A DNA stretch of 50,851 bases from Gammaproteobacteria bacterium (GTDB lineage Bacteria > Pseudomonadota > Gammaproteobacteria > Pseudomonadales > Pseudomonadaceae): positions 1-50,851 of the forward strand of contig JAHIWP010000011.1 of the NCBI GenBank assembly GCA_018816095.1. Direction: 5' to 3'. The notes below the pieces were generated by a model. That model searched no databases. It worked only from the letters and a program-made list of their open reading frames with translations, and had not been told where the DNA came from. Of this stretch, positions 1-50,851 are shown piece after piece. Both the position numbers and the translations under genes were made by a program. Each line of letters opens with the position of its first letter. Position 1 is the stretch's first letter.

Positions 1-1
1 G

Positions 2-112
2 AATATGCGCCCCCGTAAACGCTTTGATTTCAAGTGCCCGATCGAAGTCATGGGCGAGGTGATGCAGGAAGCCTTGGTTATGCGGCATGATGCTCCAGCT
101 TTAATTCAATAA
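2..112 (+). CDS. IS30-family transposase, C-terminal end (partial)
   Basis: An open frame enters from the left edge and stops with TAA, giving 36 residues (N-M-R-P-R-K-R-F-D-F-K-C-P ...). The RPRKRxxxKxPxEV pattern is the usual C-terminal tail of IS30-family DDE transposases, which end with a statement like LNxRPRKRLGFxTPxEV. Only this tail is visible, so the catalytic DDE core and the left end lie outside the window and I cannot tell whether the element is intact. The sequence just after the stop (about 115-140, containing TGTTGCACTC) could hold the terminal inverted repeat, but the partner end is not available for comparison. Confidence 0.6.
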   Translation, partial: NMRPRKRFDFKCPIEVMGEVMQEALVMRHDAPALIQ

Positions 113-917
113 CCGTGTTGCACTCAGCTCCTGCAACCGCCGTGGTTATTTAACGGCGCAGTAAACAGATTGCTTTATTGTCAGCCAGCAACCTATGGGC
201 GCTACCATAATGCATCTAGGAATATAAGCAAGCCTGCCGCCTGCCGCCTGGCGGGCTCGGCAGCCTGCTGCCAGTTCTGCGAATGCAATGTATTTTAGTT
301 TTTCACGGTGATAGAGGGGCTGTTTTAGTGCCGTGCGAGCCTTTATTGCTCGATTGCTTTTTACGCAGTAGGCGCCCTGTGTGAAGGCGCACTTTATGTA
401 TGCAGTATGGCCTTGAGTTTTTAACGGAAAGCGTACGGGTAATAATCTAGATAATGTTCAGCGCACTGCAATAAACAGCGTCGGGTGGGGCTACCTTTTC
501 TATGGCTGATTTGATGGCGTTATATTGTTTTTGTCGACTTCAGCCGATGCGGGCTGCGCCGGTGTCGAGGCACTCCAACGATCAGCGCGTGCATTAATGC
601 CTGTTTTTTCAGCTGCTACGCTTATCCGGCCGCGGCCATTTCCGAGCTTTTAAATGCGCTTGCCGCTTGGGTTGAGGCGCTGCGCAAGGGACTGTTGTGC
701 GCAGGTATTGGCAGGCCGCACTGCGCAGGGTGTTAGACCAAGGTGGTGTGGTGACCTGCTGGAACGCCTTAATTTTCAGCTAAGTTATTGTTAATTAAGG
801 ATAAATGTAAGGATTCAGTGAGGCGCCCGCCAGCTAATACCAATGTCTATCTGTCGGCTTGTGGTGTCCTACTGCTAGTTTGAAGCTGTACGAGAATAAC
901 AATAACCGGAGGAGTTT
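113..917. other. long intergenic region upstream of the symporter genes
   Basis: About 800 bases with no convincing coding frame on either strand. It holds the probable right end of the IS30-type element, a GC-rich stretch with repeated GCCTGCC units (about 230-275), and an AT-rich stretch near 780-810 that is the likeliest promoter area for the symporter genes. I could not identify a clear -35/-10 pair. In Pseudomonas, symporters of this kind are under the acetate-responsive MxtR/ErbR (CrbSR) system, but I know no consensus well enough to mark a site here. Confidence 0.5.
895..905 (+). promoter_or_regulatory. A-rich AAYAAYAA motif before the symporter ribosome binding site (putative Crc/Hfq target)
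   Basis: AATAACAATAA lies directly ahead of the Shine-Dalgarno CGGAGGAG and 13 bases before the ATG. Repeats of AAYAA next to a start codon are the catabolite activity motif that Hfq, assisted by Crc, binds in Pseudomonas to block translation when preferred carbon sources are present. The position and the perfect triplet phase are what is seen; control by Hfq/Crc is inference. Confidence 0.5.
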
Positions 918-1178
918 ATGACTTCTGAAAAAGCTAACGCTGCAGCGTATTGGAAGGCGAATGTTCGGCTGATCACGTGGAGCCTGATTGTCTGGGCAGT
1001 GGTCTCATACGGCTTCGCCATACTGCTTCGACCCATGCTGGCAGGCATTTCTGTCGGTGGTACTGACCTTGGTTTCTGGTTCGCTCAGCAAGGTTCGATT
1101 ATCACCTTTGTCGGGATCATTTTCTTCTACGCGTGGAGAATGAACAAACTCGATAAACAATTCGGTGTCGAGGAATAA
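918..1178 (+). CDS. DUF4212 small subunit of a sodium/solute symporter
   Basis: An 86-residue inner-membrane protein with two hydrophobic helices (about residues 18-40 and 52-75) separated by a short loop. It matches the DUF4212 family, small proteins encoded directly before VC_2705-type sodium:solute symporters and thought to form part of the transporter. A strong ribosome binding site (GGAGGAG) precedes the ATG by a good distance. The large subunit starts 3 bases after this stop, so the two are co-transcribed and probably translationally coupled. The same pair in P. aeruginosa (PA3235-PA3234, from memory) is linked to acetate use. The substrate here is not proved by sequence. Confidence 0.85.
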   Translation: MTSEKANAAAYWKANVRLITWSLIVWAVVSYGFAILLRPMLAGISVGGTDLGFWFAQQGSIITFVGIIFFYAWRMNKLDKQFGVEE

Positions 1179-1181
1179 CCC

Positions 1182-2951
1182 ATGAGCCAGTTTGTAATCA
1201 ATATGCTGTTTGTGGGCGCCTCCTTCGTGCTCTATTTCGGCATCGCCATCTGGGCCCGTGCCGGCTCAACCAAGGAATTCTATGTCGCTGGCGGTGGTGT
1301 TCACCCCGTCACCAACGGCATGGCCACTGCGGCTGACTGGATGTCGGCCGCTTCCTTTATTTCCATGGCGGGGCTGATCGCTGCCGGCGGTTATGCCAAC
1401 TCCACTTACCTGATGGGCTGGACCGGCGGTTATGTGCTGCTGGCCATGCTGCTGGCGCCTTACCTACGTAAGTTCGGTAAGTTCACCGTGCCAGACTTCA
1501 TCGGCGACCGCTTCTACAGCAATGGCGCACGCCTGGCTGCCGTGGTGTGCTTGATCATCATCTGCGTCACCTACGTAATTGGCCAGATGGCTGGTGCGGG
1601 TGTGGCATTCTCGCGCTTCCTTGAAGTGAGCAACTCCACCGGTATCTGGATCGCGGCTGGCGTGGTGTTCTGCTACGCGGTGTTCGGCGGCATGAAGGGC
1701 ATCACCTACACCCAGGTGGCGCAGTACGTGGTGCTGATCATTGCCTACACCATTCCTGCGGTGTTCATCTCCCTGCAACTGACGGGCAACCCGGTTCCGA
1801 TGCTCGGCATGTTCGGTGATCATGTCGAGTCAGGTGTGCCGCTGCTGCAGAAGCTCAATGAAGTGGTTATGGGGTTGGGCTTCACCTCTTACACCGGGGA
1901 TATCAGCAGCAAGTTGAATATGGTGCTGTTCACCCTGTCGCTGATGATTGGTACGGCGGGTCTGCCGCACGTAATCATTCGCTTCTTCACTGTGCCGAAA
2001 GTGGCTGATGCGCGCTGGTCGGCTGGTTGGACCCTGATCTTCATTTCCCTGCTGTATCTCACTGCACCTGCCGTGGCCTCCATGGCTCGCCTGAACCTGC
2101 TGACCACCGTCTACCCGCAGGGTGATGCGGCGCCAGCGCTGGTGTATGCAGAGCGTCCGGACTGGGTGAAAACCTGGGAAACGACTGGCTTGATCACGTG
2201 GGAAGATAAGAATAGCGACGGCCGTATTCAGCTGTACAACGATGCCGCTCCAGCCTTTACTCCGACTGCTGAAACACGTGGCTGGAAGGGCAACGAGCTG
2301 ACCGTTAACAACGATATTCTGGTACTGGCTAACCCGGAAATTGCCAACCTGCCAAGCTGGGTAATTGGCTTGATCGCAGCGGGTGCAATTGCGGCTGCAT
2401 TGTCGACGGCGGCGGGTCTGTTGCTGGCCATCTCTTCGGCCGTGAGTCATGACCTGATCAAGAACATGATCAATCCCAAGATCAGTGAGAAGGGGGAAAT
2501 GCGCGCTGCGCGGATTTCCATGGCGGTGGCGATCCTGTTGGCCACTTGGTTGGGGCTTAATCCGCCTGGCTTTGCGGCGCAGGTGGTGGCATTGGCCTTC
2601 GGTATTGCGGCGGCCACGCTATTCCCAGCGTTGATGATGGGGATCTTCTCCAAGCGGGTAAATGACAAGGGCGCGATTGCTGGCATGCTGGTAGGCCTGG
2701 TGTTCACCGTTGTGTACATCTTCCTGTACCTAGGTTGGTTCTTTATCCCTGGCACGGCGACCTTCGCCAACACCCCGGATAACTGGATGTTTGGCATCTC
2801 GCCACTGTCCATCGGTACTGTGGGTGCGGTGATCAACTTCGCGGTTGCCTACGCCGTGTCCCTCTCTACTGTGGCACCGCCTCAGGAGATTCAAGACCTG
2901 GTGGAAAGCGTGCGTACTCCCAAAGGTGCTGGTGGCGCGTTGAGCCACTGA
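1182..2951 (+). CDS. sodium:solute symporter, VC_2705 type (acetate/carboxylate uptake likely)
   Basis: A 589-residue polytopic membrane protein of the sodium:solute symporter family, which couples Na+ entry to uptake of small organic acids. The N-terminal half has the typical SSS pattern of helices with G/A-rich segments (for example AADWMSAASFISMAGLIAAGGY). A large soluble insertion at about residues 320-390 contains D-K-N-S-D-G-R-I, which has the spacing of an EF-hand-like calcium loop. The ATG overlaps a GAGG site at the end of the DUF4212 gene, so the two form one transcript ending at the terminator just downstream. Acetate or a similar carboxylate is the likely substrate from homologues in Pseudomonas. 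It differs from ActP in its partner subunit and length. Confidence 0.85.
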   Translation: MSQFVINMLFVGASFVLYFGIAIWARAGSTKEFYVAGGGVHPVTNGMATAADWMSAASFISMAGLIAAGGYANSTYLMGWTGGYVLLAMLLAPYLRKFGKFTVPDFIGDRFYSNGARLAAVVCLIIICVTYVIGQMAGAGVAFSRFLEVSNSTGIWIAAGVVFCYAVFGGMKGITYTQVAQYVVLIIAYTIPAVFISLQLTGNPVPMLGMFGDHVESGVPLLQKLNEVVMGLGFTSYTGDISSKLNMVLFTLSLMIGTAGLPHVIIRFFTVPKVADARWSAGWTLIFISLLYLTAPAVASMARLNLLTTVYPQGDAAPALVYAERPDWVKTWETTGLITWEDKNSDGRIQLYNDAAPAFTPTAETRGWKGNELTVNNDILVLANPEIANLPSWVIGLIAAGAIAAALSTAAGLLLAISSAVSHDLIKNMINPKISEKGEMRAARISMAVAILLATWLGLNPPGFAAQVVALAFGIAAATLFPALMMGIFSKRVNDKGAIAGMLVGLVFTVVYIFLYLGWFFIPGTATFANTPDNWMFGISPLSIGTVGAVINFAVAYAVSLSTVAPPQEIQDLVESVRTPKGAGGALSH

Positions 2952-2992
2952 GCATAATCAAGCCTGATCAATGCTGATCAGGGTTTTATCAG

Positions 2993-3018
2993 CGGGCCTC
3001 TTTGTGAGGCCCGTTTTA
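2993..3018 (+). terminator. rho-independent terminator after the symporter genes
   Basis: Perfect 8-bp stem CGGGCCTC / GAGGCCCG around a TTTGT loop, followed by TTTTATTT. It ends the two-gene symporter transcript. Confidence 0.85.
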
Positions 3019-3034
3019 TTTCGGGAGTCAGTCA

Positions 3035-3541
3035 ATGTTGTGGACACTACTTGCCATCGGGGTTGCGGGGCTGGGGGCGGCGGGTATTGCCATGCTGCTG
3101 CGCAAACTGACGGGCAATCGTTTGCCGAAGTGGATCATCCCCGCGTTTGGCGGTTTGGGCATGCTGAGTTACCAGATTTACTACGAGTACTCCTGGTTCG
3201 AGCATCAGTTGCAGCGTCAGCCGGCGGAGTCCGTGCTGGTATCCAGTGAGTCAGGCGAGGTGTTCTGGCGGCCGTGGACGTTCTTCTGGCCAATGACCAC
3301 GGCCTTTACGGTGCTCGACAGCAAAAGCCTGCTGCGCGAGGAGGCCGCGGGCAGCAACCTGGTGGCGTTCAACCTGTACCGCTTTGAAAAGCAGCATGTT
3401 GATCGGGTCAGTCATCAGCCCCATTTGCTCAACTGCACCACCGCCGAACTGCTGCCGCTTGATGCGCAGAAGAAGCCACTGCTGCAACAGATGAAGCGCA
3501 TAGAGCGGGACGGTGTGCTTTACCAGCGTGTCTGCTCTTAA
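3035..3541 (+). CDS. hypothetical membrane-anchored protein
   Basis: A 168-residue protein of unknown function. The first 22 residues form a hydrophobic helix, and a second weak hydrophobic segment lies at about residues 35-50 (WIIPAFGGLGMLSYQIYY). The rest is soluble, with a single late Cys-containing stretch (HLLNCTTAEL). No enzyme motif is recognised. The ribosome binding site CGGGAG lies 9 bases before the ATG. It starts right after the symporter terminator, so it probably has its own promoter or depends on read-through. Its codon use resembles its neighbours, so I regard it as a real gene of the core genome. It appears to be a Pseudomonas-type conserved hypothetical. Confidence 0.75.
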   Translation: MLWTLLAIGVAGLGAAGIAMLLRKLTGNRLPKWIIPAFGGLGMLSYQIYYEYSWFEHQLQRQPAESVLVSSESGEVFWRPWTFFWPMTTAFTVLDSKSLLREEAAGSNLVAFNLYRFEKQHVDRVSHQPHLLNCTTAELLPLDAQKKPLLQQMKRIERDGVLYQRVCS

Positions 3542-3671
3542 GGATTTGTAGATTCACCTGTTGGTACGGCTTTGGCGTTAGCTTGGGGCCGTGCCATAGA
3601 CACAGATCAATACAGCCCCTTGGCGGGCTCCCTAAAATCGCGACCCCCTTGGTTTCCCGAGCTCGCGGTTT

Positions 3672-4988
3672 ATGGCCACTCTCCCTGCTTACCCTGAACT
3701 GTTGTCCCCGGCGGGGACCCTGAAGAACATGCGCTACGCCTTCGCCTATGGCGCGGATGCGGTGTATGCCGGCCAGCCGCGTTACAGCCTACGGGTGCGT
3801 AACAACGAGTTTGACCACGCACACCTGGCCTTGGGCATTGCCGAGGCGCACGCTCAGGGCAAGCAGTTTTATGTGGTGGTGAATATCGCCCCGCATAACG
3901 CCAAGTTGAAGACCTTCCTCAAGGACTTGGCGCCGGTGATTGAGATGGCGCCGGATGCGCTGATCATGTCCGACCCGGGCTTGATCATGCTGGTGCGTGA
4001 GCATTTCCCGCAGATGCCGATTCACCTCTCGGTGCAGGCCAATGCGGTGAACTGGGCTAGCGTGAAGTTCTGGCAGCAGCAGGGGTTGAGCCGGGTCATT
4101 CTGTCGCGCGAGCTGTCGCTGGAAGAAATCGCCGAAATCCGCAGCGAAGTACCCGGCATGGAGCTGGAGGTCTTCGTCCATGGTGCGCTGTGTATGGCGT
4201 ACTCCGGGCGCTGCCTGCTGTCGGGCTATATCAACAAGCGCGACCCTAATCAGGGCAGTTGCACCAATGCCTGTCGCTGGGAATACAAAGCCGAGCAGGG
4301 CGCTCAGAACGAGCTGGGCGATATCGTGCGCATCGTTGAGCCGACCCTGGGTGTTGGCGCGCCTACCGAGCAGGTGTTTCTGCTGCAGGACGCCTCGCGC
4401 CCGGACGAGCCCATGCCGGCGTTTGAAGATGAGCACGGCACCTACATCATGAATTCCAAGGACCTGCGCGCGGTGCAGCATGTCGAGCGCCTGGTGCAGA
4501 TGGGTGTGCACTCACTGAAAATTGAGGGCCGCACCAAATCCCACTACTACGTGGCGCGTACGGCTCAGGTGTACCGCAAGGCCATCGATGATGCCGTCGC
4601 CGGCAAGCCGTTCGACAAGAGCCTGATGAACACTCTGGAGTCCCTGGCCCATCGCGGTTACACCGAGGGCTTTCTGCGCCGTCATGTGCACGACGAATAC
4701 CAGAACTATCAGCGCGGCAGCTCGGTCTCCGAACAGCAGCAGTTTGTCGGTGAATTGACGGGCGAGCGGCGTGGCGAGTTGGCTGAGGTGAAGGTGAAAA
4801 ACCGCTTTGCCATCGGCGACGGCCTGGAGCTGATGACCCCCCAGGGCAACCTGCGCTTTAGCCTTGAACAGCTGGAAAACCGTAATGGCCAGGCAATGAC
4901 CGTCGCCCCTGGTGACGGCCACGTGCTGTACCTGCCCGTGCCGCCTGAGGTGCAGCTGGAATATGGCTTGTTGATGCGCGATCTATAG
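3672..4988 (+). CDS. trhP: tRNA 5-hydroxyuridine synthesis protein TrhP (U32 peptidase-like, YegQ)
   Basis: A 438-residue protein nearly collinear with E. coli YegQ/TrhP from ELLSPAGTLKNMRYAFAYGA onward. TrhP is required for prephenate-dependent hydroxylation of U34 in several tRNAs, the first step to cmo5U/mo5U wobble modification. The U32 family signature region (E-V-F-V-H-G-A-L-C-M-A-Y-S-G-R-C) is present at about residues 165-180. The cysteines in GRCLLSGY and GSCTNACRW are those used for a possible Fe-S cluster in this family. The length is close to E. coli TrhP (about 450). No strong ribosome binding site precedes the ATG, but the homologous start supports it. It ends 5 bases before the convergent exonuclease gene. 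Confidence 0.93.
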   Translation: MATLPAYPELLSPAGTLKNMRYAFAYGADAVYAGQPRYSLRVRNNEFDHAHLALGIAEAHAQGKQFYVVVNIAPHNAKLKTFLKDLAPVIEMAPDALIMSDPGLIMLVREHFPQMPIHLSVQANAVNWASVKFWQQQGLSRVILSRELSLEEIAEIRSEVPGMELEVFVHGALCMAYSGRCLLSGYINKRDPNQGSCTNACRWEYKAEQGAQNELGDIVRIVEPTLGVGAPTEQVFLLQDASRPDEPMPAFEDEHGTYIMNSKDLRAVQHVERLVQMGVHSLKIEGRTKSHYYVARTAQVYRKAIDDAVAGKPFDKSLMNTLESLAHRGYTEGFLRRHVHDEYQNYQRGSSVSEQQQFVGELTGERRGELAEVKVKNRFAIGDGLELMTPQGNLRFSLEQLENRNGQAMTVAPGDGHVLYLPVPPEVQLEYGLLMRDL

Positions 4989-4993
4989 GGCGG

Positions 4994-5695
4994 TTAGATC
5001 GAATGGGCCAGCTTACGCCGCCGGCTATTGAGCTGTTGCAGCAGCACGGGCAGGCTGTCGAGTTCTTGCTGGCGCGCTTTACTAAACAGGATCAATGCCA
5101 GCTCAGCGGTGACCAGCGCATCGGCACTGGCGTGATGGCGCTGCTGCACCTGTAGGCCGAAGTGCTGCGTCCAGCCGTCCAGGCCAGCGTTGCCCACGCC
5201 GGCCTTGGGGCACAGCAGCGGGGCGATTTCCGCGACATCAAAGAACGCATGCTGCAAGCGGTAGCCCAGGCTCTGCTTGAGGGCGCGGGCCAGCATGCGT
5301 TGGTCGAACTCGGCATGGAAGGCCAGCAGCGGGCTGTCGCCGACAAACTCCATAAAGGCCAGCAGTGCTTCAGCGGGCTCCTCGCCCATGGCAATTTCGC
5401 TCGGGGCGATGCCGTGGATCAGGGTGCTTGCGCTAGCCTGGTGGCCTTCGCGTTGCAGCGTGCATTCAAATTGCTGGCTCAGGTCGATGGCCGAATTTTC
5501 GATTACCACCGCGCCGATCGACAGCACCACATCGCGGCGCATGTTCAGGCCACTAGTTTCCAGGTCGAGGACGACGAAGCGCTGCTGCAGCGTGCTGCTG
5601 TCGAGGGGCGCTGCCTCGGCTAGTTGTTGGCGGCGCTTAAGCTGCGCCTCGGTCAGTGCCGGCTTGTGCCCGGTCAGCCAGGTAAATGTGCTCAT
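4994..5695 (-). CDS. DnaQ-like 3'-5' exonuclease (DEDDh)
   Basis: A 233-residue exonuclease of the DEDDh class, the fold of the DNA polymerase III epsilon subunit. Motif I is V-L-D-L-E-T-S-G, with the metal ligands Asp44 and Glu46. Motif II includes the Asp in L-L-A-F-H-A-E-F-D, and motif III is H-H-A-S-A-D at residues 187-192. These would bind two metals and cut single strands from the 3' end. Its ATG overlaps the TGA of the upstream regulator by four bases (ATGA), so the two are translationally coupled. This exonuclease plus DUF294 regulator pair is conserved in Pseudomonas next to the DUF4212 symporter (PA3232-PA3235 from memory). The biological substrate is unknown. It is not the replicative DnaQ itself. 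Confidence 0.85.
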   Translation of the reverse strand: MSTFTWLTGHKPALTEAQLKRRQQLAEAAPLDSSTLQQRFVVLDLETSGLNMRRDVVLSIGAVVIENSAIDLSQQFECTLQREGHQASASTLIHGIAPSEIAMGEEPAEALLAFMEFVGDSPLLAFHAEFDQRMLARALKQSLGYRLQHAFFDVAEIAPLLCPKAGVGNAGLDGWTQHFGLQVQQRHHASADALVTAELALILFSKARQQELDSLPVLLQQLNSRRRKLAHSI

Positions 5696-7623
5696 AACTG
5701 ATACCTCACGGCCAGGCTGCTCTGCAGTCGCTGCGCCTGGCGGAAGGACTCACGCAGTATGCGTCGATCCAGGTGGTTGAGGTTATCGGGGTCGACGCGA
5801 TTGGAATAAGGTTGGCCATTACGCGCCTGTAGCTGGTGCTGCTGCATACGCGCCTGCTGGATGTACTGATAGGCCTCTTCGTAGGCCGCACCATCCTGGG
5901 CCTCGATAACGCCTTGGTCGATCAGCGCGCGCAGGCGTTCGAGGGTGTTGCAAGCACCGATGCCGTGAACCAGGGCCAGCAAGCGCGCGCCATCGACGAA
6001 GGGCGTCAGGCCTTGCACCTTGAGGTCGAGGGTGTCTTTCTCGGCGCCTTTACGGGCCACCACAAAGTCGCGAAACAACCCAACCGGTGGACGTTGGCGT
6101 AGGGCGTTTTCAGCCATCATGCGCTGAAACAGGCTATTGCCCGCCACGTGTTTAAGCATGCCCTGGCGCAATTGTTCGCAGCCCTGCGGATCGCCCCAAA
6201 CGGCGCGCAGGTCGAAATAAATGCTGGAAGCCAGCAGGTTTTCCGGGGTGGTTGCTTGGACAAAGCTGTCGAAGCGCTTGCTCCATTCCTGGCGCGACAG
6301 GCACAGCTCAGGATTGCCGGCCATGATATTACCCTTGCACAGGGTAAAGCCGCATTGGGCCAGACGCAGGTTGATCTCATGGGCCAGCGGTAACAAGCGT
6401 CCGCGTATCGCCGCCGCTTCAGCAGCGTCAGGGGCCTCGAAGAGAATGCCGTTGTCCTGGTCGGTGTGCAGGGTTTGTTCACTGCGGCCTTCGCTGCCGA
6501 ACACCAGCCAGGTAAACGGGATACCAGGGTCGCCCATGTCCTCCAGGGTCAGCTCGATGACCCTGCACACGGTGTGGTCGTTAAGCAGGGTGATCAGCTG
6601 GGTGATCTGCGTGGAGCTGGCGCCATGGGCGAGCATGTTATCGACCAGTTGGCAGACGTCACTGCGCAGCGCGGCGAGGGTTTCCACCCGCCCGGCATGG
6701 CGAATGGTACGCGCCAGATGCACCAGGTCGACCCGTTGCAGGCTGAACAGGTCGCGCTCGGAAATCACCCCGCAGAGGGTGTCGTGCTCGACCAGGCAGA
6801 CGTGGGCGATATGCCGCTCGGTCATGGCCATGGCCGCATCGAAGGCGCTGGCATCCGGCGGCAAATAGAAGGGGGCAGGGGTCATCAGGCTGGCGATGGG
6901 TTGCTCCAGCACACTGCCGTCCGCCACCACTCGGCGCAGGTCGCGCAGGGTAAAAATGCCCAGTGGTTTATGCCTGGGGTCGACGATGACAATGCTGCCG
7001 ACCTGCTGTTCGTGCATCAGTTTGACCGCATCGCGCAGTGGCATTTCTGGGGCACAGCTGACGGGTGTACGCATGGCCAATTGGCCAAGGCGGGTATCCA
7101 GCGAATACTGCGCACCCAGGGTTTCCACCGCACTCATCTGCACCTGCTGGTTGACCTGGTCGAGCAGGCTGCTGACCCCGCGCAGGGCAAAGTCGCGCAG
7201 CGGATTGGACAGGGCGAACAGTTTGATAAATGCGGGTTTGTTCAGCAGCAGGCAAAAAGTGTCTTCGCCGGCCAGGTGCTCTGTGCGGGTGGCGCGTTCG
7301 CCGATCAGCGCGGCCAGGGGGAAACATTCGCCGGTGGTAATTTCGAAGGTGGTTTCTGTGCCGCGCCGCGCCGAGTGCGGGCGCTCACCGTGTACGCGAC
7401 CTTGTTTGACGATAAAGAAGTGCTCAACCGGGCCATCATCGGGTTTGAGGATGGTTTCGCCCGCGCTGTAGAAGCGCAGCTGACAGTTCTCCACCAGGTA
7501 CGCCAAGTGGGCCGTGTCCATCTGGTTGAACGGCGGGAATTTCTGCAGAAACGCCATGGTGCCATGGATGTTCTGCAGCACGGCCGTCTTACCTGCCTGG
7601 GCGAATGCGTCCGTTGTGCTCAT
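5692..7623 (-). CDS. cNMP-binding/CBS/DUF294 nucleotidyltransferase-like regulator
   Basis: A 643-residue multidomain protein. Order: a cyclic-nucleotide-binding fold (about 10-125), a pair of CBS domains (about 180-300), then a DUF294 putative nucleotidyltransferase domain with the signature G-S-E-G-R-S-E-Q (376-383) and D-Q-D-N, followed by a helical DUF294 C-terminal domain. Such proteins are thought to sense nucleotides, but their transferase substrate is unknown. The start is set at MSTTDAF, because that is where family members begin and a GAG lies 6 bases before it. In-frame ATGs at 7629, 7641 and 7680 exist without better ribosome sites. It is followed with a four-base overlap by the exonuclease gene. 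Association with the symporter suggests a role in acetate/carboxylate control. Confidence 0.85.
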   Translation of the reverse strand: MSTTDAFAQAGKTAVLQNIHGTMAFLQKFPPFNQMDTAHLAYLVENCQLRFYSAGETILKPDDGPVEHFFIVKQGRVHGERPHSARRGTETTFEITTGECFPLAALIGERATRTEHLAGEDTFCLLLNKPAFIKLFALSNPLRDFALRGVSSLLDQVNQQVQMSAVETLGAQYSLDTRLGQLAMRTPVSCAPEMPLRDAVKLMHEQQVGSIVIVDPRHKPLGIFTLRDLRRVVADGSVLEQPIASLMTPAPFYLPPDASAFDAAMAMTERHIAHVCLVEHDTLCGVISERDLFSLQRVDLVHLARTIRHAGRVETLAALRSDVCQLVDNMLAHGASSTQITQLITLLNDHTVCRVIELTLEDMGDPGIPFTWLVFGSEGRSEQTLHTDQDNGILFEAPDAAEAAAIRGRLLPLAHEINLRLAQCGFTLCKGNIMAGNPELCLSRQEWSKRFDSFVQATTPENLLASSIYFDLRAVWGDPQGCEQLRQGMLKHVAGNSLFQRMMAENALRQRPPVGLFRDFVVARKGAEKDTLDLKVQGLTPFVDGARLLALVHGIGACNTLERLRALIDQGVIEAQDGAAYEEAYQYIQQARMQQHQLQARNGQPYSNRVDPDNLNHLDRRILRESFRQAQRLQSSLAVRYQL

Positions 7624-7767
7624 GGGCATCTCGACAATCATCAGAAGCCTATGCTCGGCCGTGGGGGCAAATGCTGCCATTGGACGTAAGTCTAGACGCC
7701 CTCAGCAGGCTGCCCCGGCGTGGCGACTGATGTCAGTGAGGGGCTGCTTGGGTTAATCTGCGGCCAT

Positions 7768-7795
7768 AAAAAAACCGCCCCGAAGGGCGGTTTTT
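7768..7795 (-). terminator. terminator of malate synthase gene (works in both directions)
   Basis: Stem CCGCCC / GGGCGG with a CGAA loop, flanked by A-runs on the left and T-runs on the right, so it has a U-tract in either orientation. It lies 15 bases after the glcB stop codon. Confidence 0.88.
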
Positions 7796-7810
7796 CACAG
7801 CAGCTGCGAA

Positions 7811-9988
7811 TTACAGGCCGTTAGCGGCTTTGAACTCGCGGCGGCGGCGGTGCAGGACCGGCTCGGTGTAACCGTTCGGCTGCTTGGCGCCTTCGACCAC
7901 CAGCTCCAGGGCTGCCTGGAAGGCAATGTTGCTGTCGAAGTTCGGTGCCAGCGGACGGTACAGCGGGTCATTGGCGTTCTGACGGTCGACTACCGGCGCC
8001 ATACGCTTGAGGCTGGCAACAATTTGCTCCTCAGTGGCGATGCCGTGACGCAGCCAGTTGGCCAGCAGCTGGCTGGAGATGCGCAGGGTGGCGCGGTCTT
8101 CCATCAAGCCGACGTCGTTGATGTCCGGCACTTTCGAGCAGCCAACACCCTGGTCGATCCAGCGCACCACGTAACCGAGGATGCCCTGCGAGTTGTTGTC
8201 CAGTTCGTTCTGGATTTCCTCGGCCGACCAGTTGGTGTCCTGCGCCAGCGGAATGCTCAGGATGTCATCAACAGACGCTGGCACGCGCTTGGCCAGTTCA
8301 GCCTGACGGGCGAACACGTCAACCTTGTGGTAGTGCAGCGCGTGCAGCGCGGCGGCGGTTGGCGACGGTACCCAGGCGGGGTTGGCGCCGGCCAGTGGGT
8401 GAGCGATTTTCTGCTCGAGCATGGCGGCCATCAGGTCGGGCATGGCCCACATGCCTTTACCGATCTGTGCACGGCCTTGCAGGCCAGTGGCCAGGCCGAC
8501 ATCGACGTTGTTGTTCTCGTAAGCGGCGATCCACTTCTCGTTTTTCATGGCCGCTTTACGCACGACGGCGCCAGCTTCCATGGAGGTGTGGATTTCGTCG
8601 CCGGTGCGGTCGAGGAAGCCGGTGTTGATGAACACCACGCGCTCGCTGGCGGCTTTGATGCACGCTTTGAGGTTGACGGTGGTGCGACGCTCTTCGTCCA
8701 TGATGCCGACTTTCAGCGTATTGCGCGTCAGGCCAAGGACGTCTTCAACGCGGCCGAAGATCTCGGTGGTGAACGCCACTTCTTCCGGGCCATGCATCTT
8801 CGGCTTAACGATGTACATGCTGCCGGTGCGGGTGTTTTTGCGGCTGGTGTTGCCATTCAGGTTGTGCACGGCGATCAGGCTGGTAAACAGCGCGTCCTGG
8901 ATGCCTTCCGGAATCTCGTTGCCTTGGGCATCGAGAATCGCCGGGTTGGTCATCAGGTGACCGACGTTACGAATGAACAGCAGGCTGCGCCCGTGCAGGG
9001 TCAGCTCGGAGCCGTCGGTCTGGGTGTAGACGCGGTCCGGGTTCATGGTGCGGGTGAAGGTCTGGCCGCCCTTGGCCACTTCTTCGGACAGGTCGCCCTT
9101 CATCAAGCCCAGCCAGTTGCGGTAGACCACAACTTTGTCATCGGCATCGACCGCGGCAATGGAGTCTTCGCAGTCCATGATGGTGGTCAGCGCCGCTTCC
9201 ATGAGCACGTCTTTAACGCCGGCAGCATCGGTCTGGCCGACTGGGGTGCTGGCGTCGATCTGGATTTCGAAGTGCAGGCCGTTGTGCTTGAGCAGTACGG
9301 CGATTGGCGCTTCGGCAGGGCCTTGGAAGCCAACCAGTTGCGCGTCATCACGCAGGCCGCTGTTGCTGCCGCCTTTGAGGGCGACTACCAGCTTGCCGTC
9401 AACAATGCTGTAGTTGGTCGAGTCGACGTGCGAACCCGCAGCCAGCGGTGCGGCATCGTCGAGGAAGGCGCGGGCGAAGGCGATGACTTTGTCACCACGA
9501 ACCTTGTTGTAGCCACGGCCTTTTTCGGCGCCGCCTTCTTCGCTGATCGCATCAGTGCCGTACAGCGCGTCGTACAGCGAGCCCCAGCGCGCATTGGAGG
9601 CGTTCAGGGCGAAGCGCGCGTTCATCACAGGTACAACCAGCTGCGGGCCAGCCAGACGGGCGATTTCTTCGTCGACATTCTGGGTGGTGGCCTGGAAGTC
9701 CGCCGGCTCTGGCAGCAGGTAGCCGATTTCCTGCAGGAAGGCTTTGTAAGCCGCTGCATCATGGGCCTGGCCGGCGCGGGCTTGGTGCCATGCGTCGATC
9801 TGTGCCTGGATCTGGTCGCGCTTGGCGAGCAGGGCGTGGTTTTTCGGTGCCAGGTCATTGATGACCGCTTCGGCACCTGCCCAGAATGTCTCGGCACTCA
9901 GGCCGGTACCGGGGATGGCTTCGTTGTTCACGAAGTCGAACAGCACTTTGGCAACCTGCAGGCTGCCTACTTGAACGCGTTCAGTCAT
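7811..9988 (-). CDS. glcB: malate synthase G
   Basis: A 725-residue enzyme that condenses glyoxylate with acetyl-CoA to give malate, the second step of the glyoxylate shunt and of glycolate use, in the cytosol. The protein begins [20 protein letters not shown] and is the single-subunit G isoform (about 720 residues), not the shorter A isoform. Typical segments include [23 protein letters not shown] type sequence, and the C-terminal W-L-R-H-G. The start is placed at 9988, where a GAGG lies about 8 bases upstream; a start four codons earlier lacks one. It forms a monocistronic unit ending at a strong terminator. Together with the acetate-type symporter nearby it supports growth on C2 compounds. 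Confidence 0.95.
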
Positions 9989-10283
9989 CACTTGCCTCAC
10001 TCTGCTCAGCTCTACTCAATAGCCGCGTCGGACATGGGTAATAAGTCATGTAGTCCGAGGCGCGGCATACTACATCAAGATCAGGGGAAAATCAGTCGGT
10101 GCGCGTCGCGCTGCGACTAGGAAGTGCTTTGCAGTCACTCTGTGCGACCTTTTGTCGCTACATTCTCCTAATATTGTTTCATATAAAGCAAAAAACAGTA
10201 CACAGTTAATTGTGCGTATCGCGCTCAATCTGTTTGTCCGGGCTTACCTATACTGCTCTGCACCTTCAGGGAGTGCGAATCTT

Positions 10284-10730
10284 ATGCCTGTACACGCCGC
10301 CACAGCTGCAGACCTGGATGAGCTGAGCGAGATGTTTGGCGCCTATCTTGGGTTTTATAACGTCGACAAACCCGCGGCGCAGGTGCGCGACTTTATTGCC
10401 GCTCGGCTGAACAACGCCGACTCGACGATTCTGCTGGCCCGTGATGAGCAAGGCGGCGCATTGGGGTTTGTTCAGCTCTATGCCTTTTTTGCCTCGCTAG
10501 CGTTGCAGCCGGCTTGGTTGCTGAGTGATCTGTATGTCTGCGAGCAGGCGCGTCGTCAGGGTGTCGGTGAGGCGCTGATGAACGCCGCTCGCGCGCATGC
10601 CGAAGCCACCGGTGCCTGCGGTTTGCAGTTGGAGACGGCAAAGAGCAATCTGCCAGGACAAGCCCTCTATGAGCGCCTGGGTTATGTGCGTGATGAGGCG
10701 TTTTATACCTATTGGCTGGGGTTGAATTGA
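10284..10730 (+). CDS. GNAT family N-acetyltransferase
   Basis: A 148-residue single-domain acetyltransferase that would transfer an acetyl group from acetyl-CoA to an amine. The acetyl-CoA pyrophosphate loop is visible as D-L-Y-V-C-E-Q-A-R-R-Q-G-V-G at about residues 82-95, followed by the helix E-A-L-M-N-A-A. The C-terminal L-Y-E-R-L-G-Y is the standard GNAT end motif. The start is placed at MPVHAATAADL, with an AGGGAG site upstream, rather than the longer open frame that reaches into the glcB promoter area. The substrate cannot be predicted. It is followed 25 bases later by the ACT-domain gene and may share its transcript. Confidence 0.85.
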   Translation: MPVHAATAADLDELSEMFGAYLGFYNVDKPAAQVRDFIAARLNNADSTILLARDEQGGALGFVQLYAFFASLALQPAWLLSDLYVCEQARRQGVGEALMNAARAHAEATGACGLQLETAKSNLPGQALYERLGYVRDEAFYTYWLGLN

Positions 10731-10755
10731 GCAGCCGCTGAATAAGGAGCAGAAC

Positions 10756-11274
10756 ATGGATCATCTGGTACTGACGGTTATCGCCCAGGATCAGCCTGGG
10801 CTGGTCGAGCGTGTGGCCCAATGCATCAACGAGCATGGTGGCAATTGGCTGGAAAGCCGCATGTCACGCATGGCCGGCCAGTTCGCCGGGATACTGCGGG
10901 TCGATGTGCCACTGGCGGCGCATGCTGGGCTGGTCTCGGCGCTGGAGGCGCTGCAGGCGCAGGGTATTCGCGTACAGGTCGCGGCCGGTGGTGATGCGCC
11001 GACGAGCGTCTGGCAGCCGATTCGCCTAGAGCTGGTGGGCAATGATCGCCCGGGTATCGTGCGCGATATCACCCGTTTGCTGAGCAGTCAGGGCGTCAAC
11101 CTGGAGAGCTTGAACACCGAGGTGGTGCCGGCGCCGATGAGTGGCGAGCTGCTGTTTCAAGCCCAGGCACTGCTGGGCGTGCCGCAGAGCCTGAGCCTGG
11201 AACACCTGCAGGGCCTGCTGGAAAGCCTGGCCGATGACCTGATGGTGGAGCTAAAACTGCGGGTCGAGGAGTAG
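10756..11274 (+). CDS. GcvR-like double ACT-domain regulator (glycine cleavage system protein R)
   Basis: A 172-residue cytosolic protein made of two ACT domains (about 3-75 and 88-165), the small-molecule sensing fold. Both copies show the ACT start pattern, D-Q-P-G-L-V-E-R and D-R-P-G-I-V-R-D. Proteins of this size in Pseudomonas are annotated as glycine cleavage system protein R. In E. coli, GcvR holds the activator GcvA inactive when glycine is low. There is no DNA-binding domain, consistent with action through a partner. A strong ribosome site (AAGGAGC) precedes the ATG, and a terminator lies about 50 bases after the stop. Whether it controls the gcv operon here is not shown by the sequence. 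Confidence 0.82.
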   Translation: MDHLVLTVIAQDQPGLVERVAQCINEHGGNWLESRMSRMAGQFAGILRVDVPLAAHAGLVSALEALQAQGIRVQVAAGGDAPTSVWQPIRLELVGNDRPGIVRDITRLLSSQGVNLESLNTEVVPAPMSGELLFQAQALLGVPQSLSLEHLQGLLESLADDLMVELKLRVEE

Positions 11275-11298
11275 CCTGTGGGGGTTATCCCCGCCCCG

Positions 11299-11307
11299 TG
11301 TGGATAA
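11299..11307 (+). promoter_or_regulatory. DnaA-box-like 9-mer
   Basis: TGTGGATAA is the exact reverse complement of the strict DnaA box TTATCCACA. It lies between gcvR-like and its terminator. A second identical 9-mer lies 125 bases on (11424-11432), and near matches (TTATCCCC at 11284, TGTGGGTAG at 11311) accompany it. Confidence 0.45.
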
Positions 11308-11326
11308 CTCTGTGGGTAGCATGAGG

Positions 11327-11361
11327 AGCCCCGGAGCACTGCTTAGTGCCCCGGGGCTTTT
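11327..11361 (+). terminator. terminator after the gcvR-like gene
   Basis: A 14-bp stem, AGCCCCGGAGCACT pairing with AGTGCCCCGGGGCT with one G-A mismatch, around a GCTT loop and followed by TTTT. It can also serve as the back-stop for transcription from rarD. Confidence 0.8.
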
Positions 11362-11423
11362 GATTAATTGCTTAAAAAATAAGCACTTAACCTATGGTTG
11401 TGCACAAAGGCCGGGGATGCTTC

Positions 11424-11432
11424 TGTGGATAA
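11424..11432 (+). promoter_or_regulatory. second DnaA-box-like 9-mer
   Basis: TGTGGATAA in the gap between the gcvR-like terminator and the end of rarD, in the same orientation as the copy at 11299. Confidence 0.45.
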
Positions 11433-11491
11433 CCGTGGGGCAACCCGCTGCAGCCCAGGCGGGCTATGTGTTGCAGCGGGCTGGTTGTTTT

Positions 11492-12385
11492 TTAAACAGG
11501 TCGGCGTTTGCGCAGGGTCAGCCAGGCGTCGACGCTGTAGATCGCCAGGCCAGCCCAGATGCAGATAAAGGCCAGCAACTTGCTCGGGTCGAAATGCTCG
11601 CCAAACAGGAAGATCGCCTGTAGCAGTACCAGGGTCGGGGCCAGGTACTGCAGAAATCCCAGGGTGGTGTAGGGCAGGTGGCGGGCGGCGGCGTTGAAGC
11701 ACACCAGGGGCACCAGGGTGATCGGGCCCGCGACAATCAGCCAGAGCGCTTCCGGGGTGCTCCAGAAGTCCGCTTGAGTGCTCATGGCGACGGGGTTGAG
11801 CAGCAGCCAGCCGATTGCCAGAGGAAGTAGTAGCCAGGTTTCCACCACCAGGCCGGGCAGGGCCGCCACAGGCGCCTGTTTGCGAATCAGCCCGTAGAAA
11901 CTGAAGGTCAGTGCCAGCACCAGGGATACCCAGGGAATGCTGCCAACCTGCCACAGTTGCTGCAGTACGCCCAGCGCAGCCAAGGCCACGGCCAGCCACT
12001 GCAAACGACGTAGGCGCTCGCCGAGAATCAGCATGCCCAGCAGCACGTTGACCAGTGGGTTGATGTAGTAGCCCAGGCTGGCTTCAAGCATGCGCCCGTC
12101 ATTTACCGCCCATACATAGACCAGCCAGTTGCTGGCGATGAGCAGCCCGCTGAGTGCCAGCACGGCAAAGCGTTTGGGGTTGGCCAGCAGCTCGCGCAGC
12201 CAGCCGGGGTGCTTCCACACCAGCAGCAGCAAGGCACCAAACACCGCCGACCAGAGCGCGCGGTGTACGATGATTTCCACCGCCGGTACGCTTTGTATGG
12301 CTTTGAAATAGAGCGGGAACAGGCCCCAGATGATGTAAGCGGTTATGCCGAGAATGTACCCGCGACGCGGGTTGACGGTGGTCAT
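11492..12385 (-). CDS. rarD: RarD protein, EamA-family transporter
   Basis: A 297-residue inner-membrane protein with about ten hydrophobic helices, two EamA repeats as in drug/metabolite transporters. The start G-Y-I-L-G-I-T-A-Y-I-I-W-G-L-F-P-L-Y-F-K and the E-I-I-V-H-R-A-L-W-S block are characteristic of RarD, a family first described as chloramphenicol-sensitivity protein. The transported compound is unknown. The ATG has AAGGAC six bases before it. The C-terminus is basic (T-L-R-K-R-R-P-V), as usual for a cytoplasmic tail. The gene stands alone between a shared terminator area and a 289-base gap. Confidence 0.9.
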   Translation of the reverse strand: MTTVNPRRGYILGITAYIIWGLFPLYFKAIQSVPAVEIIVHRALWSAVFGALLLLVWKHPGWLRELLANPKRFAVLALSGLLIASNWLVYVWAVNDGRMLEASLGYYINPLVNVLLGMLILGERLRRLQWLAVALAALGVLQQLWQVGSIPWVSLVLALTFSFYGLIRKQAPVAALPGLVVETWLLLPLAIGWLLLNPVAMSTQADFWSTPEALWLIVAGPITLVPLVCFNAAARHLPYTTLGFLQYLAPTLVLLQAIFLFGEHFDPSKLLAFICIWAGLAIYSVDAWLTLRKRRPV

Positions 12386-12674
12386 GCTGGGTCCTTGCTT
12401 AGGCTGCTAACTAAAGACCGGGGATTCTAGTCGCGGCGCAGGGGCTTGTCTGGTCGTTCAGCTTGGCTGTCAGGGGCCTGCACCGAATTAGTGTAAATCT
12501 GACGTTACACGGTGTGAGCAACTGTTAGGTCTGCGCCCTCTATTCGCTGTCGTTGGGCGCAGGTCGTAGGTTCGGGGGCGCGGCGCGATCCCCAGTATTA
12601 CGCGCTGATGGGGGGCGCCTCGAGCTCTCGCCTTCCAGGGCATTGCCATTGTTAGGTGCGGGGCAGCGCGCCGA

Positions 12675-13649
12675 TCAGAACAGCTTTAACGGCTCTTCAT
12701 CCAGTGCGGCCATTTGCTCGCGCAGGATCAGGATCTGATCGCCCCAGTAACGTTCGCTGCCGAACCAGGGGAAACTCATGGGGAAGGCCGGGTCGTCCCA
12801 GCGCCGCGCCAGCCAGGCGCTGTAATGCATCAGGCGCAGGGCGCGCAGGCCCTCGATCAGCGGTAGCTCGCGTGGGTTGAAATCGTGGAATTCCTGGTAG
12901 CCGTCCATCAACTCGGAGAGCTGGCCAAGGCGCTCATGTCGTTCGCCGGCGAGCATCATCCACAAGTCCTGAACGGCTGGGCCCATGCGGCAGTCGTCGA
13001 GGTCGACCATGTGAAAGGTCTCGTCGCGGCACAGCAGGTTGCCGGGGTGGCAATCACCGTGCAGGCGTATCGCTTGCACCGGGTTGGCGGCGAACAGCGT
13101 GTCCAGGCGCTTGAGTAAGTCGCGGGCGACGGACTCGTAAGCCGGCAGCAAGCTGCGTGGAATAAAGTTGCCCTCCAGCAGAGTGGCCAGCGATGCGTGG
13201 CCAAAGTTGCTCACCTGCAAGGCTTCACGGTGGGCAAACGGCTTGAGTGAGCCCACGGCATGCAAGCGGCCGAGCAGCTGGCCGAGACGATACAGTTGGT
13301 CGAGGTTGCCGGGCTCTGGCGCGCGGCCGCCGCGGCGGGGAAATAGCGCAAAGCGAAAGCCGGAATACTCGAACAGGGTTTCGCCATCGCGCACCAGTGG
13401 GGCCACCACCGGCACCTCGCATTCGGCCAGCTCGAAGGTAAAGCTGTGCTCTTCACGGATTGCCGCATCGGTCCAGCGATCGGGGCGGTAGAACTTGGCG
13501 ATCAGCGGCGTTTCGTCCTCAATGCCCACCTGATACACGCGGTTCTCATAGCTGTTTAGCGCGAGAACGCGGGCATCGCTGAGGTAGCCGATGCTCTCCA
13601 CGGCATCCAGCACCAGGTCGGGCGTGAGTGCAGCAAATGGATGGGACAT
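12675..13649 (-). CDS. srkA: stress response serine/threonine kinase SrkA (YihE/RdoA)
   Basis: A 324-residue cytosolic kinase of the aminoglycoside-phosphotransferase/choline-kinase-like fold. It matches SrkA from the N-terminal P-F-A-A-L-T-P-D-L-V-L-D-A through Y-E-N-R-V-Y-Q-V and the ATP-site lysine in I-A-K-F-Y-R-P. The catalytic loop H-G-D-C-H-P-G-N-L-L (about 198-207) and the metal-binding V-D-L-D-D are intact. In E. coli SrkA protects against envelope and oxidative stress and counters MazEF-type death; the natural substrates are uncertain. A CGGAG site precedes the ATG. In enterics it is paired with dsbA, but here it lies next to comF, so it seems monocistronic. Confidence 0.92.
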   Translation of the reverse strand: MSHPFAALTPDLVLDAVESIGYLSDARVLALNSYENRVYQVGIEDETPLIAKFYRPDRWTDAAIREEHSFTFELAECEVPVVAPLVRDGETLFEYSGFRFALFPRRGGRAPEPGNLDQLYRLGQLLGRLHAVGSLKPFAHREALQVSNFGHASLATLLEGNFIPRSLLPAYESVARDLLKRLDTLFAANPVQAIRLHGDCHPGNLLCRDETFHMVDLDDCRMGPAVQDLWMMLAGERHERLGQLSELMDGYQEFHDFNPRELPLIEGLRALRLMHYSAWLARRWDDPAFPMSFPWFGSERYWGDQILILREQMAALDEEPLKLF

Positions 13650-13713
13650 GGGCGACTCCGGTGAGTGGGCCGCAAAGTGTAACCCTTATGTCGCTGCGGA
13701 TGGCTGGCCGCGC

Positions 13714-14448
13714 TCAGTCGCCCGGTTTGGGTGTGCGCGCCAGGCAATACACATCCACCCGCGCCGCGCCGGCTTTCTTTAGTAAGCGCGCCAGGCTTTC
13801 GGCGGTGGCACCGGTGGTCAGTACGTCATCAACCAACGCGACATGCAGGTCTTTGACCTGGCTATCCGCCGCCAAGGCAAAGGCCTTGCGCAGGTTGCGT
13901 TTGCGTGTGGCGGCATCCAGTTGCTGCTGCGCTGGGGTGTCGATAGTTCGCAGTAGCCAGTGCGGTTGCAGGGGGGTCTGCAGTTGGTGACTGAGCCATT
14001 GGGCGAGCAACCCCGCTTGATTGAAGCCGCGCTGGCGTTGGCGTTTATCCGCCAGCGGAACGGGCAGTAGCAGAGCTGGTTTGCTCAGGCCGTCATCAAA
14101 GGCATGGCGCAGATGATGTGACAAAAGCTCGCCGAGCAGACGTCCCAATGGCCACTTGGCCTGGTGCTTGAACCGAGTGATCAGGCTGTCGATGGGGAAG
14201 GCGTAGCGCCAAGGCACCTCAACCTTGCTAAAGCTCGGCGGCTTTTTCAGGCAGGTCCCGCATACCAAACCCTGGCTGGGTAATGGCAGGGCGCAGACCT
14301 GGCAATGTCCGCCCAGCCAGGGCAGTTCTGCCTCGCAGTTGGTGCAGATAGGCAGCGCGCCATCTGCAGCTTCATCACAGAGCAGGCAGTATTGTTTGTT
14401 TTTTAACCAGTTGTAAGCCTGATGGCTTTGGTGAGGTTGACAGCGCAT
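13714..14448 (-). CDS. comF: ComF family phosphoribosyltransferase-like protein
   Basis: A 244-residue cytosolic protein of the ComF/GntX family. An N-terminal zinc-finger-like region has cysteine pairs C-L-L-C, C-T-N-C, C-Q-V-C and C-G-T-C (about residues 21-69). The C-terminal half has the phosphoribosyltransferase motif V-A-L-V-D-D-V-L-T-T-G-A-T (about 206-218). Family members take part in DNA uptake (ComFC in naturally competent bacteria). The role in Pseudomonas is less defined. It is divergent from bioB with only 80 bases between the starts, so the two promoters must overlap. That arrangement is conserved next to bioB in Pseudomonas. Confidence 0.9.
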   Translation of the reverse strand: MRCQPHQSHQAYNWLKNKQYCLLCDEAADGALPICTNCEAELPWLGGHCQVCALPLPSQGLVCGTCLKKPPSFSKVEVPWRYAFPIDSLITRFKHQAKWPLGRLLGELLSHHLRHAFDDGLSKPALLLPVPLADKRQRQRGFNQAGLLAQWLSHQLQTPLQPHWLLRTIDTPAQQQLDAATRKRNLRKAFALAADSQVKDLHVALVDDVLTTGATAESLARLLKKAGAARVDVYCLARTPKPGD

Positions 14449-14510
14449 AAGCCTTCCATAATTATGCCGAGCATCCGTGTCGCGCCTGTTGAATCTAGCA
14501 GTGCGCCGCC

Positions 14511-14518
14511 AACAATAA
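14511..14518 (+). promoter_or_regulatory. A-rich motif next to bioB ribosome binding site
   Basis: AACAATAA (AAYAAYAA pattern) runs directly into the AAGGA ribosome site of bioB. It matches the Hfq/Crc catabolite-control motif by sequence and place. The functional claim is weak because a single eight-base motif can occur by chance. Confidence 0.3.
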
Positions 14519-14528
14519 GGAATTACCG

Positions 14529-15584
14529 ATGAGCGCCACCACCGCTGCCAACCTGCGTCACGACTGGACTCTCCCTGAGGTCAAGGCGCTCTTCGAGCAA
14601 CCGTTCAACGACCTGCTGTTCGCCGCGCAGACCGTGCACCGTGCGCACTTCGATGCGAACCGCGTGCAGGTCTCGACCCTGCTGTCGATCAAGACCGGCG
14701 CCTGCCCAGAAGACTGCAAGTATTGCCCGCAGTCCGGCCACTACAACACCGGCCTGGAGAAGGAAAAACTGCTGGAAGTGCAGAAGGTGCTGGAGGCCGC
14801 CGCTGAGGCCAAGGCCATCGGCTCCACGCGCTTCTGCATGGGCGCGGCGTGGAAGCACCCGTCGGCTAAAGACATGCCCTACGTGTTGAAGATGGTTGAG
14901 GGTGTTAAAGCCTTGGGCCTGGAAACCTGCATGACCCTGGGCAAGCTGGATAAAGACCAGACCCAGGCGTTGGCCGAGGCGGGCCTCGACTACTACAACC
15001 ACAACCTGGACACCTCGCCGGAGTTCTACGGCAATATCATCACCACCCGTACTTACGCCGATCGCCTGGAAACCCTGGCCTACGTGCGTGACTCGGGGAT
15101 GAAGATCTGCTCCGGCGGAATCCTCGGCATGGGCGAGTCGCTGGACGACCGCGCTGGGCTGCTGATTCAGCTGGCCAACCTGCCGGAGCATCCGGAGTCG
15201 GTGCCAATCAACATGTTGGTGAAGGTTAAAGGTACGCCACTGGCCGATGAGCAGGACGTTGACCCGTTCGACTTTATCCGCATGCTCGCCGTGGCGCGGA
15301 TCATGATGCCGCAGTCGCACGTGCGCCTGTCCGCCGGTCGCGAGGCAATGAACGAGCAGATGCAGGCCCTGGCTTTCTTCGCCGGCGCCAACTCGATTTT
15401 CTACGGCGATAAGCTGCTGACCACCGCCAACCCGCAGGCCAACAAAGATATGCAGCTGTTCGCCCGCCTCGGCATCAAGCCAGAAGAGCGCGAAGAGCAT
15501 GCCGACGAAGTGCATCAGGCCGCTATCGAGCAGGCCCTGGTCGAGCAGCGCGACTCCAAGCTGTTTTATAACGCTGCCGTCTGA
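14529..15584 (+). CDS. bioB: biotin synthase
   Basis: A 351-residue radical-SAM enzyme that inserts sulfur into dethiobiotin, the last step of biotin synthesis. The radical SAM cluster motif C-P-E-D-C-K-Y-C-P lies at about residues 58-66. The conserved E-T-C-M-T-L-G and S-A-G-R-E-A-M-N segments are intact. The length equals that of other Pseudomonas BioB proteins. AAGGA lies 8 bases before the ATG. It is the first gene of bioBFHCD, divergent from comF. A 10-bp hairpin and a REP-like palindrome separate it from bioF and may adjust the relative amount of downstream message. Confidence 0.97.
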
Positions 15585-15591
15585 AGTCGGA

Positions 15592-15619
15592 GGGCGGGTG
15601 AGCGTCGTTTCACCCGCCC
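15592..15619 (+). repeat. intercistronic hairpin between bioB and bioF
   Basis: A perfect 10-bp stem GGGCGGGTGA / TCACCCGCCC with an eight-base loop, without an immediate T-run. It is more likely a message-stabilising or attenuating structure than a full terminator, since the operon continues. Confidence 0.6.
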
Positions 15620-15636
15620 TGCCTAGTCCTTTGTAG

Positions 15637-15665
15637 GGTGGCTAACCCGTTTGCGGTTATCCACC
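15637..15665. repeat. REP-like palindrome before bioF
   Basis: GGTGGCTAACC and GGTTATCCACC form an 11-bp inverted repeat with one mismatch around a 7-base loop. It resembles the small GTAGGGTGG...TAACC palindromes scattered between genes in several Pseudomonas genomes. Copy number cannot be judged from this window. Confidence 0.45.
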
Positions 15666-15676
15666 GGGTCCTGCCT

Positions 15677-16858
15677 ATGTCTTTCGATCTTGCCTCTCGC
15701 CTCGCCGAGCGCCGCAGCGCCAACCTCTATCGCCAGCGCCCTCTGCTTGAATCGCCGCAGGGGCCGTTGGTCACCGTTGATGGCCGCCAGTTGCTGGCCT
15801 TCTGTTCCAACGATTACCTCGGCCTGGCCAATCACCCGCAAGTGATTGAAGCCTGGCGTGCTGGCGCGGCGCGCTGGGGTGTCGGGGGTGGCGCGTCGCA
15901 TCTGGTGATCGGCCACAGCACCCCGCACCACGAGCTGGAAGAGGCGCTTGCCGAATTCACCGGGCGGCCGCGTGCGTTGCTGTTCTCAACCGGCTATATG
16001 GCTAACCTGGGCGCTGTTACGGCGCTGGTCGGGCAGGGCGACAGCGTGCTGGAAGATCGCCTTAATCACGCCTCGCTACTGGATGCCGGGCTGCTCAGCA
16101 ACGCGCGGTTTTCCCGTTATTTGCACAACGATGCAGTGAGCCTGGCCAATCGCCTGCGCAAAGCCACGGGCAATACCCTGGTGGTCACCGATGGCGTATT
16201 CAGCATGGATGGCGACCTGGCCGACCTGCCGGCGCTGTGCGCCGAAGCGCGTCGCGCCAATGCCTGGGTTATGGTCGACGATGCCCATGGTTTCGGCCCG
16301 CTGGGTGTCACCGGTGGCGGCATCGTTGAGCACTTTGGTCTGGGTGTTGAGGATGTGCAGGTGCTGGTCGGCACGCTCGGCAAGGCGTTCGGCACCGCCG
16401 GAGCCTTTGTCGCCGGCAGCGAGGAGCTGATCGAAACCCTGGTGCAGTTCGCACGGCCCTATATCTACACCACCAGTCAGCCACCGGCGCTGGCCTGCGC
16501 CACGCTGAAAAGCCTGGAGCTGCTGCGCAGCGAGGATTGGCGGCGCGAGCATTTGCATGCGCTGATCAAGCGCTTCCGTGAAGGTGCGCAGGCCATCGGC
16601 CTTGAGCTGATGGACAGCGCCACACCTATCCAGCCGATCCTGATTGGCGACAGTGGTCGTGCCATGCATCTGTCGCAGATGCTGCGTGAGCGTGGCCTGC
16701 TTGTCACTGCGATTCGCCCGCCCACCGTGCCGGCCGGCAGTGCGCGCCTGCGCGTGACCCTGTCCGCGGCGCACAGCCTGGAGCAGCTGGAATTATTGCT
16801 GGAAGCCCTGGCCGAGTGCTGGCCGATGTTGGCGGGCGAGGGCGCCGTGCATGCGTGA
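15677..16858 (+). CDS. bioF: 8-amino-7-oxononanoate synthase
   Basis: A 393-residue PLP enzyme that joins pimeloyl-ACP (or CoA) with alanine, releasing CO2, to make 8-amino-7-oxononanoate. The PLP lysine is in V-G-T-L-G-K-A-F-G (about residue 236). [10 protein letters not shown] and [10 protein letters not shown] are family hallmarks. The start is [13 protein letters not shown], matching other Pseudomonas BioF. The frame stays open 13 codons upstream, but that stretch is the REP-like palindrome. The ribosome site is weak. The stop overlaps the bioH start by eight bases. Confidence 0.95.
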
Positions 16859-17582
16859 TCAGCTAATTTTGTTGCCGGGCTGGGGCCTGGGAACTGTGCC
16901 GTTGCAGCCCCTGGCCGAGGCCTTGCGCGGGCTTGATCCGCATCTGCATGTGGCGATTGAGCCGCTGCCGCCATTGGATTCCAGCGACCCTACCGACTGG
17001 CTAGATGAGTTGGATGCCAGGCTGCCACAGGACGCTTGGCTGGGCGGCTGGTCCCTGGGTGGCATGCTTGCGGCTGAACTGGCGGCACGCCGTGGCGAGC
17101 GTTGTCGCGGCGTGCTGACGCTGGCCAGCAACCTGCGTTTTGTTGCCGAGTCGAGTTGGCCAAGCGCCATGCCCGGTGAAACCTTTGTCGGGTTCCGTCA
17201 GGGCTGTGCTGCCAATACGGCGGCTACGGTGAAGCGCTTTGCTCTGCTTTGCGCCCAGGGGGCGGCGGATGCTCGTGGTCTTTCGCGGCAGTTGCTCGCG
17301 GCTGCGCCGCCGTCTCAGCCGGCCGCACTGCTGGCTGGATTGGATGTGCTGGCTGCCTTGGACACGCGCGTTGCGCTGCAGGCGTTTGTCGGCCCGCAGC
17401 TGCACCTGTTCGGCGGCGCTGATGCGCTGGTGCCGGCTGTCGTGGTTCAGGCTTTATTGGCGGAGCTGAAGGATGTTGAGGTTGGTTTGATTGAGCACGC
17501 CAGCCACGCCTTCGTCCTTGAGCGTCCCGCTGCAATCGCCGCAGCCATTCAGCGTTTTCTGCGTGGTGCCGGTCATGACTGA
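16851..17582 (+). CDS. bioH: pimeloyl-[ACP] methyl ester esterase
   Basis: A 243-residue alpha/beta hydrolase. BioH removes the methyl group from pimeloyl-ACP methyl ester, ending the masked fatty-acid elongation cycle that makes the pimelate part of biotin. The nucleophile elbow is G-W-S-L-G-G (Ser about residue 66). The acid and the C-terminal catalytic His (H-A-S-H-A-F) are present. It starts inside the end of bioF (eight-base overlap) and overlaps bioC by eight bases, an arrangement that implies coupled translation. Identification rests on fold plus operon position, as sequence conservation in BioH is modest. Confidence 0.9.
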
Positions 17583-18387
17583 TCTAGCTGAACATGCATG
17601 CGGCGGCCTGCCTGATAAGCGTCAGGTAGCGGCCTCCTTTTCCCGTGCGGCGCAGAGCTACGACAGTGTGGCGGCTCTGCAGCGCAAGGTCGGCCAACAG
17701 CTTCTGGCGCAGTTGCCCTGCTCGATCAGCCCCGCACGTTGGCTTGATCTAGGTTGCGGCACCGGCTATTTCAGTCGCGCCCTGGGCGAGCGTTTCCCGG
17801 CCGGTCAGGGTGTGGCGTTGGATATCGCTGAAGGCATGCTGAAACACGCCCGGCCGCTGGGCGGCGCGCAGCAGTTTGTTGCCGGCGATGCTGAGCGTCT
17901 GCCGCTGCGTAACGAATCCTGCGACCTGCTCTTCTCTAGTCTGGCGCTGCAGTGGTGTGCGGACTTTGCCGCCGTGCTTAGCGAAGCAGCACGCGTGCTC
18001 AGGCCTGGCGGCGTGCTGGCGTTTAGCAGCCTGTGCGTCGGCACCCTGCAGGAATTGCGTGATAGCTGGCAGGCGGTGGACGGTTTTGTCCACGTCAATC
18101 GCTTCCGCCAGCTTGAGGATTATCAGCGCCTATGTGGCGACAGCGAGCTGGCGCTATTAAGCCTGCACACCACGCCTGAAACGCTGTATTACCCCGATGT
18201 GCGCAGCCTGACCCATGAGCTGAAAGCCCTAGGCGCGCACAACCTTAATCCCGGTCGGCCGGATGGTTTGACGGGGCGGGCACGCATGTTGGCGTTGCTT
18301 AAGGCCTATGAGCAGTTTCGCCAGCCGCAAGGGCTGCCGGCGACCTATCAGGTGCTCTACGGCGTGTTGCGTAAGGAGGTTAACTAG
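17575..18387 (+). CDS. bioC: malonyl-[ACP] O-methyltransferase
   Basis: A 270-residue SAM-dependent methyltransferase that methylates malonyl-ACP to start pimelate synthesis on the fatty-acid machinery. The SAM motif I is [12 protein letters not shown] (about residues 54-65). The opening [16 protein letters not shown] is the BioC signature. The start at 17575 lies within the bioH end (eight-base overlap). An upstream in-frame start exists but would extend 28 codons into bioH. The gene ends directly against the bioD ATG, and the strong site AAGGAGG for bioD is inside its last codons. Confidence 0.95.
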
Positions 18388-19077
18388 ATGAGTCAGGCAT
18401 TTTTCGTCGCCGGTACCGATACCGAGATCGGTAAAACTACTGTCGCTGCCGGCCTGTTACATGCAGCGCGACTGGCAGGTTTGTCCACGGCTGCGGCCAA
18501 GCCGGTCGCCTCGGGCTGTATGTTGACCGTCGATGGATTGCGCAATGACGACGCCCTGGCGTTACTAGGCGAATGCACCCTCAAGCTGCGCTACGAGGAG
18601 GTCAACCCGCTGGCATTTGCGCCCGCCATTGCCCCTCACTTGGCTGCACGCGAGGCCGGTGTATTGCTGGATGTGGCGGCGCTACAAGGGCCGGTGCAAG
18701 CCATTCTGGATAAACGTGCGGACTTTACTGTGGTCGAAGGCGCGGGCGGTTGGCGCGTACCGCTGGCCGGGCAGGCGACGTTGTCGGACGTAGCCATTGC
18801 CTTGCAGCTGCCGGTAATTCTGGTGGTCGGTGTGCGGCTGGGCTGCATCAATCACGCGCGGCTGACGGCCGAGGCGATTTTGCGTGACGGTTTGCCATTG
18901 GTAGGCTGGGTGGCAAATATTGTCGACCCACTGACCTCGCGCCTTGAAGACAATTTAGCAACACTGGCAGAGTGGTTGCCCGCGCCTTGTTTGGGTTATG
19001 TACCGCGCCTGGCGGAGGCTACGCCGGCTGCGGTTTCCAGTTATCTCAACCTCGATCTTCTGCGCAACCCGCTATAA
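18388..19077 (+). CDS. bioD: dethiobiotin synthetase
   Basis: A 229-residue ATP-dependent carboxylase that closes the ureido ring of dethiobiotin from 7,8-diaminopelargonate and CO2. The P-loop G-T-D-T-E-I-G-K-T-T is at residues 8-17. The E-G-A-G-G-W motif for substrate binding is at about 117-122. It abuts bioC with no spacer and has an optimal AAGGAGG ribosome site. It is the last gene of the operon. bioA, the aminotransferase that makes its substrate, is not in this window, as is usual in Pseudomonas, where it lies elsewhere. Confidence 0.96.
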   Translation: MSQAFFVAGTDTEIGKTTVAAGLLHAARLAGLSTAAAKPVASGCMLTVDGLRNDDALALLGECTLKLRYEEVNPLAFAPAIAPHLAAREAGVLLDVAALQGPVQAILDKRADFTVVEGAGGWRVPLAGQATLSDVAIALQLPVILVVGVRLGCINHARLTAEAILRDGLPLVGWVANIVDPLTSRLEDNLATLAEWLPAPCLGYVPRLAEATPAAVSSYLNLDLLRNPL

Positions 19078-19173
19078 GCAGACGAATTGCCATAGCCTTT
19101 TGCCTGTACGTTTTTCGAGCAGCTTCTGCTTAAATCTATTTTATTAGTGGTTGGTTAAAGCGGGAGCTTAAGC

Positions 19174-19473
19174 ATGGAAATCTCAGGCAGCGCCTTCAAC
19201 TCGGGTATCAGTACCATTCAATCCGGGCAGCGCCGGGTCGATCAGGCCGCGGTGGACATCGCCAGCAACGCGCTCACCCAGCCGCAGCAACCGAATTCCA
19301 CGCCGCCGGCCAATCAGGTCAATCCATCCCCTAGCTTGGCTGAGCAGAGTCGTCCCGATTTGGCGGAAAGTCTGGTCGCCTTGCGCCAAGGTCAGAATGA
19401 GGCGCAAGCGGGTGCCAAGGTAGTGAAAACTGCTGATGAGGTGCTCGGTACCCTGATTGATACCACGGCCTGA
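19174..19473 (+). CDS. small protein resembling flagellar rod/hook protein termini
   Basis: A 99-residue protein of unknown function. Its first 30 residues (M-E-I-S-G-S-A-F-N-S-G-I-S-T-I-Q-S-G-Q-R-R-V-D) resemble the N-terminal helix of flagellar rod and hook proteins. The last 35 (A-G-A-K-V-V-K-T-A-D-E-V-L-G-T-L-I-D) closely resemble the C-terminal helix of FlgC/FlgG/FlgE, which reads AKVIQTADEMLGTLLD in typical members. Between them is a proline/glutamine-rich link instead of the normal central domains. In true rod proteins these two helices form the axial coiled coil. This could be a minimal relative or a chaperone-like decoy. A GGGAG ribosome site precedes the ATG. It lies between bioD and the SprA-like gene. 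Confidence 0.8.
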   Translation: MEISGSAFNSGISTIQSGQRRVDQAAVDIASNALTQPQQPNSTPPANQVNPSPSLAEQSRPDLAESLVALRQGQNEAQAGAKVVKTADEVLGTLIDTTA

Positions 19474-19538
19474 GTCGCCGCCCCGGACGCACTCAAGGCG
19501 GTTAAAGGGGTAGGCAACTCCGGGCGAGGAATCATTGC

Positions 19539-20315
19539 ATGCAGATTGGCGGCGCATCGTCCTATCCTGCGGCTGTAGCCAATCCTCTGCCGGCTCGCCT
19601 TCTTGTGGCGAGCGTTTCCCCCGATGTTTCCCCTGACATTACCCGCGCCACTCAAGCCCCCGTCACTGCTCCTCAGGCGTTAGCCGATGAGCAATCGGCC
19701 TCTGCGCGTGAAGAAGCCGACAACCCCGCCGACACCTCGACCAACGCCGATACCTCCACGCGCACTCAAGGCGAGCCAAGCCCCGAGCAGCAGCAACGTC
19801 AGCAGCTCGAAATTGCTGAACTGGTCAGTCGTGATCAGGAGGTGCGCAGCCATGAGCAAGCCCATGCGGCAGTTGGCGGGCAATATGCGGGGGCGCCCAC
19901 CTATACCTACACGCGTGGCCCGGATGGCAAACGCTATGCAGTGGGCGGAGAAGTGGGTATCGATACCAGCCCTGTGGCGAATGACCCTGAAGCCACACTC
20001 AGCAAAATGGACGTGGTGATCCGCGCCGCATTGGCGCCCGCCGAACCCTCGGCGCAAGACCGCCAGGTGGCGGCGCAAGCCTTGGGGCAGATGGCCGAGG
20101 CGCGGGTTCAGCTGGCGCAACTGCAGCGCAGTGAAGTGCAGGCCGACACGGAGGCGCGTGCCGAGCGGCGGCGAGAGGATGAAGAAGAATCCGTCGGCGA
20201 TGACTCGTCTGTTGCGCCTACCCAGCAGAACCGGTCGCAGCCACCTAATCTTGGTCTGTACGCGCAGCTGAGTGGTTTGCAGGAGCCAACTCCACTTGTC
20301 GACCTGATGACTTAA
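19539..20315 (+). CDS. SprA-related putative metalloprotease (CJM1_0395 family)
   Basis: A 258-residue protein of the SprA-related family. Residues 1-90 are low-complexity and rich in Ala, Pro, Thr and Asp. The conserved core begins at about 90 (E-I-A-E-L-V-S-R-D-Q-E-V-R-S-H-E-Q-A-H) and contains the candidate zinc site H105-E-Q-A-H109, followed by Y-T-Y-T-R-G-P-D-G-K-R-Y-A-V-G-G-E-V. The family is annotated as putative metalloprotease from this motif, with no proved activity that I know of. No classical signal peptide is visible. It follows the rod-like small gene by 65 bases, and the two may be one unit. Confidence 0.82.
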   Translation: MQIGGASSYPAAVANPLPARLLVASVSPDVSPDITRATQAPVTAPQALADEQSASAREEADNPADTSTNADTSTRTQGEPSPEQQQRQQLEIAELVSRDQEVRSHEQAHAAVGGQYAGAPTYTYTRGPDGKRYAVGGEVGIDTSPVANDPEATLSKMDVVIRAALAPAEPSAQDRQVAAQALGQMAEARVQLAQLQRSEVQADTEARAERRREDEEESVGDDSSVAPTQQNRSQPPNLGLYAQLSGLQEPTPLVDLMT

Positions 20316-20331
20316 GCGGCGCTTGGGGTGC

Positions 20332-20360
20332 TTGACATTAAATAGGCATAAACGTATGTT
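20332..20360 (+). promoter_or_regulatory. sigma70-type promoter of the first acyl-CoA dehydrogenase
   Basis: A perfect -35 TTGACA (20332-20337), a 17-base spacer and a -10 TATGTT (20355-20360). Transcription would begin near 20367, inside the PsrA-like box that follows. Confidence 0.65.
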
Positions 20361-20376
20361 TCAAACGCTTGTTTGA
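20361..20376 (+). promoter_or_regulatory. PsrA-like operator
   Basis: TCAAACGCTTGTTTGA is a perfect inverted repeat (TCAAAC, 4 bases, GTTTGA). It fits the PsrA consensus (G/C)AAAC-N2-4-GTTT(G/C). PsrA is the TetR-family fatty-acid sensor of Pseudomonas that represses beta-oxidation genes until long-chain acyl signals release it. The box starts one base after the -10 element, a position suited to repression. Confidence 0.72.
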
Positions 20377-20481
20377 TTAGCCTGTTTGCCAATGCGGCAG
20401 TCGGGCACCGAGATTGCTCCCGAAAACGACCGAATATCCGGTCACCTACACATTAAGAATCCACCGCAGAGGTCAACCGCT

Positions 20482-22287
20482 ATGCCTGATTACAAGGCCC
20501 CCTTGCGTGATATCCGTTTCGTACGCGACGAACTGCTCGGCTACGAAGCGCATTATCAGAGCCTGCCTGGCTGCCAGGACGCTACTCCAGACATGGTCGA
20601 CGCCATCCTTGAGGAAGGCGCCAAGTTCTGTGAGCAAGTACTGTCTCCGCTGAACCGTGTAGGTGACACCGAAGGTTGCACCTGGTCCCCGGAAGGCGTG
20701 AAAACCCCTACCGGCTTTAAAGAAGCCTATCAGCAGTATGTTGAAGGCGGCTGGCCGAGCCTGGCGCACGATGCTGACCATGGCGGCCAAGGCCTGCCGG
20801 AGTCGCTGGGTCTGGTGCTGAGCGAAATGGTCGGTACCGCTAACTGGTCGTGGGGCATGTACCCAGGCCTGTCGCACGGGTGCATGAACACCATTGCTGA
20901 GCACGGCACCGATGATCAGAAGCACACCTACCTGACCAAGCTGGTATCCGGTGAGTGGACTGGCACCATGTGCCTGACCGAGCCACATTGCGGTACCGAC
21001 CTTGGCATGCTGCGCACCAAGGCCGAGCCTCAAGCTGACGGCACCTACAAGATCTCAGGCACCAAGATCTTTATCTCCGCTGGTGAACACGACATGGCCG
21101 ATAACATCGTCCACATCGTACTGGCGCGTCTGCCCGACGCACCACAAGGCACCAAAGGCATTTCCCTGTTTATCGTGCCGAAGTTCACGGTCAGCACTGA
21201 AGGCAATGTCGGTGAGCGCAACACCGTCACCTGCGGCTCGATCGAGCACAAAATGGGCATCCACGGTAACGCCACCTGCGTAATGAACTTTGATGGCGCC
21301 ACCGGTTACCTGATCGGTCCAGCCAACAAAGGCCTGAACTGCATGTTCACCTTTATGAACACTGCACGTCTGGGTACCGCTCTGCAGGGTCTGGCCCATG
21401 CTGAGCTGGGTTTCCAGGGCGGCCTTAAGTACGCTCGTGAGCGTCTGCAGATGCGTTCGTTGACTGGCCCGAAAGCGCCGGACAAGGCTGCTGACCCGAT
21501 CATCGTCCACCCGGACGTGCGTCGTATGTTGCTGACCATGAAGGCCTTTGCCGAAGGCAACCGCGCGATGGTGTACTTCACCGCCAAGCAGGTTGATATC
21601 GTCAAATACAGCAAAGACGAAGCTGAGAAGAAAGCTGCAGACGAACTGCTGGCCTTCCTCACGCCGATCGCCAAAGCGTTTATGACCGAAGTGGGCTTCG
21701 AAGCCGCTAACCACGGCATGCAGATCTACGGTGGCCACGGCTTTATCGCTGAGTGGGGCATGGAGCAGAACGTTCGCGATTGCCGTATCTCCATGATGTA
21801 CGAAGGCACTACCGGTATTCAGGCCCTCGACCTGCTAGGTCGTAAGATTCTGATGACCCAGGGCGGCGCGCTGAAGAACTTCACCAAGATCGTGCACAAG
21901 TTCTGCCAGACCAACGAAGCTAACGACGCCATCAAAGGCCTGGTTGAGCCGTTGGCCAAGCTGAACAAAGAGTGGGGCGACATCACCATGAAAGTGGGCA
22001 TGGCCGCCATGAAAGACCGTGAAGAAGTCGGTGCCGCTTCGGTGGATTACCTGATGTACTCCGGTTATGCCTGCCTGGCGTACTTCTGGGCTGACATGGC
22101 GCGTCTGGCGGCTGAGAAGATTGCAGCTGGTGCTGAAGATGAGGCGTTCTACAAAGCCAAGCTGCAGACCGCCAACTTCTACTTCGCGCGTATTCTGCCG
22201 CGTACCCGTACGCACGTAGAGGCGATGCTGTCTGGCGCCAACAACCTGATGGACATGGCCGAAGAAGACTTCGCGCTGGGCTACTAA
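20482..22287 (+). CDS. fadE1: long-type acyl-CoA dehydrogenase (FadE1-like)
   Basis: A 601-residue FAD enzyme that forms the trans-2 double bond of acyl-CoA in the first step of beta-oxidation, passing electrons to ETF. It belongs to the about 600-residue group with an extra C-terminal domain. The substrate/FAD region [15 protein letters not shown] and the catalytic Glu441 in [11 protein letters not shown] are intact. The start is [10 protein letters not shown], as in its two downstream paralogues, with AGAGG upstream. A PsrA box covers its promoter. The order corresponds to P. aeruginosa PA0506, described from memory as FadE1 with long-chain preference; chain length cannot be read from sequence. 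Confidence 0.9.
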
Positions 22288-22310
22288 GCCTCAGTCCGTA
22301 TCTGGTCAAG

Positions 22311-22342
22311 AAAACCGCTGCCCTTTGGGTGGCGGTTTTTTT
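22311..22342 (+). terminator. terminator after the first acyl-CoA dehydrogenase
   Basis: AAAACCGCTGCCC pairs with GGGTGGCGGTTTT (two G-T wobbles) around a TTT loop and runs into seven T residues. Confidence 0.82.
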
Positions 22343-22436
22343 ATGGCCGCTCATTTGCGACCGCTCGCCATGAACCGTCGGCCGGTAAAGAGCGCACACA
22401 CTAGCCTGTGGATTTAACAGTGGTTCTGGGTGCGCA

Positions 22437-23789
22437 ATGCGCGTGCTGCAGGCAAAATACGCGGCGTTAACTACTTTTCGCCGCTACATGGTGCCCGTTT
22501 TGTCGCGTTTTTCTGCTGTGCGTTTCGGCCATTTTCTGCCTTCGTTGCTGCTTCTGCTCGGTGGTTTTCTGTTGGCGCGATTGGCCGGCCTAAATGAGTT
22601 CCTCACATCACTGTTCAATGTGCTGCCGACCTTGCTGCTGTTACTCGGTGGCGCGTTCTGCTTAGCGTACGGTCGCCAGCGCGAAGTGTTCCTGCTGTTA
22701 ACGCTTTATCTGGGTTACTTCCTGCTCGATACCCAGGTCGATCACTTCCGTGAAGTGGGGCAAGTGCGCAGCGATGCGGCGCTGATCTTTCATCTGTGCA
22801 GTCTGTTGTTGCCACTGCTCTACGGGCTCTATGCCGCCTGGCAAGAGCGTACTCATCTGCTGCAGGACCTGATCGCCCGGGCTGCGGTCCTATTCGCCGT
22901 GGGTGCGGTGGCGGTGGGCATGGCGCAGCGTTTTCCTGAGGCATTGCTGCACTTGTTGTCGCGGGTGCGCTGGCCGGCGCTGCAGGTTGAGTGGCCGGCG
23001 CTGGTGCAGCTGGCCTATCCGGTATTTTTGTTAGGGCTGATTGCGCTGCTGGTGCAGTACCTGCGGGCGCCACGGCCATTGCATGCGGCGCAGTTGCTAG
23101 GACTGTGCGGCGTGTTGTGGGTGCTGCCGAATATCTTCATTTTGCCTAATGCGCTGAATGTGATGAGCAGCCTGATCATGCTGATGCTTATAGCGGCTGT
23201 CGCGCATGAGGCCTATCAGATGGCTTTTCGCGATGAACTCACGGGTCTACCGGGCCGCCGCGCCCTGAATGAGCGCCTGCAGCGACTGGGCCGCAGTTAT
23301 GTGATTGCGATGGCTGATGTTGACCACTTCAAGAAGTTCAACGACACCTACGGCCACGATGTAGGCGATCAGGTGCTGCGCTTGGTCGCCCGCCAGCTGA
23401 GCAAGATCGGCGGTGGTGGTAAGGCTTATCGCTACGGCGGCGAGGAGTTCACCCTGGTTTTCCCTGGCAAGACGCTTGAGGAGTGCCTGCCCCATCTTGA
23501 GGTGGTACGTCAGGCCATCGCAGCCTATCGCATCCAGCTGCGCGACCCACACACGCGCCCGCAAGACGACACGCAGGGGCGGGCACGTCGCGCCGGTAGT
23601 GTCGCGAGTCATGTGTCGGTAACTGTCAGCATGGGTGTGGCTGAGCGAGGCCTGGAGCGGCGCAACCCTGAAGAGGTGTTAAAGGCCGCCGACCAGGCGT
23701 TGTACAGCGCCAAGAGCGCCGGGCGAAATTGCGTCCGCAGTTTTGACCTGCGCCGCGGCGCGCTCAAAAACGACAGTGCGCGCGCCTAA
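22437..23789 (+). CDS. membrane diguanylate cyclase (GGDEF) with multi-helix sensor
   Basis: A 450-residue inner-membrane protein. About six hydrophobic helices fill residues 25-270. A GGDEF domain follows at about 275-440, starting D-E-L-T-G-L-P-G-R-R-A-L. The active site is G-G-E-E-F at 334-338, which is catalytically competent, so it should make c-di-GMP from GTP. The inhibitory RxxD site normally five residues ahead of GGEEF is missing; the sequence there is K-I-G-G-G-G-K-A-Y-R-Y. Product feedback through that site is therefore unlikely. The start is uncertain: ATGs at 22437 and 22488 both have weak ribosome sites. It lies between two acyl-CoA dehydrogenase genes but looks independently transcribed. 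Confidence 0.85.
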   Translation: MRVLQAKYAALTTFRRYMVPVLSRFSAVRFGHFLPSLLLLLGGFLLARLAGLNEFLTSLFNVLPTLLLLLGGAFCLAYGRQREVFLLLTLYLGYFLLDTQVDHFREVGQVRSDAALIFHLCSLLLPLLYGLYAAWQERTHLLQDLIARAAVLFAVGAVAVGMAQRFPEALLHLLSRVRWPALQVEWPALVQLAYPVFLLGLIALLVQYLRAPRPLHAAQLLGLCGVLWVLPNIFILPNALNVMSSLIMLMLIAAVAHEAYQMAFRDELTGLPGRRALNERLQRLGRSYVIAMADVDHFKKFNDTYGHDVGDQVLRLVARQLSKIGGGGKAYRYGGEEFTLVFPGKTLEECLPHLEVVRQAIAAYRIQLRDPHTRPQDDTQGRARRAGSVASHVSVTVSMGVAERGLERRNPEEVLKAADQALYSAKSAGRNCVRSFDLRRGALKNDSARA

Positions 23790-23899
23790 GGCCTTCAGCT
23801 AATGACAGTGTATTCAGCATTCGCACGGTGATTGTTGCTGTCCGGCGGGGGCCGTAGCGTAGGTGCTAAATCAACGCTCTAGCTGACGGAGAAGCCAGC

Positions 23900-25696
23900 A
23901 TGCCCGAGTACAAAGCCCCCCAGCGCGATATGCAGTTTTTGATCGACGAAGTTTTCGATTTTCACGCGAGCTATGCCGCGATGGGTGCCAGCGATGCCAC
24001 CCCGGACATGGTCAGTGCGATCCTTTCCGAGGGCGCGAAGTTCTGTGAGCAGGTGCTGGCCCCATTGAATCGCTCGGGCGATGAAGAGGAATGCCAGATC
24101 AACGAGGGTGTGGTGACCACGCCCAAGGGCTTCAAGGAAGCCTTCGCCCAGTACGTTGAGGGCGGCTGGAATGGTCTTTCCGCTGACCCGGTTTACGGTG
24201 GCCAAGGCTTACCGTCCTCGCTGGGGTTAATCATCAGCGAGATGGTCGGCTCCAGTAACTTGTCCTGGGGCATGTACCCCGGGCTGACCCACGGCGCGAT
24301 GTCGGCGATTCATGCCCACGGCAGCGAAGCACAGAAGCATACTTACCTGAGCAAACTGACCGAAGGTCGCTGGACCGGCACCATGTGCCTGACTGAAGCC
24401 CATTGCGGTACCGACCTGGGCCTGATCAAAACCCGTGCTGTGCCCCAGGCCGATGGCAGCTATGCGGTCAGCGGCAGCAAGATCTTTATCTCCGCTGGCG
24501 AGCACGACATGAGCGAGAACATCGTGCACCTGGTGCTGGCCAAGCTGCCCGATGCGCCTGCCGGCACGCGTGGCATTTCGCTGTTTATCGTGCCCAAGTT
24601 TCTGCCGGATGCGCAGGGCGAGGCGGGCGCGCGTAATGGCGTTAGTTGTGGCTCGATCGAGCACAAGATGGGCATCAAGGCCTCGGCCACCTGCGTGATG
24701 AACTTTGATGGCGCCACCGGTTACCTGATTGGCGAGGCTAACAAGGGCCTCAACTGCATGTTCACCATGATGAACCACGCGCGCCTGGGTACAGGCATGC
24801 AGGGCTTGTGTCTGGGTGAGACCAGCTTCCAGGGCGCGATCAAGTACGCCAGTGAACGGCTGCAGATGCGTGCGCTGACCGGGCCGAAAGCCCCGGATAA
24901 AGCCGCCGACCCGATCATCGTGCACCCTGATGTGCGGCGTATGTTGTTGACCATGAAGGCGCTGAATGAGGGCAATCGTGCGCTGGCCTATTTCACCGCG
25001 CAGTTGATCGACCAGGCCCACAGCGGCGCCAGCGCCGAGCAACGTGAAGAGGCGGAAAACCTCTTGGCCTTCCTCACGCCAATCTGCAAAGCCTTTATGA
25101 CCGAGACGGGGCTGGAGGTGACCAACCACGGTATGCAGGTATTCGGCGGCCATGGTTTTATCCGCGAATGGGGCATGGAGCAGTTGGTGCGCGACTGCCG
25201 CATTGCCCTGATCTACGAAGGCACTAACGGTATCCAGGCCCTTGACCTGCTCGGGCGCAAGGTGCTCGGCAGCCAGGGCAAATTGCTGCGCGGGTTTACC
25301 AAGATCGTGCATAAATTCTGCGAGGCCCAAGCCGAGCATCCGCAGCTCAAGGGCTATGTCGCGCAACTGGCGACACTCAACCAGCAGTGGGGCGCGCTGA
25401 CCCAGAAGATCGGTATGGCGGCGATGAAGAATCCGGACGAGGTCGGTGCGGCATCGATGGATTACCTGATGTACTCCGGCTACGTCATCCTGGGGTACTT
25501 CTGGCTGCGCATGGCTGAGGTGGCCGAGCAGCAGTTGGCGGCAGGCGCGAGCGATGCGGCGTTCTACCAGGCCAAGCTGGCCACTTGCGAGTTCTACTTC
25601 AAGCGCCTGTTGCCGCGTACGGCCGTGCACCTGGCCGGTGCTGAGGCGGGCAGTGAATGCCTGATGCGCTTGCCGGCTGAGCACTTCGCGCTCTGA
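23900..25696 (+). CDS. long-type acyl-CoA dehydrogenase (second paralogue)
   Basis: A 598-residue paralogue of the enzyme encoded at 20482, with near-identical blocks ([46 protein letters not shown]). The catalytic base is Glu440 in [17 protein letters not shown]. It should perform the same FAD-dependent alpha,beta dehydrogenation on a different acyl chain. It corresponds by position to P. aeruginosa PA0507. GGAG lies 10 bases before the ATG. No PsrA box is visible upstream, so its control may differ from that of the first paralogue. Confidence 0.88.
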   Translation: MPEYKAPQRDMQFLIDEVFDFHASYAAMGASDATPDMVSAILSEGAKFCEQVLAPLNRSGDEEECQINEGVVTTPKGFKEAFAQYVEGGWNGLSADPVYGGQGLPSSLGLIISEMVGSSNLSWGMYPGLTHGAMSAIHAHGSEAQKHTYLSKLTEGRWTGTMCLTEAHCGTDLGLIKTRAVPQADGSYAVSGSKIFISAGEHDMSENIVHLVLAKLPDAPAGTRGISLFIVPKFLPDAQGEAGARNGVSCGSIEHKMGIKASATCVMNFDGATGYLIGEANKGLNCMFTMMNHARLGTGMQGLCLGETSFQGAIKYASERLQMRALTGPKAPDKAADPIIVHPDVRRMLLTMKALNEGNRALAYFTAQLIDQAHSGASAEQREEAENLLAFLTPICKAFMTETGLEVTNHGMQVFGGHGFIREWGMEQLVRDCRIALIYEGTNGIQALDLLGRKVLGSQGKLLRGFTKIVHKFCEAQAEHPQLKGYVAQLATLNQQWGALTQKIGMAAMKNPDEVGAASMDYLMYSGYVILGYFWLRMAEVAEQQLAAGASDAAFYQAKLATCEFYFKRLLPRTAVHLAGAEAGSECLMRLPAEHFAL

Positions 25697-25715
25697 CAGA
25701 CGGTACGTACTGGTA

Positions 25716-25740
25716 AAAGCCCGCCATTTGGCGGGTTTTT
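25716..25740 (+). terminator. terminator after the second acyl-CoA dehydrogenase
   Basis: Stem CCCGCC / GGCGGG with an ATTT loop, preceded by AAAAG and followed by TTTTT. Confidence 0.85.
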
Positions 25741-25867
25741 GCTGTGTGGGGCGGGTTAAATACGGGTTGACTTATTGGTCATTACGCGACGCTATGTGTC
25801 TAAAAAGTTGTTCGGTTAGACTCCCAGCACATCTTTATACCTGCTGGTTCGTCCGAGGATTTGCCCC

Positions 25868-27646
25868 ATGGCTGACTACAAAGCCCCCCTGCGTGATATG
25901 CGCTTCGTACTTAATGAAGTGTTTGAAGTTTCCAAGCTGTGGGCCCAGTTGCCGGCCCTGGCGGAAGTGGTGGATGAAGACACCGCCGCAGCCATTCTCG
26001 AAGAGGCCGGCAAGGTCACGGCCGGTACTATCGCCCCGCTCAATCGCAGTGGCGACGAAGAAGGTTGCTCCTGGGCAGACGGCGCGGTGAAAACCCCAGC
26101 TGGCTTCCCCGAGGCCTACCAGACCTACGCCGATGGCGGCTGGGTGGGTGTGGGTGGCGATCCGCTCTTTGGCGGCATGGGCATGCCCAAGGCGATCTCG
26201 GCCCAGGTCGAGGAAATGGTCAACTCGGCCAACCTCTCTTTCGGCCTGTACCCAATGCTGACGGCCGGTGCCTGCCTGTCGATCAACGCTCACGCCAGCG
26301 AAGAGCTGAAAGAAAAGTACCTGCCAAACATGTATTCCGGCCAGTGGGCAGGCTCCATGTGCCTGACCGAGCCGCATGCCGGCACCGACCTGGGCATCAT
26401 CCGCACCAAGGCTGAGCCTCAGGCTGACGGCAGCTTCAAGATTTCCGGCACCAAGATCTTTATCACCGGCGGCGAGCACGACCTGACCGAGAACATCATT
26501 CACCTGGTGTTGGCCAAACTGCCCGACGCCCCGGCTGGCCCGAAAGGCATCTCGCTGTTCCTGGTGCCGAAAGTCATGGTCAATGACGACGGTTCGCTGG
26601 GTGAGAAAAACGCCCTGTCCTGCGGCTCGATCGAACACAAGATGGGCATCAAGGCCTCGGCCACCTGCGTGATGAACTTCGACGGTGCCACTGGTTGGAT
26701 CGTCGATGCACCGAACAAGGGCCTGGCGGCCATGTTCACCATGATGAACTACGAGCGCCTGGGCGTTGGCATCCAGGGCCTGTCCCTGGGTGAGCGCAGC
26801 TACCAGAACGCCGTCGAGTACGCGCGCGACCGTATCCAGAGCCGCGCGCCGACTGGCCCAGTGGCGAAAGACAAAGCCGCCGACCCGATCATCGTGCATC
26901 CCGACGTACGCCGCATGCTGCTGACCATGAAAGCGCTGAACGAAGGCGGTCGTGCCTTCTCCAGCTACGTCGCTATGCAACTCGACACCGCCAAGTTCAG
27001 CGAAGATGCCTCCACACGCAAGCGCGCTGAAGAACTGGTTGCTCTGTTGACCCCAGTGGCCAAGGCCTTCCTCACCGACATGGCGCTGGAAACCACCGTG
27101 CACGGCCAGCAGATCTTCGGCGGCCACGGCTTTATCCGTGAGTGGGGCCAGGAGCAGTTGATTCGTGACTGCCGCATCACCCAGATCTACGAAGGCACCA
27201 ACGGTATTCAGGCGCTCGACTTGGTTGGCCGTAAAGTGGTCGGCAGCGGCGGGGCGTTCTACAAGCACTTCGCCGAAGAGATCAAAGCCTTTACCGACTC
27301 GGCTGACAGCAGCTTGGCTGAGTTCGTTAACCCGCTGAAAGAGGCCATCGCCAACCTGGAACTGATGACCGCCGACCTGCTGGAACGTGCCAAGGCCAAC
27401 CCGAATGAAGTCGGCGCCGCCTCGGTGGAGTACCTGCAGGTGTTCGGTTACACCGCCTACGCCTACATGTGGGCACTGATGGCCCGCACTGCGCTGGCCA
27501 AGCAGGATCAGGACGAGTTCTACGTCAGCAAGCTGGGCACCGCGCGTTTCTACTTCGCTCGCCTGCTGCCGCGTATTCACTCGCTGACGGCCTCGGTTAA
27601 AGCCGGTAGCGAGTCGTTGTATCTACTCGACGCGGCGCAGTTCTAA
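25868..27646 (+). CDS. fadE2: long-type acyl-CoA dehydrogenase (FadE2-like, third paralogue)
   Basis: A 592-residue third paralogue beginning [20 protein letters not shown]. The catalytic base is Glu442 in I-Y-E-G-T-N-G-I-Q-A-L-D-L-V-G-R-K. The G-S-M-C-L-T-E-P-H-A-G-T-D-L-G block replaces the C of its paralogues with A, a hint of different substrate-pocket detail. It corresponds by order to P. aeruginosa PA0508, which I recall being called FadE2 and linked to medium chains. A possible promoter with TTGACT (25767) lies upstream, but the -10 is unclear. A bidirectional terminator separates it from the convergent endonuclease gene. Confidence 0.9.
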   Translation: MADYKAPLRDMRFVLNEVFEVSKLWAQLPALAEVVDEDTAAAILEEAGKVTAGTIAPLNRSGDEEGCSWADGAVKTPAGFPEAYQTYADGGWVGVGGDPLFGGMGMPKAISAQVEEMVNSANLSFGLYPMLTAGACLSINAHASEELKEKYLPNMYSGQWAGSMCLTEPHAGTDLGIIRTKAEPQADGSFKISGTKIFITGGEHDLTENIIHLVLAKLPDAPAGPKGISLFLVPKVMVNDDGSLGEKNALSCGSIEHKMGIKASATCVMNFDGATGWIVDAPNKGLAAMFTMMNYERLGVGIQGLSLGERSYQNAVEYARDRIQSRAPTGPVAKDKAADPIIVHPDVRRMLLTMKALNEGGRAFSSYVAMQLDTAKFSEDASTRKRAEELVALLTPVAKAFLTDMALETTVHGQQIFGGHGFIREWGQEQLIRDCRITQIYEGTNGIQALDLVGRKVVGSGGAFYKHFAEEIKAFTDSADSSLAEFVNPLKEAIANLELMTADLLERAKANPNEVGAASVEYLQVFGYTAYAYMWALMARTALAKQDQDEFYVSKLGTARFYFARLLPRIHSLTASVKAGSESLYLLDAAQF

Positions 27647-27661
27647 GCGTTTCGGCAGCAC

Positions 27662-27691
27662 AAAAAAACCGGCCTGTGCGCCGGTTTTTTT
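27662..27691 (+). terminator. bidirectional terminator between the third acyl-CoA dehydrogenase and endA
   Basis: Stem ACCGGC / GCCGGT around CTGTGC, with seven A before and seven T after it. It serves both convergent genes. Confidence 0.85.
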
Positions 27692-27737
27692 GTGCCTGGG
27701 TGTACGGCTTAATTGCTGCGCCCCGAGAGGCAGCGGA

Positions 27738-28394
27738 TCAGTTGTTGATCTGCTGCTCGACCAGTTCGGGGTTGTCGATAAAGCGATTGCGTGTGCCCTG
27801 CAGGTTGGCAATCTTGTCGTTACGCGCTATTTCGTCGGCGTCCGGTGGGTCCATCTGGTGCCACTGCTTGAACACCTGCACTTGGCCGACGATGGGCAGG
27901 CCGTACTCGACGTGCATATAGAAGATCGCCCGTGCAACGTTGCCTTTGGCTTCGTCTCGTGGCTCTACCAGTTGGAAGCTGGTTTTCATGTCGCAGCCGA
28001 TGTCGTCGAATTTGCTTGGAACGCTGTCGTCCAGATCGCCGAATTGCGCGTTACGTCGCACCAACTCGACGCGGGTCAGGGCCGGGTAGAGGTTGTGCAG
28101 GTCAGACGCCATATAGACGTAGCGCGGGTTCATGATCGCGCACTGGCGGTTGGTGACGCAGCGCAGGGCGCTTTTCAGCTGCTTGCTGCTGTAAACCGGG
28201 CTGGCTTTGAACTGGCCGCTTTCCCCGCTAAAGGCTTTGCCGCAATACAACGAGGTGCCGCCCTGGGCATAAAGCGGGTTCCAGAACAGTTGTACGGCGG
28301 CTTTGGGATCGGAAAGTTGGTTTTGCCCATTGGCGAATGCAAGCGGGCTGATGCTGGCTGCCAGGCAGCCGATGACAAGAAGCAGTGAGCGCAT
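27738..28394 (-). CDS. endA: endonuclease I family protein, secreted
   Basis: A 218-residue protein with a signal peptide (M-R-S-L-L-L-V-I-G-C-L-A-A-S-I-S-P-L-A-F-A, cut probable after A-F-A). It acts in the periplasm or outside the cell. The mature part matches the EndA/NucM/Vvn family of nonspecific DNA/RNA nucleases with a beta-beta-alpha-metal site. Typical segments are S-D-L-H-N-L-Y-P, E-P-R-D-E-A-K-G-N-V-A-R-A-I-F-Y-M and the C-terminal A-N-L-Q-G-T-R-N-R-F-I-D. The family normally has several cysteines; C48, C76, C82 and C131 type residues remain. The start is chosen at the signal peptide. The frame is open further upstream, but that part would run into the RsmY promoter region. Confidence 0.85.
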   Translation of the reverse strand: MRSLLLVIGCLAASISPLAFANGQNQLSDPKAAVQLFWNPLYAQGGTSLYCGKAFSGESGQFKASPVYSSKQLKSALRCVTNRQCAIMNPRYVYMASDLHNLYPALTRVELVRRNAQFGDLDDSVPSKFDDIGCDMKTSFQLVEPRDEAKGNVARAIFYMHVEYGLPIVGQVQVFKQWHQMDPPDADEIARNDKIANLQGTRNRFIDNPELVEQQINN

Positions 28395-28508
28395 AAGTGG
28401 CCCCAATGACCGCCGTTGACGGGGTCTGTTGTTGTTTTGGTAAGACGCCTCGAGTCTAACAAGACCTGCGTCACAAAATAAAGCCGAGCAGGTGCTTGGT
28501 TGTGGCGA

Positions 28509-28526
28509 TGTAAGCCATTGCTTACA
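28509..28526 (+). promoter_or_regulatory. GacA upstream activating sequence
   Basis: TGTAAGCCATTGCTTACA is a perfect match to the TGTAAG-N6-CTTACA palindrome bound by the response regulator GacA. It lies about 55 bases before the predicted start of the small RNA, with a possible -10 TAATCT at 28571-28576. Confidence 0.85.
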
Positions 28527-28581
28527 TCCTGTGCTGCGGATCGCCACTATGCCTGGCATCGGCCGATGGCTAATCTGTGCC

Positions 28582-28706
28582 CATGGACGTCGCGCAGGAA
28601 GCGCATTGAAAAAAAGGGATACGTGGGATAGCTGCCAGGACGGCAAGCAGATCAAGGATGACAGCAAACAGTCTGCAAAAGCCCCGCAATCGCGGGGTTT
28701 TCTTTT
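28582..28706 (+). ncRNA. rsmY: RsmY-type regulatory small RNA
   Basis: A transcript of about 125 bases, the usual RsmY size. It runs from just after the -10 element to a strong terminator (CCCCGC / GCGGGG at 28682-28697, then TTTTCTTTTTT). It carries six GGA motifs (28585, 28597, 28617, 28626, 28638, 28656), the sites that RsmA/CsrA proteins bind. The 5' part GCGCAGGAAGCGC forms a hairpin presenting AGGA and matches the start of known RsmY. RsmY titrates RsmA and so frees target messages under Gac control. RsmX or RsmZ are alternatives, but the 5' end favours RsmY. Confidence 0.82.
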
Positions 28707-28709
28707 TTG

Positions 28710-28880
28710 TGCTCAGCGGATCCATGTGTTTCACCCTCCGGGGCTTGCGCGCAAAAACGCTCCCGACGTTTTTGTGGCCTGCCATCCAGGGCAGCTACCC
28801 TTCGGGCCATCGCTGCGCGATGTTAAAAACTGCTCCAGGCAATTTTTTATGGCGTTCGCCAAGCCATATAACCCTTCTTG
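28710..28880. repeat. possible dispersed intergenic repeat
   Basis: Between the RsmY terminator and the thioesterase gene is a stretch with small hairpins (AAAAACG ... CGTTTTT at about 28755-28777; CATCGCTGCGCGATG at about 28808-28822) and no ribosome-bound frame. It looks like the non-coding repeats found between genes in some Pseudomonas genomes, but only one copy is in the window. Confidence 0.25.
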
Positions 28881-28892
28881 ATCTGCCGCACG

Positions 28893-29300
28893 CTAGCGTG
28901 TGATCACGCTAAATACCGCGCTGGCGCGGGCGATGCGCGCTGATTCGACCACAAAGTAGCAATTGGCAAACGCCAGGCTTTTGCCGACCTTTTGTACATC
29001 GGTTTCGATGCTGATCCAGTCGCCGAGCTTGGCGGTACCGGCGTAGTCGATGCTCAGGCTGCTGGTGACTATTGGCGTGGGCGGCTCCTGGGCGAAGGCG
29101 CTGTTATAGCCCAGGGCCACATCGGCCAGGCTGCTGAGTACGCCACCATGCACCAGGCCTCGGGCATTGCAGTGTTTCTTCTCGGCGCGCAGACCAATCA
29201 CCAGGCCCGAGTCGGTGCGCTTGTTGTAGATCGGCCCGAGCAAATCAAGAAAGGGGCTGCTGCGAAACAGCGGGGTAAAGCCTGCGGGGATCATGCTCAT
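28893..29300 (-). CDS. PaaI-type hotdog thioesterase
   Basis: A 135-residue single hotdog-fold thioesterase that would hydrolyse acyl- or aryl-CoA thioesters. The conserved N-A-R-G-L-V-H-G-G-V-L-S-S-L-A-D-V-A-L-G block holds the active-site region of the PaaI/YbgC-like group (Asp at about residue 61). The start MSMIPAG has an excellent AGGAGG site 8 bases upstream. It lies 28 bases after the hydrolase gene on the same strand and is the third gene of a tetR-hydrolase-thioesterase unit. The substrate is unknown. Confidence 0.82.
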   Translation of the reverse strand: MSMIPAGFTPLFRSSPFLDLLGPIYNKRTDSGLVIGLRAEKKHCNARGLVHGGVLSSLADVALGYNSAFAQEPPTPIVTSSLSIDYAGTAKLGDWISIETDVQKVGKSLAFANCYFVVESARIARASAVFSVITR

Positions 29301-29328
29301 CAGCGAAACCTCCTTTGCTCTGGGTTGT

Positions 29329-30207
29329 TCAGGCCACCTGGCGCTGCGCCTGTAATTCGGCAAACCAGTTCAGCGTTTCATCCCACAACGACTGCGCCGC
29401 CGGGCGGAAGTAGCCCATATGGCCGAGAGGACCGATGCTGGCGGCTGAGTCGATAGTGCGGGCTTGGTAGGGCGCGGCGCTGTAAGCCTCCATAAAGGCG
29501 TCGCGCGAGGCGGGCGGGGCCCACAGGTCGTCCAGGGCGTTGGCGGCAATGATCGGCGTGCTGACCTGAGCGAAACGTTCGGCGAGATCCGGCATCTGTG
29601 GGTCTTCAAAGAAGTAGCGCGGGTAGCCGCACCAGCGCTTCCACTGCTTGTACACGCCCAGCGGCAAATCTTCGCCCATGCCCAGCTTGCTCCAAGCCAG
29701 GTAGCCCTTGTAGCGCGTAAGTAGTGGGCCTATCAGTCGCCACATGGTCAGCACGCGCAGCTGTTCGGCCTTGGGCATCCAGCCATGCCAGCCGGCCCCG
29801 GTGCCGAAAGTGTAGAAACCCTGCACCTGATCATGGTTCGGCAGCAGGCCGAAGGCATGCCCGCCAAAGGAGTGACCGACCATATACAGCGGCCGCTGTG
29901 GATGACGATGCTGATCGACAGCCGCTGCCAGGTCGAGGTGCGCCCAGTCCAGATAATCCATGGCAAAGCCGCGCAGGCTGGCCGGTTTCGATTGGCCGAT
30001 ACCGCGGTAATCGAGGGTCAGGGTGCTGTAGCCGCGCTGCGCGGCATATTCGGCAAAGCGTCGGTAGAAGCCCTGCGGCACGCCAGTGGCGCCGGCAATT
30101 ACAAGTTGCGCCACTGGCTCCGGGGCGTGATACAGCGTGGCGGTGAGCGGATAACCGTCGAGTGCCGGCAGCTGCACGCTTTCGCTAAGAATGGCTGGGG
30201 TGTTCAT
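29329..30207 (-). CDS. alpha/beta hydrolase
   Basis: A 292-residue alpha/beta hydrolase of the predicted-hydrolase group COG4757. The nucleophile elbow is G-H-S-F-G-G (Ser113). The acid is probably in A-N-A-L-D-D-L-W, and the catalytic His in G-P-L-G-H-M-G-Y. No signal peptide is visible, so it is likely cytosolic, with an ester or amide substrate. The GGGAGGAG ribosome site lies inside the end of the tetR gene, and the ATG overlaps the tetR stop (ATGA). Co-expression with the regulator means it is likely induced by the regulator's ligand. Confidence 0.82.
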   Translation of the reverse strand: MNTPAILSESVQLPALDGYPLTATLYHAPEPVAQLVIAGATGVPQGFYRRFAEYAAQRGYSTLTLDYRGIGQSKPASLRGFAMDYLDWAHLDLAAAVDQHRHPQRPLYMVGHSFGGHAFGLLPNHDQVQGFYTFGTGAGWHGWMPKAEQLRVLTMWRLIGPLLTRYKGYLAWSKLGMGEDLPLGVYKQWKRWCGYPRYFFEDPQMPDLAERFAQVSTPIIAANALDDLWAPPASRDAFMEAYSAAPYQARTIDSAASIGPLGHMGYFRPAAQSLWDETLNWFAELQAQRQVA

Positions 30208-30794
30208 GGGCGGACTCCTCCCGGAAACTGTTCGCGGGTCAGGTTGAACAGGGCAGTGGCAGCGCGCTTGAGCGGCTCGCTACTACCGGCCACGCGGGCT
30301 TGCAGCAGCCCGCCTTCATACAGCGCGACAAACAGAGCGGCGAGGTTATCCGCCTGTTCGCTGGGGTAGCCGTAGGCATGCAGTTGCGCACTCAACGTTT
30401 GGCGCACGGCGCTAAAACTGCGCTGCAGGGCGGCGCGAATCTCCAGATCTTCCGGGCCGCTTTCCAGGGCTATGGTGGCCAGCGGGCAACCGCGTTCGAA
30501 CTGGCTGTTCTCCAGCTGCTGCAGTGCGCCTTGCAACCAGTTGTGCAGCGCCTTGAGCGGGTCCGGCTGCTGGGTAAAAAGCTGGCTGAAGAGGCTGTCG
30601 ATATGCCGGCTGATATGGTCGATAGCCGCCACCGCGAGCTCGCTTTTACCGCCAGGGAAATGGTGATAAAGGCTGCCCTTGGGCGCGCCGGCAATTTCCA
30701 GTAGCTCGCTCAGGCCCACACCATGCAGCCCCTTGCGTTGCAGGGCGTCGGCCATGGCGTGAATCAGCTTGTCGCGGGTCGAGGTCTTTTTCAT
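30204..30794 (-). CDS. TetR/AcrR family transcriptional regulator
   Basis: A 196-residue repressor. The N-terminal helix-turn-helix is at about residues 24-52 (G-L-S-E-L-L-E-I-A-G-A-P-K-G-S-L-Y-H-H-F). The G-S-L-Y-H-H-F-P-G-G-K form and a short C-terminal domain place it near the LmrA/YxaF group of TetR regulators. It is the first gene of a three-gene unit. A 16-bp palindrome sits 13 bases upstream of its ATG, so it almost certainly represses its own operon until an effector, perhaps a substrate of the hydrolase or thioesterase, binds. The ribosome site is weak, as is common for self-limiting repressors. Confidence 0.85.
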   Translation of the reverse strand: MKKTSTRDKLIHAMADALQRKGLHGVGLSELLEIAGAPKGSLYHHFPGGKSELAVAAIDHISRHIDSLFSQLFTQQPDPLKALHNWLQGALQQLENSQFERGCPLATIALESGPEDLEIRAALQRSFSAVRQTLSAQLHAYGYPSEQADNLAALFVALYEGGLLQARVAGSSEPLKRAATALFNLTREQFPGGVRP

Positions 30795-30806
30795 AGGTTA
30801 AATATA

Positions 30807-30822
30807 TAGACCGGTCGGTCTA
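30807..30822. promoter_or_regulatory. operator palindrome of the TetR regulator
   Basis: TAGACCGGTCGGTCTA: arms TAGACCG and CGGTCTA around a GT centre, directly upstream of the tetR start codon. The AGACC/GGTCT arms are typical of LmrA/NemR-type TetR operators. Confidence 0.75.
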
Positions 30823-31001
30823 TTTTTCCAAGAGTTTTTTCCACCATGCGGTATCTGGATGACACCGCATAAGCCAAGCGTCAGGACGCGTGGAGTTGCC
30901 CGCAGGCGCTTTAGGGCCTGCAGTTTTGCGCCGGCGAGCATTCGCTGCAGCGCTTTTCCGCTACCATCGGCAGCTCCCTCGCATGCGATAAGGATTGCCC
31001 C

Positions 31002-31598
31002 ATGTCCACTGCCACGCTGATTTTCCTGACGGTTGCCGCCGCGCTGATTTTTTTCGTGATTGGTATCTACAACCAATTAGTGAAGCTGCGTAACCGCTTT
31101 CAGAATGCCTTTGCGCAGATCGAGGTGCAGCTCAAGCGCCGCTATGACCTGATCCCTAACCTGGTGGAAACCGCCAAGGGCTATATGGCCCATGAGCGGG
31201 AAACCCTGGAGGCGGTGATTGCTGCGCGTAACAACGCGGTAACCGGGCTTAAGGCCGCCGCGGCGCAACCCGGCAATGCTCAGGGCATGGCACAACTGAG
31301 CGGCGCAGAAGGGCTGTTGAACAGTGCTCTTGGCCGTTTGAATGTCACGCTTGAGGCCTACCCGGACCTCAAGGCCTCGGCGAATATGCAGCAGCTCAGT
31401 GAAGAGTTGAGCAGCACCGAGAACAAGGTGGCCTTCGCTCGCCAGGCCTTTAACGACGCGGTGATGGCCTACAACAGCTACAAACAGTCTTTCCCGCCGG
31501 TGTTACTGGCTGCCAGTTTCGGTCACGCGCAAGACGCCAGCCTGCTGGAATTCGCCGACAGCGCCGCGATTCAAGACGCGCCGAAGGTGTCGTTCTGA
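31002..31598 (+). CDS. lemA: LemA family protein
   Basis: A 198-residue protein with an N-terminal membrane helix (residues 5-24) and a long helical cytoplasmic or periplasmic domain. The core N-Q-L-V-K-L-R-N-R-F-Q-N-A-F-A-Q-I-E-V-Q-L-K-R-R-Y-D-L-I-P-N-L-V-E-T is the LemA signature. The molecular role is unresolved. LemA proteins regularly accompany membrane M48 peptidases, as here, where the peptidase begins 17 bases downstream. The name lemA here denotes this small family and not the GacS sensor kinase once also called LemA in Pseudomonas. A possible ribosome site AAGGA lies 8-12 bases upstream of the ATG. Confidence 0.88.
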   Translation: MSTATLIFLTVAAALIFFVIGIYNQLVKLRNRFQNAFAQIEVQLKRRYDLIPNLVETAKGYMAHERETLEAVIAARNNAVTGLKAAAAQPGNAQGMAQLSGAEGLLNSALGRLNVTLEAYPDLKASANMQQLSEELSSTENKVAFARQAFNDAVMAYNSYKQSFPPVLLAASFGHAQDASLLEFADSAAIQDAPKVSF

Positions 31599-31615
31599 AC
31601 TAAGGGCGCACTGGG

Positions 31616-33538
31616 ATGAATTTCTTCGAGCAGCAGGATCGCGCCCGGCGTCACAGCGGGCGTTTATTGATGCTGATGGTGCTGGCGGTTCTGAGTTTAA
31701 TCACCCTGACCAGCCTGGCGTTAGGGGCAATCTGGCAGTTATTCGGCAACGACCAGAATTCCCTGGGTCTGCTTGATGGCCCGGGCAGCCTACTGCCCAG
31801 TTGGCCATTGGTAGGCGGCGTGGCGCTGGCGGTTGTCGGTGTGGTATTGCTGGGCAGCCTGTACAAGCAGCTGCAACTGAGCCGAGGCGGGCAGGCGATT
31901 GCCGAGCGTCTCGGTGGGCGCTTGATCAACCTGTCGCCACAGAACCTCGAAGAGCGCCGGCTACTCAATGTGGTCGAGGAAATGGCCCTGGCCTCGGGCA
32001 CCGCGGTGCCGCCGGTGTATGTGCTCGATGATGCCGGGATCAACGCCTTTGCCGCCGGCCTGACGCAGCAGGATGCGGTGATTGGGATAACCCGAGGGGC
32101 GATCTGCCAGCTCAGCCGCGATGAATTACAGGGCGTAATTGCCCATGAATTCAGCCATATCTTCCATGGTGATATGCGCCTCAATACCCGCTTGGTGTCG
32201 GTGCTGCACGGCATTCTGCTGCTGGGGCTGATCGGTGGTTTTCTGCTGCGCAGCAGCGGTCGCGGTCGTCGCTCTAGTCGCGATAATTCGGTGGCGGTTG
32301 TGCTCGCCATCGGTGTCACGCTGTGGGTGTTGGGCTATGCCGGGACTTTTTTCGGCAACCTGATCAAGGCGGCGGTGAGCCGCCAGCGCGAGTTTCTCGC
32401 CGATGCTTCGGCGGTGCAGTACACCCGCAATCCGGAGAGCATCGCCGGTGCGTTGAAGAAAATCGGCGGCAACCTCTACGGCTCGCAACTGCAAGCCGGG
32501 CATGCTGCCGAGTTCAGCCATATGTACTTTGCCGCCGGCATCAGCCAGGCGTTGGAGGGCATGCTGGCCACCCATCCACCTCTGGATCAGCGCATTCGCC
32601 GGATTACTCCCGGCTGGGATGGCCGTTACCCGGAGGTGCCGGCGCTCAGCGCTGCAGTGCCTGCCGCAGAGGAAAGTGATTCACCCGCCCGTATGCCTGG
32701 TGCGAGTGCCTTTGTGCCGGTTTTAAGCTCAGCCTCGGCGAGTGAGGCAATTGGCGCCATTGGTGATCCGCAGGCGCCGCACCTTGTCGTTGCGCGTCGC
32801 TCACTGGCACAGCTGGATGAGGCCTTGAGTGCGGCTGCGCACAGCTGCAATGGCGCCGAGGCGTTGCTCTACGGTCTATTGCTCGACCCGGTTGAGGCGC
32901 AATCGGCGCAGCAGTTGGCCCTGCTGCAGCCGCGTATCAGCGCCGAAGTGGCGACGCAGCTTGAATGCGTGCGCGCGCCGCTGCGTCAGTTACCCGCGGG
33001 TATGCGTTTGCCCCTGTTGGACTTGGCCATGCCGGCGCTCAAGCAATTGGCTGTCGATCAGTTCGCCGCACTGAAAGCCAACCTGGCGCTGCTGATTCGC
33101 GCCGATGGCCGGGTAGCTCTACTGGAGTGGACCTTGCTGCGCATTGTCGAGCGCAATGTCGAAGGTGTTCGCGCACAAGCCAGCCGCTACGCGCTGCCGG
33201 AATTGGCCGCTGAAGTGCGCGTGGCGTTGTCACTGCTGGCCCGTGCGGGTGGCGTGGACGAGGCGGCCGCGCAACGCGCCTTCAACCAGGCGGGCAGCGA
33301 ACTGCCGTTCAGTGTTGGCCAACTGCTAGCGGCCGATGCCAGTGGTTTGTCGGCGCTAGAGCGTGCACTGCGGCGTTTAAGCCTGCTGCGGCCGTTGCAG
33401 AAGCCGCAGCTGCTCAAGGCCATGGCGCGCTGCATCGAACATGATGGCCAGATCAATGCCGCTGAGGCCGAGTTGCTGCGCGCTGTGGCCGATATTCTTG
33501 ATTGCCCGATGCCGCCCCTGCTCGCAGCGCGTGCCTGA
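31616..33538 (+). CDS. membrane M48-family zinc metalloprotease with long C-terminal domain
   Basis: A 640-residue inner-membrane peptidase. Hydrophobic segments lie at about 20-42, 62-82, 193-210 and 225-250. The zinc motif H-E-F-S-H at 177-181 and the third ligand Glu259 in Q-R-E-F-L-A-D-A-S-A are in the HtpX/Ste24 arrangement. Typical HtpX is about 290 residues. The additional about 300 residues here are helical and end with M-A-R-C-I-E-H-D-G-Q-I-N-A-A-E-A-E-L-L, which looks like a TerB-type metal-binding helix pair. It is co-transcribed with lemA. Likely role: membrane protein quality control. Substrates are unknown. Confidence 0.87.
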   Translation: MNFFEQQDRARRHSGRLLMLMVLAVLSLITLTSLALGAIWQLFGNDQNSLGLLDGPGSLLPSWPLVGGVALAVVGVVLLGSLYKQLQLSRGGQAIAERLGGRLINLSPQNLEERRLLNVVEEMALASGTAVPPVYVLDDAGINAFAAGLTQQDAVIGITRGAICQLSRDELQGVIAHEFSHIFHGDMRLNTRLVSVLHGILLLGLIGGFLLRSSGRGRRSSRDNSVAVVLAIGVTLWVLGYAGTFFGNLIKAAVSRQREFLADASAVQYTRNPESIAGALKKIGGNLYGSQLQAGHAAEFSHMYFAAGISQALEGMLATHPPLDQRIRRITPGWDGRYPEVPALSAAVPAAEESDSPARMPGASAFVPVLSSASASEAIGAIGDPQAPHLVVARRSLAQLDEALSAAAHSCNGAEALLYGLLLDPVEAQSAQQLALLQPRISAEVATQLECVRAPLRQLPAGMRLPLLDLAMPALKQLAVDQFAALKANLALLIRADGRVALLEWTLLRIVERNVEGVRAQASRYALPELAAEVRVALSLLARAGGVDEAAAQRAFNQAGSELPFSVGQLLAADASGLSALERALRRLSLLRPLQKPQLLKAMARCIEHDGQINAAEAELLRAVADILDCPMPPLLAARA

Positions 33539-33559
33539 GCGGCTGGCATTTATGCTTCA

Positions 33560-33747
33560 TTAAAGCGTCTGCAGGCGCTGGTTTAGCGCGAGGGGTAAAT
33601 CCTCGCGCTGGCTATGCAGGTGGGCGCCGAATGGCTGGGGCAGGGCCGCTGCCGCGCTGCATGCCTGACGCATCAGTGCCTGGTGTAGGGCGTGAGCACG
33701 CTGATTGTTGTGCCCCGGCGAGTGAGCGCTGTTGCCAGCCTGGCTAA
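33560..33747 (-). pseudogene. possible remnant C-terminal coding fragment
   Basis: The reverse strand has an open stretch of about 60 codons ending in TAA with a protein-like composition (H-A-L-H-Q-A-L-M-R-Q-A-C ... L-P-L-A-L-N-Q-R-L-Q-T-L). It has no start or ribosome site and is closed by an upstream in-frame stop. It may be the tail of a degraded gene or a chance frame. A perfect 9-bp hairpin (AGCGCGAGG / CCTCGCGCT, 33585-33609) lies inside it. Confidence 0.22.
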
Positions 33748-33788
33748 TCGGTTAGGTTTTCAGGCAAAGTGCAGGTTACCAAGCATCT

Positions 33789-34889
33789 ATGAAGTGGCAA
33801 GTCATACCCTTTAAGTCGAGCGCCAACATGGACGGTGATAACAACGTTGCAGTCGACGACCTGCAGTATCTCGGCCGTCGTTCGCTAATTCGGATGATCT
33901 ATGCCTGCACCGGGCTGACCCTCGGGGTGTTCTGCGCGTTGCAGTTTATGGCCGGCAATTACCTGTTCGCGAGCATTGAGCTGATCTTCTGCGTGACGCT
34001 GTTGTGGGGTGTATGGGGCATTGTCAGGGCACGCAACCTGTTGCCTTGGATCTACCTCTACCTGCTGCCGACCTTCAGTTTTATGCTGTACATCATCGTT
34101 ATTCCCAATGCCTCCAAGACTGCATTTGTCTGGGTCTATATCATCCCCGTCATGTCCTACCTGCTGCTCGGGCGTAAGCGCGGCAGCATGCTGGCGCTGC
34201 CCTTTGTGCTCGCCGCCTGCCTGCTCTACCTCAACACCTATCCCGTGCGTCTAGATGCCGAGGGGTTGATCGACCTGGGTAATGCGCTGTTGTGTGGTGT
34301 GTTGCTTATGGTCTTTGTGCACCTCTACGAAGCCCGCCGTGCCTTTGCTTATAAGCAGTTGCAGCTCATGGCGCGTACTGACGCCCTGACGGGCGTGGCT
34401 AATCGGGGCAGTTTTCAGCAGAGCCTGGAGCAGAGCGTACGAGAGGCCCAGCGCAGCCAGGCCAAGTTAGTGCTGGTGATCCTGGATGTTGACCACTTCA
34501 AGCGGGTCAACGATCAATACGGTCACGCTGCCGGCGACCAGGCCCTGCAGCATATCTGCAACAGCCTCAGCCAGCGCCTACGCAACACCGACACCCTAGG
34601 CCGCCTGGGTGGTGAGGAGTTTGGCCTATTGCTGCGCAATACCGGGCACAGTGCGGCCGAGCCCTTGGTGGAAATGCTGCGCGAACAAATCGCCAGTAAG
34701 CCGCTGACTTACGGCGACAAGCAGATCGTGCTGACGGTGACCTTTGGCATGGCCGAATGGCCCAGCGACGGCCAAACCGCCGAGCAGCTTTACCATTGTG
34801 CCGACCAGCGCCTGTATCGCGGTAAGGCACAGGGCCGAAACCAGTTGGTCGGCCGCGCAATGCCTAGCGTTCGCCTCAGCGAGTTCTGA
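33789..34889 (+). CDS. membrane diguanylate cyclase (GGDEF) with intact I-site
   Basis: A 366-residue protein. About six hydrophobic helices fill residues 35-180 (a 7TM-like, MASE-type sensor by appearance). A GGDEF domain covers about 195-360, starting T-D-A-L-T-G-V-A-N-R. The active site is G-G-E-E-F at 274-278. The feedback site R-N-T-D is at 265-268, exactly five residues before it. It should therefore make c-di-GMP and be inhibited by it. The start at 33789 is supported only by the open frame; MDGDNN at 33828 is an alternative. It lies 129 bases before an EAL gene in the same direction, suggesting paired synthesis and breakdown. Confidence 0.86.
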   Translation: MKWQVIPFKSSANMDGDNNVAVDDLQYLGRRSLIRMIYACTGLTLGVFCALQFMAGNYLFASIELIFCVTLLWGVWGIVRARNLLPWIYLYLLPTFSFMLYIIVIPNASKTAFVWVYIIPVMSYLLLGRKRGSMLALPFVLAACLLYLNTYPVRLDAEGLIDLGNALLCGVLLMVFVHLYEARRAFAYKQLQLMARTDALTGVANRGSFQQSLEQSVREAQRSQAKLVLVILDVDHFKRVNDQYGHAAGDQALQHICNSLSQRLRNTDTLGRLGGEEFGLLLRNTGHSAAEPLVEMLREQIASKPLTYGDKQIVLTVTFGMAEWPSDGQTAEQLYHCADQRLYRGKAQGRNQLVGRAMPSVRLSEF

Positions 34890-35018
34890 GCTGGGCCTGC
34901 AGCCGTGCAGGGCGCCCACAGCGGCGACTACACTCACTCGGTAACCCCCAGCGCCGCGCTGAAAACTCAGTGCGCCAAGGCGCGGTTCACGAATCAATAG
35001 GTCAATCAGGGATTCTTC

Positions 35019-36380
35019 ATGACCATTCTTTCGTCCTTTGCCAAACAGGTCGCCAAACTCTGGTATTCGCCTGATCTGCTCTTGATCGGTCAGCGCCGTG
35101 AGCGGCGTATGCGCATGCTCGCCAGCCTGGTGCTGGTGCTTGTCGGCAGTTTATGGGGCGTCTTTTTCACCCTGCAGGGGGGCTGGGGCATCGTCCTGAT
35201 GGATATGCTGCTGATCCTCTGTGGGCTGGGTGTATTTATCCTGACCCTGCGCAATCAGGTGCGCCTGGCCAACCTGCTGCTGTTTGGCGTGATCATTCTG
35301 GTGATTGTCGGCATGACCCTGCTGCTGGACCCCAACACCACAGCGGCGCCAAGGGCCACTCACCTGTACCTGCTGCCCATTGCGGTGGCCGCGCTGATGG
35401 CGTTCAGGGATGAGCCTATGTGGTTGCGCTACGGCGTTGCGTTGCTGTGTCTCGGGCTGTTCACCGCGCTGGCCTCATCATCCTGGGCCCCATCAAGCGC
35501 CTACAACCTGCCGGATGAGGTGCGCGTGACCGGCTCTTGGGTGCAGAGCATCGTGGCCATGCTGATGTTGTTTGTGCTGCTACATATTCTGCAGAGCGAT
35601 GCCGTCGAGCGTTCAATACTTGACCGCGATTTGCACGTGGCGCTGCGTGAGCAGCAATTCGTGCTGCATTACCAGCCTCAGCTCAACCGTACTGGCCAGG
35701 TCATCGGTGCCGAAGTGTTGATCCGCTGGCAGCACCCGCAGCGTGGGCTCGTAGCCCCAGCCGAGTTTATTGGCCATGCCGAGCAAACCGGGATGATTAT
35801 CCCGATTGGTCAGTGGGTGCTTGAGCAAGCCGTTAAGCAACTGCGCTGCTGGAGCGACGAGCCGCTATTCGCAGGCATCGGCCTCGCGGTCAATATCAGC
35901 CAAAAGCAGTTTCGTCAGGCCAGCTTTGTCGCGGACACCCTCGCGCTGCTCGACGAGCACAACATTGATGCTCGGCGGCTCGATCTGGAAATAACCGAGA
36001 CCCTGATCGTGCAAGACCTTGAAGACCTGCAGCACAAAATGAGCGCCCTGGCCGAACGTGGCGTGCGCTTCTCGCTGGACGACTTCGGCACTGGATTTTC
36101 CTCCCTCAGCCACCTCAAACGCCTGCCCCTCGACACCCTGAAAATAGACCGCTCGTTTATCTGCGACGTACTCACCGACAGCAGCAGCGAAACCATCGTG
36201 CGTACGGTTATTGGCTTGGGGCAAAGCCTGGGCATGACCGTGATCGCCGAAGGCGTCGAGAACGAAGCGCAGCAGCAGTTCTTGCTCAGCAACGGCTGCA
36301 CGCAGTTCCAAGGTTACCTGTTCAGTAAACCGCTGCCGCTGAAGGCGTTCCGGGACTATGTAGCGCAGCAGAACAGCTGA
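35019..36380 (+). CDS. membrane EAL-domain c-di-GMP phosphodiesterase
   Basis: A 453-residue protein with about six hydrophobic helices (residues 28-195) and a C-terminal EAL domain (about 205-448), with no GGDEF part. The signature reads E-V-L-I-R-W (Glu232). The loop-6 motif [10 protein letters not shown] is at 354-363, K-I-D-R-S-F follows, and V-I-A-E-G-V-E is present. All metal and catalytic residues of active enzymes can be seen, so it should cleave c-di-GMP to pGpG. CAGGGA lies 7 bases before the ATG. It is probably the functional opponent of the cyclase upstream. Confidence 0.88.
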
Positions 36381-36416
36381 GCGGGAACTCGGCTCAGCGT
36401 TTATGGGCGGAAAGGT

Positions 36417-36443
36417 AAAAGCCGCGCAGTGCGCAGCTTTTTG
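36417..36443 (+). terminator. terminator after the EAL gene
   Basis: AAAAGCCGCGC pairs with GCGCAGCTTTT with one mismatch around a three-base loop, followed by TTTTTG. Confidence 0.65.
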
Positions 36444-36766
36444 TTTGCGGGGTACGTACGGATATAGGCGGCGGTTAAGCACTCGGTACAGCTTGCCGGC
36501 TGAAGTGCGACTAGCTGCGCTGCAGCTAGGTCCCGGGGCATTCATTGGTTCGCTCACCGGTGAGCCGATTAGCGAGGCTGTTCGGCTCACTGCTTAATTG
36601 CGTTCATCTGGCTGCTTGTGTCCTCAGGCTTGCCGTTGCCGGCAGGTATCTCTATTTTTGCTATTAGCTGCCCATCCAAGCTGACGCCTTCGTACAAAAC
36701 TGCCTCACTCCAGGCCATTCGGTTGGCGCTAGCGCGAAGGCACCGGTATAATCCGCCCGCCTCTGA
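36444..36766. other. intergenic region before the tRNA gene
   Basis: No coding frame with support. It contains a perfect 14-bp palindrome GCTCACCGGTGAGC (36552-36565) of unknown role and the tRNA promoter at its right end. Confidence 0.5.
36723..36752 (+). promoter_or_regulatory. promoter of the tRNA gene
   Basis: A perfect -10 TATAAT (36747-36752) with TTGGCG 18 bases ahead (36723-36728). Transcription would start about 36758, just before the mature tRNA 5' end. The GC-rich stretch after the -10 resembles a stringent discriminator. Confidence 0.7.
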
Positions 36767-36843
36767 GGGCCCATAGCTCAGTTGGTTAGAGCAGAGGACT
36801 CATAATCCTTTGGTCCACGGTTCGAGTCCGTGTGGGCCCACCA
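36767..36843 (+). tRNA. tRNA with anticodon CAU, probably tRNA-Ile2 (lysidine type)
   Basis: A 77-base tRNA with encoded CCA. The acceptor stem is GGGCCCA / TGGGCCC with discriminator A; the D-arm is TAGCTCAGTTGGTTAGAGCA. The anticodon loop is CTCATAA (CAT at 36801-36803), and the T-arm GGTTCGAGTCC is intact. CAU can read Met or, after lysidine modification by TilS, the Ile codon AUA. The C4-G69 and C5-G68 pairs and the anticodon-arm sequence ending in TTTGGTC are closer to E. coli tRNA-Ile2 than to elongator tRNA-Met, so I prefer Ile2. The accessory genes start just after it. Confidence 0.88.
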
Positions 36844-36861
36844 AATAAAGCGTTAAAAAAC

Positions 36862-36897
36862 AACGGCCTGCACACTAACCCTGTGCAGGCCGTTTTT
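36862..36897 (+). terminator. terminator of the tRNA gene
   Basis: A perfect 13-bp stem AACGGCCTGCACA / TGTGCAGGCCGTT with a CTAACCC loop and a T-run. It marks the end of clear core sequence. Confidence 0.88.
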
Positions 36898-37050
36898 GTT
36901 TATCGCTTCAATGCTCAACACAGTGCTCAACAGTAGCAACGCAGTATCATCAGCGAGCAACCACTGCCCAACGTGATTGAAGCCCTGCATTCTGCGTTTA
37001 GGTAGAAGTCCAGCCTTGAACTTCAACCCCCTCCCTACCAAGGTATGGAG

Positions 37051-37446
37051 CTATCGTTTTGCGGCGCTTTTATCAACAAGAGTGGCTATTCCGCAGGCAA
37101 CGGCACCTAAACCGAACACAAAGACCGGGACCAGTAAAATCTTGACCAACACACTGTCCTGGGTTCCCCACTGGTAGTTTCCGCACACTAGCAACCAGAG
37201 TGCGCTCCCAAATATGCCGCACATACCTGCAACGACCAGTGAAAATATGAGCCTGTGTTTACGCATTACCCTCAGCAGTTGTCGGCTGCTGCAGTGAATT
37301 GCCCACAACAACAGCGGCACGGCAATGAGCGCCAGCAACGCCGGGGCGCCTCTTACTAACCCACCCAGCATTACGGCCTCCTCAGCCGAGAGGCTTGCGA
37401 TACTCCAGTGCGACCAAAGCGCGAAACACGCCAGTACCAGAACCAC
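37051..37446 (-). CDS. small hypothetical inner-membrane protein
   Basis: A 131-residue protein of unknown function with four hydrophobic segments (about 1-14, 32-50, 65-87 and 98-122) and a basic C-terminal tail (D-K-S-A-A-K-R). The first usable start seen is a GTG at 37446. The frame is open about 15 codons further but offers no ATG, so the true N-terminus is uncertain. It is the first gene past the tRNA and is transcribed toward it. No motif is recognised. It may be cargo of the island or a leftover from an earlier insertion. Confidence 0.55.
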   Translation of the reverse strand: MVLVLACFALWSHWSIASLSAEEAVMLGGLVRGAPALLALIAVPLLLWAIHCSSRQLLRVMRKHRLIFSLVVAGMCGIFGSALWLLVCGNYQWGTQDSVLVKILLVPVFVFGLGAVACGIATLVDKSAAKR

Positions 37447-37724
37447 GGCCAGCAGGACGTAGGAGAGCGCTTCGGCCTTGGCCTCAGCAAAGCGGCAACA
37501 TCAGGAACTGGGTGCTGGCACCAATCGTGTGCCTGAACCCGGAGCGGGAAGCGGTACTGCAGCAAACATCAAAGGCAGCGTGACACGCTCACGCGACAAC
37601 TACCTTGAAAATCGCCGACATTGCTACCTTAGGGACACCGCCTACGGCTCGAATCAGTAACTCAAGCAAACCCCGGGTGCAGGATCTGCATCGTTCGGCT
37701 CATGGACATTACCGAGGGAACCTA

Positions 37725-40625
37725 ATGTCGACGCACAATCCCACAAGCAGCCTCACACCCCACCACGCCAAGTATTTCGCCTGGGAGCTGACGCGCCGCC
37801 GTGCAGCCAGCGAAGAAGACCGGCTTTCTCAGTCGCTCTTCGATGCCAGTGTCGACCTCAACCCACACCAGATTGATGCTGCCCTTTTTGCCTTGCAAAA
37901 CCCTCTGAGCAAAGGCGTGATACTGGCTGACGAAGTCGGCTTGGGTAAAACGATTGAAGCCGCCTTGGTTCTAGGCCAGCTCTGGGCCGAACGTCGCCGT
38001 CGTCTCTTGGTCATCTGCCCAGCGGCACTACGCAAGCAATGGGCGCAGGAGCTTTCTGAAAAATTCAATTTGCCCACCCAGGTCTTGGATGCCCGCACCT
38101 GGAAACAGCTCCGCCAGGATGGCATCTACGACCCGCTGGATCGCGACGTTATCAGCATCATGTCGCTCCACTTTGCCGCGCGTATGGAAGAGCAGCTGGG
38201 CAATATTCCCTGGGATTTAGTCGTCATCGACGAAGCTCACAAGCTGCGCAATGCTCATCGCAAAAGCAATGAAACCGGTCAATCGCTCAAACGCTCACTG
38301 GCTGGACGGCGCAAGCTCCTACTGACAGCTACTCCGCTGCAGAATTCGCTGATGGAGCTGTATGGTCTCAGCTCGCTGATTGACGAGGATATCTTCGGCG
38401 ATGAGCGCAGCTTTCGCGCTCAGTACAACAACACCGATGGTGACCTGGCAGCTTTGCGCCGCCGTTTGCAGGCCTTTATCAAGCGCACCCTGCGTAGGGA
38501 TGTTCTGGAGTACGTGCCCTATACCCAGCGCCATGCGCTGACCACACCATTTACCCCGAGCGATGACGAGCAGCGGCTCTATGACCTTATTTCCGCGTAC
38601 CTGCACCGCGACTTCAGCTACGGCTTCCCACAGCGTCAGAAGCATCTCGTCGCGCTTATTCTGCGCAAGCTGCTGGCCTCCTCGACTGAAGCGGTTCTCG
38701 CCACACTGGAGGCGATTAAAGCCCGCTTACAGAAGCTGCTGGATCGCCAGAGTATCGATGAGGAATGGTTCGAGCACCTGATTGAAGAAGACGACTTGGA
38801 GGAAGACCTTCTCGAAGCAGCGGAAGAGTCAGCCAACTACGAGGCCCATGACTCAGCCAACAAAGTCGACTTTGAGCTGCTGAGTAAAGAAATCGCCGAG
38901 CTCGATGTTTATATCGAAATCGCTCACAGCATTCGTGAAGACCAAAAATCCTTCGCCCTTCTGAACGCGCTGGAACAAGGCTTTGCACGCATGTCCGGTA
39001 TGGGCGCACCGCGTAAAGCAGTGATCTTTACCGAGTCACGCCGTACCCAAGAATACCTGGCTCGTTTTCTTGAGGCTCATGGGCACGCCGGTAAGGTTGT
39101 CACCTTCAGCGGTGGCAATCAGGGTGAAGCCGCTACCGGCATCTATCAGCGCTGGCTGGCTCGTTACCATGGCAGCGACCGTGTCACCGGCTCCCCCGCC
39201 ATCGACCGCCGCACCGCGCTGATCGACTATTTCCGCGATAAAGCTGAAATCCTTATCGCCACAGAGGCAGCCGCCGAAGGTGTGAACCTGCAGTTCTGCT
39301 CCCTGGTGGTGAACTATGACCTGCCCTGGAACCCCCAGCGTGTAGAGCAACGTATTGGTCGTTGCCATCGCTACGGCCAGCGCTTTGACGTGGTTGTGAT
39401 CAATTTCCTCAACCAACGCAATGCCGCAGACCAGCGCGTATTGGAGCTACTGCAGGACAAGTTTCACCTGTTCGATGGCGTCTTTGGTGCGTCTGACCAA
39501 GTGCTCGGCAGGATCGAAGCCGGCATCGACTTCGAGAAACGCATTGCCGAAATCTACGACTGCTGCCGCACACCTCAAGAGATCGACGCCGCCTTCGCCA
39601 GCCTGCGCGCGGAACTGGATGCGGATATCCAGGCACGCATGCTGGAAACCGAAAAGCTCCTGCTGGAAAATTTCGATGCAGACATCCACAGCCTGCTCAA
39701 AACCCACAAAGAACGCGCTGAAAGCCAGCTAGATAGAATCACTCGCCTTTTTTGGCAACTGACCCAGTATATCTTGGCAGAGCAAGCCAGGTTCGACAGT
39801 AACCTACTGACCTTCGACCTCAGCCTACCGCCCCTCCCCCAGATCGCAACCGGGCACTACCAGCTCATTCGCAAGGGCGAGCTAGCAAAACAAGCTCAGA
39901 TTGAAAACACCCGAATCTACCGCCTGACGCACCCACTGGGCGAATACGTACTCGATCAGGGACGTAATGCTCCTGCACCCACAGCCACTCTGCGCTTCAG
40001 CTATGCGCAATGGCTGGAAGGCCGCAACCCGCGCATCAGCGTCATCGAGCAACTGGTCGGTCAGCAGGGCTGGCTTCAGCTCAACTTGCTGGAGCTCGAC
40101 AGCTTTCAACGTGAAGAGCACCTGGTATTCACCGCCATGGCCGATAGCGGCGAACTGCTCGACCAGGAAACCTGCGAGAAACTCTTCCAGCTCTGCGCTA
40201 CCGCCGAGCCAACCCACAGCGCCCCACCGGATGATCTGCATGGCAATGCTCGTCGCCAGATCGATGCCGCATTGAGCCAAGCGTTGGAGCAGAACGACAA
40301 ATTCTTCCAGCAAGAGCGCGAAAAACTCGATGCCTGGGCCGAAGACCGCATCCTCGCTGCCGAACAAGCCCTGCAAGATACCAAGCTCAAGCTGAAGGGC
40401 CTGAAGCGACAAGCCCGCACCGCCCAGAGCATGGACGAGGCACGCCGACTGCAGGATGACATCCGCAAGGTAGAAGGCGAACAACGCCGGCAACGCCAAG
40501 AAATCTTCGCCGTGGAGGACGAAATCGAAGCCCGCCGTGATGCCCTTATCGAGGCTCTGGAAAAACGCCTGCATCGTGCCAGCCGTACCCAAACACTGTT
40601 CACTGTGCGCTGGGGCGTGAGCTAA
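37725..40625 (+). CDS. Snf2/HepA-class ATP-dependent helicase of the defence cluster
   Basis: A 966-residue superfamily 2 DNA translocase. Motif I is A-D-E-V-G-L-G-K-T (about 68-76), and motif II is D-E-A-H (169-172) in V-V-I-D-E-A-H-K-L-R-N. Motif III is L-T-A-T-P-L-Q-N, and motif VI is Q-R-I-G-R-C-H-R-Y-G-Q (about 541-551). The C-terminal 110 residues form a long charged coiled coil. The DEVGLGKT form is that of the RapA/HepA and DISARM DrmD-like group. The start is taken at MSTHNPT with a GAGGGA ribosome site, not the open codons upstream. It is the first gene of a helicase-fic-mod-res series and probably moves along or remodels DNA for the system. Confidence 0.88.
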   Translation: MSTHNPTSSLTPHHAKYFAWELTRRRAASEEDRLSQSLFDASVDLNPHQIDAALFALQNPLSKGVILADEVGLGKTIEAALVLGQLWAERRRRLLVICPAALRKQWAQELSEKFNLPTQVLDARTWKQLRQDGIYDPLDRDVISIMSLHFAARMEEQLGNIPWDLVVIDEAHKLRNAHRKSNETGQSLKRSLAGRRKLLLTATPLQNSLMELYGLSSLIDEDIFGDERSFRAQYNNTDGDLAALRRRLQAFIKRTLRRDVLEYVPYTQRHALTTPFTPSDDEQRLYDLISAYLHRDFSYGFPQRQKHLVALILRKLLASSTEAVLATLEAIKARLQKLLDRQSIDEEWFEHLIEEDDLEEDLLEAAEESANYEAHDSANKVDFELLSKEIAELDVYIEIAHSIREDQKSFALLNALEQGFARMSGMGAPRKAVIFTESRRTQEYLARFLEAHGHAGKVVTFSGGNQGEAATGIYQRWLARYHGSDRVTGSPAIDRRTALIDYFRDKAEILIATEAAAEGVNLQFCSLVVNYDLPWNPQRVEQRIGRCHRYGQRFDVVVINFLNQRNAADQRVLELLQDKFHLFDGVFGASDQVLGRIEAGIDFEKRIAEIYDCCRTPQEIDAAFASLRAELDADIQARMLETEKLLLENFDADIHSLLKTHKERAESQLDRITRLFWQLTQYILAEQARFDSNLLTFDLSLPPLPQIATGHYQLIRKGELAKQAQIENTRIYRLTHPLGEYVLDQGRNAPAPTATLRFSYAQWLEGRNPRISVIEQLVGQQGWLQLNLLELDSFQREEHLVFTAMADSGELLDQETCEKLFQLCATAEPTHSAPPDDLHGNARRQIDAALSQALEQNDKFFQQEREKLDAWAEDRILAAEQALQDTKLKLKGLKRQARTAQSMDEARRLQDDIRKVEGEQRRQRQEIFAVEDEIEARRDALIEALEKRLHRASRTQTLFTVRWGVS

Positions 40626-40697
40626 CGCGTCGCTAAAAGTCCATTTTAAGAACATATCGGGAGCACATGTCGTCACCAGCTACACGAGAGCAAAACA

Positions 40698-40724
40698 TGT
40701 CGCTGAAACTAAAAAATAGCGACA
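40698..40724. promoter_or_regulatory. operator-like inverted repeat upstream of fic
   Basis: TGTCGCT and AGCGACA form a perfect inverted repeat around 13 A-rich bases. It lies 97 bases before the fic start in the only sizeable gap of the cluster. A related direct copy of ACATGTCG lies at about 40662. A site for a dimeric repressor is the natural reading, but no regulator gene is in the cluster unless the Fic protein's winged helix serves. Confidence 0.45.
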
Positions 40725-40760
40725 CGTTAAACACACATGTTTACACTGACGCCACGATTA

Positions 40761-40780
40761 GGGCGCTCACCAGAGCGCCC
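40761..40780 (+). terminator. hairpin between helicase and fic (weak terminator or attenuator)
   Basis: Perfect 8-bp stem GGGCGCTC / GAGCGCCC with ACCA loop followed by TTGCCTTT. The short broken T-run suggests partial termination, separating helicase from fic-mod-res expression. Confidence 0.5.
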
Positions 40781-40820
40781 TTGCCTTTAGATGGATACCC
40801 CAAGGATCAGGATCGCATCC

Positions 40821-41942
40821 ATGACTGCATCCCCCCTCCCCTGGCAGGCCGACAAGCCCTATAACCAGCTGCCGCCCTTGCCGCCTACAGCAGAGCTGGA
40901 GACCCGTGCAGTGCTCAAGCGCTGTATCGAGGCCCGCACAGCCCTGGCTGAGTTGAAACAGGCCGCCGAGCTGATCCCCAACCAAACGGTGCTGATCAAC
41001 ACCATCCCGCTGCTGGAAGCCAAGGACAGCTCGGAAATCGAAAGCATCGTTACGACCACTGACTTGCTCTTTCAGCATGCCCAGGATGGCGATAACCATG
41101 CCGATCCAGCCACTAAGGAAGCCCTGCGCTACCGCAAGGCCCTGCACCACGGCTACCAGTCGCTGGCCGAGCGCCCACTCTCCACCAGCACTGCAGTCGA
41201 GATCTGTCGCACGCTCAAGGGTGTCAACATGGACATCCGCCGAGTACCAGGCACCCAGCTGGCCAACGACCGCACTGGCGAGATCATCTACACCCCACCG
41301 GAGGGTGAAGACCGCTTGCGTGACCTGCTCGCTAACTGGGAGCGCTTCCTGCACAACGAGACCGACCTAGACCCGCTGGTACGCATGGCCGTTGGGCATT
41401 ACCAGTTCGAAGCCATCCACCCGTTCACCGATGGTAATGGCCGCACAGGGCGCGTGCTCAACACCCTGTACCTGATTCAGGAAGGTCTGCTGAGCCTGCC
41501 GATTCTCTACCTCAGCCGCTACATCATCGCGCACCGCGCCGATTACTACCGCCTGCTGCTCGATGTCACCCGCGAACAAGCCTGGGAGCCCTGGCTGCTG
41601 TACATGCTCAGCGCCGTAGAAGAAACCGCTCGCTGGACTACGGCCAAAATTGCCGCCATCCGCAATCTGTCCGAACACACCACCGAGTTCGTCCGCGCCC
41701 AACTGCCGAAAACCTATTCCCGCGAGCTGGTGGACGTGATTTTCGAGCAACCCTACTGCCGCATCAGCAACGTCGTCGACAAACAAATTGCCCAGCGTCA
41801 GGCCGCTTCTCGCTACCTCAAAGAGCTAGTCGCCATCGGCGTCCTGCAAGAGGTGCAGGTCGGCAAGGAAAAGCTCTTTATCCATCCCAAGCTGATGCAA
41901 CTATTGATTCGCGACAGCAACGACTTCAAGCCCTACGCCTGA
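40821..41942 (+). CDS. Fic family protein (putative AMPylase) of the defence cluster
   Basis: A 373-residue class II Fic protein. The N-terminal Fic/DOC-N region holds the inhibitory helix L-E-A-K-D-S-S-E-I-E-S-I (S70 to E74). The usual (S/T)xxxE(G/N) ends here in Ser75. The catalytic motif H-P-F-T-D-G-N-G-R-T-G-R starts at His200 and is complete, so AMP transfer from ATP to a target protein is expected. A C-terminal winged-helix region (about 310-365) may bind DNA. The start at 40821 has AGGA upstream; the in-frame ATG ten codons earlier does not. It lies 20 bases before mod, so the two are linked. It could be an effector, a toxin or an internal switch. Confidence 0.88.
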   Translation: MTASPLPWQADKPYNQLPPLPPTAELETRAVLKRCIEARTALAELKQAAELIPNQTVLINTIPLLEAKDSSEIESIVTTTDLLFQHAQDGDNHADPATKEALRYRKALHHGYQSLAERPLSTSTAVEICRTLKGVNMDIRRVPGTQLANDRTGEIIYTPPEGEDRLRDLLANWERFLHNETDLDPLVRMAVGHYQFEAIHPFTDGNGRTGRVLNTLYLIQEGLLSLPILYLSRYIIAHRADYYRLLLDVTREQAWEPWLLYMLSAVEETARWTTAKIAAIRNLSEHTTEFVRAQLPKTYSRELVDVIFEQPYCRISNVVDKQIAQRQAASRYLKELVAIGVLQEVQVGKEKLFIHPKLMQLLIRDSNDFKPYA

Positions 41943-41962
41943 CCCATTTTTGAGAAGTCCAC

Positions 41963-44900
41963 ATGAGCAAGCAAAAAGACCAATTTATCGCCCTGCTGGG
42001 TGAGCTCTTCCAGCTCAATCAACCTGAGCTCGACTTCGGCCTGTACCGCATCCTTCACGCCCGTAGCGCACAGATAAAGGCCTTTATTGATACCGAACTG
42101 GGTAGCGAGATCGATGCCCACTTTGCCGGCCAATCGCAAAGCAACGCCCATGACGCGTTAGAAGCTGCCCGCGTAAAAGTCGCTGAAGCCCTCGGCGAGG
42201 ACGCCTTCCTGCCTACGGGTGAACTGAAACCTGAATATCGCGGCACCAAGGTTGGCAAAGAATTCGAGCTGGCCCAGCAGCATGCCCGCGATGGCGGCGG
42301 TGTGCTGGCTGACGATGCCCAGGTATACGAACACCTGTATCGTTTCTTTAGCCGCTACTACGACAAGGGCGACTTCATGTCGAAGCGCTACTTCGTCGCC
42401 GAAAACGACAGCCGTGCCGCACCTTATGCTGTGCCCTACGATGGCCGCGAAGTCATGCTGCACTGGGCCAACAAAGACCAGTACTACATCAAATCGAGCG
42501 AGGCACTCAGCAACTTCACCTTCGATCTCACCGCAGCCCAGGCGAGGGAGCAGGGCCCGCAGAGCGGCTTCGAATTTCAGCCAGCAGCCACAGCGCCGCT
42601 GAAGGTGCATTTTCGCCTGGCCGCCGCCGCCGAGGGCGAGCACAACAACGTTAAAGAAGGCCAGGAGCGCTTCTTTATCATTCACGCTGCCGAACCGTTG
42701 AAGCTCGAAATCAACGGCCAGGGCCAGCCGGAACTTGTCGTGCAGTTCGACTACCGTCCCGATACTGAAAAATCCGGTCAGGCCGGCACCTGGCAGCAGA
42801 AGCGCCTAGCAGAGGCCGAACAGGTTGTAGGCGAGCAGCTCGCCAACCTGGTGTTTACTTACCCAGAATTGCGCGCCTTCGAGCAGCCACTGTTTGCTCC
42901 AGCACCTACCGACAAGCAGCCTAACCGTACACTGCTGGGCAAATACCTTGGGCAGTTCACCGCCCGTAACACCATGGACTACTTTATCCACAAAAACCTT
43001 GGCGGGTTCCTTCGTCGCGAGCTGGATTTCTATATCAAGAACGAGATCATCCGCCTCGACGATATCGAGGCCGCCGATGCACCGCGCGTGGATGAATACC
43101 TGAAGAAGCTGCGGGTGCTGCGCAAGATTGCCAAGCGCATTATCGACTTTCTAGCCCAACTCGAAGACTTCCAGAAGAAACTCTGGCTCAAGAAAAAATT
43201 CGTTGTCGAGACCCAGTACTGCATCACCTTGGATCGCATACCGGAAAGCTTTTATCCCGAAATCGCAGCCAATGATCAGCAACGGGAAGAGTGGGTGAAA
43301 TTATTTGCCATTGATGACATCCAGGCAGATATGGCACAACCAGGTTACAGCAAACCTCTGACTGTTGATTTTCTGCGAGCCAACCCATTTCTGACGGTCG
43401 ATACCCGCCTCCTTCACGAAGACACAAAAGCAAAGTTGCTTGCTAGCTTGACTGACCTCGATGAAAACTGCAGCGGCATTCTGTTACACGGTGATAACTT
43501 CCAAGCGCTGAATCTTGCACAAAACCGACTGCACAAGCAGATAAAAGCCGTCTATATCGACCCGCCCTACAATACAGACGCAGGGCCTATTGCATACAAG
43601 AACGGTTACCGCAGCTCGTCTTGGTGCTCACTTATGGCAGACCGGCTTGCGATCACTCCGTCCCTGATGAGCATCGATGGTGTTTTGTGCGCCACAATTG
43701 ATGATTACCAGCAACGTGAACTTAGCTACCTCATTGAACAGCAGTTCGGAAAAGACAACCTGCTTGGCACCATTGCCGTTCGTATCAACCCGTCTGGCCG
43801 CCCAGTACCAAGTGGTCTAGCGCAAGCACACGAATATGCCATTTTCGCCAGAAACACCTCAGCAGGAGAACTGGAGAAGCTTCCTCGGAGCGAAAAACAG
43901 TCCGCCCGCTACAAGCAGGAAGATGAAAATGGTAACTTTATGTGGGAGCTATTTAGGAAAAGAGGATCAAACTCAGAGCGAAAAGATCGTCCATCTCTTT
44001 TCTATCCGCTATATGTAATGGGTGAGTCAATACGCGCCCCTAAGATGAACTGGGATGAAGACAAAAGAGTATGGACAGATATAGAGCCACCAAAACAAGG
44101 CGAAGTAGTTGTCTACCCACTTGACGACTCAGGCAGTGAAAGAACTTGGAGAGGAAAGCCAAGCAATGTGGTGGGAGCGCCTGAAAACTATAAAGCAAAA
44201 ACCAACGATGATGGCAGCATTACCGTTTACTATAAATTTCGCCCAGGCTCAGAGGGTGTACTTCCTCCAACCAACTGGATTGACTCCAAGTATTCGGCAA
44301 CTGAGCACGGCACCGGCGTACTAAAACACTTCTTTACTGGGGTGAGCCCATTTACTTATCCAAAGTCAATCTATGCAGTAGAAGACTGCCTCCGTATTTC
44401 AGGACTTGGAGACTCACAATACGCTCTCGACTATTTTGGCGGATCAGGAACAACTGGGCATGCCGTAATAAATCTCAATAGAGAAGATGGCGGAAACCGA
44501 AAATACGCCTTGGTTGAAATGGGTGTTTATTTCGACACAGTTCTCAAGCCTCGCATTCAAAAAGCGGCCTATTCCAAAGACTGGAGCGAAGGAAAACCCG
44601 TATCTCGGGAAGGTGTTAGCCATTGCCTGAAATACATTCGGCTAGAGTCTTTCGAAGACACACTAAACAATCTGCAACTGCCAGAAACTTCCCGCCTAAA
44701 TGTTAGCGCGACGGACTCCAATGAGATGGCCCGCGACTACCTACTCAAATACTGGCTGGAGTTCGAAACGGCTGGTAGTCCGAGCCTGCTCAATGTGCGC
44801 GAGTTTACCGACCCCACGTCCTACAAACTCAAGGTCAAGCAGGCCGGCAGCGATGCCCAGGTAGAGAAGACCATCGATCTGGTGGAAACCTTCAACTGGC

Positions 44901-45322
44901 TGATTGGCCTGCATGTTGCCCACCTCGACCAACCGCGCCGCTATGCCATTGAGTTGGTGCGTGAGACCGATCCGGAACTACCCAAAGACCAAGATACGCG
45001 CTGGCGCTCCAGCGCCATCAAGGAACGCGATGATGGCGAATTCTGGTTCAGGGCCGTGGAGGGTCACATCCTCAGCGTACCGGGAGACGACTTGTCGCGT
45101 GAACGTGTGCTGGTGATCTGGCGCAAGCTGACCGGCGACTCCGGTCGCGATCAAGCCGCCCTTGAAGCCTGGCTGAACAAGCGCGGCATCAACCCGCGTG
45201 AAAGCGAGTACGCCTTCATCTACATCAACGGTAACCATGCCCTACCCAGCGATGGCGATGCCGCCACACGCGTGCGCCTGATCGAAGAGACCTTCGCCCT
45301 GCGTATGTGGGAGGACGCTTGA
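41963..45322 (+). CDS. long type III-like adenine DNA methyltransferase (Mod)
   Basis: A 1119-residue DNA methyltransferase. Motif IV is Y-I-D-P-P-Y-N-T (DPPYNT at 533-538), and motif I is D-Y-F-G-G-S-G-T-T-G (825-832). The order IV before I is that of beta-class N4/N6 methylases such as type III Mod and the PF01555 family. Two features are unusual. There is an about 530-residue N-terminal extension, where type III Mod normally reaches DPPY near residue 120. The segment between the motifs (43.8-44.7 kb) is AT-rich with AGA, AGG and ATA codons unlike the flanks, suggesting an acquired target-recognition region. One base separates its stop from the res start. Confidence 0.9.
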   Translation: MSKQKDQFIALLGELFQLNQPELDFGLYRILHARSAQIKAFIDTELGSEIDAHFAGQSQSNAHDALEAARVKVAEALGEDAFLPTGELKPEYRGTKVGKEFELAQQHARDGGGVLADDAQVYEHLYRFFSRYYDKGDFMSKRYFVAENDSRAAPYAVPYDGREVMLHWANKDQYYIKSSEALSNFTFDLTAAQAREQGPQSGFEFQPAATAPLKVHFRLAAAAEGEHNNVKEGQERFFIIHAAEPLKLEINGQGQPELVVQFDYRPDTEKSGQAGTWQQKRLAEAEQVVGEQLANLVFTYPELRAFEQPLFAPAPTDKQPNRTLLGKYLGQFTARNTMDYFIHKNLGGFLRRELDFYIKNEIIRLDDIEAADAPRVDEYLKKLRVLRKIAKRIIDFLAQLEDFQKKLWLKKKFVVETQYCITLDRIPESFYPEIAANDQQREEWVKLFAIDDIQADMAQPGYSKPLTVDFLRANPFLTVDTRLLHEDTKAKLLASLTDLDENCSGILLHGDNFQALNLAQNRLHKQIKAVYIDPPYNTDAGPIAYKNGYRSSSWCSLMADRLAITPSLMSIDGVLCATIDDYQQRELSYLIEQQFGKDNLLGTIAVRINPSGRPVPSGLAQAHEYAIFARNTSAGELEKLPRSEKQSARYKQEDENGNFMWELFRKRGSNSERKDRPSLFYPLYVMGESIRAPKMNWDEDKRVWTDIEPPKQGEVVVYPLDDSGSERTWRGKPSNVVGAPENYKAKTNDDGSITVYYKFRPGSEGVLPPTNWIDSKYSATEHGTGVLKHFFTGVSPFTYPKSIYAVEDCLRISGLGDSQYALDYFGGSGTTGHAVINLNREDGGNRKYALVEMGVYFDTVLKPRIQKAAYSKDWSEGKPVSREGVSHCLKYIRLESFEDTLNNLQLPETSRLNVSATDSNEMARDYLLKYWLEFETAGSPSLLNVREFTDPTSYKLKVKQAGSDAQVEKTIDLVETFNWLIGLHVAHLDQPRRYAIELVRETDPELPKDQDTRWRSSAIKERDDGEFWFRAVEGHILSVPGDDLSRERVLVIWRKLTGDSGRDQAALEAWLNKRGINPRESEYAFIYINGNHALPSDGDAATRVRLIEETFALRMWEDA

Positions 45323-45323
45323 G

Positions 45324-48300
45324 ATGGCTCGCGCCCCGCGAAAAAGTAAAGTTCAGCCACCACTGGTAGCCAGCCACTTTCAGGATGCGCTGGTACTCAA
45401 TCAGTATCTGATCAGCCTGTTTGGCATCGATCCGCTGGCGACTCATAGGGATGAAGGTCGCCCGGTGCGGCCACTGGAGATCATCGCCAAGTCGCTGCGC
45501 AGCGCTGAGCCGGGCATCGGCCCGGACGGCAAGCACCGTTTTCTGACGAAGCTGATTTCGCACCTGCCGCCCCATGCAACACTGACTCCGGTTGAGCTGG
45601 AGCGTTACGACGCCAACCTGGTGGCTCACACGCGGGCCATCAATGCCCGGCGCAAGCACAAGGGAGACATCGCCTGGAAGTACTTCCAGTGGCTGACTCT
45701 GCTGTTTGTTGAAATCTACCTCGACCGCTACTTCAATGACCGTCAGGGGCTCTGTGCGGCGCTCAATGAATTTATTGAGCGCTTCAACCAGCACCACCAG
45801 GGCCAAGGACGCGAAACGGGCATCGGTGCTTATGCTGTTGAAGACCTCAACAAGCTCTGCCTGCAAAACGCCACAGGCAGCGGCAAGACGTTGCTCATGC
45901 ATGTGAATTTGCTGCAGTTTTCCCAGCATGCGCGGGCGACCGGCCAGGCCGATGCTTTCAGCCGGGTCATTGTGCTGTCGCCGAACAAACGCCTGTCTGA
46001 GCAGCACGAGCGAGAGCTACGCGAGAACGGCTTTTACCCGGAGCCACTGCGCCAGGAAAGCGACCTGATCTCACGCGGGCAAAACGCCCTCGATGTGCCG
46101 CTGCTGACCGAAATCACCAAGCTGGCGGACGAACAGAAGGTCAAGCAGATGGCCGTCGACAGCTTTGGCGATGGCAACCTGCTGCTGGTGGACGAAGGCC
46201 ACCGAGGCATGAGCGGCAGCGACTGGAAAAGTAAGCGTGACAAGCTGGCGGCCAAGGGCTTCACCTTCGAGTACTCGGCCACCTTCAAGCAGGCAGTCAA
46301 GGCTGCCAATGACCGCGTATTGGCTGAAAGCTACGCCAAAGCCGTGCTGTTCGATTACAGCTACCGCTATTTCTATGCCGATGGCTATGGCAAGGACTAC
46401 CGAATATTCAACCTGCCCAAGGATGAACTGGCCCACAAGGACATCTACCTGACCGCTGCCCTGTTAGGGTTTTATCAGCAGCTGCGCATGTTCACCGAGG
46501 CGGGCAATCGCTATACCGGCTACAACCTGGAAAAGCCCTTGTGGGTCTTTGTCGGTGCCAGCGTCACCGGGCGCAAGGTCGATGAGGAAAGCGTATCGCC
46601 GTCCGATGTGGCACAGATCCTCGACTTCCTGGCGCGCTTCCTCGCCCACCGGGAAGATTTCACCGCCCTTATTCACACCGTGCTCAACGGCAACAGCCAG
46701 CAGACAGGCCTGGTCGATGCCCAAGGCCACGATATCTTCGTACAGTCCTTCCCCTACTTGAAAGGTCTGAAGCAAAGCGCAGCACAGCTCTATGCCGACA
46801 TCTGCCAGCGCCTATTTCATGCGCCTGGCGGCGGTCACTTAGTGGTTGAGCGCGTGAAAGGTGACAGCGGCGAGTTGCTGCTGAAGGTTGGCGAAGCCGA
46901 CCAACCCTTTGGCGTCATCAACGTCGGCGATGCGGCGGCGTTGGCCAAGCATGTGCAGGACGAGCTGGAAGACAAACACTCCTTGGCCGAGGTACGCCCC
47001 AGCGAGTTTGGCGAGCCGGTGTTTGGCGACGTACACAAGCCCACCTCGCCTATTCACATGCTGGTCGGCTCGAAGAAGTTCATTGAAGGTTGGGACTGCT
47101 GGCGAGTATCCAGCCTCGGCTTGATGCGCATGGGTCAAAGCGAAGGCGCACAGATCATTCAGCTGTTCGGGCGCGGCGTGCGCTTGAAAGGCAAAGACAT
47201 CAGCTTGATGCGTACCAGCCGTTACCAGCCGGTGAATCCACCAAAGGATATCCACTTCCTGGAAACGCTGAACGTGTTCGGCGTGCAGGCTGACTTTATG
47301 GCGACCTTCCGCGACTTCCTCGAAAGCGAAGGCCTGCCGCCAAATGATGCACCGCATGTTGAGGAAATCACCCTCAACGTCACCCACGACTTTGGCCAGA
47401 AGCTGAAGATCCTGCGCTCCAAGTTCCGCAAGGACACCCAGGAGCAGTACGACTTCCGAAAGCATGGCCCCATTGTAGATTTCAGCATCGGAGCTCTCCC
47501 GCCTGGCCTGACCAAGGGGGGAATGCCCTTGGTGGTTGACCGCTTCCCACGGCTGCAAATGATCCAGGCCAAAGAGGTTGTGGGCCAGGCTCCTGAGGCA
47601 GCCGACAACCCACCACGTCACTTCGATGCATTGCGCCTGTCGATGCTCGACTGGGACAAGTTGTGGTTCGATCTGGAGCGCTTTCGTCGCCAGCGGCACC
47701 TGGACAACATCATCGTTAAAGCTGAAGCGCTACGCCCATTGTTGGAGACCCCAGACTGGTATCGCGTCCTGGTGCCCGCGCACTGGTGGGCACCGTCGAT
47801 GGCCAACCTGCGTCACTGGCAATCGATAGCCTTCGAACTGCTCTGCGGTGCCCTGGAGCGCTGCTTCAATCACCAAAAGCGCAAATACCTCGATCCGCGC
47901 ATGGAACTGGTTCTGCTCACCCGCGAGAACGAAAACCTGCCGGGTGACGACATCAATTACCAGTTGATCGTCGAGGCTACCGAGCAGTACCTGATCGACG
48001 ACATCAAAGCGCTGAAAGAAGAGCTCGCCCAGGTCGGCTGGCGTGACCATGGCCACGTCCAAGGCCTAAGGCTGGATGCTCACCTCTATGAGCCGCTGCT
48101 TTCCAGCGAGAAGGTGAAGATCCAGCCTGTCGGCCTTAACAAGTCCGAGTTTCAATTCGTCGAAGACTTGCGCCTCTGGCTGGTGGCCAACGAAACGAAT
48201 CTTGCTGAACGTGGAGAGCGCATCTTCCTGCTGCGCAACCTGGCCAAGCAGGGCGTCGGTTTCTTTGAGGCTGGCAATTTCTATCCCGACTTCATCCTCT

Positions 48301-48602
48301 GGTGTTTGAAGTCGGATGGCAGTCAGCGCATCTGCTTTATCGACCCGCACGGACTGGAACACGAAGGCCCTGGCAGCGACAAAATCCAGCTCTCGCAAAA
48401 CATCAAGGATCTGCAGGCGCGCCTGAATGATCCTGGGGTCACGCTGGAGTCGGTCATCCTGTCACCGAGCACGAACCGCATACGCATCCAACACCTGTGG
48501 AGTCAGCAAGGATTGCCAGCCCCAGATCTGAATGCATTGCATGTTTTCTTCATCGGGGAACCAGACTACATCGGCAAGGTGATGGAGCTGGTGTCCGCTT
48601 AG
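45324..48602 (+). CDS. type III restriction Res-like helicase/endonuclease
   Basis: A 1092-residue superfamily 2 protein of the type III restriction subunit class. Walker A is A-T-G-S-G-K-T (about 183-189), motif II is D-E-G-H (290-293), and motif VI is Q-L-F-G-R-G-V-R. The C-terminal end has a PD-(D/E)xK-like arrangement: Y-P-D-F-I-L-W with Asp989, then F-I-D-P-H-G with Asp1007 and His1009. His stands where Lys is normally found, so nuclease activity is plausible but not certain. It starts one base after mod and must be co-expressed with it. Together they would form a methylate/cleave pair that the helicase and Fic protein assist. Confidence 0.88.
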   Translation: MARAPRKSKVQPPLVASHFQDALVLNQYLISLFGIDPLATHRDEGRPVRPLEIIAKSLRSAEPGIGPDGKHRFLTKLISHLPPHATLTPVELERYDANLVAHTRAINARRKHKGDIAWKYFQWLTLLFVEIYLDRYFNDRQGLCAALNEFIERFNQHHQGQGRETGIGAYAVEDLNKLCLQNATGSGKTLLMHVNLLQFSQHARATGQADAFSRVIVLSPNKRLSEQHERELRENGFYPEPLRQESDLISRGQNALDVPLLTEITKLADEQKVKQMAVDSFGDGNLLLVDEGHRGMSGSDWKSKRDKLAAKGFTFEYSATFKQAVKAANDRVLAESYAKAVLFDYSYRYFYADGYGKDYRIFNLPKDELAHKDIYLTAALLGFYQQLRMFTEAGNRYTGYNLEKPLWVFVGASVTGRKVDEESVSPSDVAQILDFLARFLAHREDFTALIHTVLNGNSQQTGLVDAQGHDIFVQSFPYLKGLKQSAAQLYADICQRLFHAPGGGHLVVERVKGDSGELLLKVGEADQPFGVINVGDAAALAKHVQDELEDKHSLAEVRPSEFGEPVFGDVHKPTSPIHMLVGSKKFIEGWDCWRVSSLGLMRMGQSEGAQIIQLFGRGVRLKGKDISLMRTSRYQPVNPPKDIHFLETLNVFGVQADFMATFRDFLESEGLPPNDAPHVEEITLNVTHDFGQKLKILRSKFRKDTQEQYDFRKHGPIVDFSIGALPPGLTKGGMPLVVDRFPRLQMIQAKEVVGQAPEAADNPPRHFDALRLSMLDWDKLWFDLERFRRQRHLDNIIVKAEALRPLLETPDWYRVLVPAHWWAPSMANLRHWQSIAFELLCGALERCFNHQKRKYLDPRMELVLLTRENENLPGDDINYQLIVEATEQYLIDDIKALKEELAQVGWRDHGHVQGLRLDAHLYEPLLSSEKVKIQPVGLNKSEFQFVEDLRLWLVANETNLAERGERIFLLRNLAKQGVGFFEAGNFYPDFILWCLKSDGSQRICFIDPHGLEHEGPGSDKIQLSQNIKDLQARLNDPGVTLESVILSPSTNRIRIQHLWSQQGLPAPDLNALHVFFIGEPDYIGKVMELVSA

Positions 48603-48788
48603 AAGATCGCCAGGGCAATGATTTCTCTGAAATGCGAAGGGGCTGTGCTGTTCATTAAAACAAGGCACGGACGGTACGGCTCTTTGCGGGAGGATAGCGC
48701 CCGTGGACAAAAATTCCGGTCTGGCCTGCCTACCCGCTAGGCAGATCACTGCGCGCAGCTCTGACGCGCCAACACTGGCGTCTTCAAT

Positions 48789-48818
48789 AGATTAAATAAG
48801 ATTAAAGAAGATTAGAGG
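48789..48818 (+). repeat. three 10-bp AT-rich direct repeats (probable DNA unwinding element)
   Basis: AGATTAAATA, AGATTAAAGA and AGATTAGAGG follow without gaps. AT-rich direct repeats next to a DnaA box and iterons are the standard unwinding element of plasmid origins. Confidence 0.7.
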
Positions 48819-48871
48819 CGCTCAGCTATTTCTGCAGCCCTTGTAGAACCTGGGCTGCAGCCATTTTACCC

Positions 48872-48880
48872 TGTGGATAA
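48872..48880 (+). promoter_or_regulatory. DnaA box of the iteron origin
   Basis: TGTGGATAA, the strict consensus in reverse orientation, lies five bases before the first iteron and 54 bases after the AT-rich repeats. Confidence 0.75.
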
Positions 48881-48884
48881 AAAA

Positions 48885-48966
48885 GTCAGTGCAACGGTAC
48901 TTTATAGTCAGCGCAACGGCAAATCCTAGCCAATGCAACGGTAGTGGATAGCCAACGCAACGGTAC
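48885..48966 (+). repeat. plasmid-type replication origin: four iterons at 22-bp spacing
   Basis: Four copies of GYCARYGCAACGG begin at 48885, 48907, 48929 and 48951, each exactly 22 bases apart, two helical turns. They read GTCAGTGCAACGGTAC, GTCAGCGCAACGGCAA, GCCAATGCAACGGTAG and GCCAACGCAACGGTAC. Iterons of this spacing bind the replication initiator side by side, as TrfA does on RK2. The last copy ends at the stop codon of the rep gene. With the DnaA box and AT repeats this makes a full oriV. Confidence 0.85.
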
Positions 48967-49856
48967 TACTTTTGACCTTTTGCGGATTTCGACTTGCGCT
49001 GCAAATGACGGAGCTGACTATCGCTTGGTACCTGTTCGACGTGAACATTGCCGTTGTGAATTCGATAGCTGAATGCTTTTTGATGTGTGGCACGGGCATG
49101 AGCAAGGGAGTCCAGTGCTCTGCGCAAGTTTTGCTCCGCGCTTTGGGTAGACCTGTCAGTACTGCCAGCCATTTGCATGAGTGTTTTGATCGAAACAGGA
49201 AATGGTTCAGCATGACTGGAGTAGTAGCCATGTAGCCACTGCGCTAGGGGCTTACTGTTGAGTAGTCGGCGGATGCTCCAGTCGACCCAAGTAATACCCT
49301 TTTTGTCAAAGAGGCTGTATAGCGCTGGGTTGAGGACCACCACCAACTCTTCCGTCGATTCGTCTCGGTAGGTCGCGTCTACCAAGCTACCCGTGTAAGG
49401 GTAGCGAAAGTCGATAATTTCAACCTTTGACGTCTCCAGCTTTGCCAAGCATTTGTAGAGGTTTTTACGGTTAGCGCCAGTGTCAGTTTTATGTTGCAGC
49501 TTGAGCAGCGAATAAGCGCTTGTCCGAAGTGGCAGGTTGAGGCGATTACCCCGGGCCAGATGCAGGAGCGTGATCCATACGTCATGATCAGCCTGATTGA
49601 GTTGCGGCCCTGTATACCTTATGCGGGTCGGGCTCTGCGCGAAAATCTCCTCCTTCACCAAATCCTGGCTTGATCTGCTGGAGCTGAACAGTGCTGAGCG
49701 CAGTAAAATATTAGGCACTCCACGGTGTGAATCGGGCCAGCTGGGTAGCTTGCGACCATCCAGGCCCTCAGTCGGTTTAACGGAGGAGGAGCGACTCAAG
49801 GCAGCTTCGGCCATTCGCGCAACTTTGTTACTAGTCGTCCTGGCTTTGGACGACAT
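48966..49856 (-). CDS. TrfA-like plasmid replication initiator
   Basis: A 296-residue replication initiation protein of the TrfA family. The conserved block G-V-P-N-I-L-L-R-S-A-L-F, R-I-R-Y-T-G-P-Q-L-N-Q-A-D-H-D-V-W and L-L-H-L-A-R marks the initiator fold. A disordered N-terminal tail (about 1-50) precedes it, and the C-terminus is basic (R-K-S-K-S-A-K-G-Q-K). It should bind the iterons at its own 3' end and load the helicase DnaB. It is shorter than RK2 TrfA (about 382 residues) but like the chromosome-borne relatives. The start is uncertain: ATG at 49856 or GTG at 49880, both with weak ribosome sites. It converges with res across the origin. Confidence 0.85.
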   Translation of the reverse strand: MSSKARTTSNKVARMAEAALSRSSSVKPTEGLDGRKLPSWPDSHRGVPNILLRSALFSSSRSSQDLVKEEIFAQSPTRIRYTGPQLNQADHDVWITLLHLARGNRLNLPLRTSAYSLLKLQHKTDTGANRKNLYKCLAKLETSKVEIIDFRYPYTGSLVDATYRDESTEELVVVLNPALYSLFDKKGITWVDWSIRRLLNSKPLAQWLHGYYSSHAEPFPVSIKTLMQMAGSTDRSTQSAEQNLRRALDSLAHARATHQKAFSYRIHNGNVHVEQVPSDSQLRHLQRKSKSAKGQK

Positions 49857-50058
49857 TGGTATCTGATAGCGCTCTCCCACGTTTCAGGCCATTCGCAGAG
49901 GTGATACTTGATGGCGAAACTCGAAACGGTCTAGAGCTACGGCGCACGAACCCAACACCAAAGTCACTGATGCACGCATGACGACTGAACCTCGGATTTG
50001 CAGGCGCAAGCACGCCCGCAAACCATCTGCTGGTCTGTAAAAAATCTGTAGTGGGGGC

Positions 50059-50090
50059 GGCTGCCTGATGCGGAGCTTCCGTAGGCAGCC
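50059..50090. repeat. strong hairpin downstream of the alpA-like gene
   Basis: GGCTGCCT and AGGCAGCC pair around an inner CGGA / TCCG stem. It lies 7 bases past the alpA stop. No immediate T-run follows on the reverse strand, so it may be a processing or weak termination structure for alpA. Confidence 0.5.
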
Positions 50091-50096
50091 TTTAGA

Positions 50097-50270
50097 TCAC
50101 TTGATCAGTGCAACTACTTGCGAAACTTGTTCAGGAGTCCACAGCAATCGGCGGCGCAGACGACCTGGCTGGGGGAACCCTGGGACATCTCGGCGCAGAC
50201 GCCATAGGGTGGTTTGACTGCAGCGCAGTAACTGACACAGCTCGGGGGTGGTGAGAAACGTATTGGGCAT
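50097..50270 (-). CDS. AlpA-like helix-turn-helix regulator
   Basis: A 57-residue DNA-binding protein of the AlpA/MerR-type excisionase family: L-T-T-P-E-L-C-Q-L-L-R-C-S-Q-T-T-L-W-R-L-R-R-D-V-P-G-F-P-Q-P, ending with a basic wing and W-T-P-E-Q-V. In P4-like islands and ICEs such proteins activate the integrase or act as a directionality factor. The start MPNTFLT is set by AGGAG 8 bases upstream. That site is one arm of an inverted repeat, suggesting translational control. It lies upstream of rep on the same strand, 240 bases apart, as is common in integrative elements. An integrase should be close but is not in the window. Confidence 0.85.
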   Translation of the reverse strand: MPNTFLTTPELCQLLRCSQTTLWRLRRDVPGFPQPGRLRRRLLWTPEQVSQVVALIK

Positions 50271-50275
50271 AAAAA

Positions 50276-50301
50276 GTACTCCTGGTTTGATCTGGGAGTA
50301 C
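50276..50301 (-). promoter_or_regulatory. inverted repeat covering the alpA ribosome binding site
   Basis: GTACTCC and GGAGTAC, seven bases each, separated by 12 bases. The arm nearest the gene contains the AGGAG ribosome site of alpA. Folded as RNA it would hide the site; as DNA it could be an operator. Confidence 0.5.
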
Positions 50302-50508
50302 GGTGCCATCTCCTGAAATTGTTTTGGGCCGTTATTCGACCACATTGTTGTCAGTTTAAGATTTTTTGCTAAGGGCGGCGCTTGTGCGCGGCTCGCCCTA
50401 GGTAGCGGCCTGAGAAGTTCGATCAAACACGGCGCGTTATTGACCCCTACTAACCCTATCGATGCCTGAGCCTGGCCATCAGCACAAATAATTAGTATTG
50501 GCGGGTTC

Positions 50509-50536
50509 GTTGCCGTAATGGAGGACAAACGGCAAC
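50509..50536. repeat. inverted repeat copy 1 (GTTGCCGT-N12-ACGGCAAC)
   Basis: Perfect 8-bp arms with the spacer AATGGAGGACAA. The whole unit is repeated with two changes at 50593-50620. Two copies 84 bases apart suggest binding sites for one protein. Confidence 0.65.
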
Positions 50537-50590
50537 ACAAGAAACCAATCTGGGGGGGGCAGCAGGGGGAAAAATACGGCCTACGTTGAC

Positions 50591-50622
50591 CAGTTGCCGT
50601 AATGGACGACAAATGGCAACTG
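50591..50622. repeat. inverted repeat copy 2 (CAGTTGCCGT-N12-ATGGCAACTG)
   Basis: Ten-base arms with one G-T mismatch and the spacer AATGGACGACAA. It shares the core of copy 1 at all but two bases. Confidence 0.65.
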
Positions 50623-50715
50623 ATCACACATTTAGACGAGCCGTCTCCCACGCGAGCGTGCCTTGCCTGATTATGCGTAACACAAGGCATGGCGGACTAA
50701 GCACGGGGGCTTGCG

Positions 50716-50829
50716 GATTCCACGCTGACTCGGACACCCATTCCACGCACATCCGGACAGTGATTCCACGCTGATCCGGACACTCACTCCACGAGCATCC
50801 GGACACCGATTCCACGGCCATCCGGACAC
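50716..50829. mobile_element. five 23-bp tandem repeats, probable end of an IS21-type element
   Basis: Units begin at 50716, 50739, 50762, 50785 and 50808 with the pattern SAYTCCACGNNSAYYCGGACA, exactly 23 bases apart. IS21-family elements carry such multiple transposase-binding repeats inside their ends, and TTCCACG...TCCGGACA repeats are familiar from Pseudomonas IS21 relatives. The istA/istB genes would lie to the right, outside the window, so the family assignment is inference. Confidence 0.6.
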
Positions 50830-50851
50830 TTTTCAGGCAGGCAGCTACGCA

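What the first reader, a model, noticed from the sequence alone, without database searches (positions are those of the whole stretch)
37725..48602. Four-gene Snf2 helicase - Fic - Mod - Res cluster, candidate combined defence system
Seen: a DEVGLGKT-type Snf2 helicase, a class II Fic protein with intact HPFTDGNGRTGR, a beta-class methyltransferase with DPPYNT, and a Res-like helicase/nuclease in the same direction with 20-base and 1-base gaps for the last three. Known: Mod-Res pairs are type III restriction systems, Snf2 proteins occur in DISARM, and Fic proteins AMPylate targets and can be toxic. I know no named system with exactly these four parts. Inference: restriction may be backed by a Fic-triggered shutdown or by Fic control of the restriction proteins.
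Basis: partly seen in the sequence, partly recalled or inferred. Interest (0 to 1): 0.85.

Follow-up and report, generated by a model that had tools for sequence, protein, structure and literature searches.

The report
Restriction operon with built-in Fic toxin
A widespread three-gene bacterial DNA-restriction core, which in different bacteria carries different extra toxin-like genes, has in this Pseudomonas lineage stably taken up a cell-stopping Fic enzyme together with the stretch of DNA that probably controls it, and the same control sequence also turns up in virus genomes.

Summary
The four genes are real, intact and collinear. Snf2, Mod and Res form a core found in several phyla (of 67 loci with room, Snf2 upstream in 53, Res downstream in 67). 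Two slots between the core genes hold exchangeable effector-like genes: AAA plus DUF4276, Fic, GmrSD, RhuM, AbiJ, YhcG, PIN and others. Fic is one such cargo, yet not sporadic here: on a tree of 89 Res proteins the 10 loci with a slot-A Fic form one clade without exception (7 of the 10 were found without looking for Fic). The Fic is a SoFic, a known stand-alone anti-phage AMPylase; 95-96% identical copies sit elsewhere, two beside type I R-M genes. Mod's methyltransferase middle has been swapped between otherwise similar loci. New: the Snf2-Fic gap holds an inverted-repeat array (TGTCG-N17-CGACA-N13-TGTCG-N7-CGACA); such repeats lie at 39 of 47 Fic genes in varied contexts and so probably control fic-mod-res. 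The exact array also occurs in 89 viral contigs, with 0 matches for two control patterns. Best reading: restriction backed by a self-repressed Fic toxin, as in PrrC-EcoprrI. Operator use, trigger and toxicity are inferred.

The parts
37725..40625 (+). Snf2 (SWI2/SNF2) helicase, DrmD-like, 966 aa
   Evidence: under the DISARM DrmD cut-offs; upstream of Mod in 53 of 67 loci with room
40668..40724 (-). inverted-repeat array, one mismatch: IR17 (TGTCG-N17-CGACA) at 40698-40724 and an imperfect IR7 at 40668-40684; putative operator of fic-mod-res
   Evidence: IR17 or IR7 beside 39 of 47 Fic genes examined; extended IR17 pattern occurs once in the own assembly (3.53 Mb, 87% complete), control 0
40760..40781 (+). 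perfect 9-bp hairpin between array and fic, also readable in the Pseudomonas relatives; possible terminator or attenuator
   Evidence: not listed by the terminator scan
40791..41942 (+). SoFic-type class II Fic AMPylase with C-terminal SoFic-like_C domain; likely start 40821
   Evidence: PF13784, PF02661, PF21248; NF046030, 663 bits
41963..45322 (+). Mod, beta-class adenine MTase of type III kind with about 480-aa N-terminal and 220-aa C-terminal extensions
   Evidence: Mbo45V matches profile positions 481-893, other solved Mods lie within it
43313..44662 (+). variable middle block of mod (about aa 451-900, MTase plus target recognition), lower GC (46-52% per 400 nt against mostly 53-61% elsewhere in the cluster)
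   Evidence: aa 501-880 32-42% identical in seven relatives (66-92% and 55-90% at the ends), 90% in L009; DNA identity 48-54% there in four Pseudomonas relatives; model has low-confidence joints at 453-461 and 897-940
45324..48602 (+). Res, SF2 helicase with C-terminal PD...DPHG nuclease-like motif
   Evidence: no sequence relative among solved structures at E 0.001
36767..36843 (+). tRNA-Met(CAT), possible island edge
   Evidence: three short strings from its 3' end have no second copy in the window; the window is the whole contig, so an edge may lie beyond
48966..49880 (-). TrfA-like replication protein right of the cluster
   Evidence: PF07042

Best explanation
It is a type III-like restriction-modification system with an embedded abortive-infection toxin. 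Mod (methylation, specificity) and Res (translocation and cleavage), helped by an Snf2 motor, restrict unmodified phage DNA. A SoFic AMPylase sits as cargo in the slot between snf2 and mod, and fic-mod-res form one operon started by Fic's own control region. The C-terminal winged-helix domain of SoFic binds the TGTCG/CGACA inverted-repeat array and represses the operon, as shown by others for the Fic-HTH protein CccR. When phage infection removes this repression or restriction is overcome, Fic rises and AMPylates cell targets, stopping growth, while Mod and Res rise with it. Shown here: gene order, conservation, domains, purifying selection, exchangeable slots, swapped Mod specificity block, array conservation. 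Inferred: single operon, repression by Fic, trigger, toxicity, cooperation of Snf2.
For: Core Snf2-Mod-Res in several phyla. Slots filled with known or suspected defence effectors. One clade of 10 slot-A Fic loci, SH-aLRT 100 (7 of them found without a Fic search), with parallel divergence of Snf2, Fic and Res and dN/dS 0.035-0.151. In Zoogloea L068 the Fic is of another subfamily (32% identity) but the slot and the array are kept. Array: 41 IR17 and 26 IR7 upstream of 47 Fic genes against 0.15 expected each; array with up to two mismatches at 10 of 11 over-cut-off SoFic genes in 369 genomes. 20-nt and 1-nt gaps after fic. Literature: SoFic toxicity and abortive infection (PMC12249575, parts 1-2 of 4 read); autorepression by CccR (PMC9755527, passages); PrrC held by its R-M enzyme, and R-M plus RloC plus DOC loci (PMC3710099, section 10 and passages).
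Against: No DNA binding, expression, methylation or phage assay could be run. SoFic is often found without these genes, so it does not need them. The array is not exclusive to Fic: G138, G268 and G984 have it without a Fic, L160 has it (two mismatches) upstream of Nmad2-snf2 in a core locus without Fic, and only 3 of 89 viral contigs have a Fic within 700 nt of it, so another binder is possible. L010 lacks the window-type Snf2. The window's own IR7 is imperfect. In the Fic inhibitory motif the usual N is S (SSEIES), a lineage feature of unknown effect. Res has H for the usual K of its nuclease motif, although 36 of 89 Res proteins read DPHG or EPHG. The window's clade may hold Fic-less members that the capped Mod scan (best 80 of 577) did not keep; a Res search of plasmids found no Res over 60% identical (26 records), and one viral contig at 46%.
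Confidence: 0.55

Rival explanations
1. Independent passenger: SoFic is a mobile single-gene defence that landed in a type III-like R-M locus and was carried along; restriction and Fic act separately and the array is only Fic's private operator.
For: SoFic elsewhere alone or beside other genes: 0 of 10 other SoFic genomes in 369 have this Mod family, 15 of 19 other carriers in the genus have it outside the cluster; 95-96% identical copies beside hsdMSR; repeats travel with Fic.
Against: No Fic-less member seen in the clade of 10 (with the sampling limits stated); Fic replaced by another Fic in the same slot in L068 with the array kept; mod and res follow fic within 20 and 1 nt; three further gains of Fic in slot B.
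Confidence: 0.3
2. The array belongs to a regulator or recombinase other than Fic, shared with phages and other defence genes, and fic-mod-res is one target of it.
For: Exact array in 89 viral contigs, 3 with a Fic beside it; arrays beside an AbiEi-like gene (L333), in a locus with an ADP-ribosylglycohydrolase and, by eye, a RhuM-like gene (L335), and upstream of Nmad2-snf2 (L160).
Against: In the class sample arrays with at most one mismatch lie at a Fic gene (one broken) or a Fic remnant in 10 of 12 genomes, own included; I found no other conserved neighbour in the few bacterial cases; SoFic carries a predicted C-terminal winged helix.
Confidence: 0.25
3. An ordinary type III R-M pair with unrelated Snf2 and Fic neighbours.
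For: Mod and Res alone match PADLOC type III models.
Against: Snf2 directly upstream in 53 of 67 loci with room; Fic in all 10 of the clade.
Confidence: 0.06

Closest known systems
Type III restriction-modification (EcoP15I-like Mod-Res)
   Same: Beta-class Mod core (solved Mbo45V, Mod and EcoP15I Mod match the middle of the profile), adjacent SF2 Res, PADLOC MTase_III and REase_III
   Different: Extra N- and C-terminal Mod extensions, an Snf2 core gene, effector slots, and a Res without a solved sequence relative
SoFic single-gene anti-phage AMPylase
   Same: NF046030 over cut-off, PADLOC SoFic, class II inhibitory and catalytic motifs
   Different: Embedded in an R-M operon; no room for an AS1-like antitoxin gene between fic and mod (20 nt); N to S in the inhibitory motif
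EcoprrI-PrrC (type I R-M with latent anticodon nuclease)
   Same: Toxin gene embedded in an R-M operon (PMC3710099 section 10)
   Different: Type III-like enzyme, AMPylase instead of tRNase, probable transcriptional instead of reported protein-level restraint
DISARM
   Same: DrmD-like Snf2 plus a methyltransferase
   Different: Snf2 under the DrmD cut-offs; none of the other six ORFs scanned around the cluster hits a Drm model, and a DrmA model hits only the Snf2, under stronger DrmD hits
CccR, Fic-HTH autorepressor
   Same: Class II Fic with C-terminal HTH, palindromic operator upstream of its own gene (PMC9755527 passages)
   Different: Secreted T6SS effector with another operator; not described as part of an R-M locus

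Membership tests
Type III R-M | Beta-class N6 MTase with motif IV before motif I | tested here: met
   DPPYNT at 533, GSGTT at 827; PF01555
Type III R-M | Adjacent Res with SF2 helicase and PD-(D/E)xK nuclease | tested here: inconclusive
   Helicase motifs met; nuclease motif reads PDF...DPHG, with H for K (36 of 89 Res proteins have DPHG or EPHG)
Type III R-M | Hemimethylation of an asymmetric site, ATP-dependent two-site cleavage | not testable with these tools
   needs long-read methylomes and enzyme assays
SoFic | Curated SoFic model above cut-off, Fic motif, N-terminal inhibitory motif, SoFic-like_C domain | tested here: met
   663 of 550 bits; PF21248; HPFTDGNGRTGR and SSEIES (E kept, N to S)
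SoFic | Toxic AMPylation and phage protection | not testable with these tools
   reported for E. coli Sofic
DISARM | DrmD above cut-off with drmA, drmB and drmC | tested here: not met
   648.8 of 950 and 276.6 of 610 bits; no separate Drm ORF among the seven scanned (the best 25 of 48 PADLOC hits are shown for Snf2); the rest of the genome was not searched
PrrC-EcoprrI-like latent toxin | Toxin kept inactive by the R-M enzyme and released by anti-restriction | not testable with these tools
   works-like proposal only
Fic-HTH autorepressor (CccR-like) | Palindromic repeats upstream of its own gene | tested here: met
   IR17 or IR7 at 39 of 47 Fic genes
Fic-HTH autorepressor (CccR-like) | The Fic protein binds those repeats and represses | not testable with these tools
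   needs binding and reporter assays

The most novel reading that the evidence does not exclude
SoFic senses phages by operator titration: it represses itself (here also mod and res) from the TGTCG/CGACA array, and phage genomes that carry the same array, near their head and packaging genes, pull it off as they replicate, or the array DNA switches its AMPylase, so that toxin and restriction come on together. The phage array would be the trigger, or a phage decoy that has evolved against it.
Probability: 0.15. Interest if true: 0.88.

Novelty: new variant of a known kind. Interest (0 to 1): 0.62.

Why it matters
It replaces an unnamed four-gene cluster by a rule: a conserved Snf2-Mod-Res core with two plug-in slots for toxins and other defences, where one lineage has kept a Fic in the same slot across four genera. 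It also gives a concrete, testable candidate for how SoFic is controlled. PMC12249575 calls its activation during phage infection elusive, and PMC10628234 (2023, passage) says that DNA binding by SoFic had not been shown. The same element in viral genomes offers a possible trigger.

Tried and rejected
Rejected: DISARM (below cut-offs, no separate Drm ORF among those scanned). Set aside on weak grounds: transposon end or recombinase site for the array; I weighed these from memory only, and the sole data are that single repeats are rare in the rest of the same loci (10 IR17 and 10 IR7 in 868 kb, some of them just outside the upstream windows). Rejected: Fic as a part of all Snf2-Mod-Res loci (11 of 98 examined). 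Rejected: an AS1-like antitoxin gene between fic and mod (20-nt gap); a 54-codon ORF that starts in the Snf2-Fic gap (40667-40828) was not pursued.

Led nowhere or limited: no match of the cluster in E. coli genomes (megablast). Literature searches for SoFic, type III R-M and Snf2 (20 of 25 papers listed), Fic with these (3 listed), DUF4276 with R-M (none), R-M with RhuM, Fic, YhcG and accessory genes (none) and embedded effectors (9 listed) showed no paper that I recognised as describing this core; I saw listings, and passages of two (PMC12839542, PMC3710099). The library is open access only, so absence is not proof. One search (SoFic, operator, autoregulation; 12 of 78 papers listed) showed none on such an array. 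A structure model of Mod (mean pLDDT 73, pTM 0.46) was not searched against folds. The first tblastn run gave empty output for all 13 loci; repeated with two positive controls for 5 of the 13, the other 8 rest on the profile search. The first gene caller hid genes under antisense ORFs in GC-rich loci (on which rests); redone. Slot ORFs were called mechanically and some may be spurious. One search missed the Fics of L010 and L016; added by hand. 109 of 131 slot ORFs plus these two (111) went to the family scan; the 22 left out are 72-134 aa long. The PADLOC table is cut at 25 families and shows only the AAA group beyond the first member. Repeats at Fic genes were counted with two upstream windows: 38 of 47 and 39 of 47.
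Full report
Observation. The Fic is over the curated SoFic cut-off (NF046030, 663 bits, cut-off 550) and a SoFic in PADLOC. The Snf2 is nearest DrmD of DISARM but under both cut-offs. Mod and Res match PADLOC type III models. Fic may begin at 40821, where by eye an AGGA site precedes the ATG; then the catalytic His is residue 200.

The core and its slots. The loci range over Pseudomonadota, Bacteroidota, Bacillota, Planctomycetota, Nitrospirota and others, and include a haloarchaeal plasmid, L008, that lacks Snf2. Of 58 loci with both core neighbours visible on one strand, 42 have a further ORF of about 100 aa or more in slot A (Snf2-Mod) or slot B (Mod-Res); the ORFs are called mechanically. 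Of 111 slot proteins scanned (109 of 131 called, plus two added by hand), Pfam finds AAA_21 in 20, DUF4276 in 13, Fic in 11, GmrSD_N in 6, RhuM in 4, AbiJ_NTD4 in 4, YhcG in 3, and PIN, Zeta toxin and HNH in 2 each. PADLOC matches the AAA group to defence ATPases (list cut at 25 families). So the cluster is a core with exchangeable cargo.

Is Fic a real part? On a tree of 89 Res proteins the 10 loci with a slot-A Fic (window, L009, L010, L011, L016, L022, L037, L193, L194, L068) form one clade with SH-aLRT 100 and no Fic-less member; the three slot-B Fics (L034, L040, L157) are separate gains. A Res search of plasmids gave 26 records, all under 60% identity, so no further clade member; a viral scan gave one relative at 46%. 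Identity to the window runs in parallel for Snf2, Fic and Res: L009 99/97/96, L193 92/94/90, L016 77/78/76 %. In L068 the core is as close (76 and 79%) but the Fic is only 32% identical, another subfamily in the same slot. L010 lacks a window-like Snf2. L010, L016 and L068 also carry AAA and DUF4276 genes in slot B. dN/dS of the four genes is 0.035-0.151 against four relatives, with Mod's middle left out.

Against this, SoFic lives mostly elsewhere. In 369 genomes of the class, SoFic is over the cut-off in 11 and the Mod family (E 1e-100) in 9, and only the window's genome has both. In 398 genomes of the genus a SoFic-like gene (E 1e-60) is in 20 including the own; of the other 19, four lie in Snf2-Fic-Mod-Res and 15 elsewhere, among these one at 47% identity and one fragment (two of the four lie on contigs of the same lengths as those of L009 and L011 and are taken as the same). 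Two of the 15, 95-96% identical to the window's Fic, sit next to hsdM, hsdS and hsdR of type I systems. The Fic tree mixes linked and unlinked copies. SoFic thus moves, but in this lineage of the core it has been kept.

Mod specificity. Mod residues 501-880 are only 32-42% identical between the window and L193, L194, L011, L022, L010, L016 and L068, whose N-terminal parts are 66-92% and C-terminal parts 55-90% identical; L009 is the exception with 90% in the middle. DNA identity falls to 48-54% there in the four Pseudomonas relatives L193, L194, L011 and L022, and window GC to 46-50% in three to four 400-nt bins. The window's middle is closer to Mods of remote organisms, such as Hymenobacter (57%, with 50% and 40% at the ends), than to those seven. 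The middle is the part that matches solved type III Mods, and an AlphaFold2 model of moderate quality has low-confidence joints near both borders. So specificity blocks appear to be exchanged while the rest of the operon is kept.

The array. The Snf2-Fic gap carries inverted repeats TGTCG-N17-CGACA and TGTCG-N7-CGACA. Upstream of 47 Fic genes there are 41 of the first and 26 of the second, against 0.15 expected each from the rest of the same loci; no other spacer up to 40 nt occurs more than twice. Near copies make the rows dependent, but the repeats recur in linked, hsd-linked, stand-alone and plasmid Fics. 39 of 47 have them; the eight without are the three slot-B Fics, four distant Fics (L186, L187, L189, L207) and L212. 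The combined array with up to two mismatches is at 10 of 11 over-cut-off SoFic genes in 369 genomes (all but G201) and in 31 of 369 genomes overall, many of the other matches probably chance; the backward control matched in 9 genomes by my count of the table. With at most one mismatch it is in 12 genomes, 10 of which have a Fic (own included, G223 broken) or a Fic remnant (G192) beside it, not G138 or G268. In 398 genomes of the phylum it is in 4: own, G1114 with SoFic, G984 and G1032 without. Core loci without a slot Fic hold 2 IR17 and 5 IR7 in 1.5 Mb; one of these IR17, in L160, is part of an array upstream of Nmad2 and snf2. So the array goes mainly with Fic, not with the core.

Function of the array. 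SoFic has the C-terminal domain PF21248; L068 and L157 match HTH families in that part. CccR, another class II Fic with HTH, binds palindromes at its promoter and represses itself (PMC9755527, passages), and CbFic2 binds DNA via its HTH, with DNA-induced activity according to its title (PMC10628234, passages, which also says that DNA binding had not been shown for SoFic). I infer that SoFic binds the array. Because mod and res follow fic within 20 and 1 nt, the same control would reach them. Whether the newer SoFic entries of the structure archive already show DNA I could not see.

Viral arrays. The exact array is in 89 viral contigs, 69 distinct arrays, 41 groups by flanking DNA; 3 have a Fic within 700 nt. 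A backward pattern and one with other spacers gave 0. Letters that were not searched for also agree: the two inner half-sites read WYRTGTCG (or its complement CGACAYRT) in both the Fic set (33 arrays) and the viral set (68); at the outer right end they differ. 59 of 89 do not lie inside an ORF of 150 aa or more. Neighbouring viral proteins include terminases, head maturation proteases, a portal and virion proteins (90 of 116 flanking ORFs scanned, 25 of 140 families shown). This is unexplained. It may mean that phage DNA titrates or activates SoFic, that phages carry a decoy, or that a third protein reads the array.

Mechanism. Restriction by Mod, Res and Snf2 as first line, Fic-driven growth arrest as second, both under Fic's own operator, is the best-supported reading. 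The logic is that of PrrC with EcoprrI and of the R-M plus RloC plus DOC loci proposed in 2013 (PMC3710099, section 10). What differs is the type III-like core, the interchangeable slots, the long retention of Fic and the putative operator.

Noticed in passing
L214-L302 (IMG/VR contigs), e.g. L278:3539-3595, L243:3882-3938: Exact TGTCG-N17-CGACA-N13-TGTCG-N7-CGACA arrays in 89 viral contigs, 3 with a Fic beside it, often near head and packaging genes; two control patterns gave none.
   Followed up: partly
window 43313-44662: Low-GC, swapped MTase middle block of mod, closer to some remote organisms than to seven of eight near relatives.
   Followed up: yes
L191, L192: SoFic 95-96% identical to the window's beside type I hsdMSR in other genomes of the genus.
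   Followed up: yes
window 45324-48602 and relatives: Res nuclease motif varies between DPKG (47), EPHG (21) and DPHG (15) of 89, 6 without a match: a possible K-to-H active-site variant.
   Followed up: partly
L333:9815-9871, L335:3600-3656, L160:2422-2478: The same array without Fic upstream of an AbiEi-like gene, in a locus with ADP-ribosylglycohydrolase and (by eye) RhuM-like genes, and upstream of Nmad2-snf2 (the last with two mismatches).
   Followed up: partly
L212: SoFic gene lying inside the VirB-type transfer gene cluster of a conjugative Salmonella plasmid; 161 of 260 plasmid records with a Fic hit were Salmonella.
   Followed up: no
L011, L022, L037, Snf2-Fic gap: Extra insert-like sequence between the hairpin and fic, displacing the array from the gene.
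   Followed up: no
L289 and L243: Two viral contigs with the array upstream of related prohead-protease-like genes (by eye), one with and one without a Fic between.
   Followed up: no
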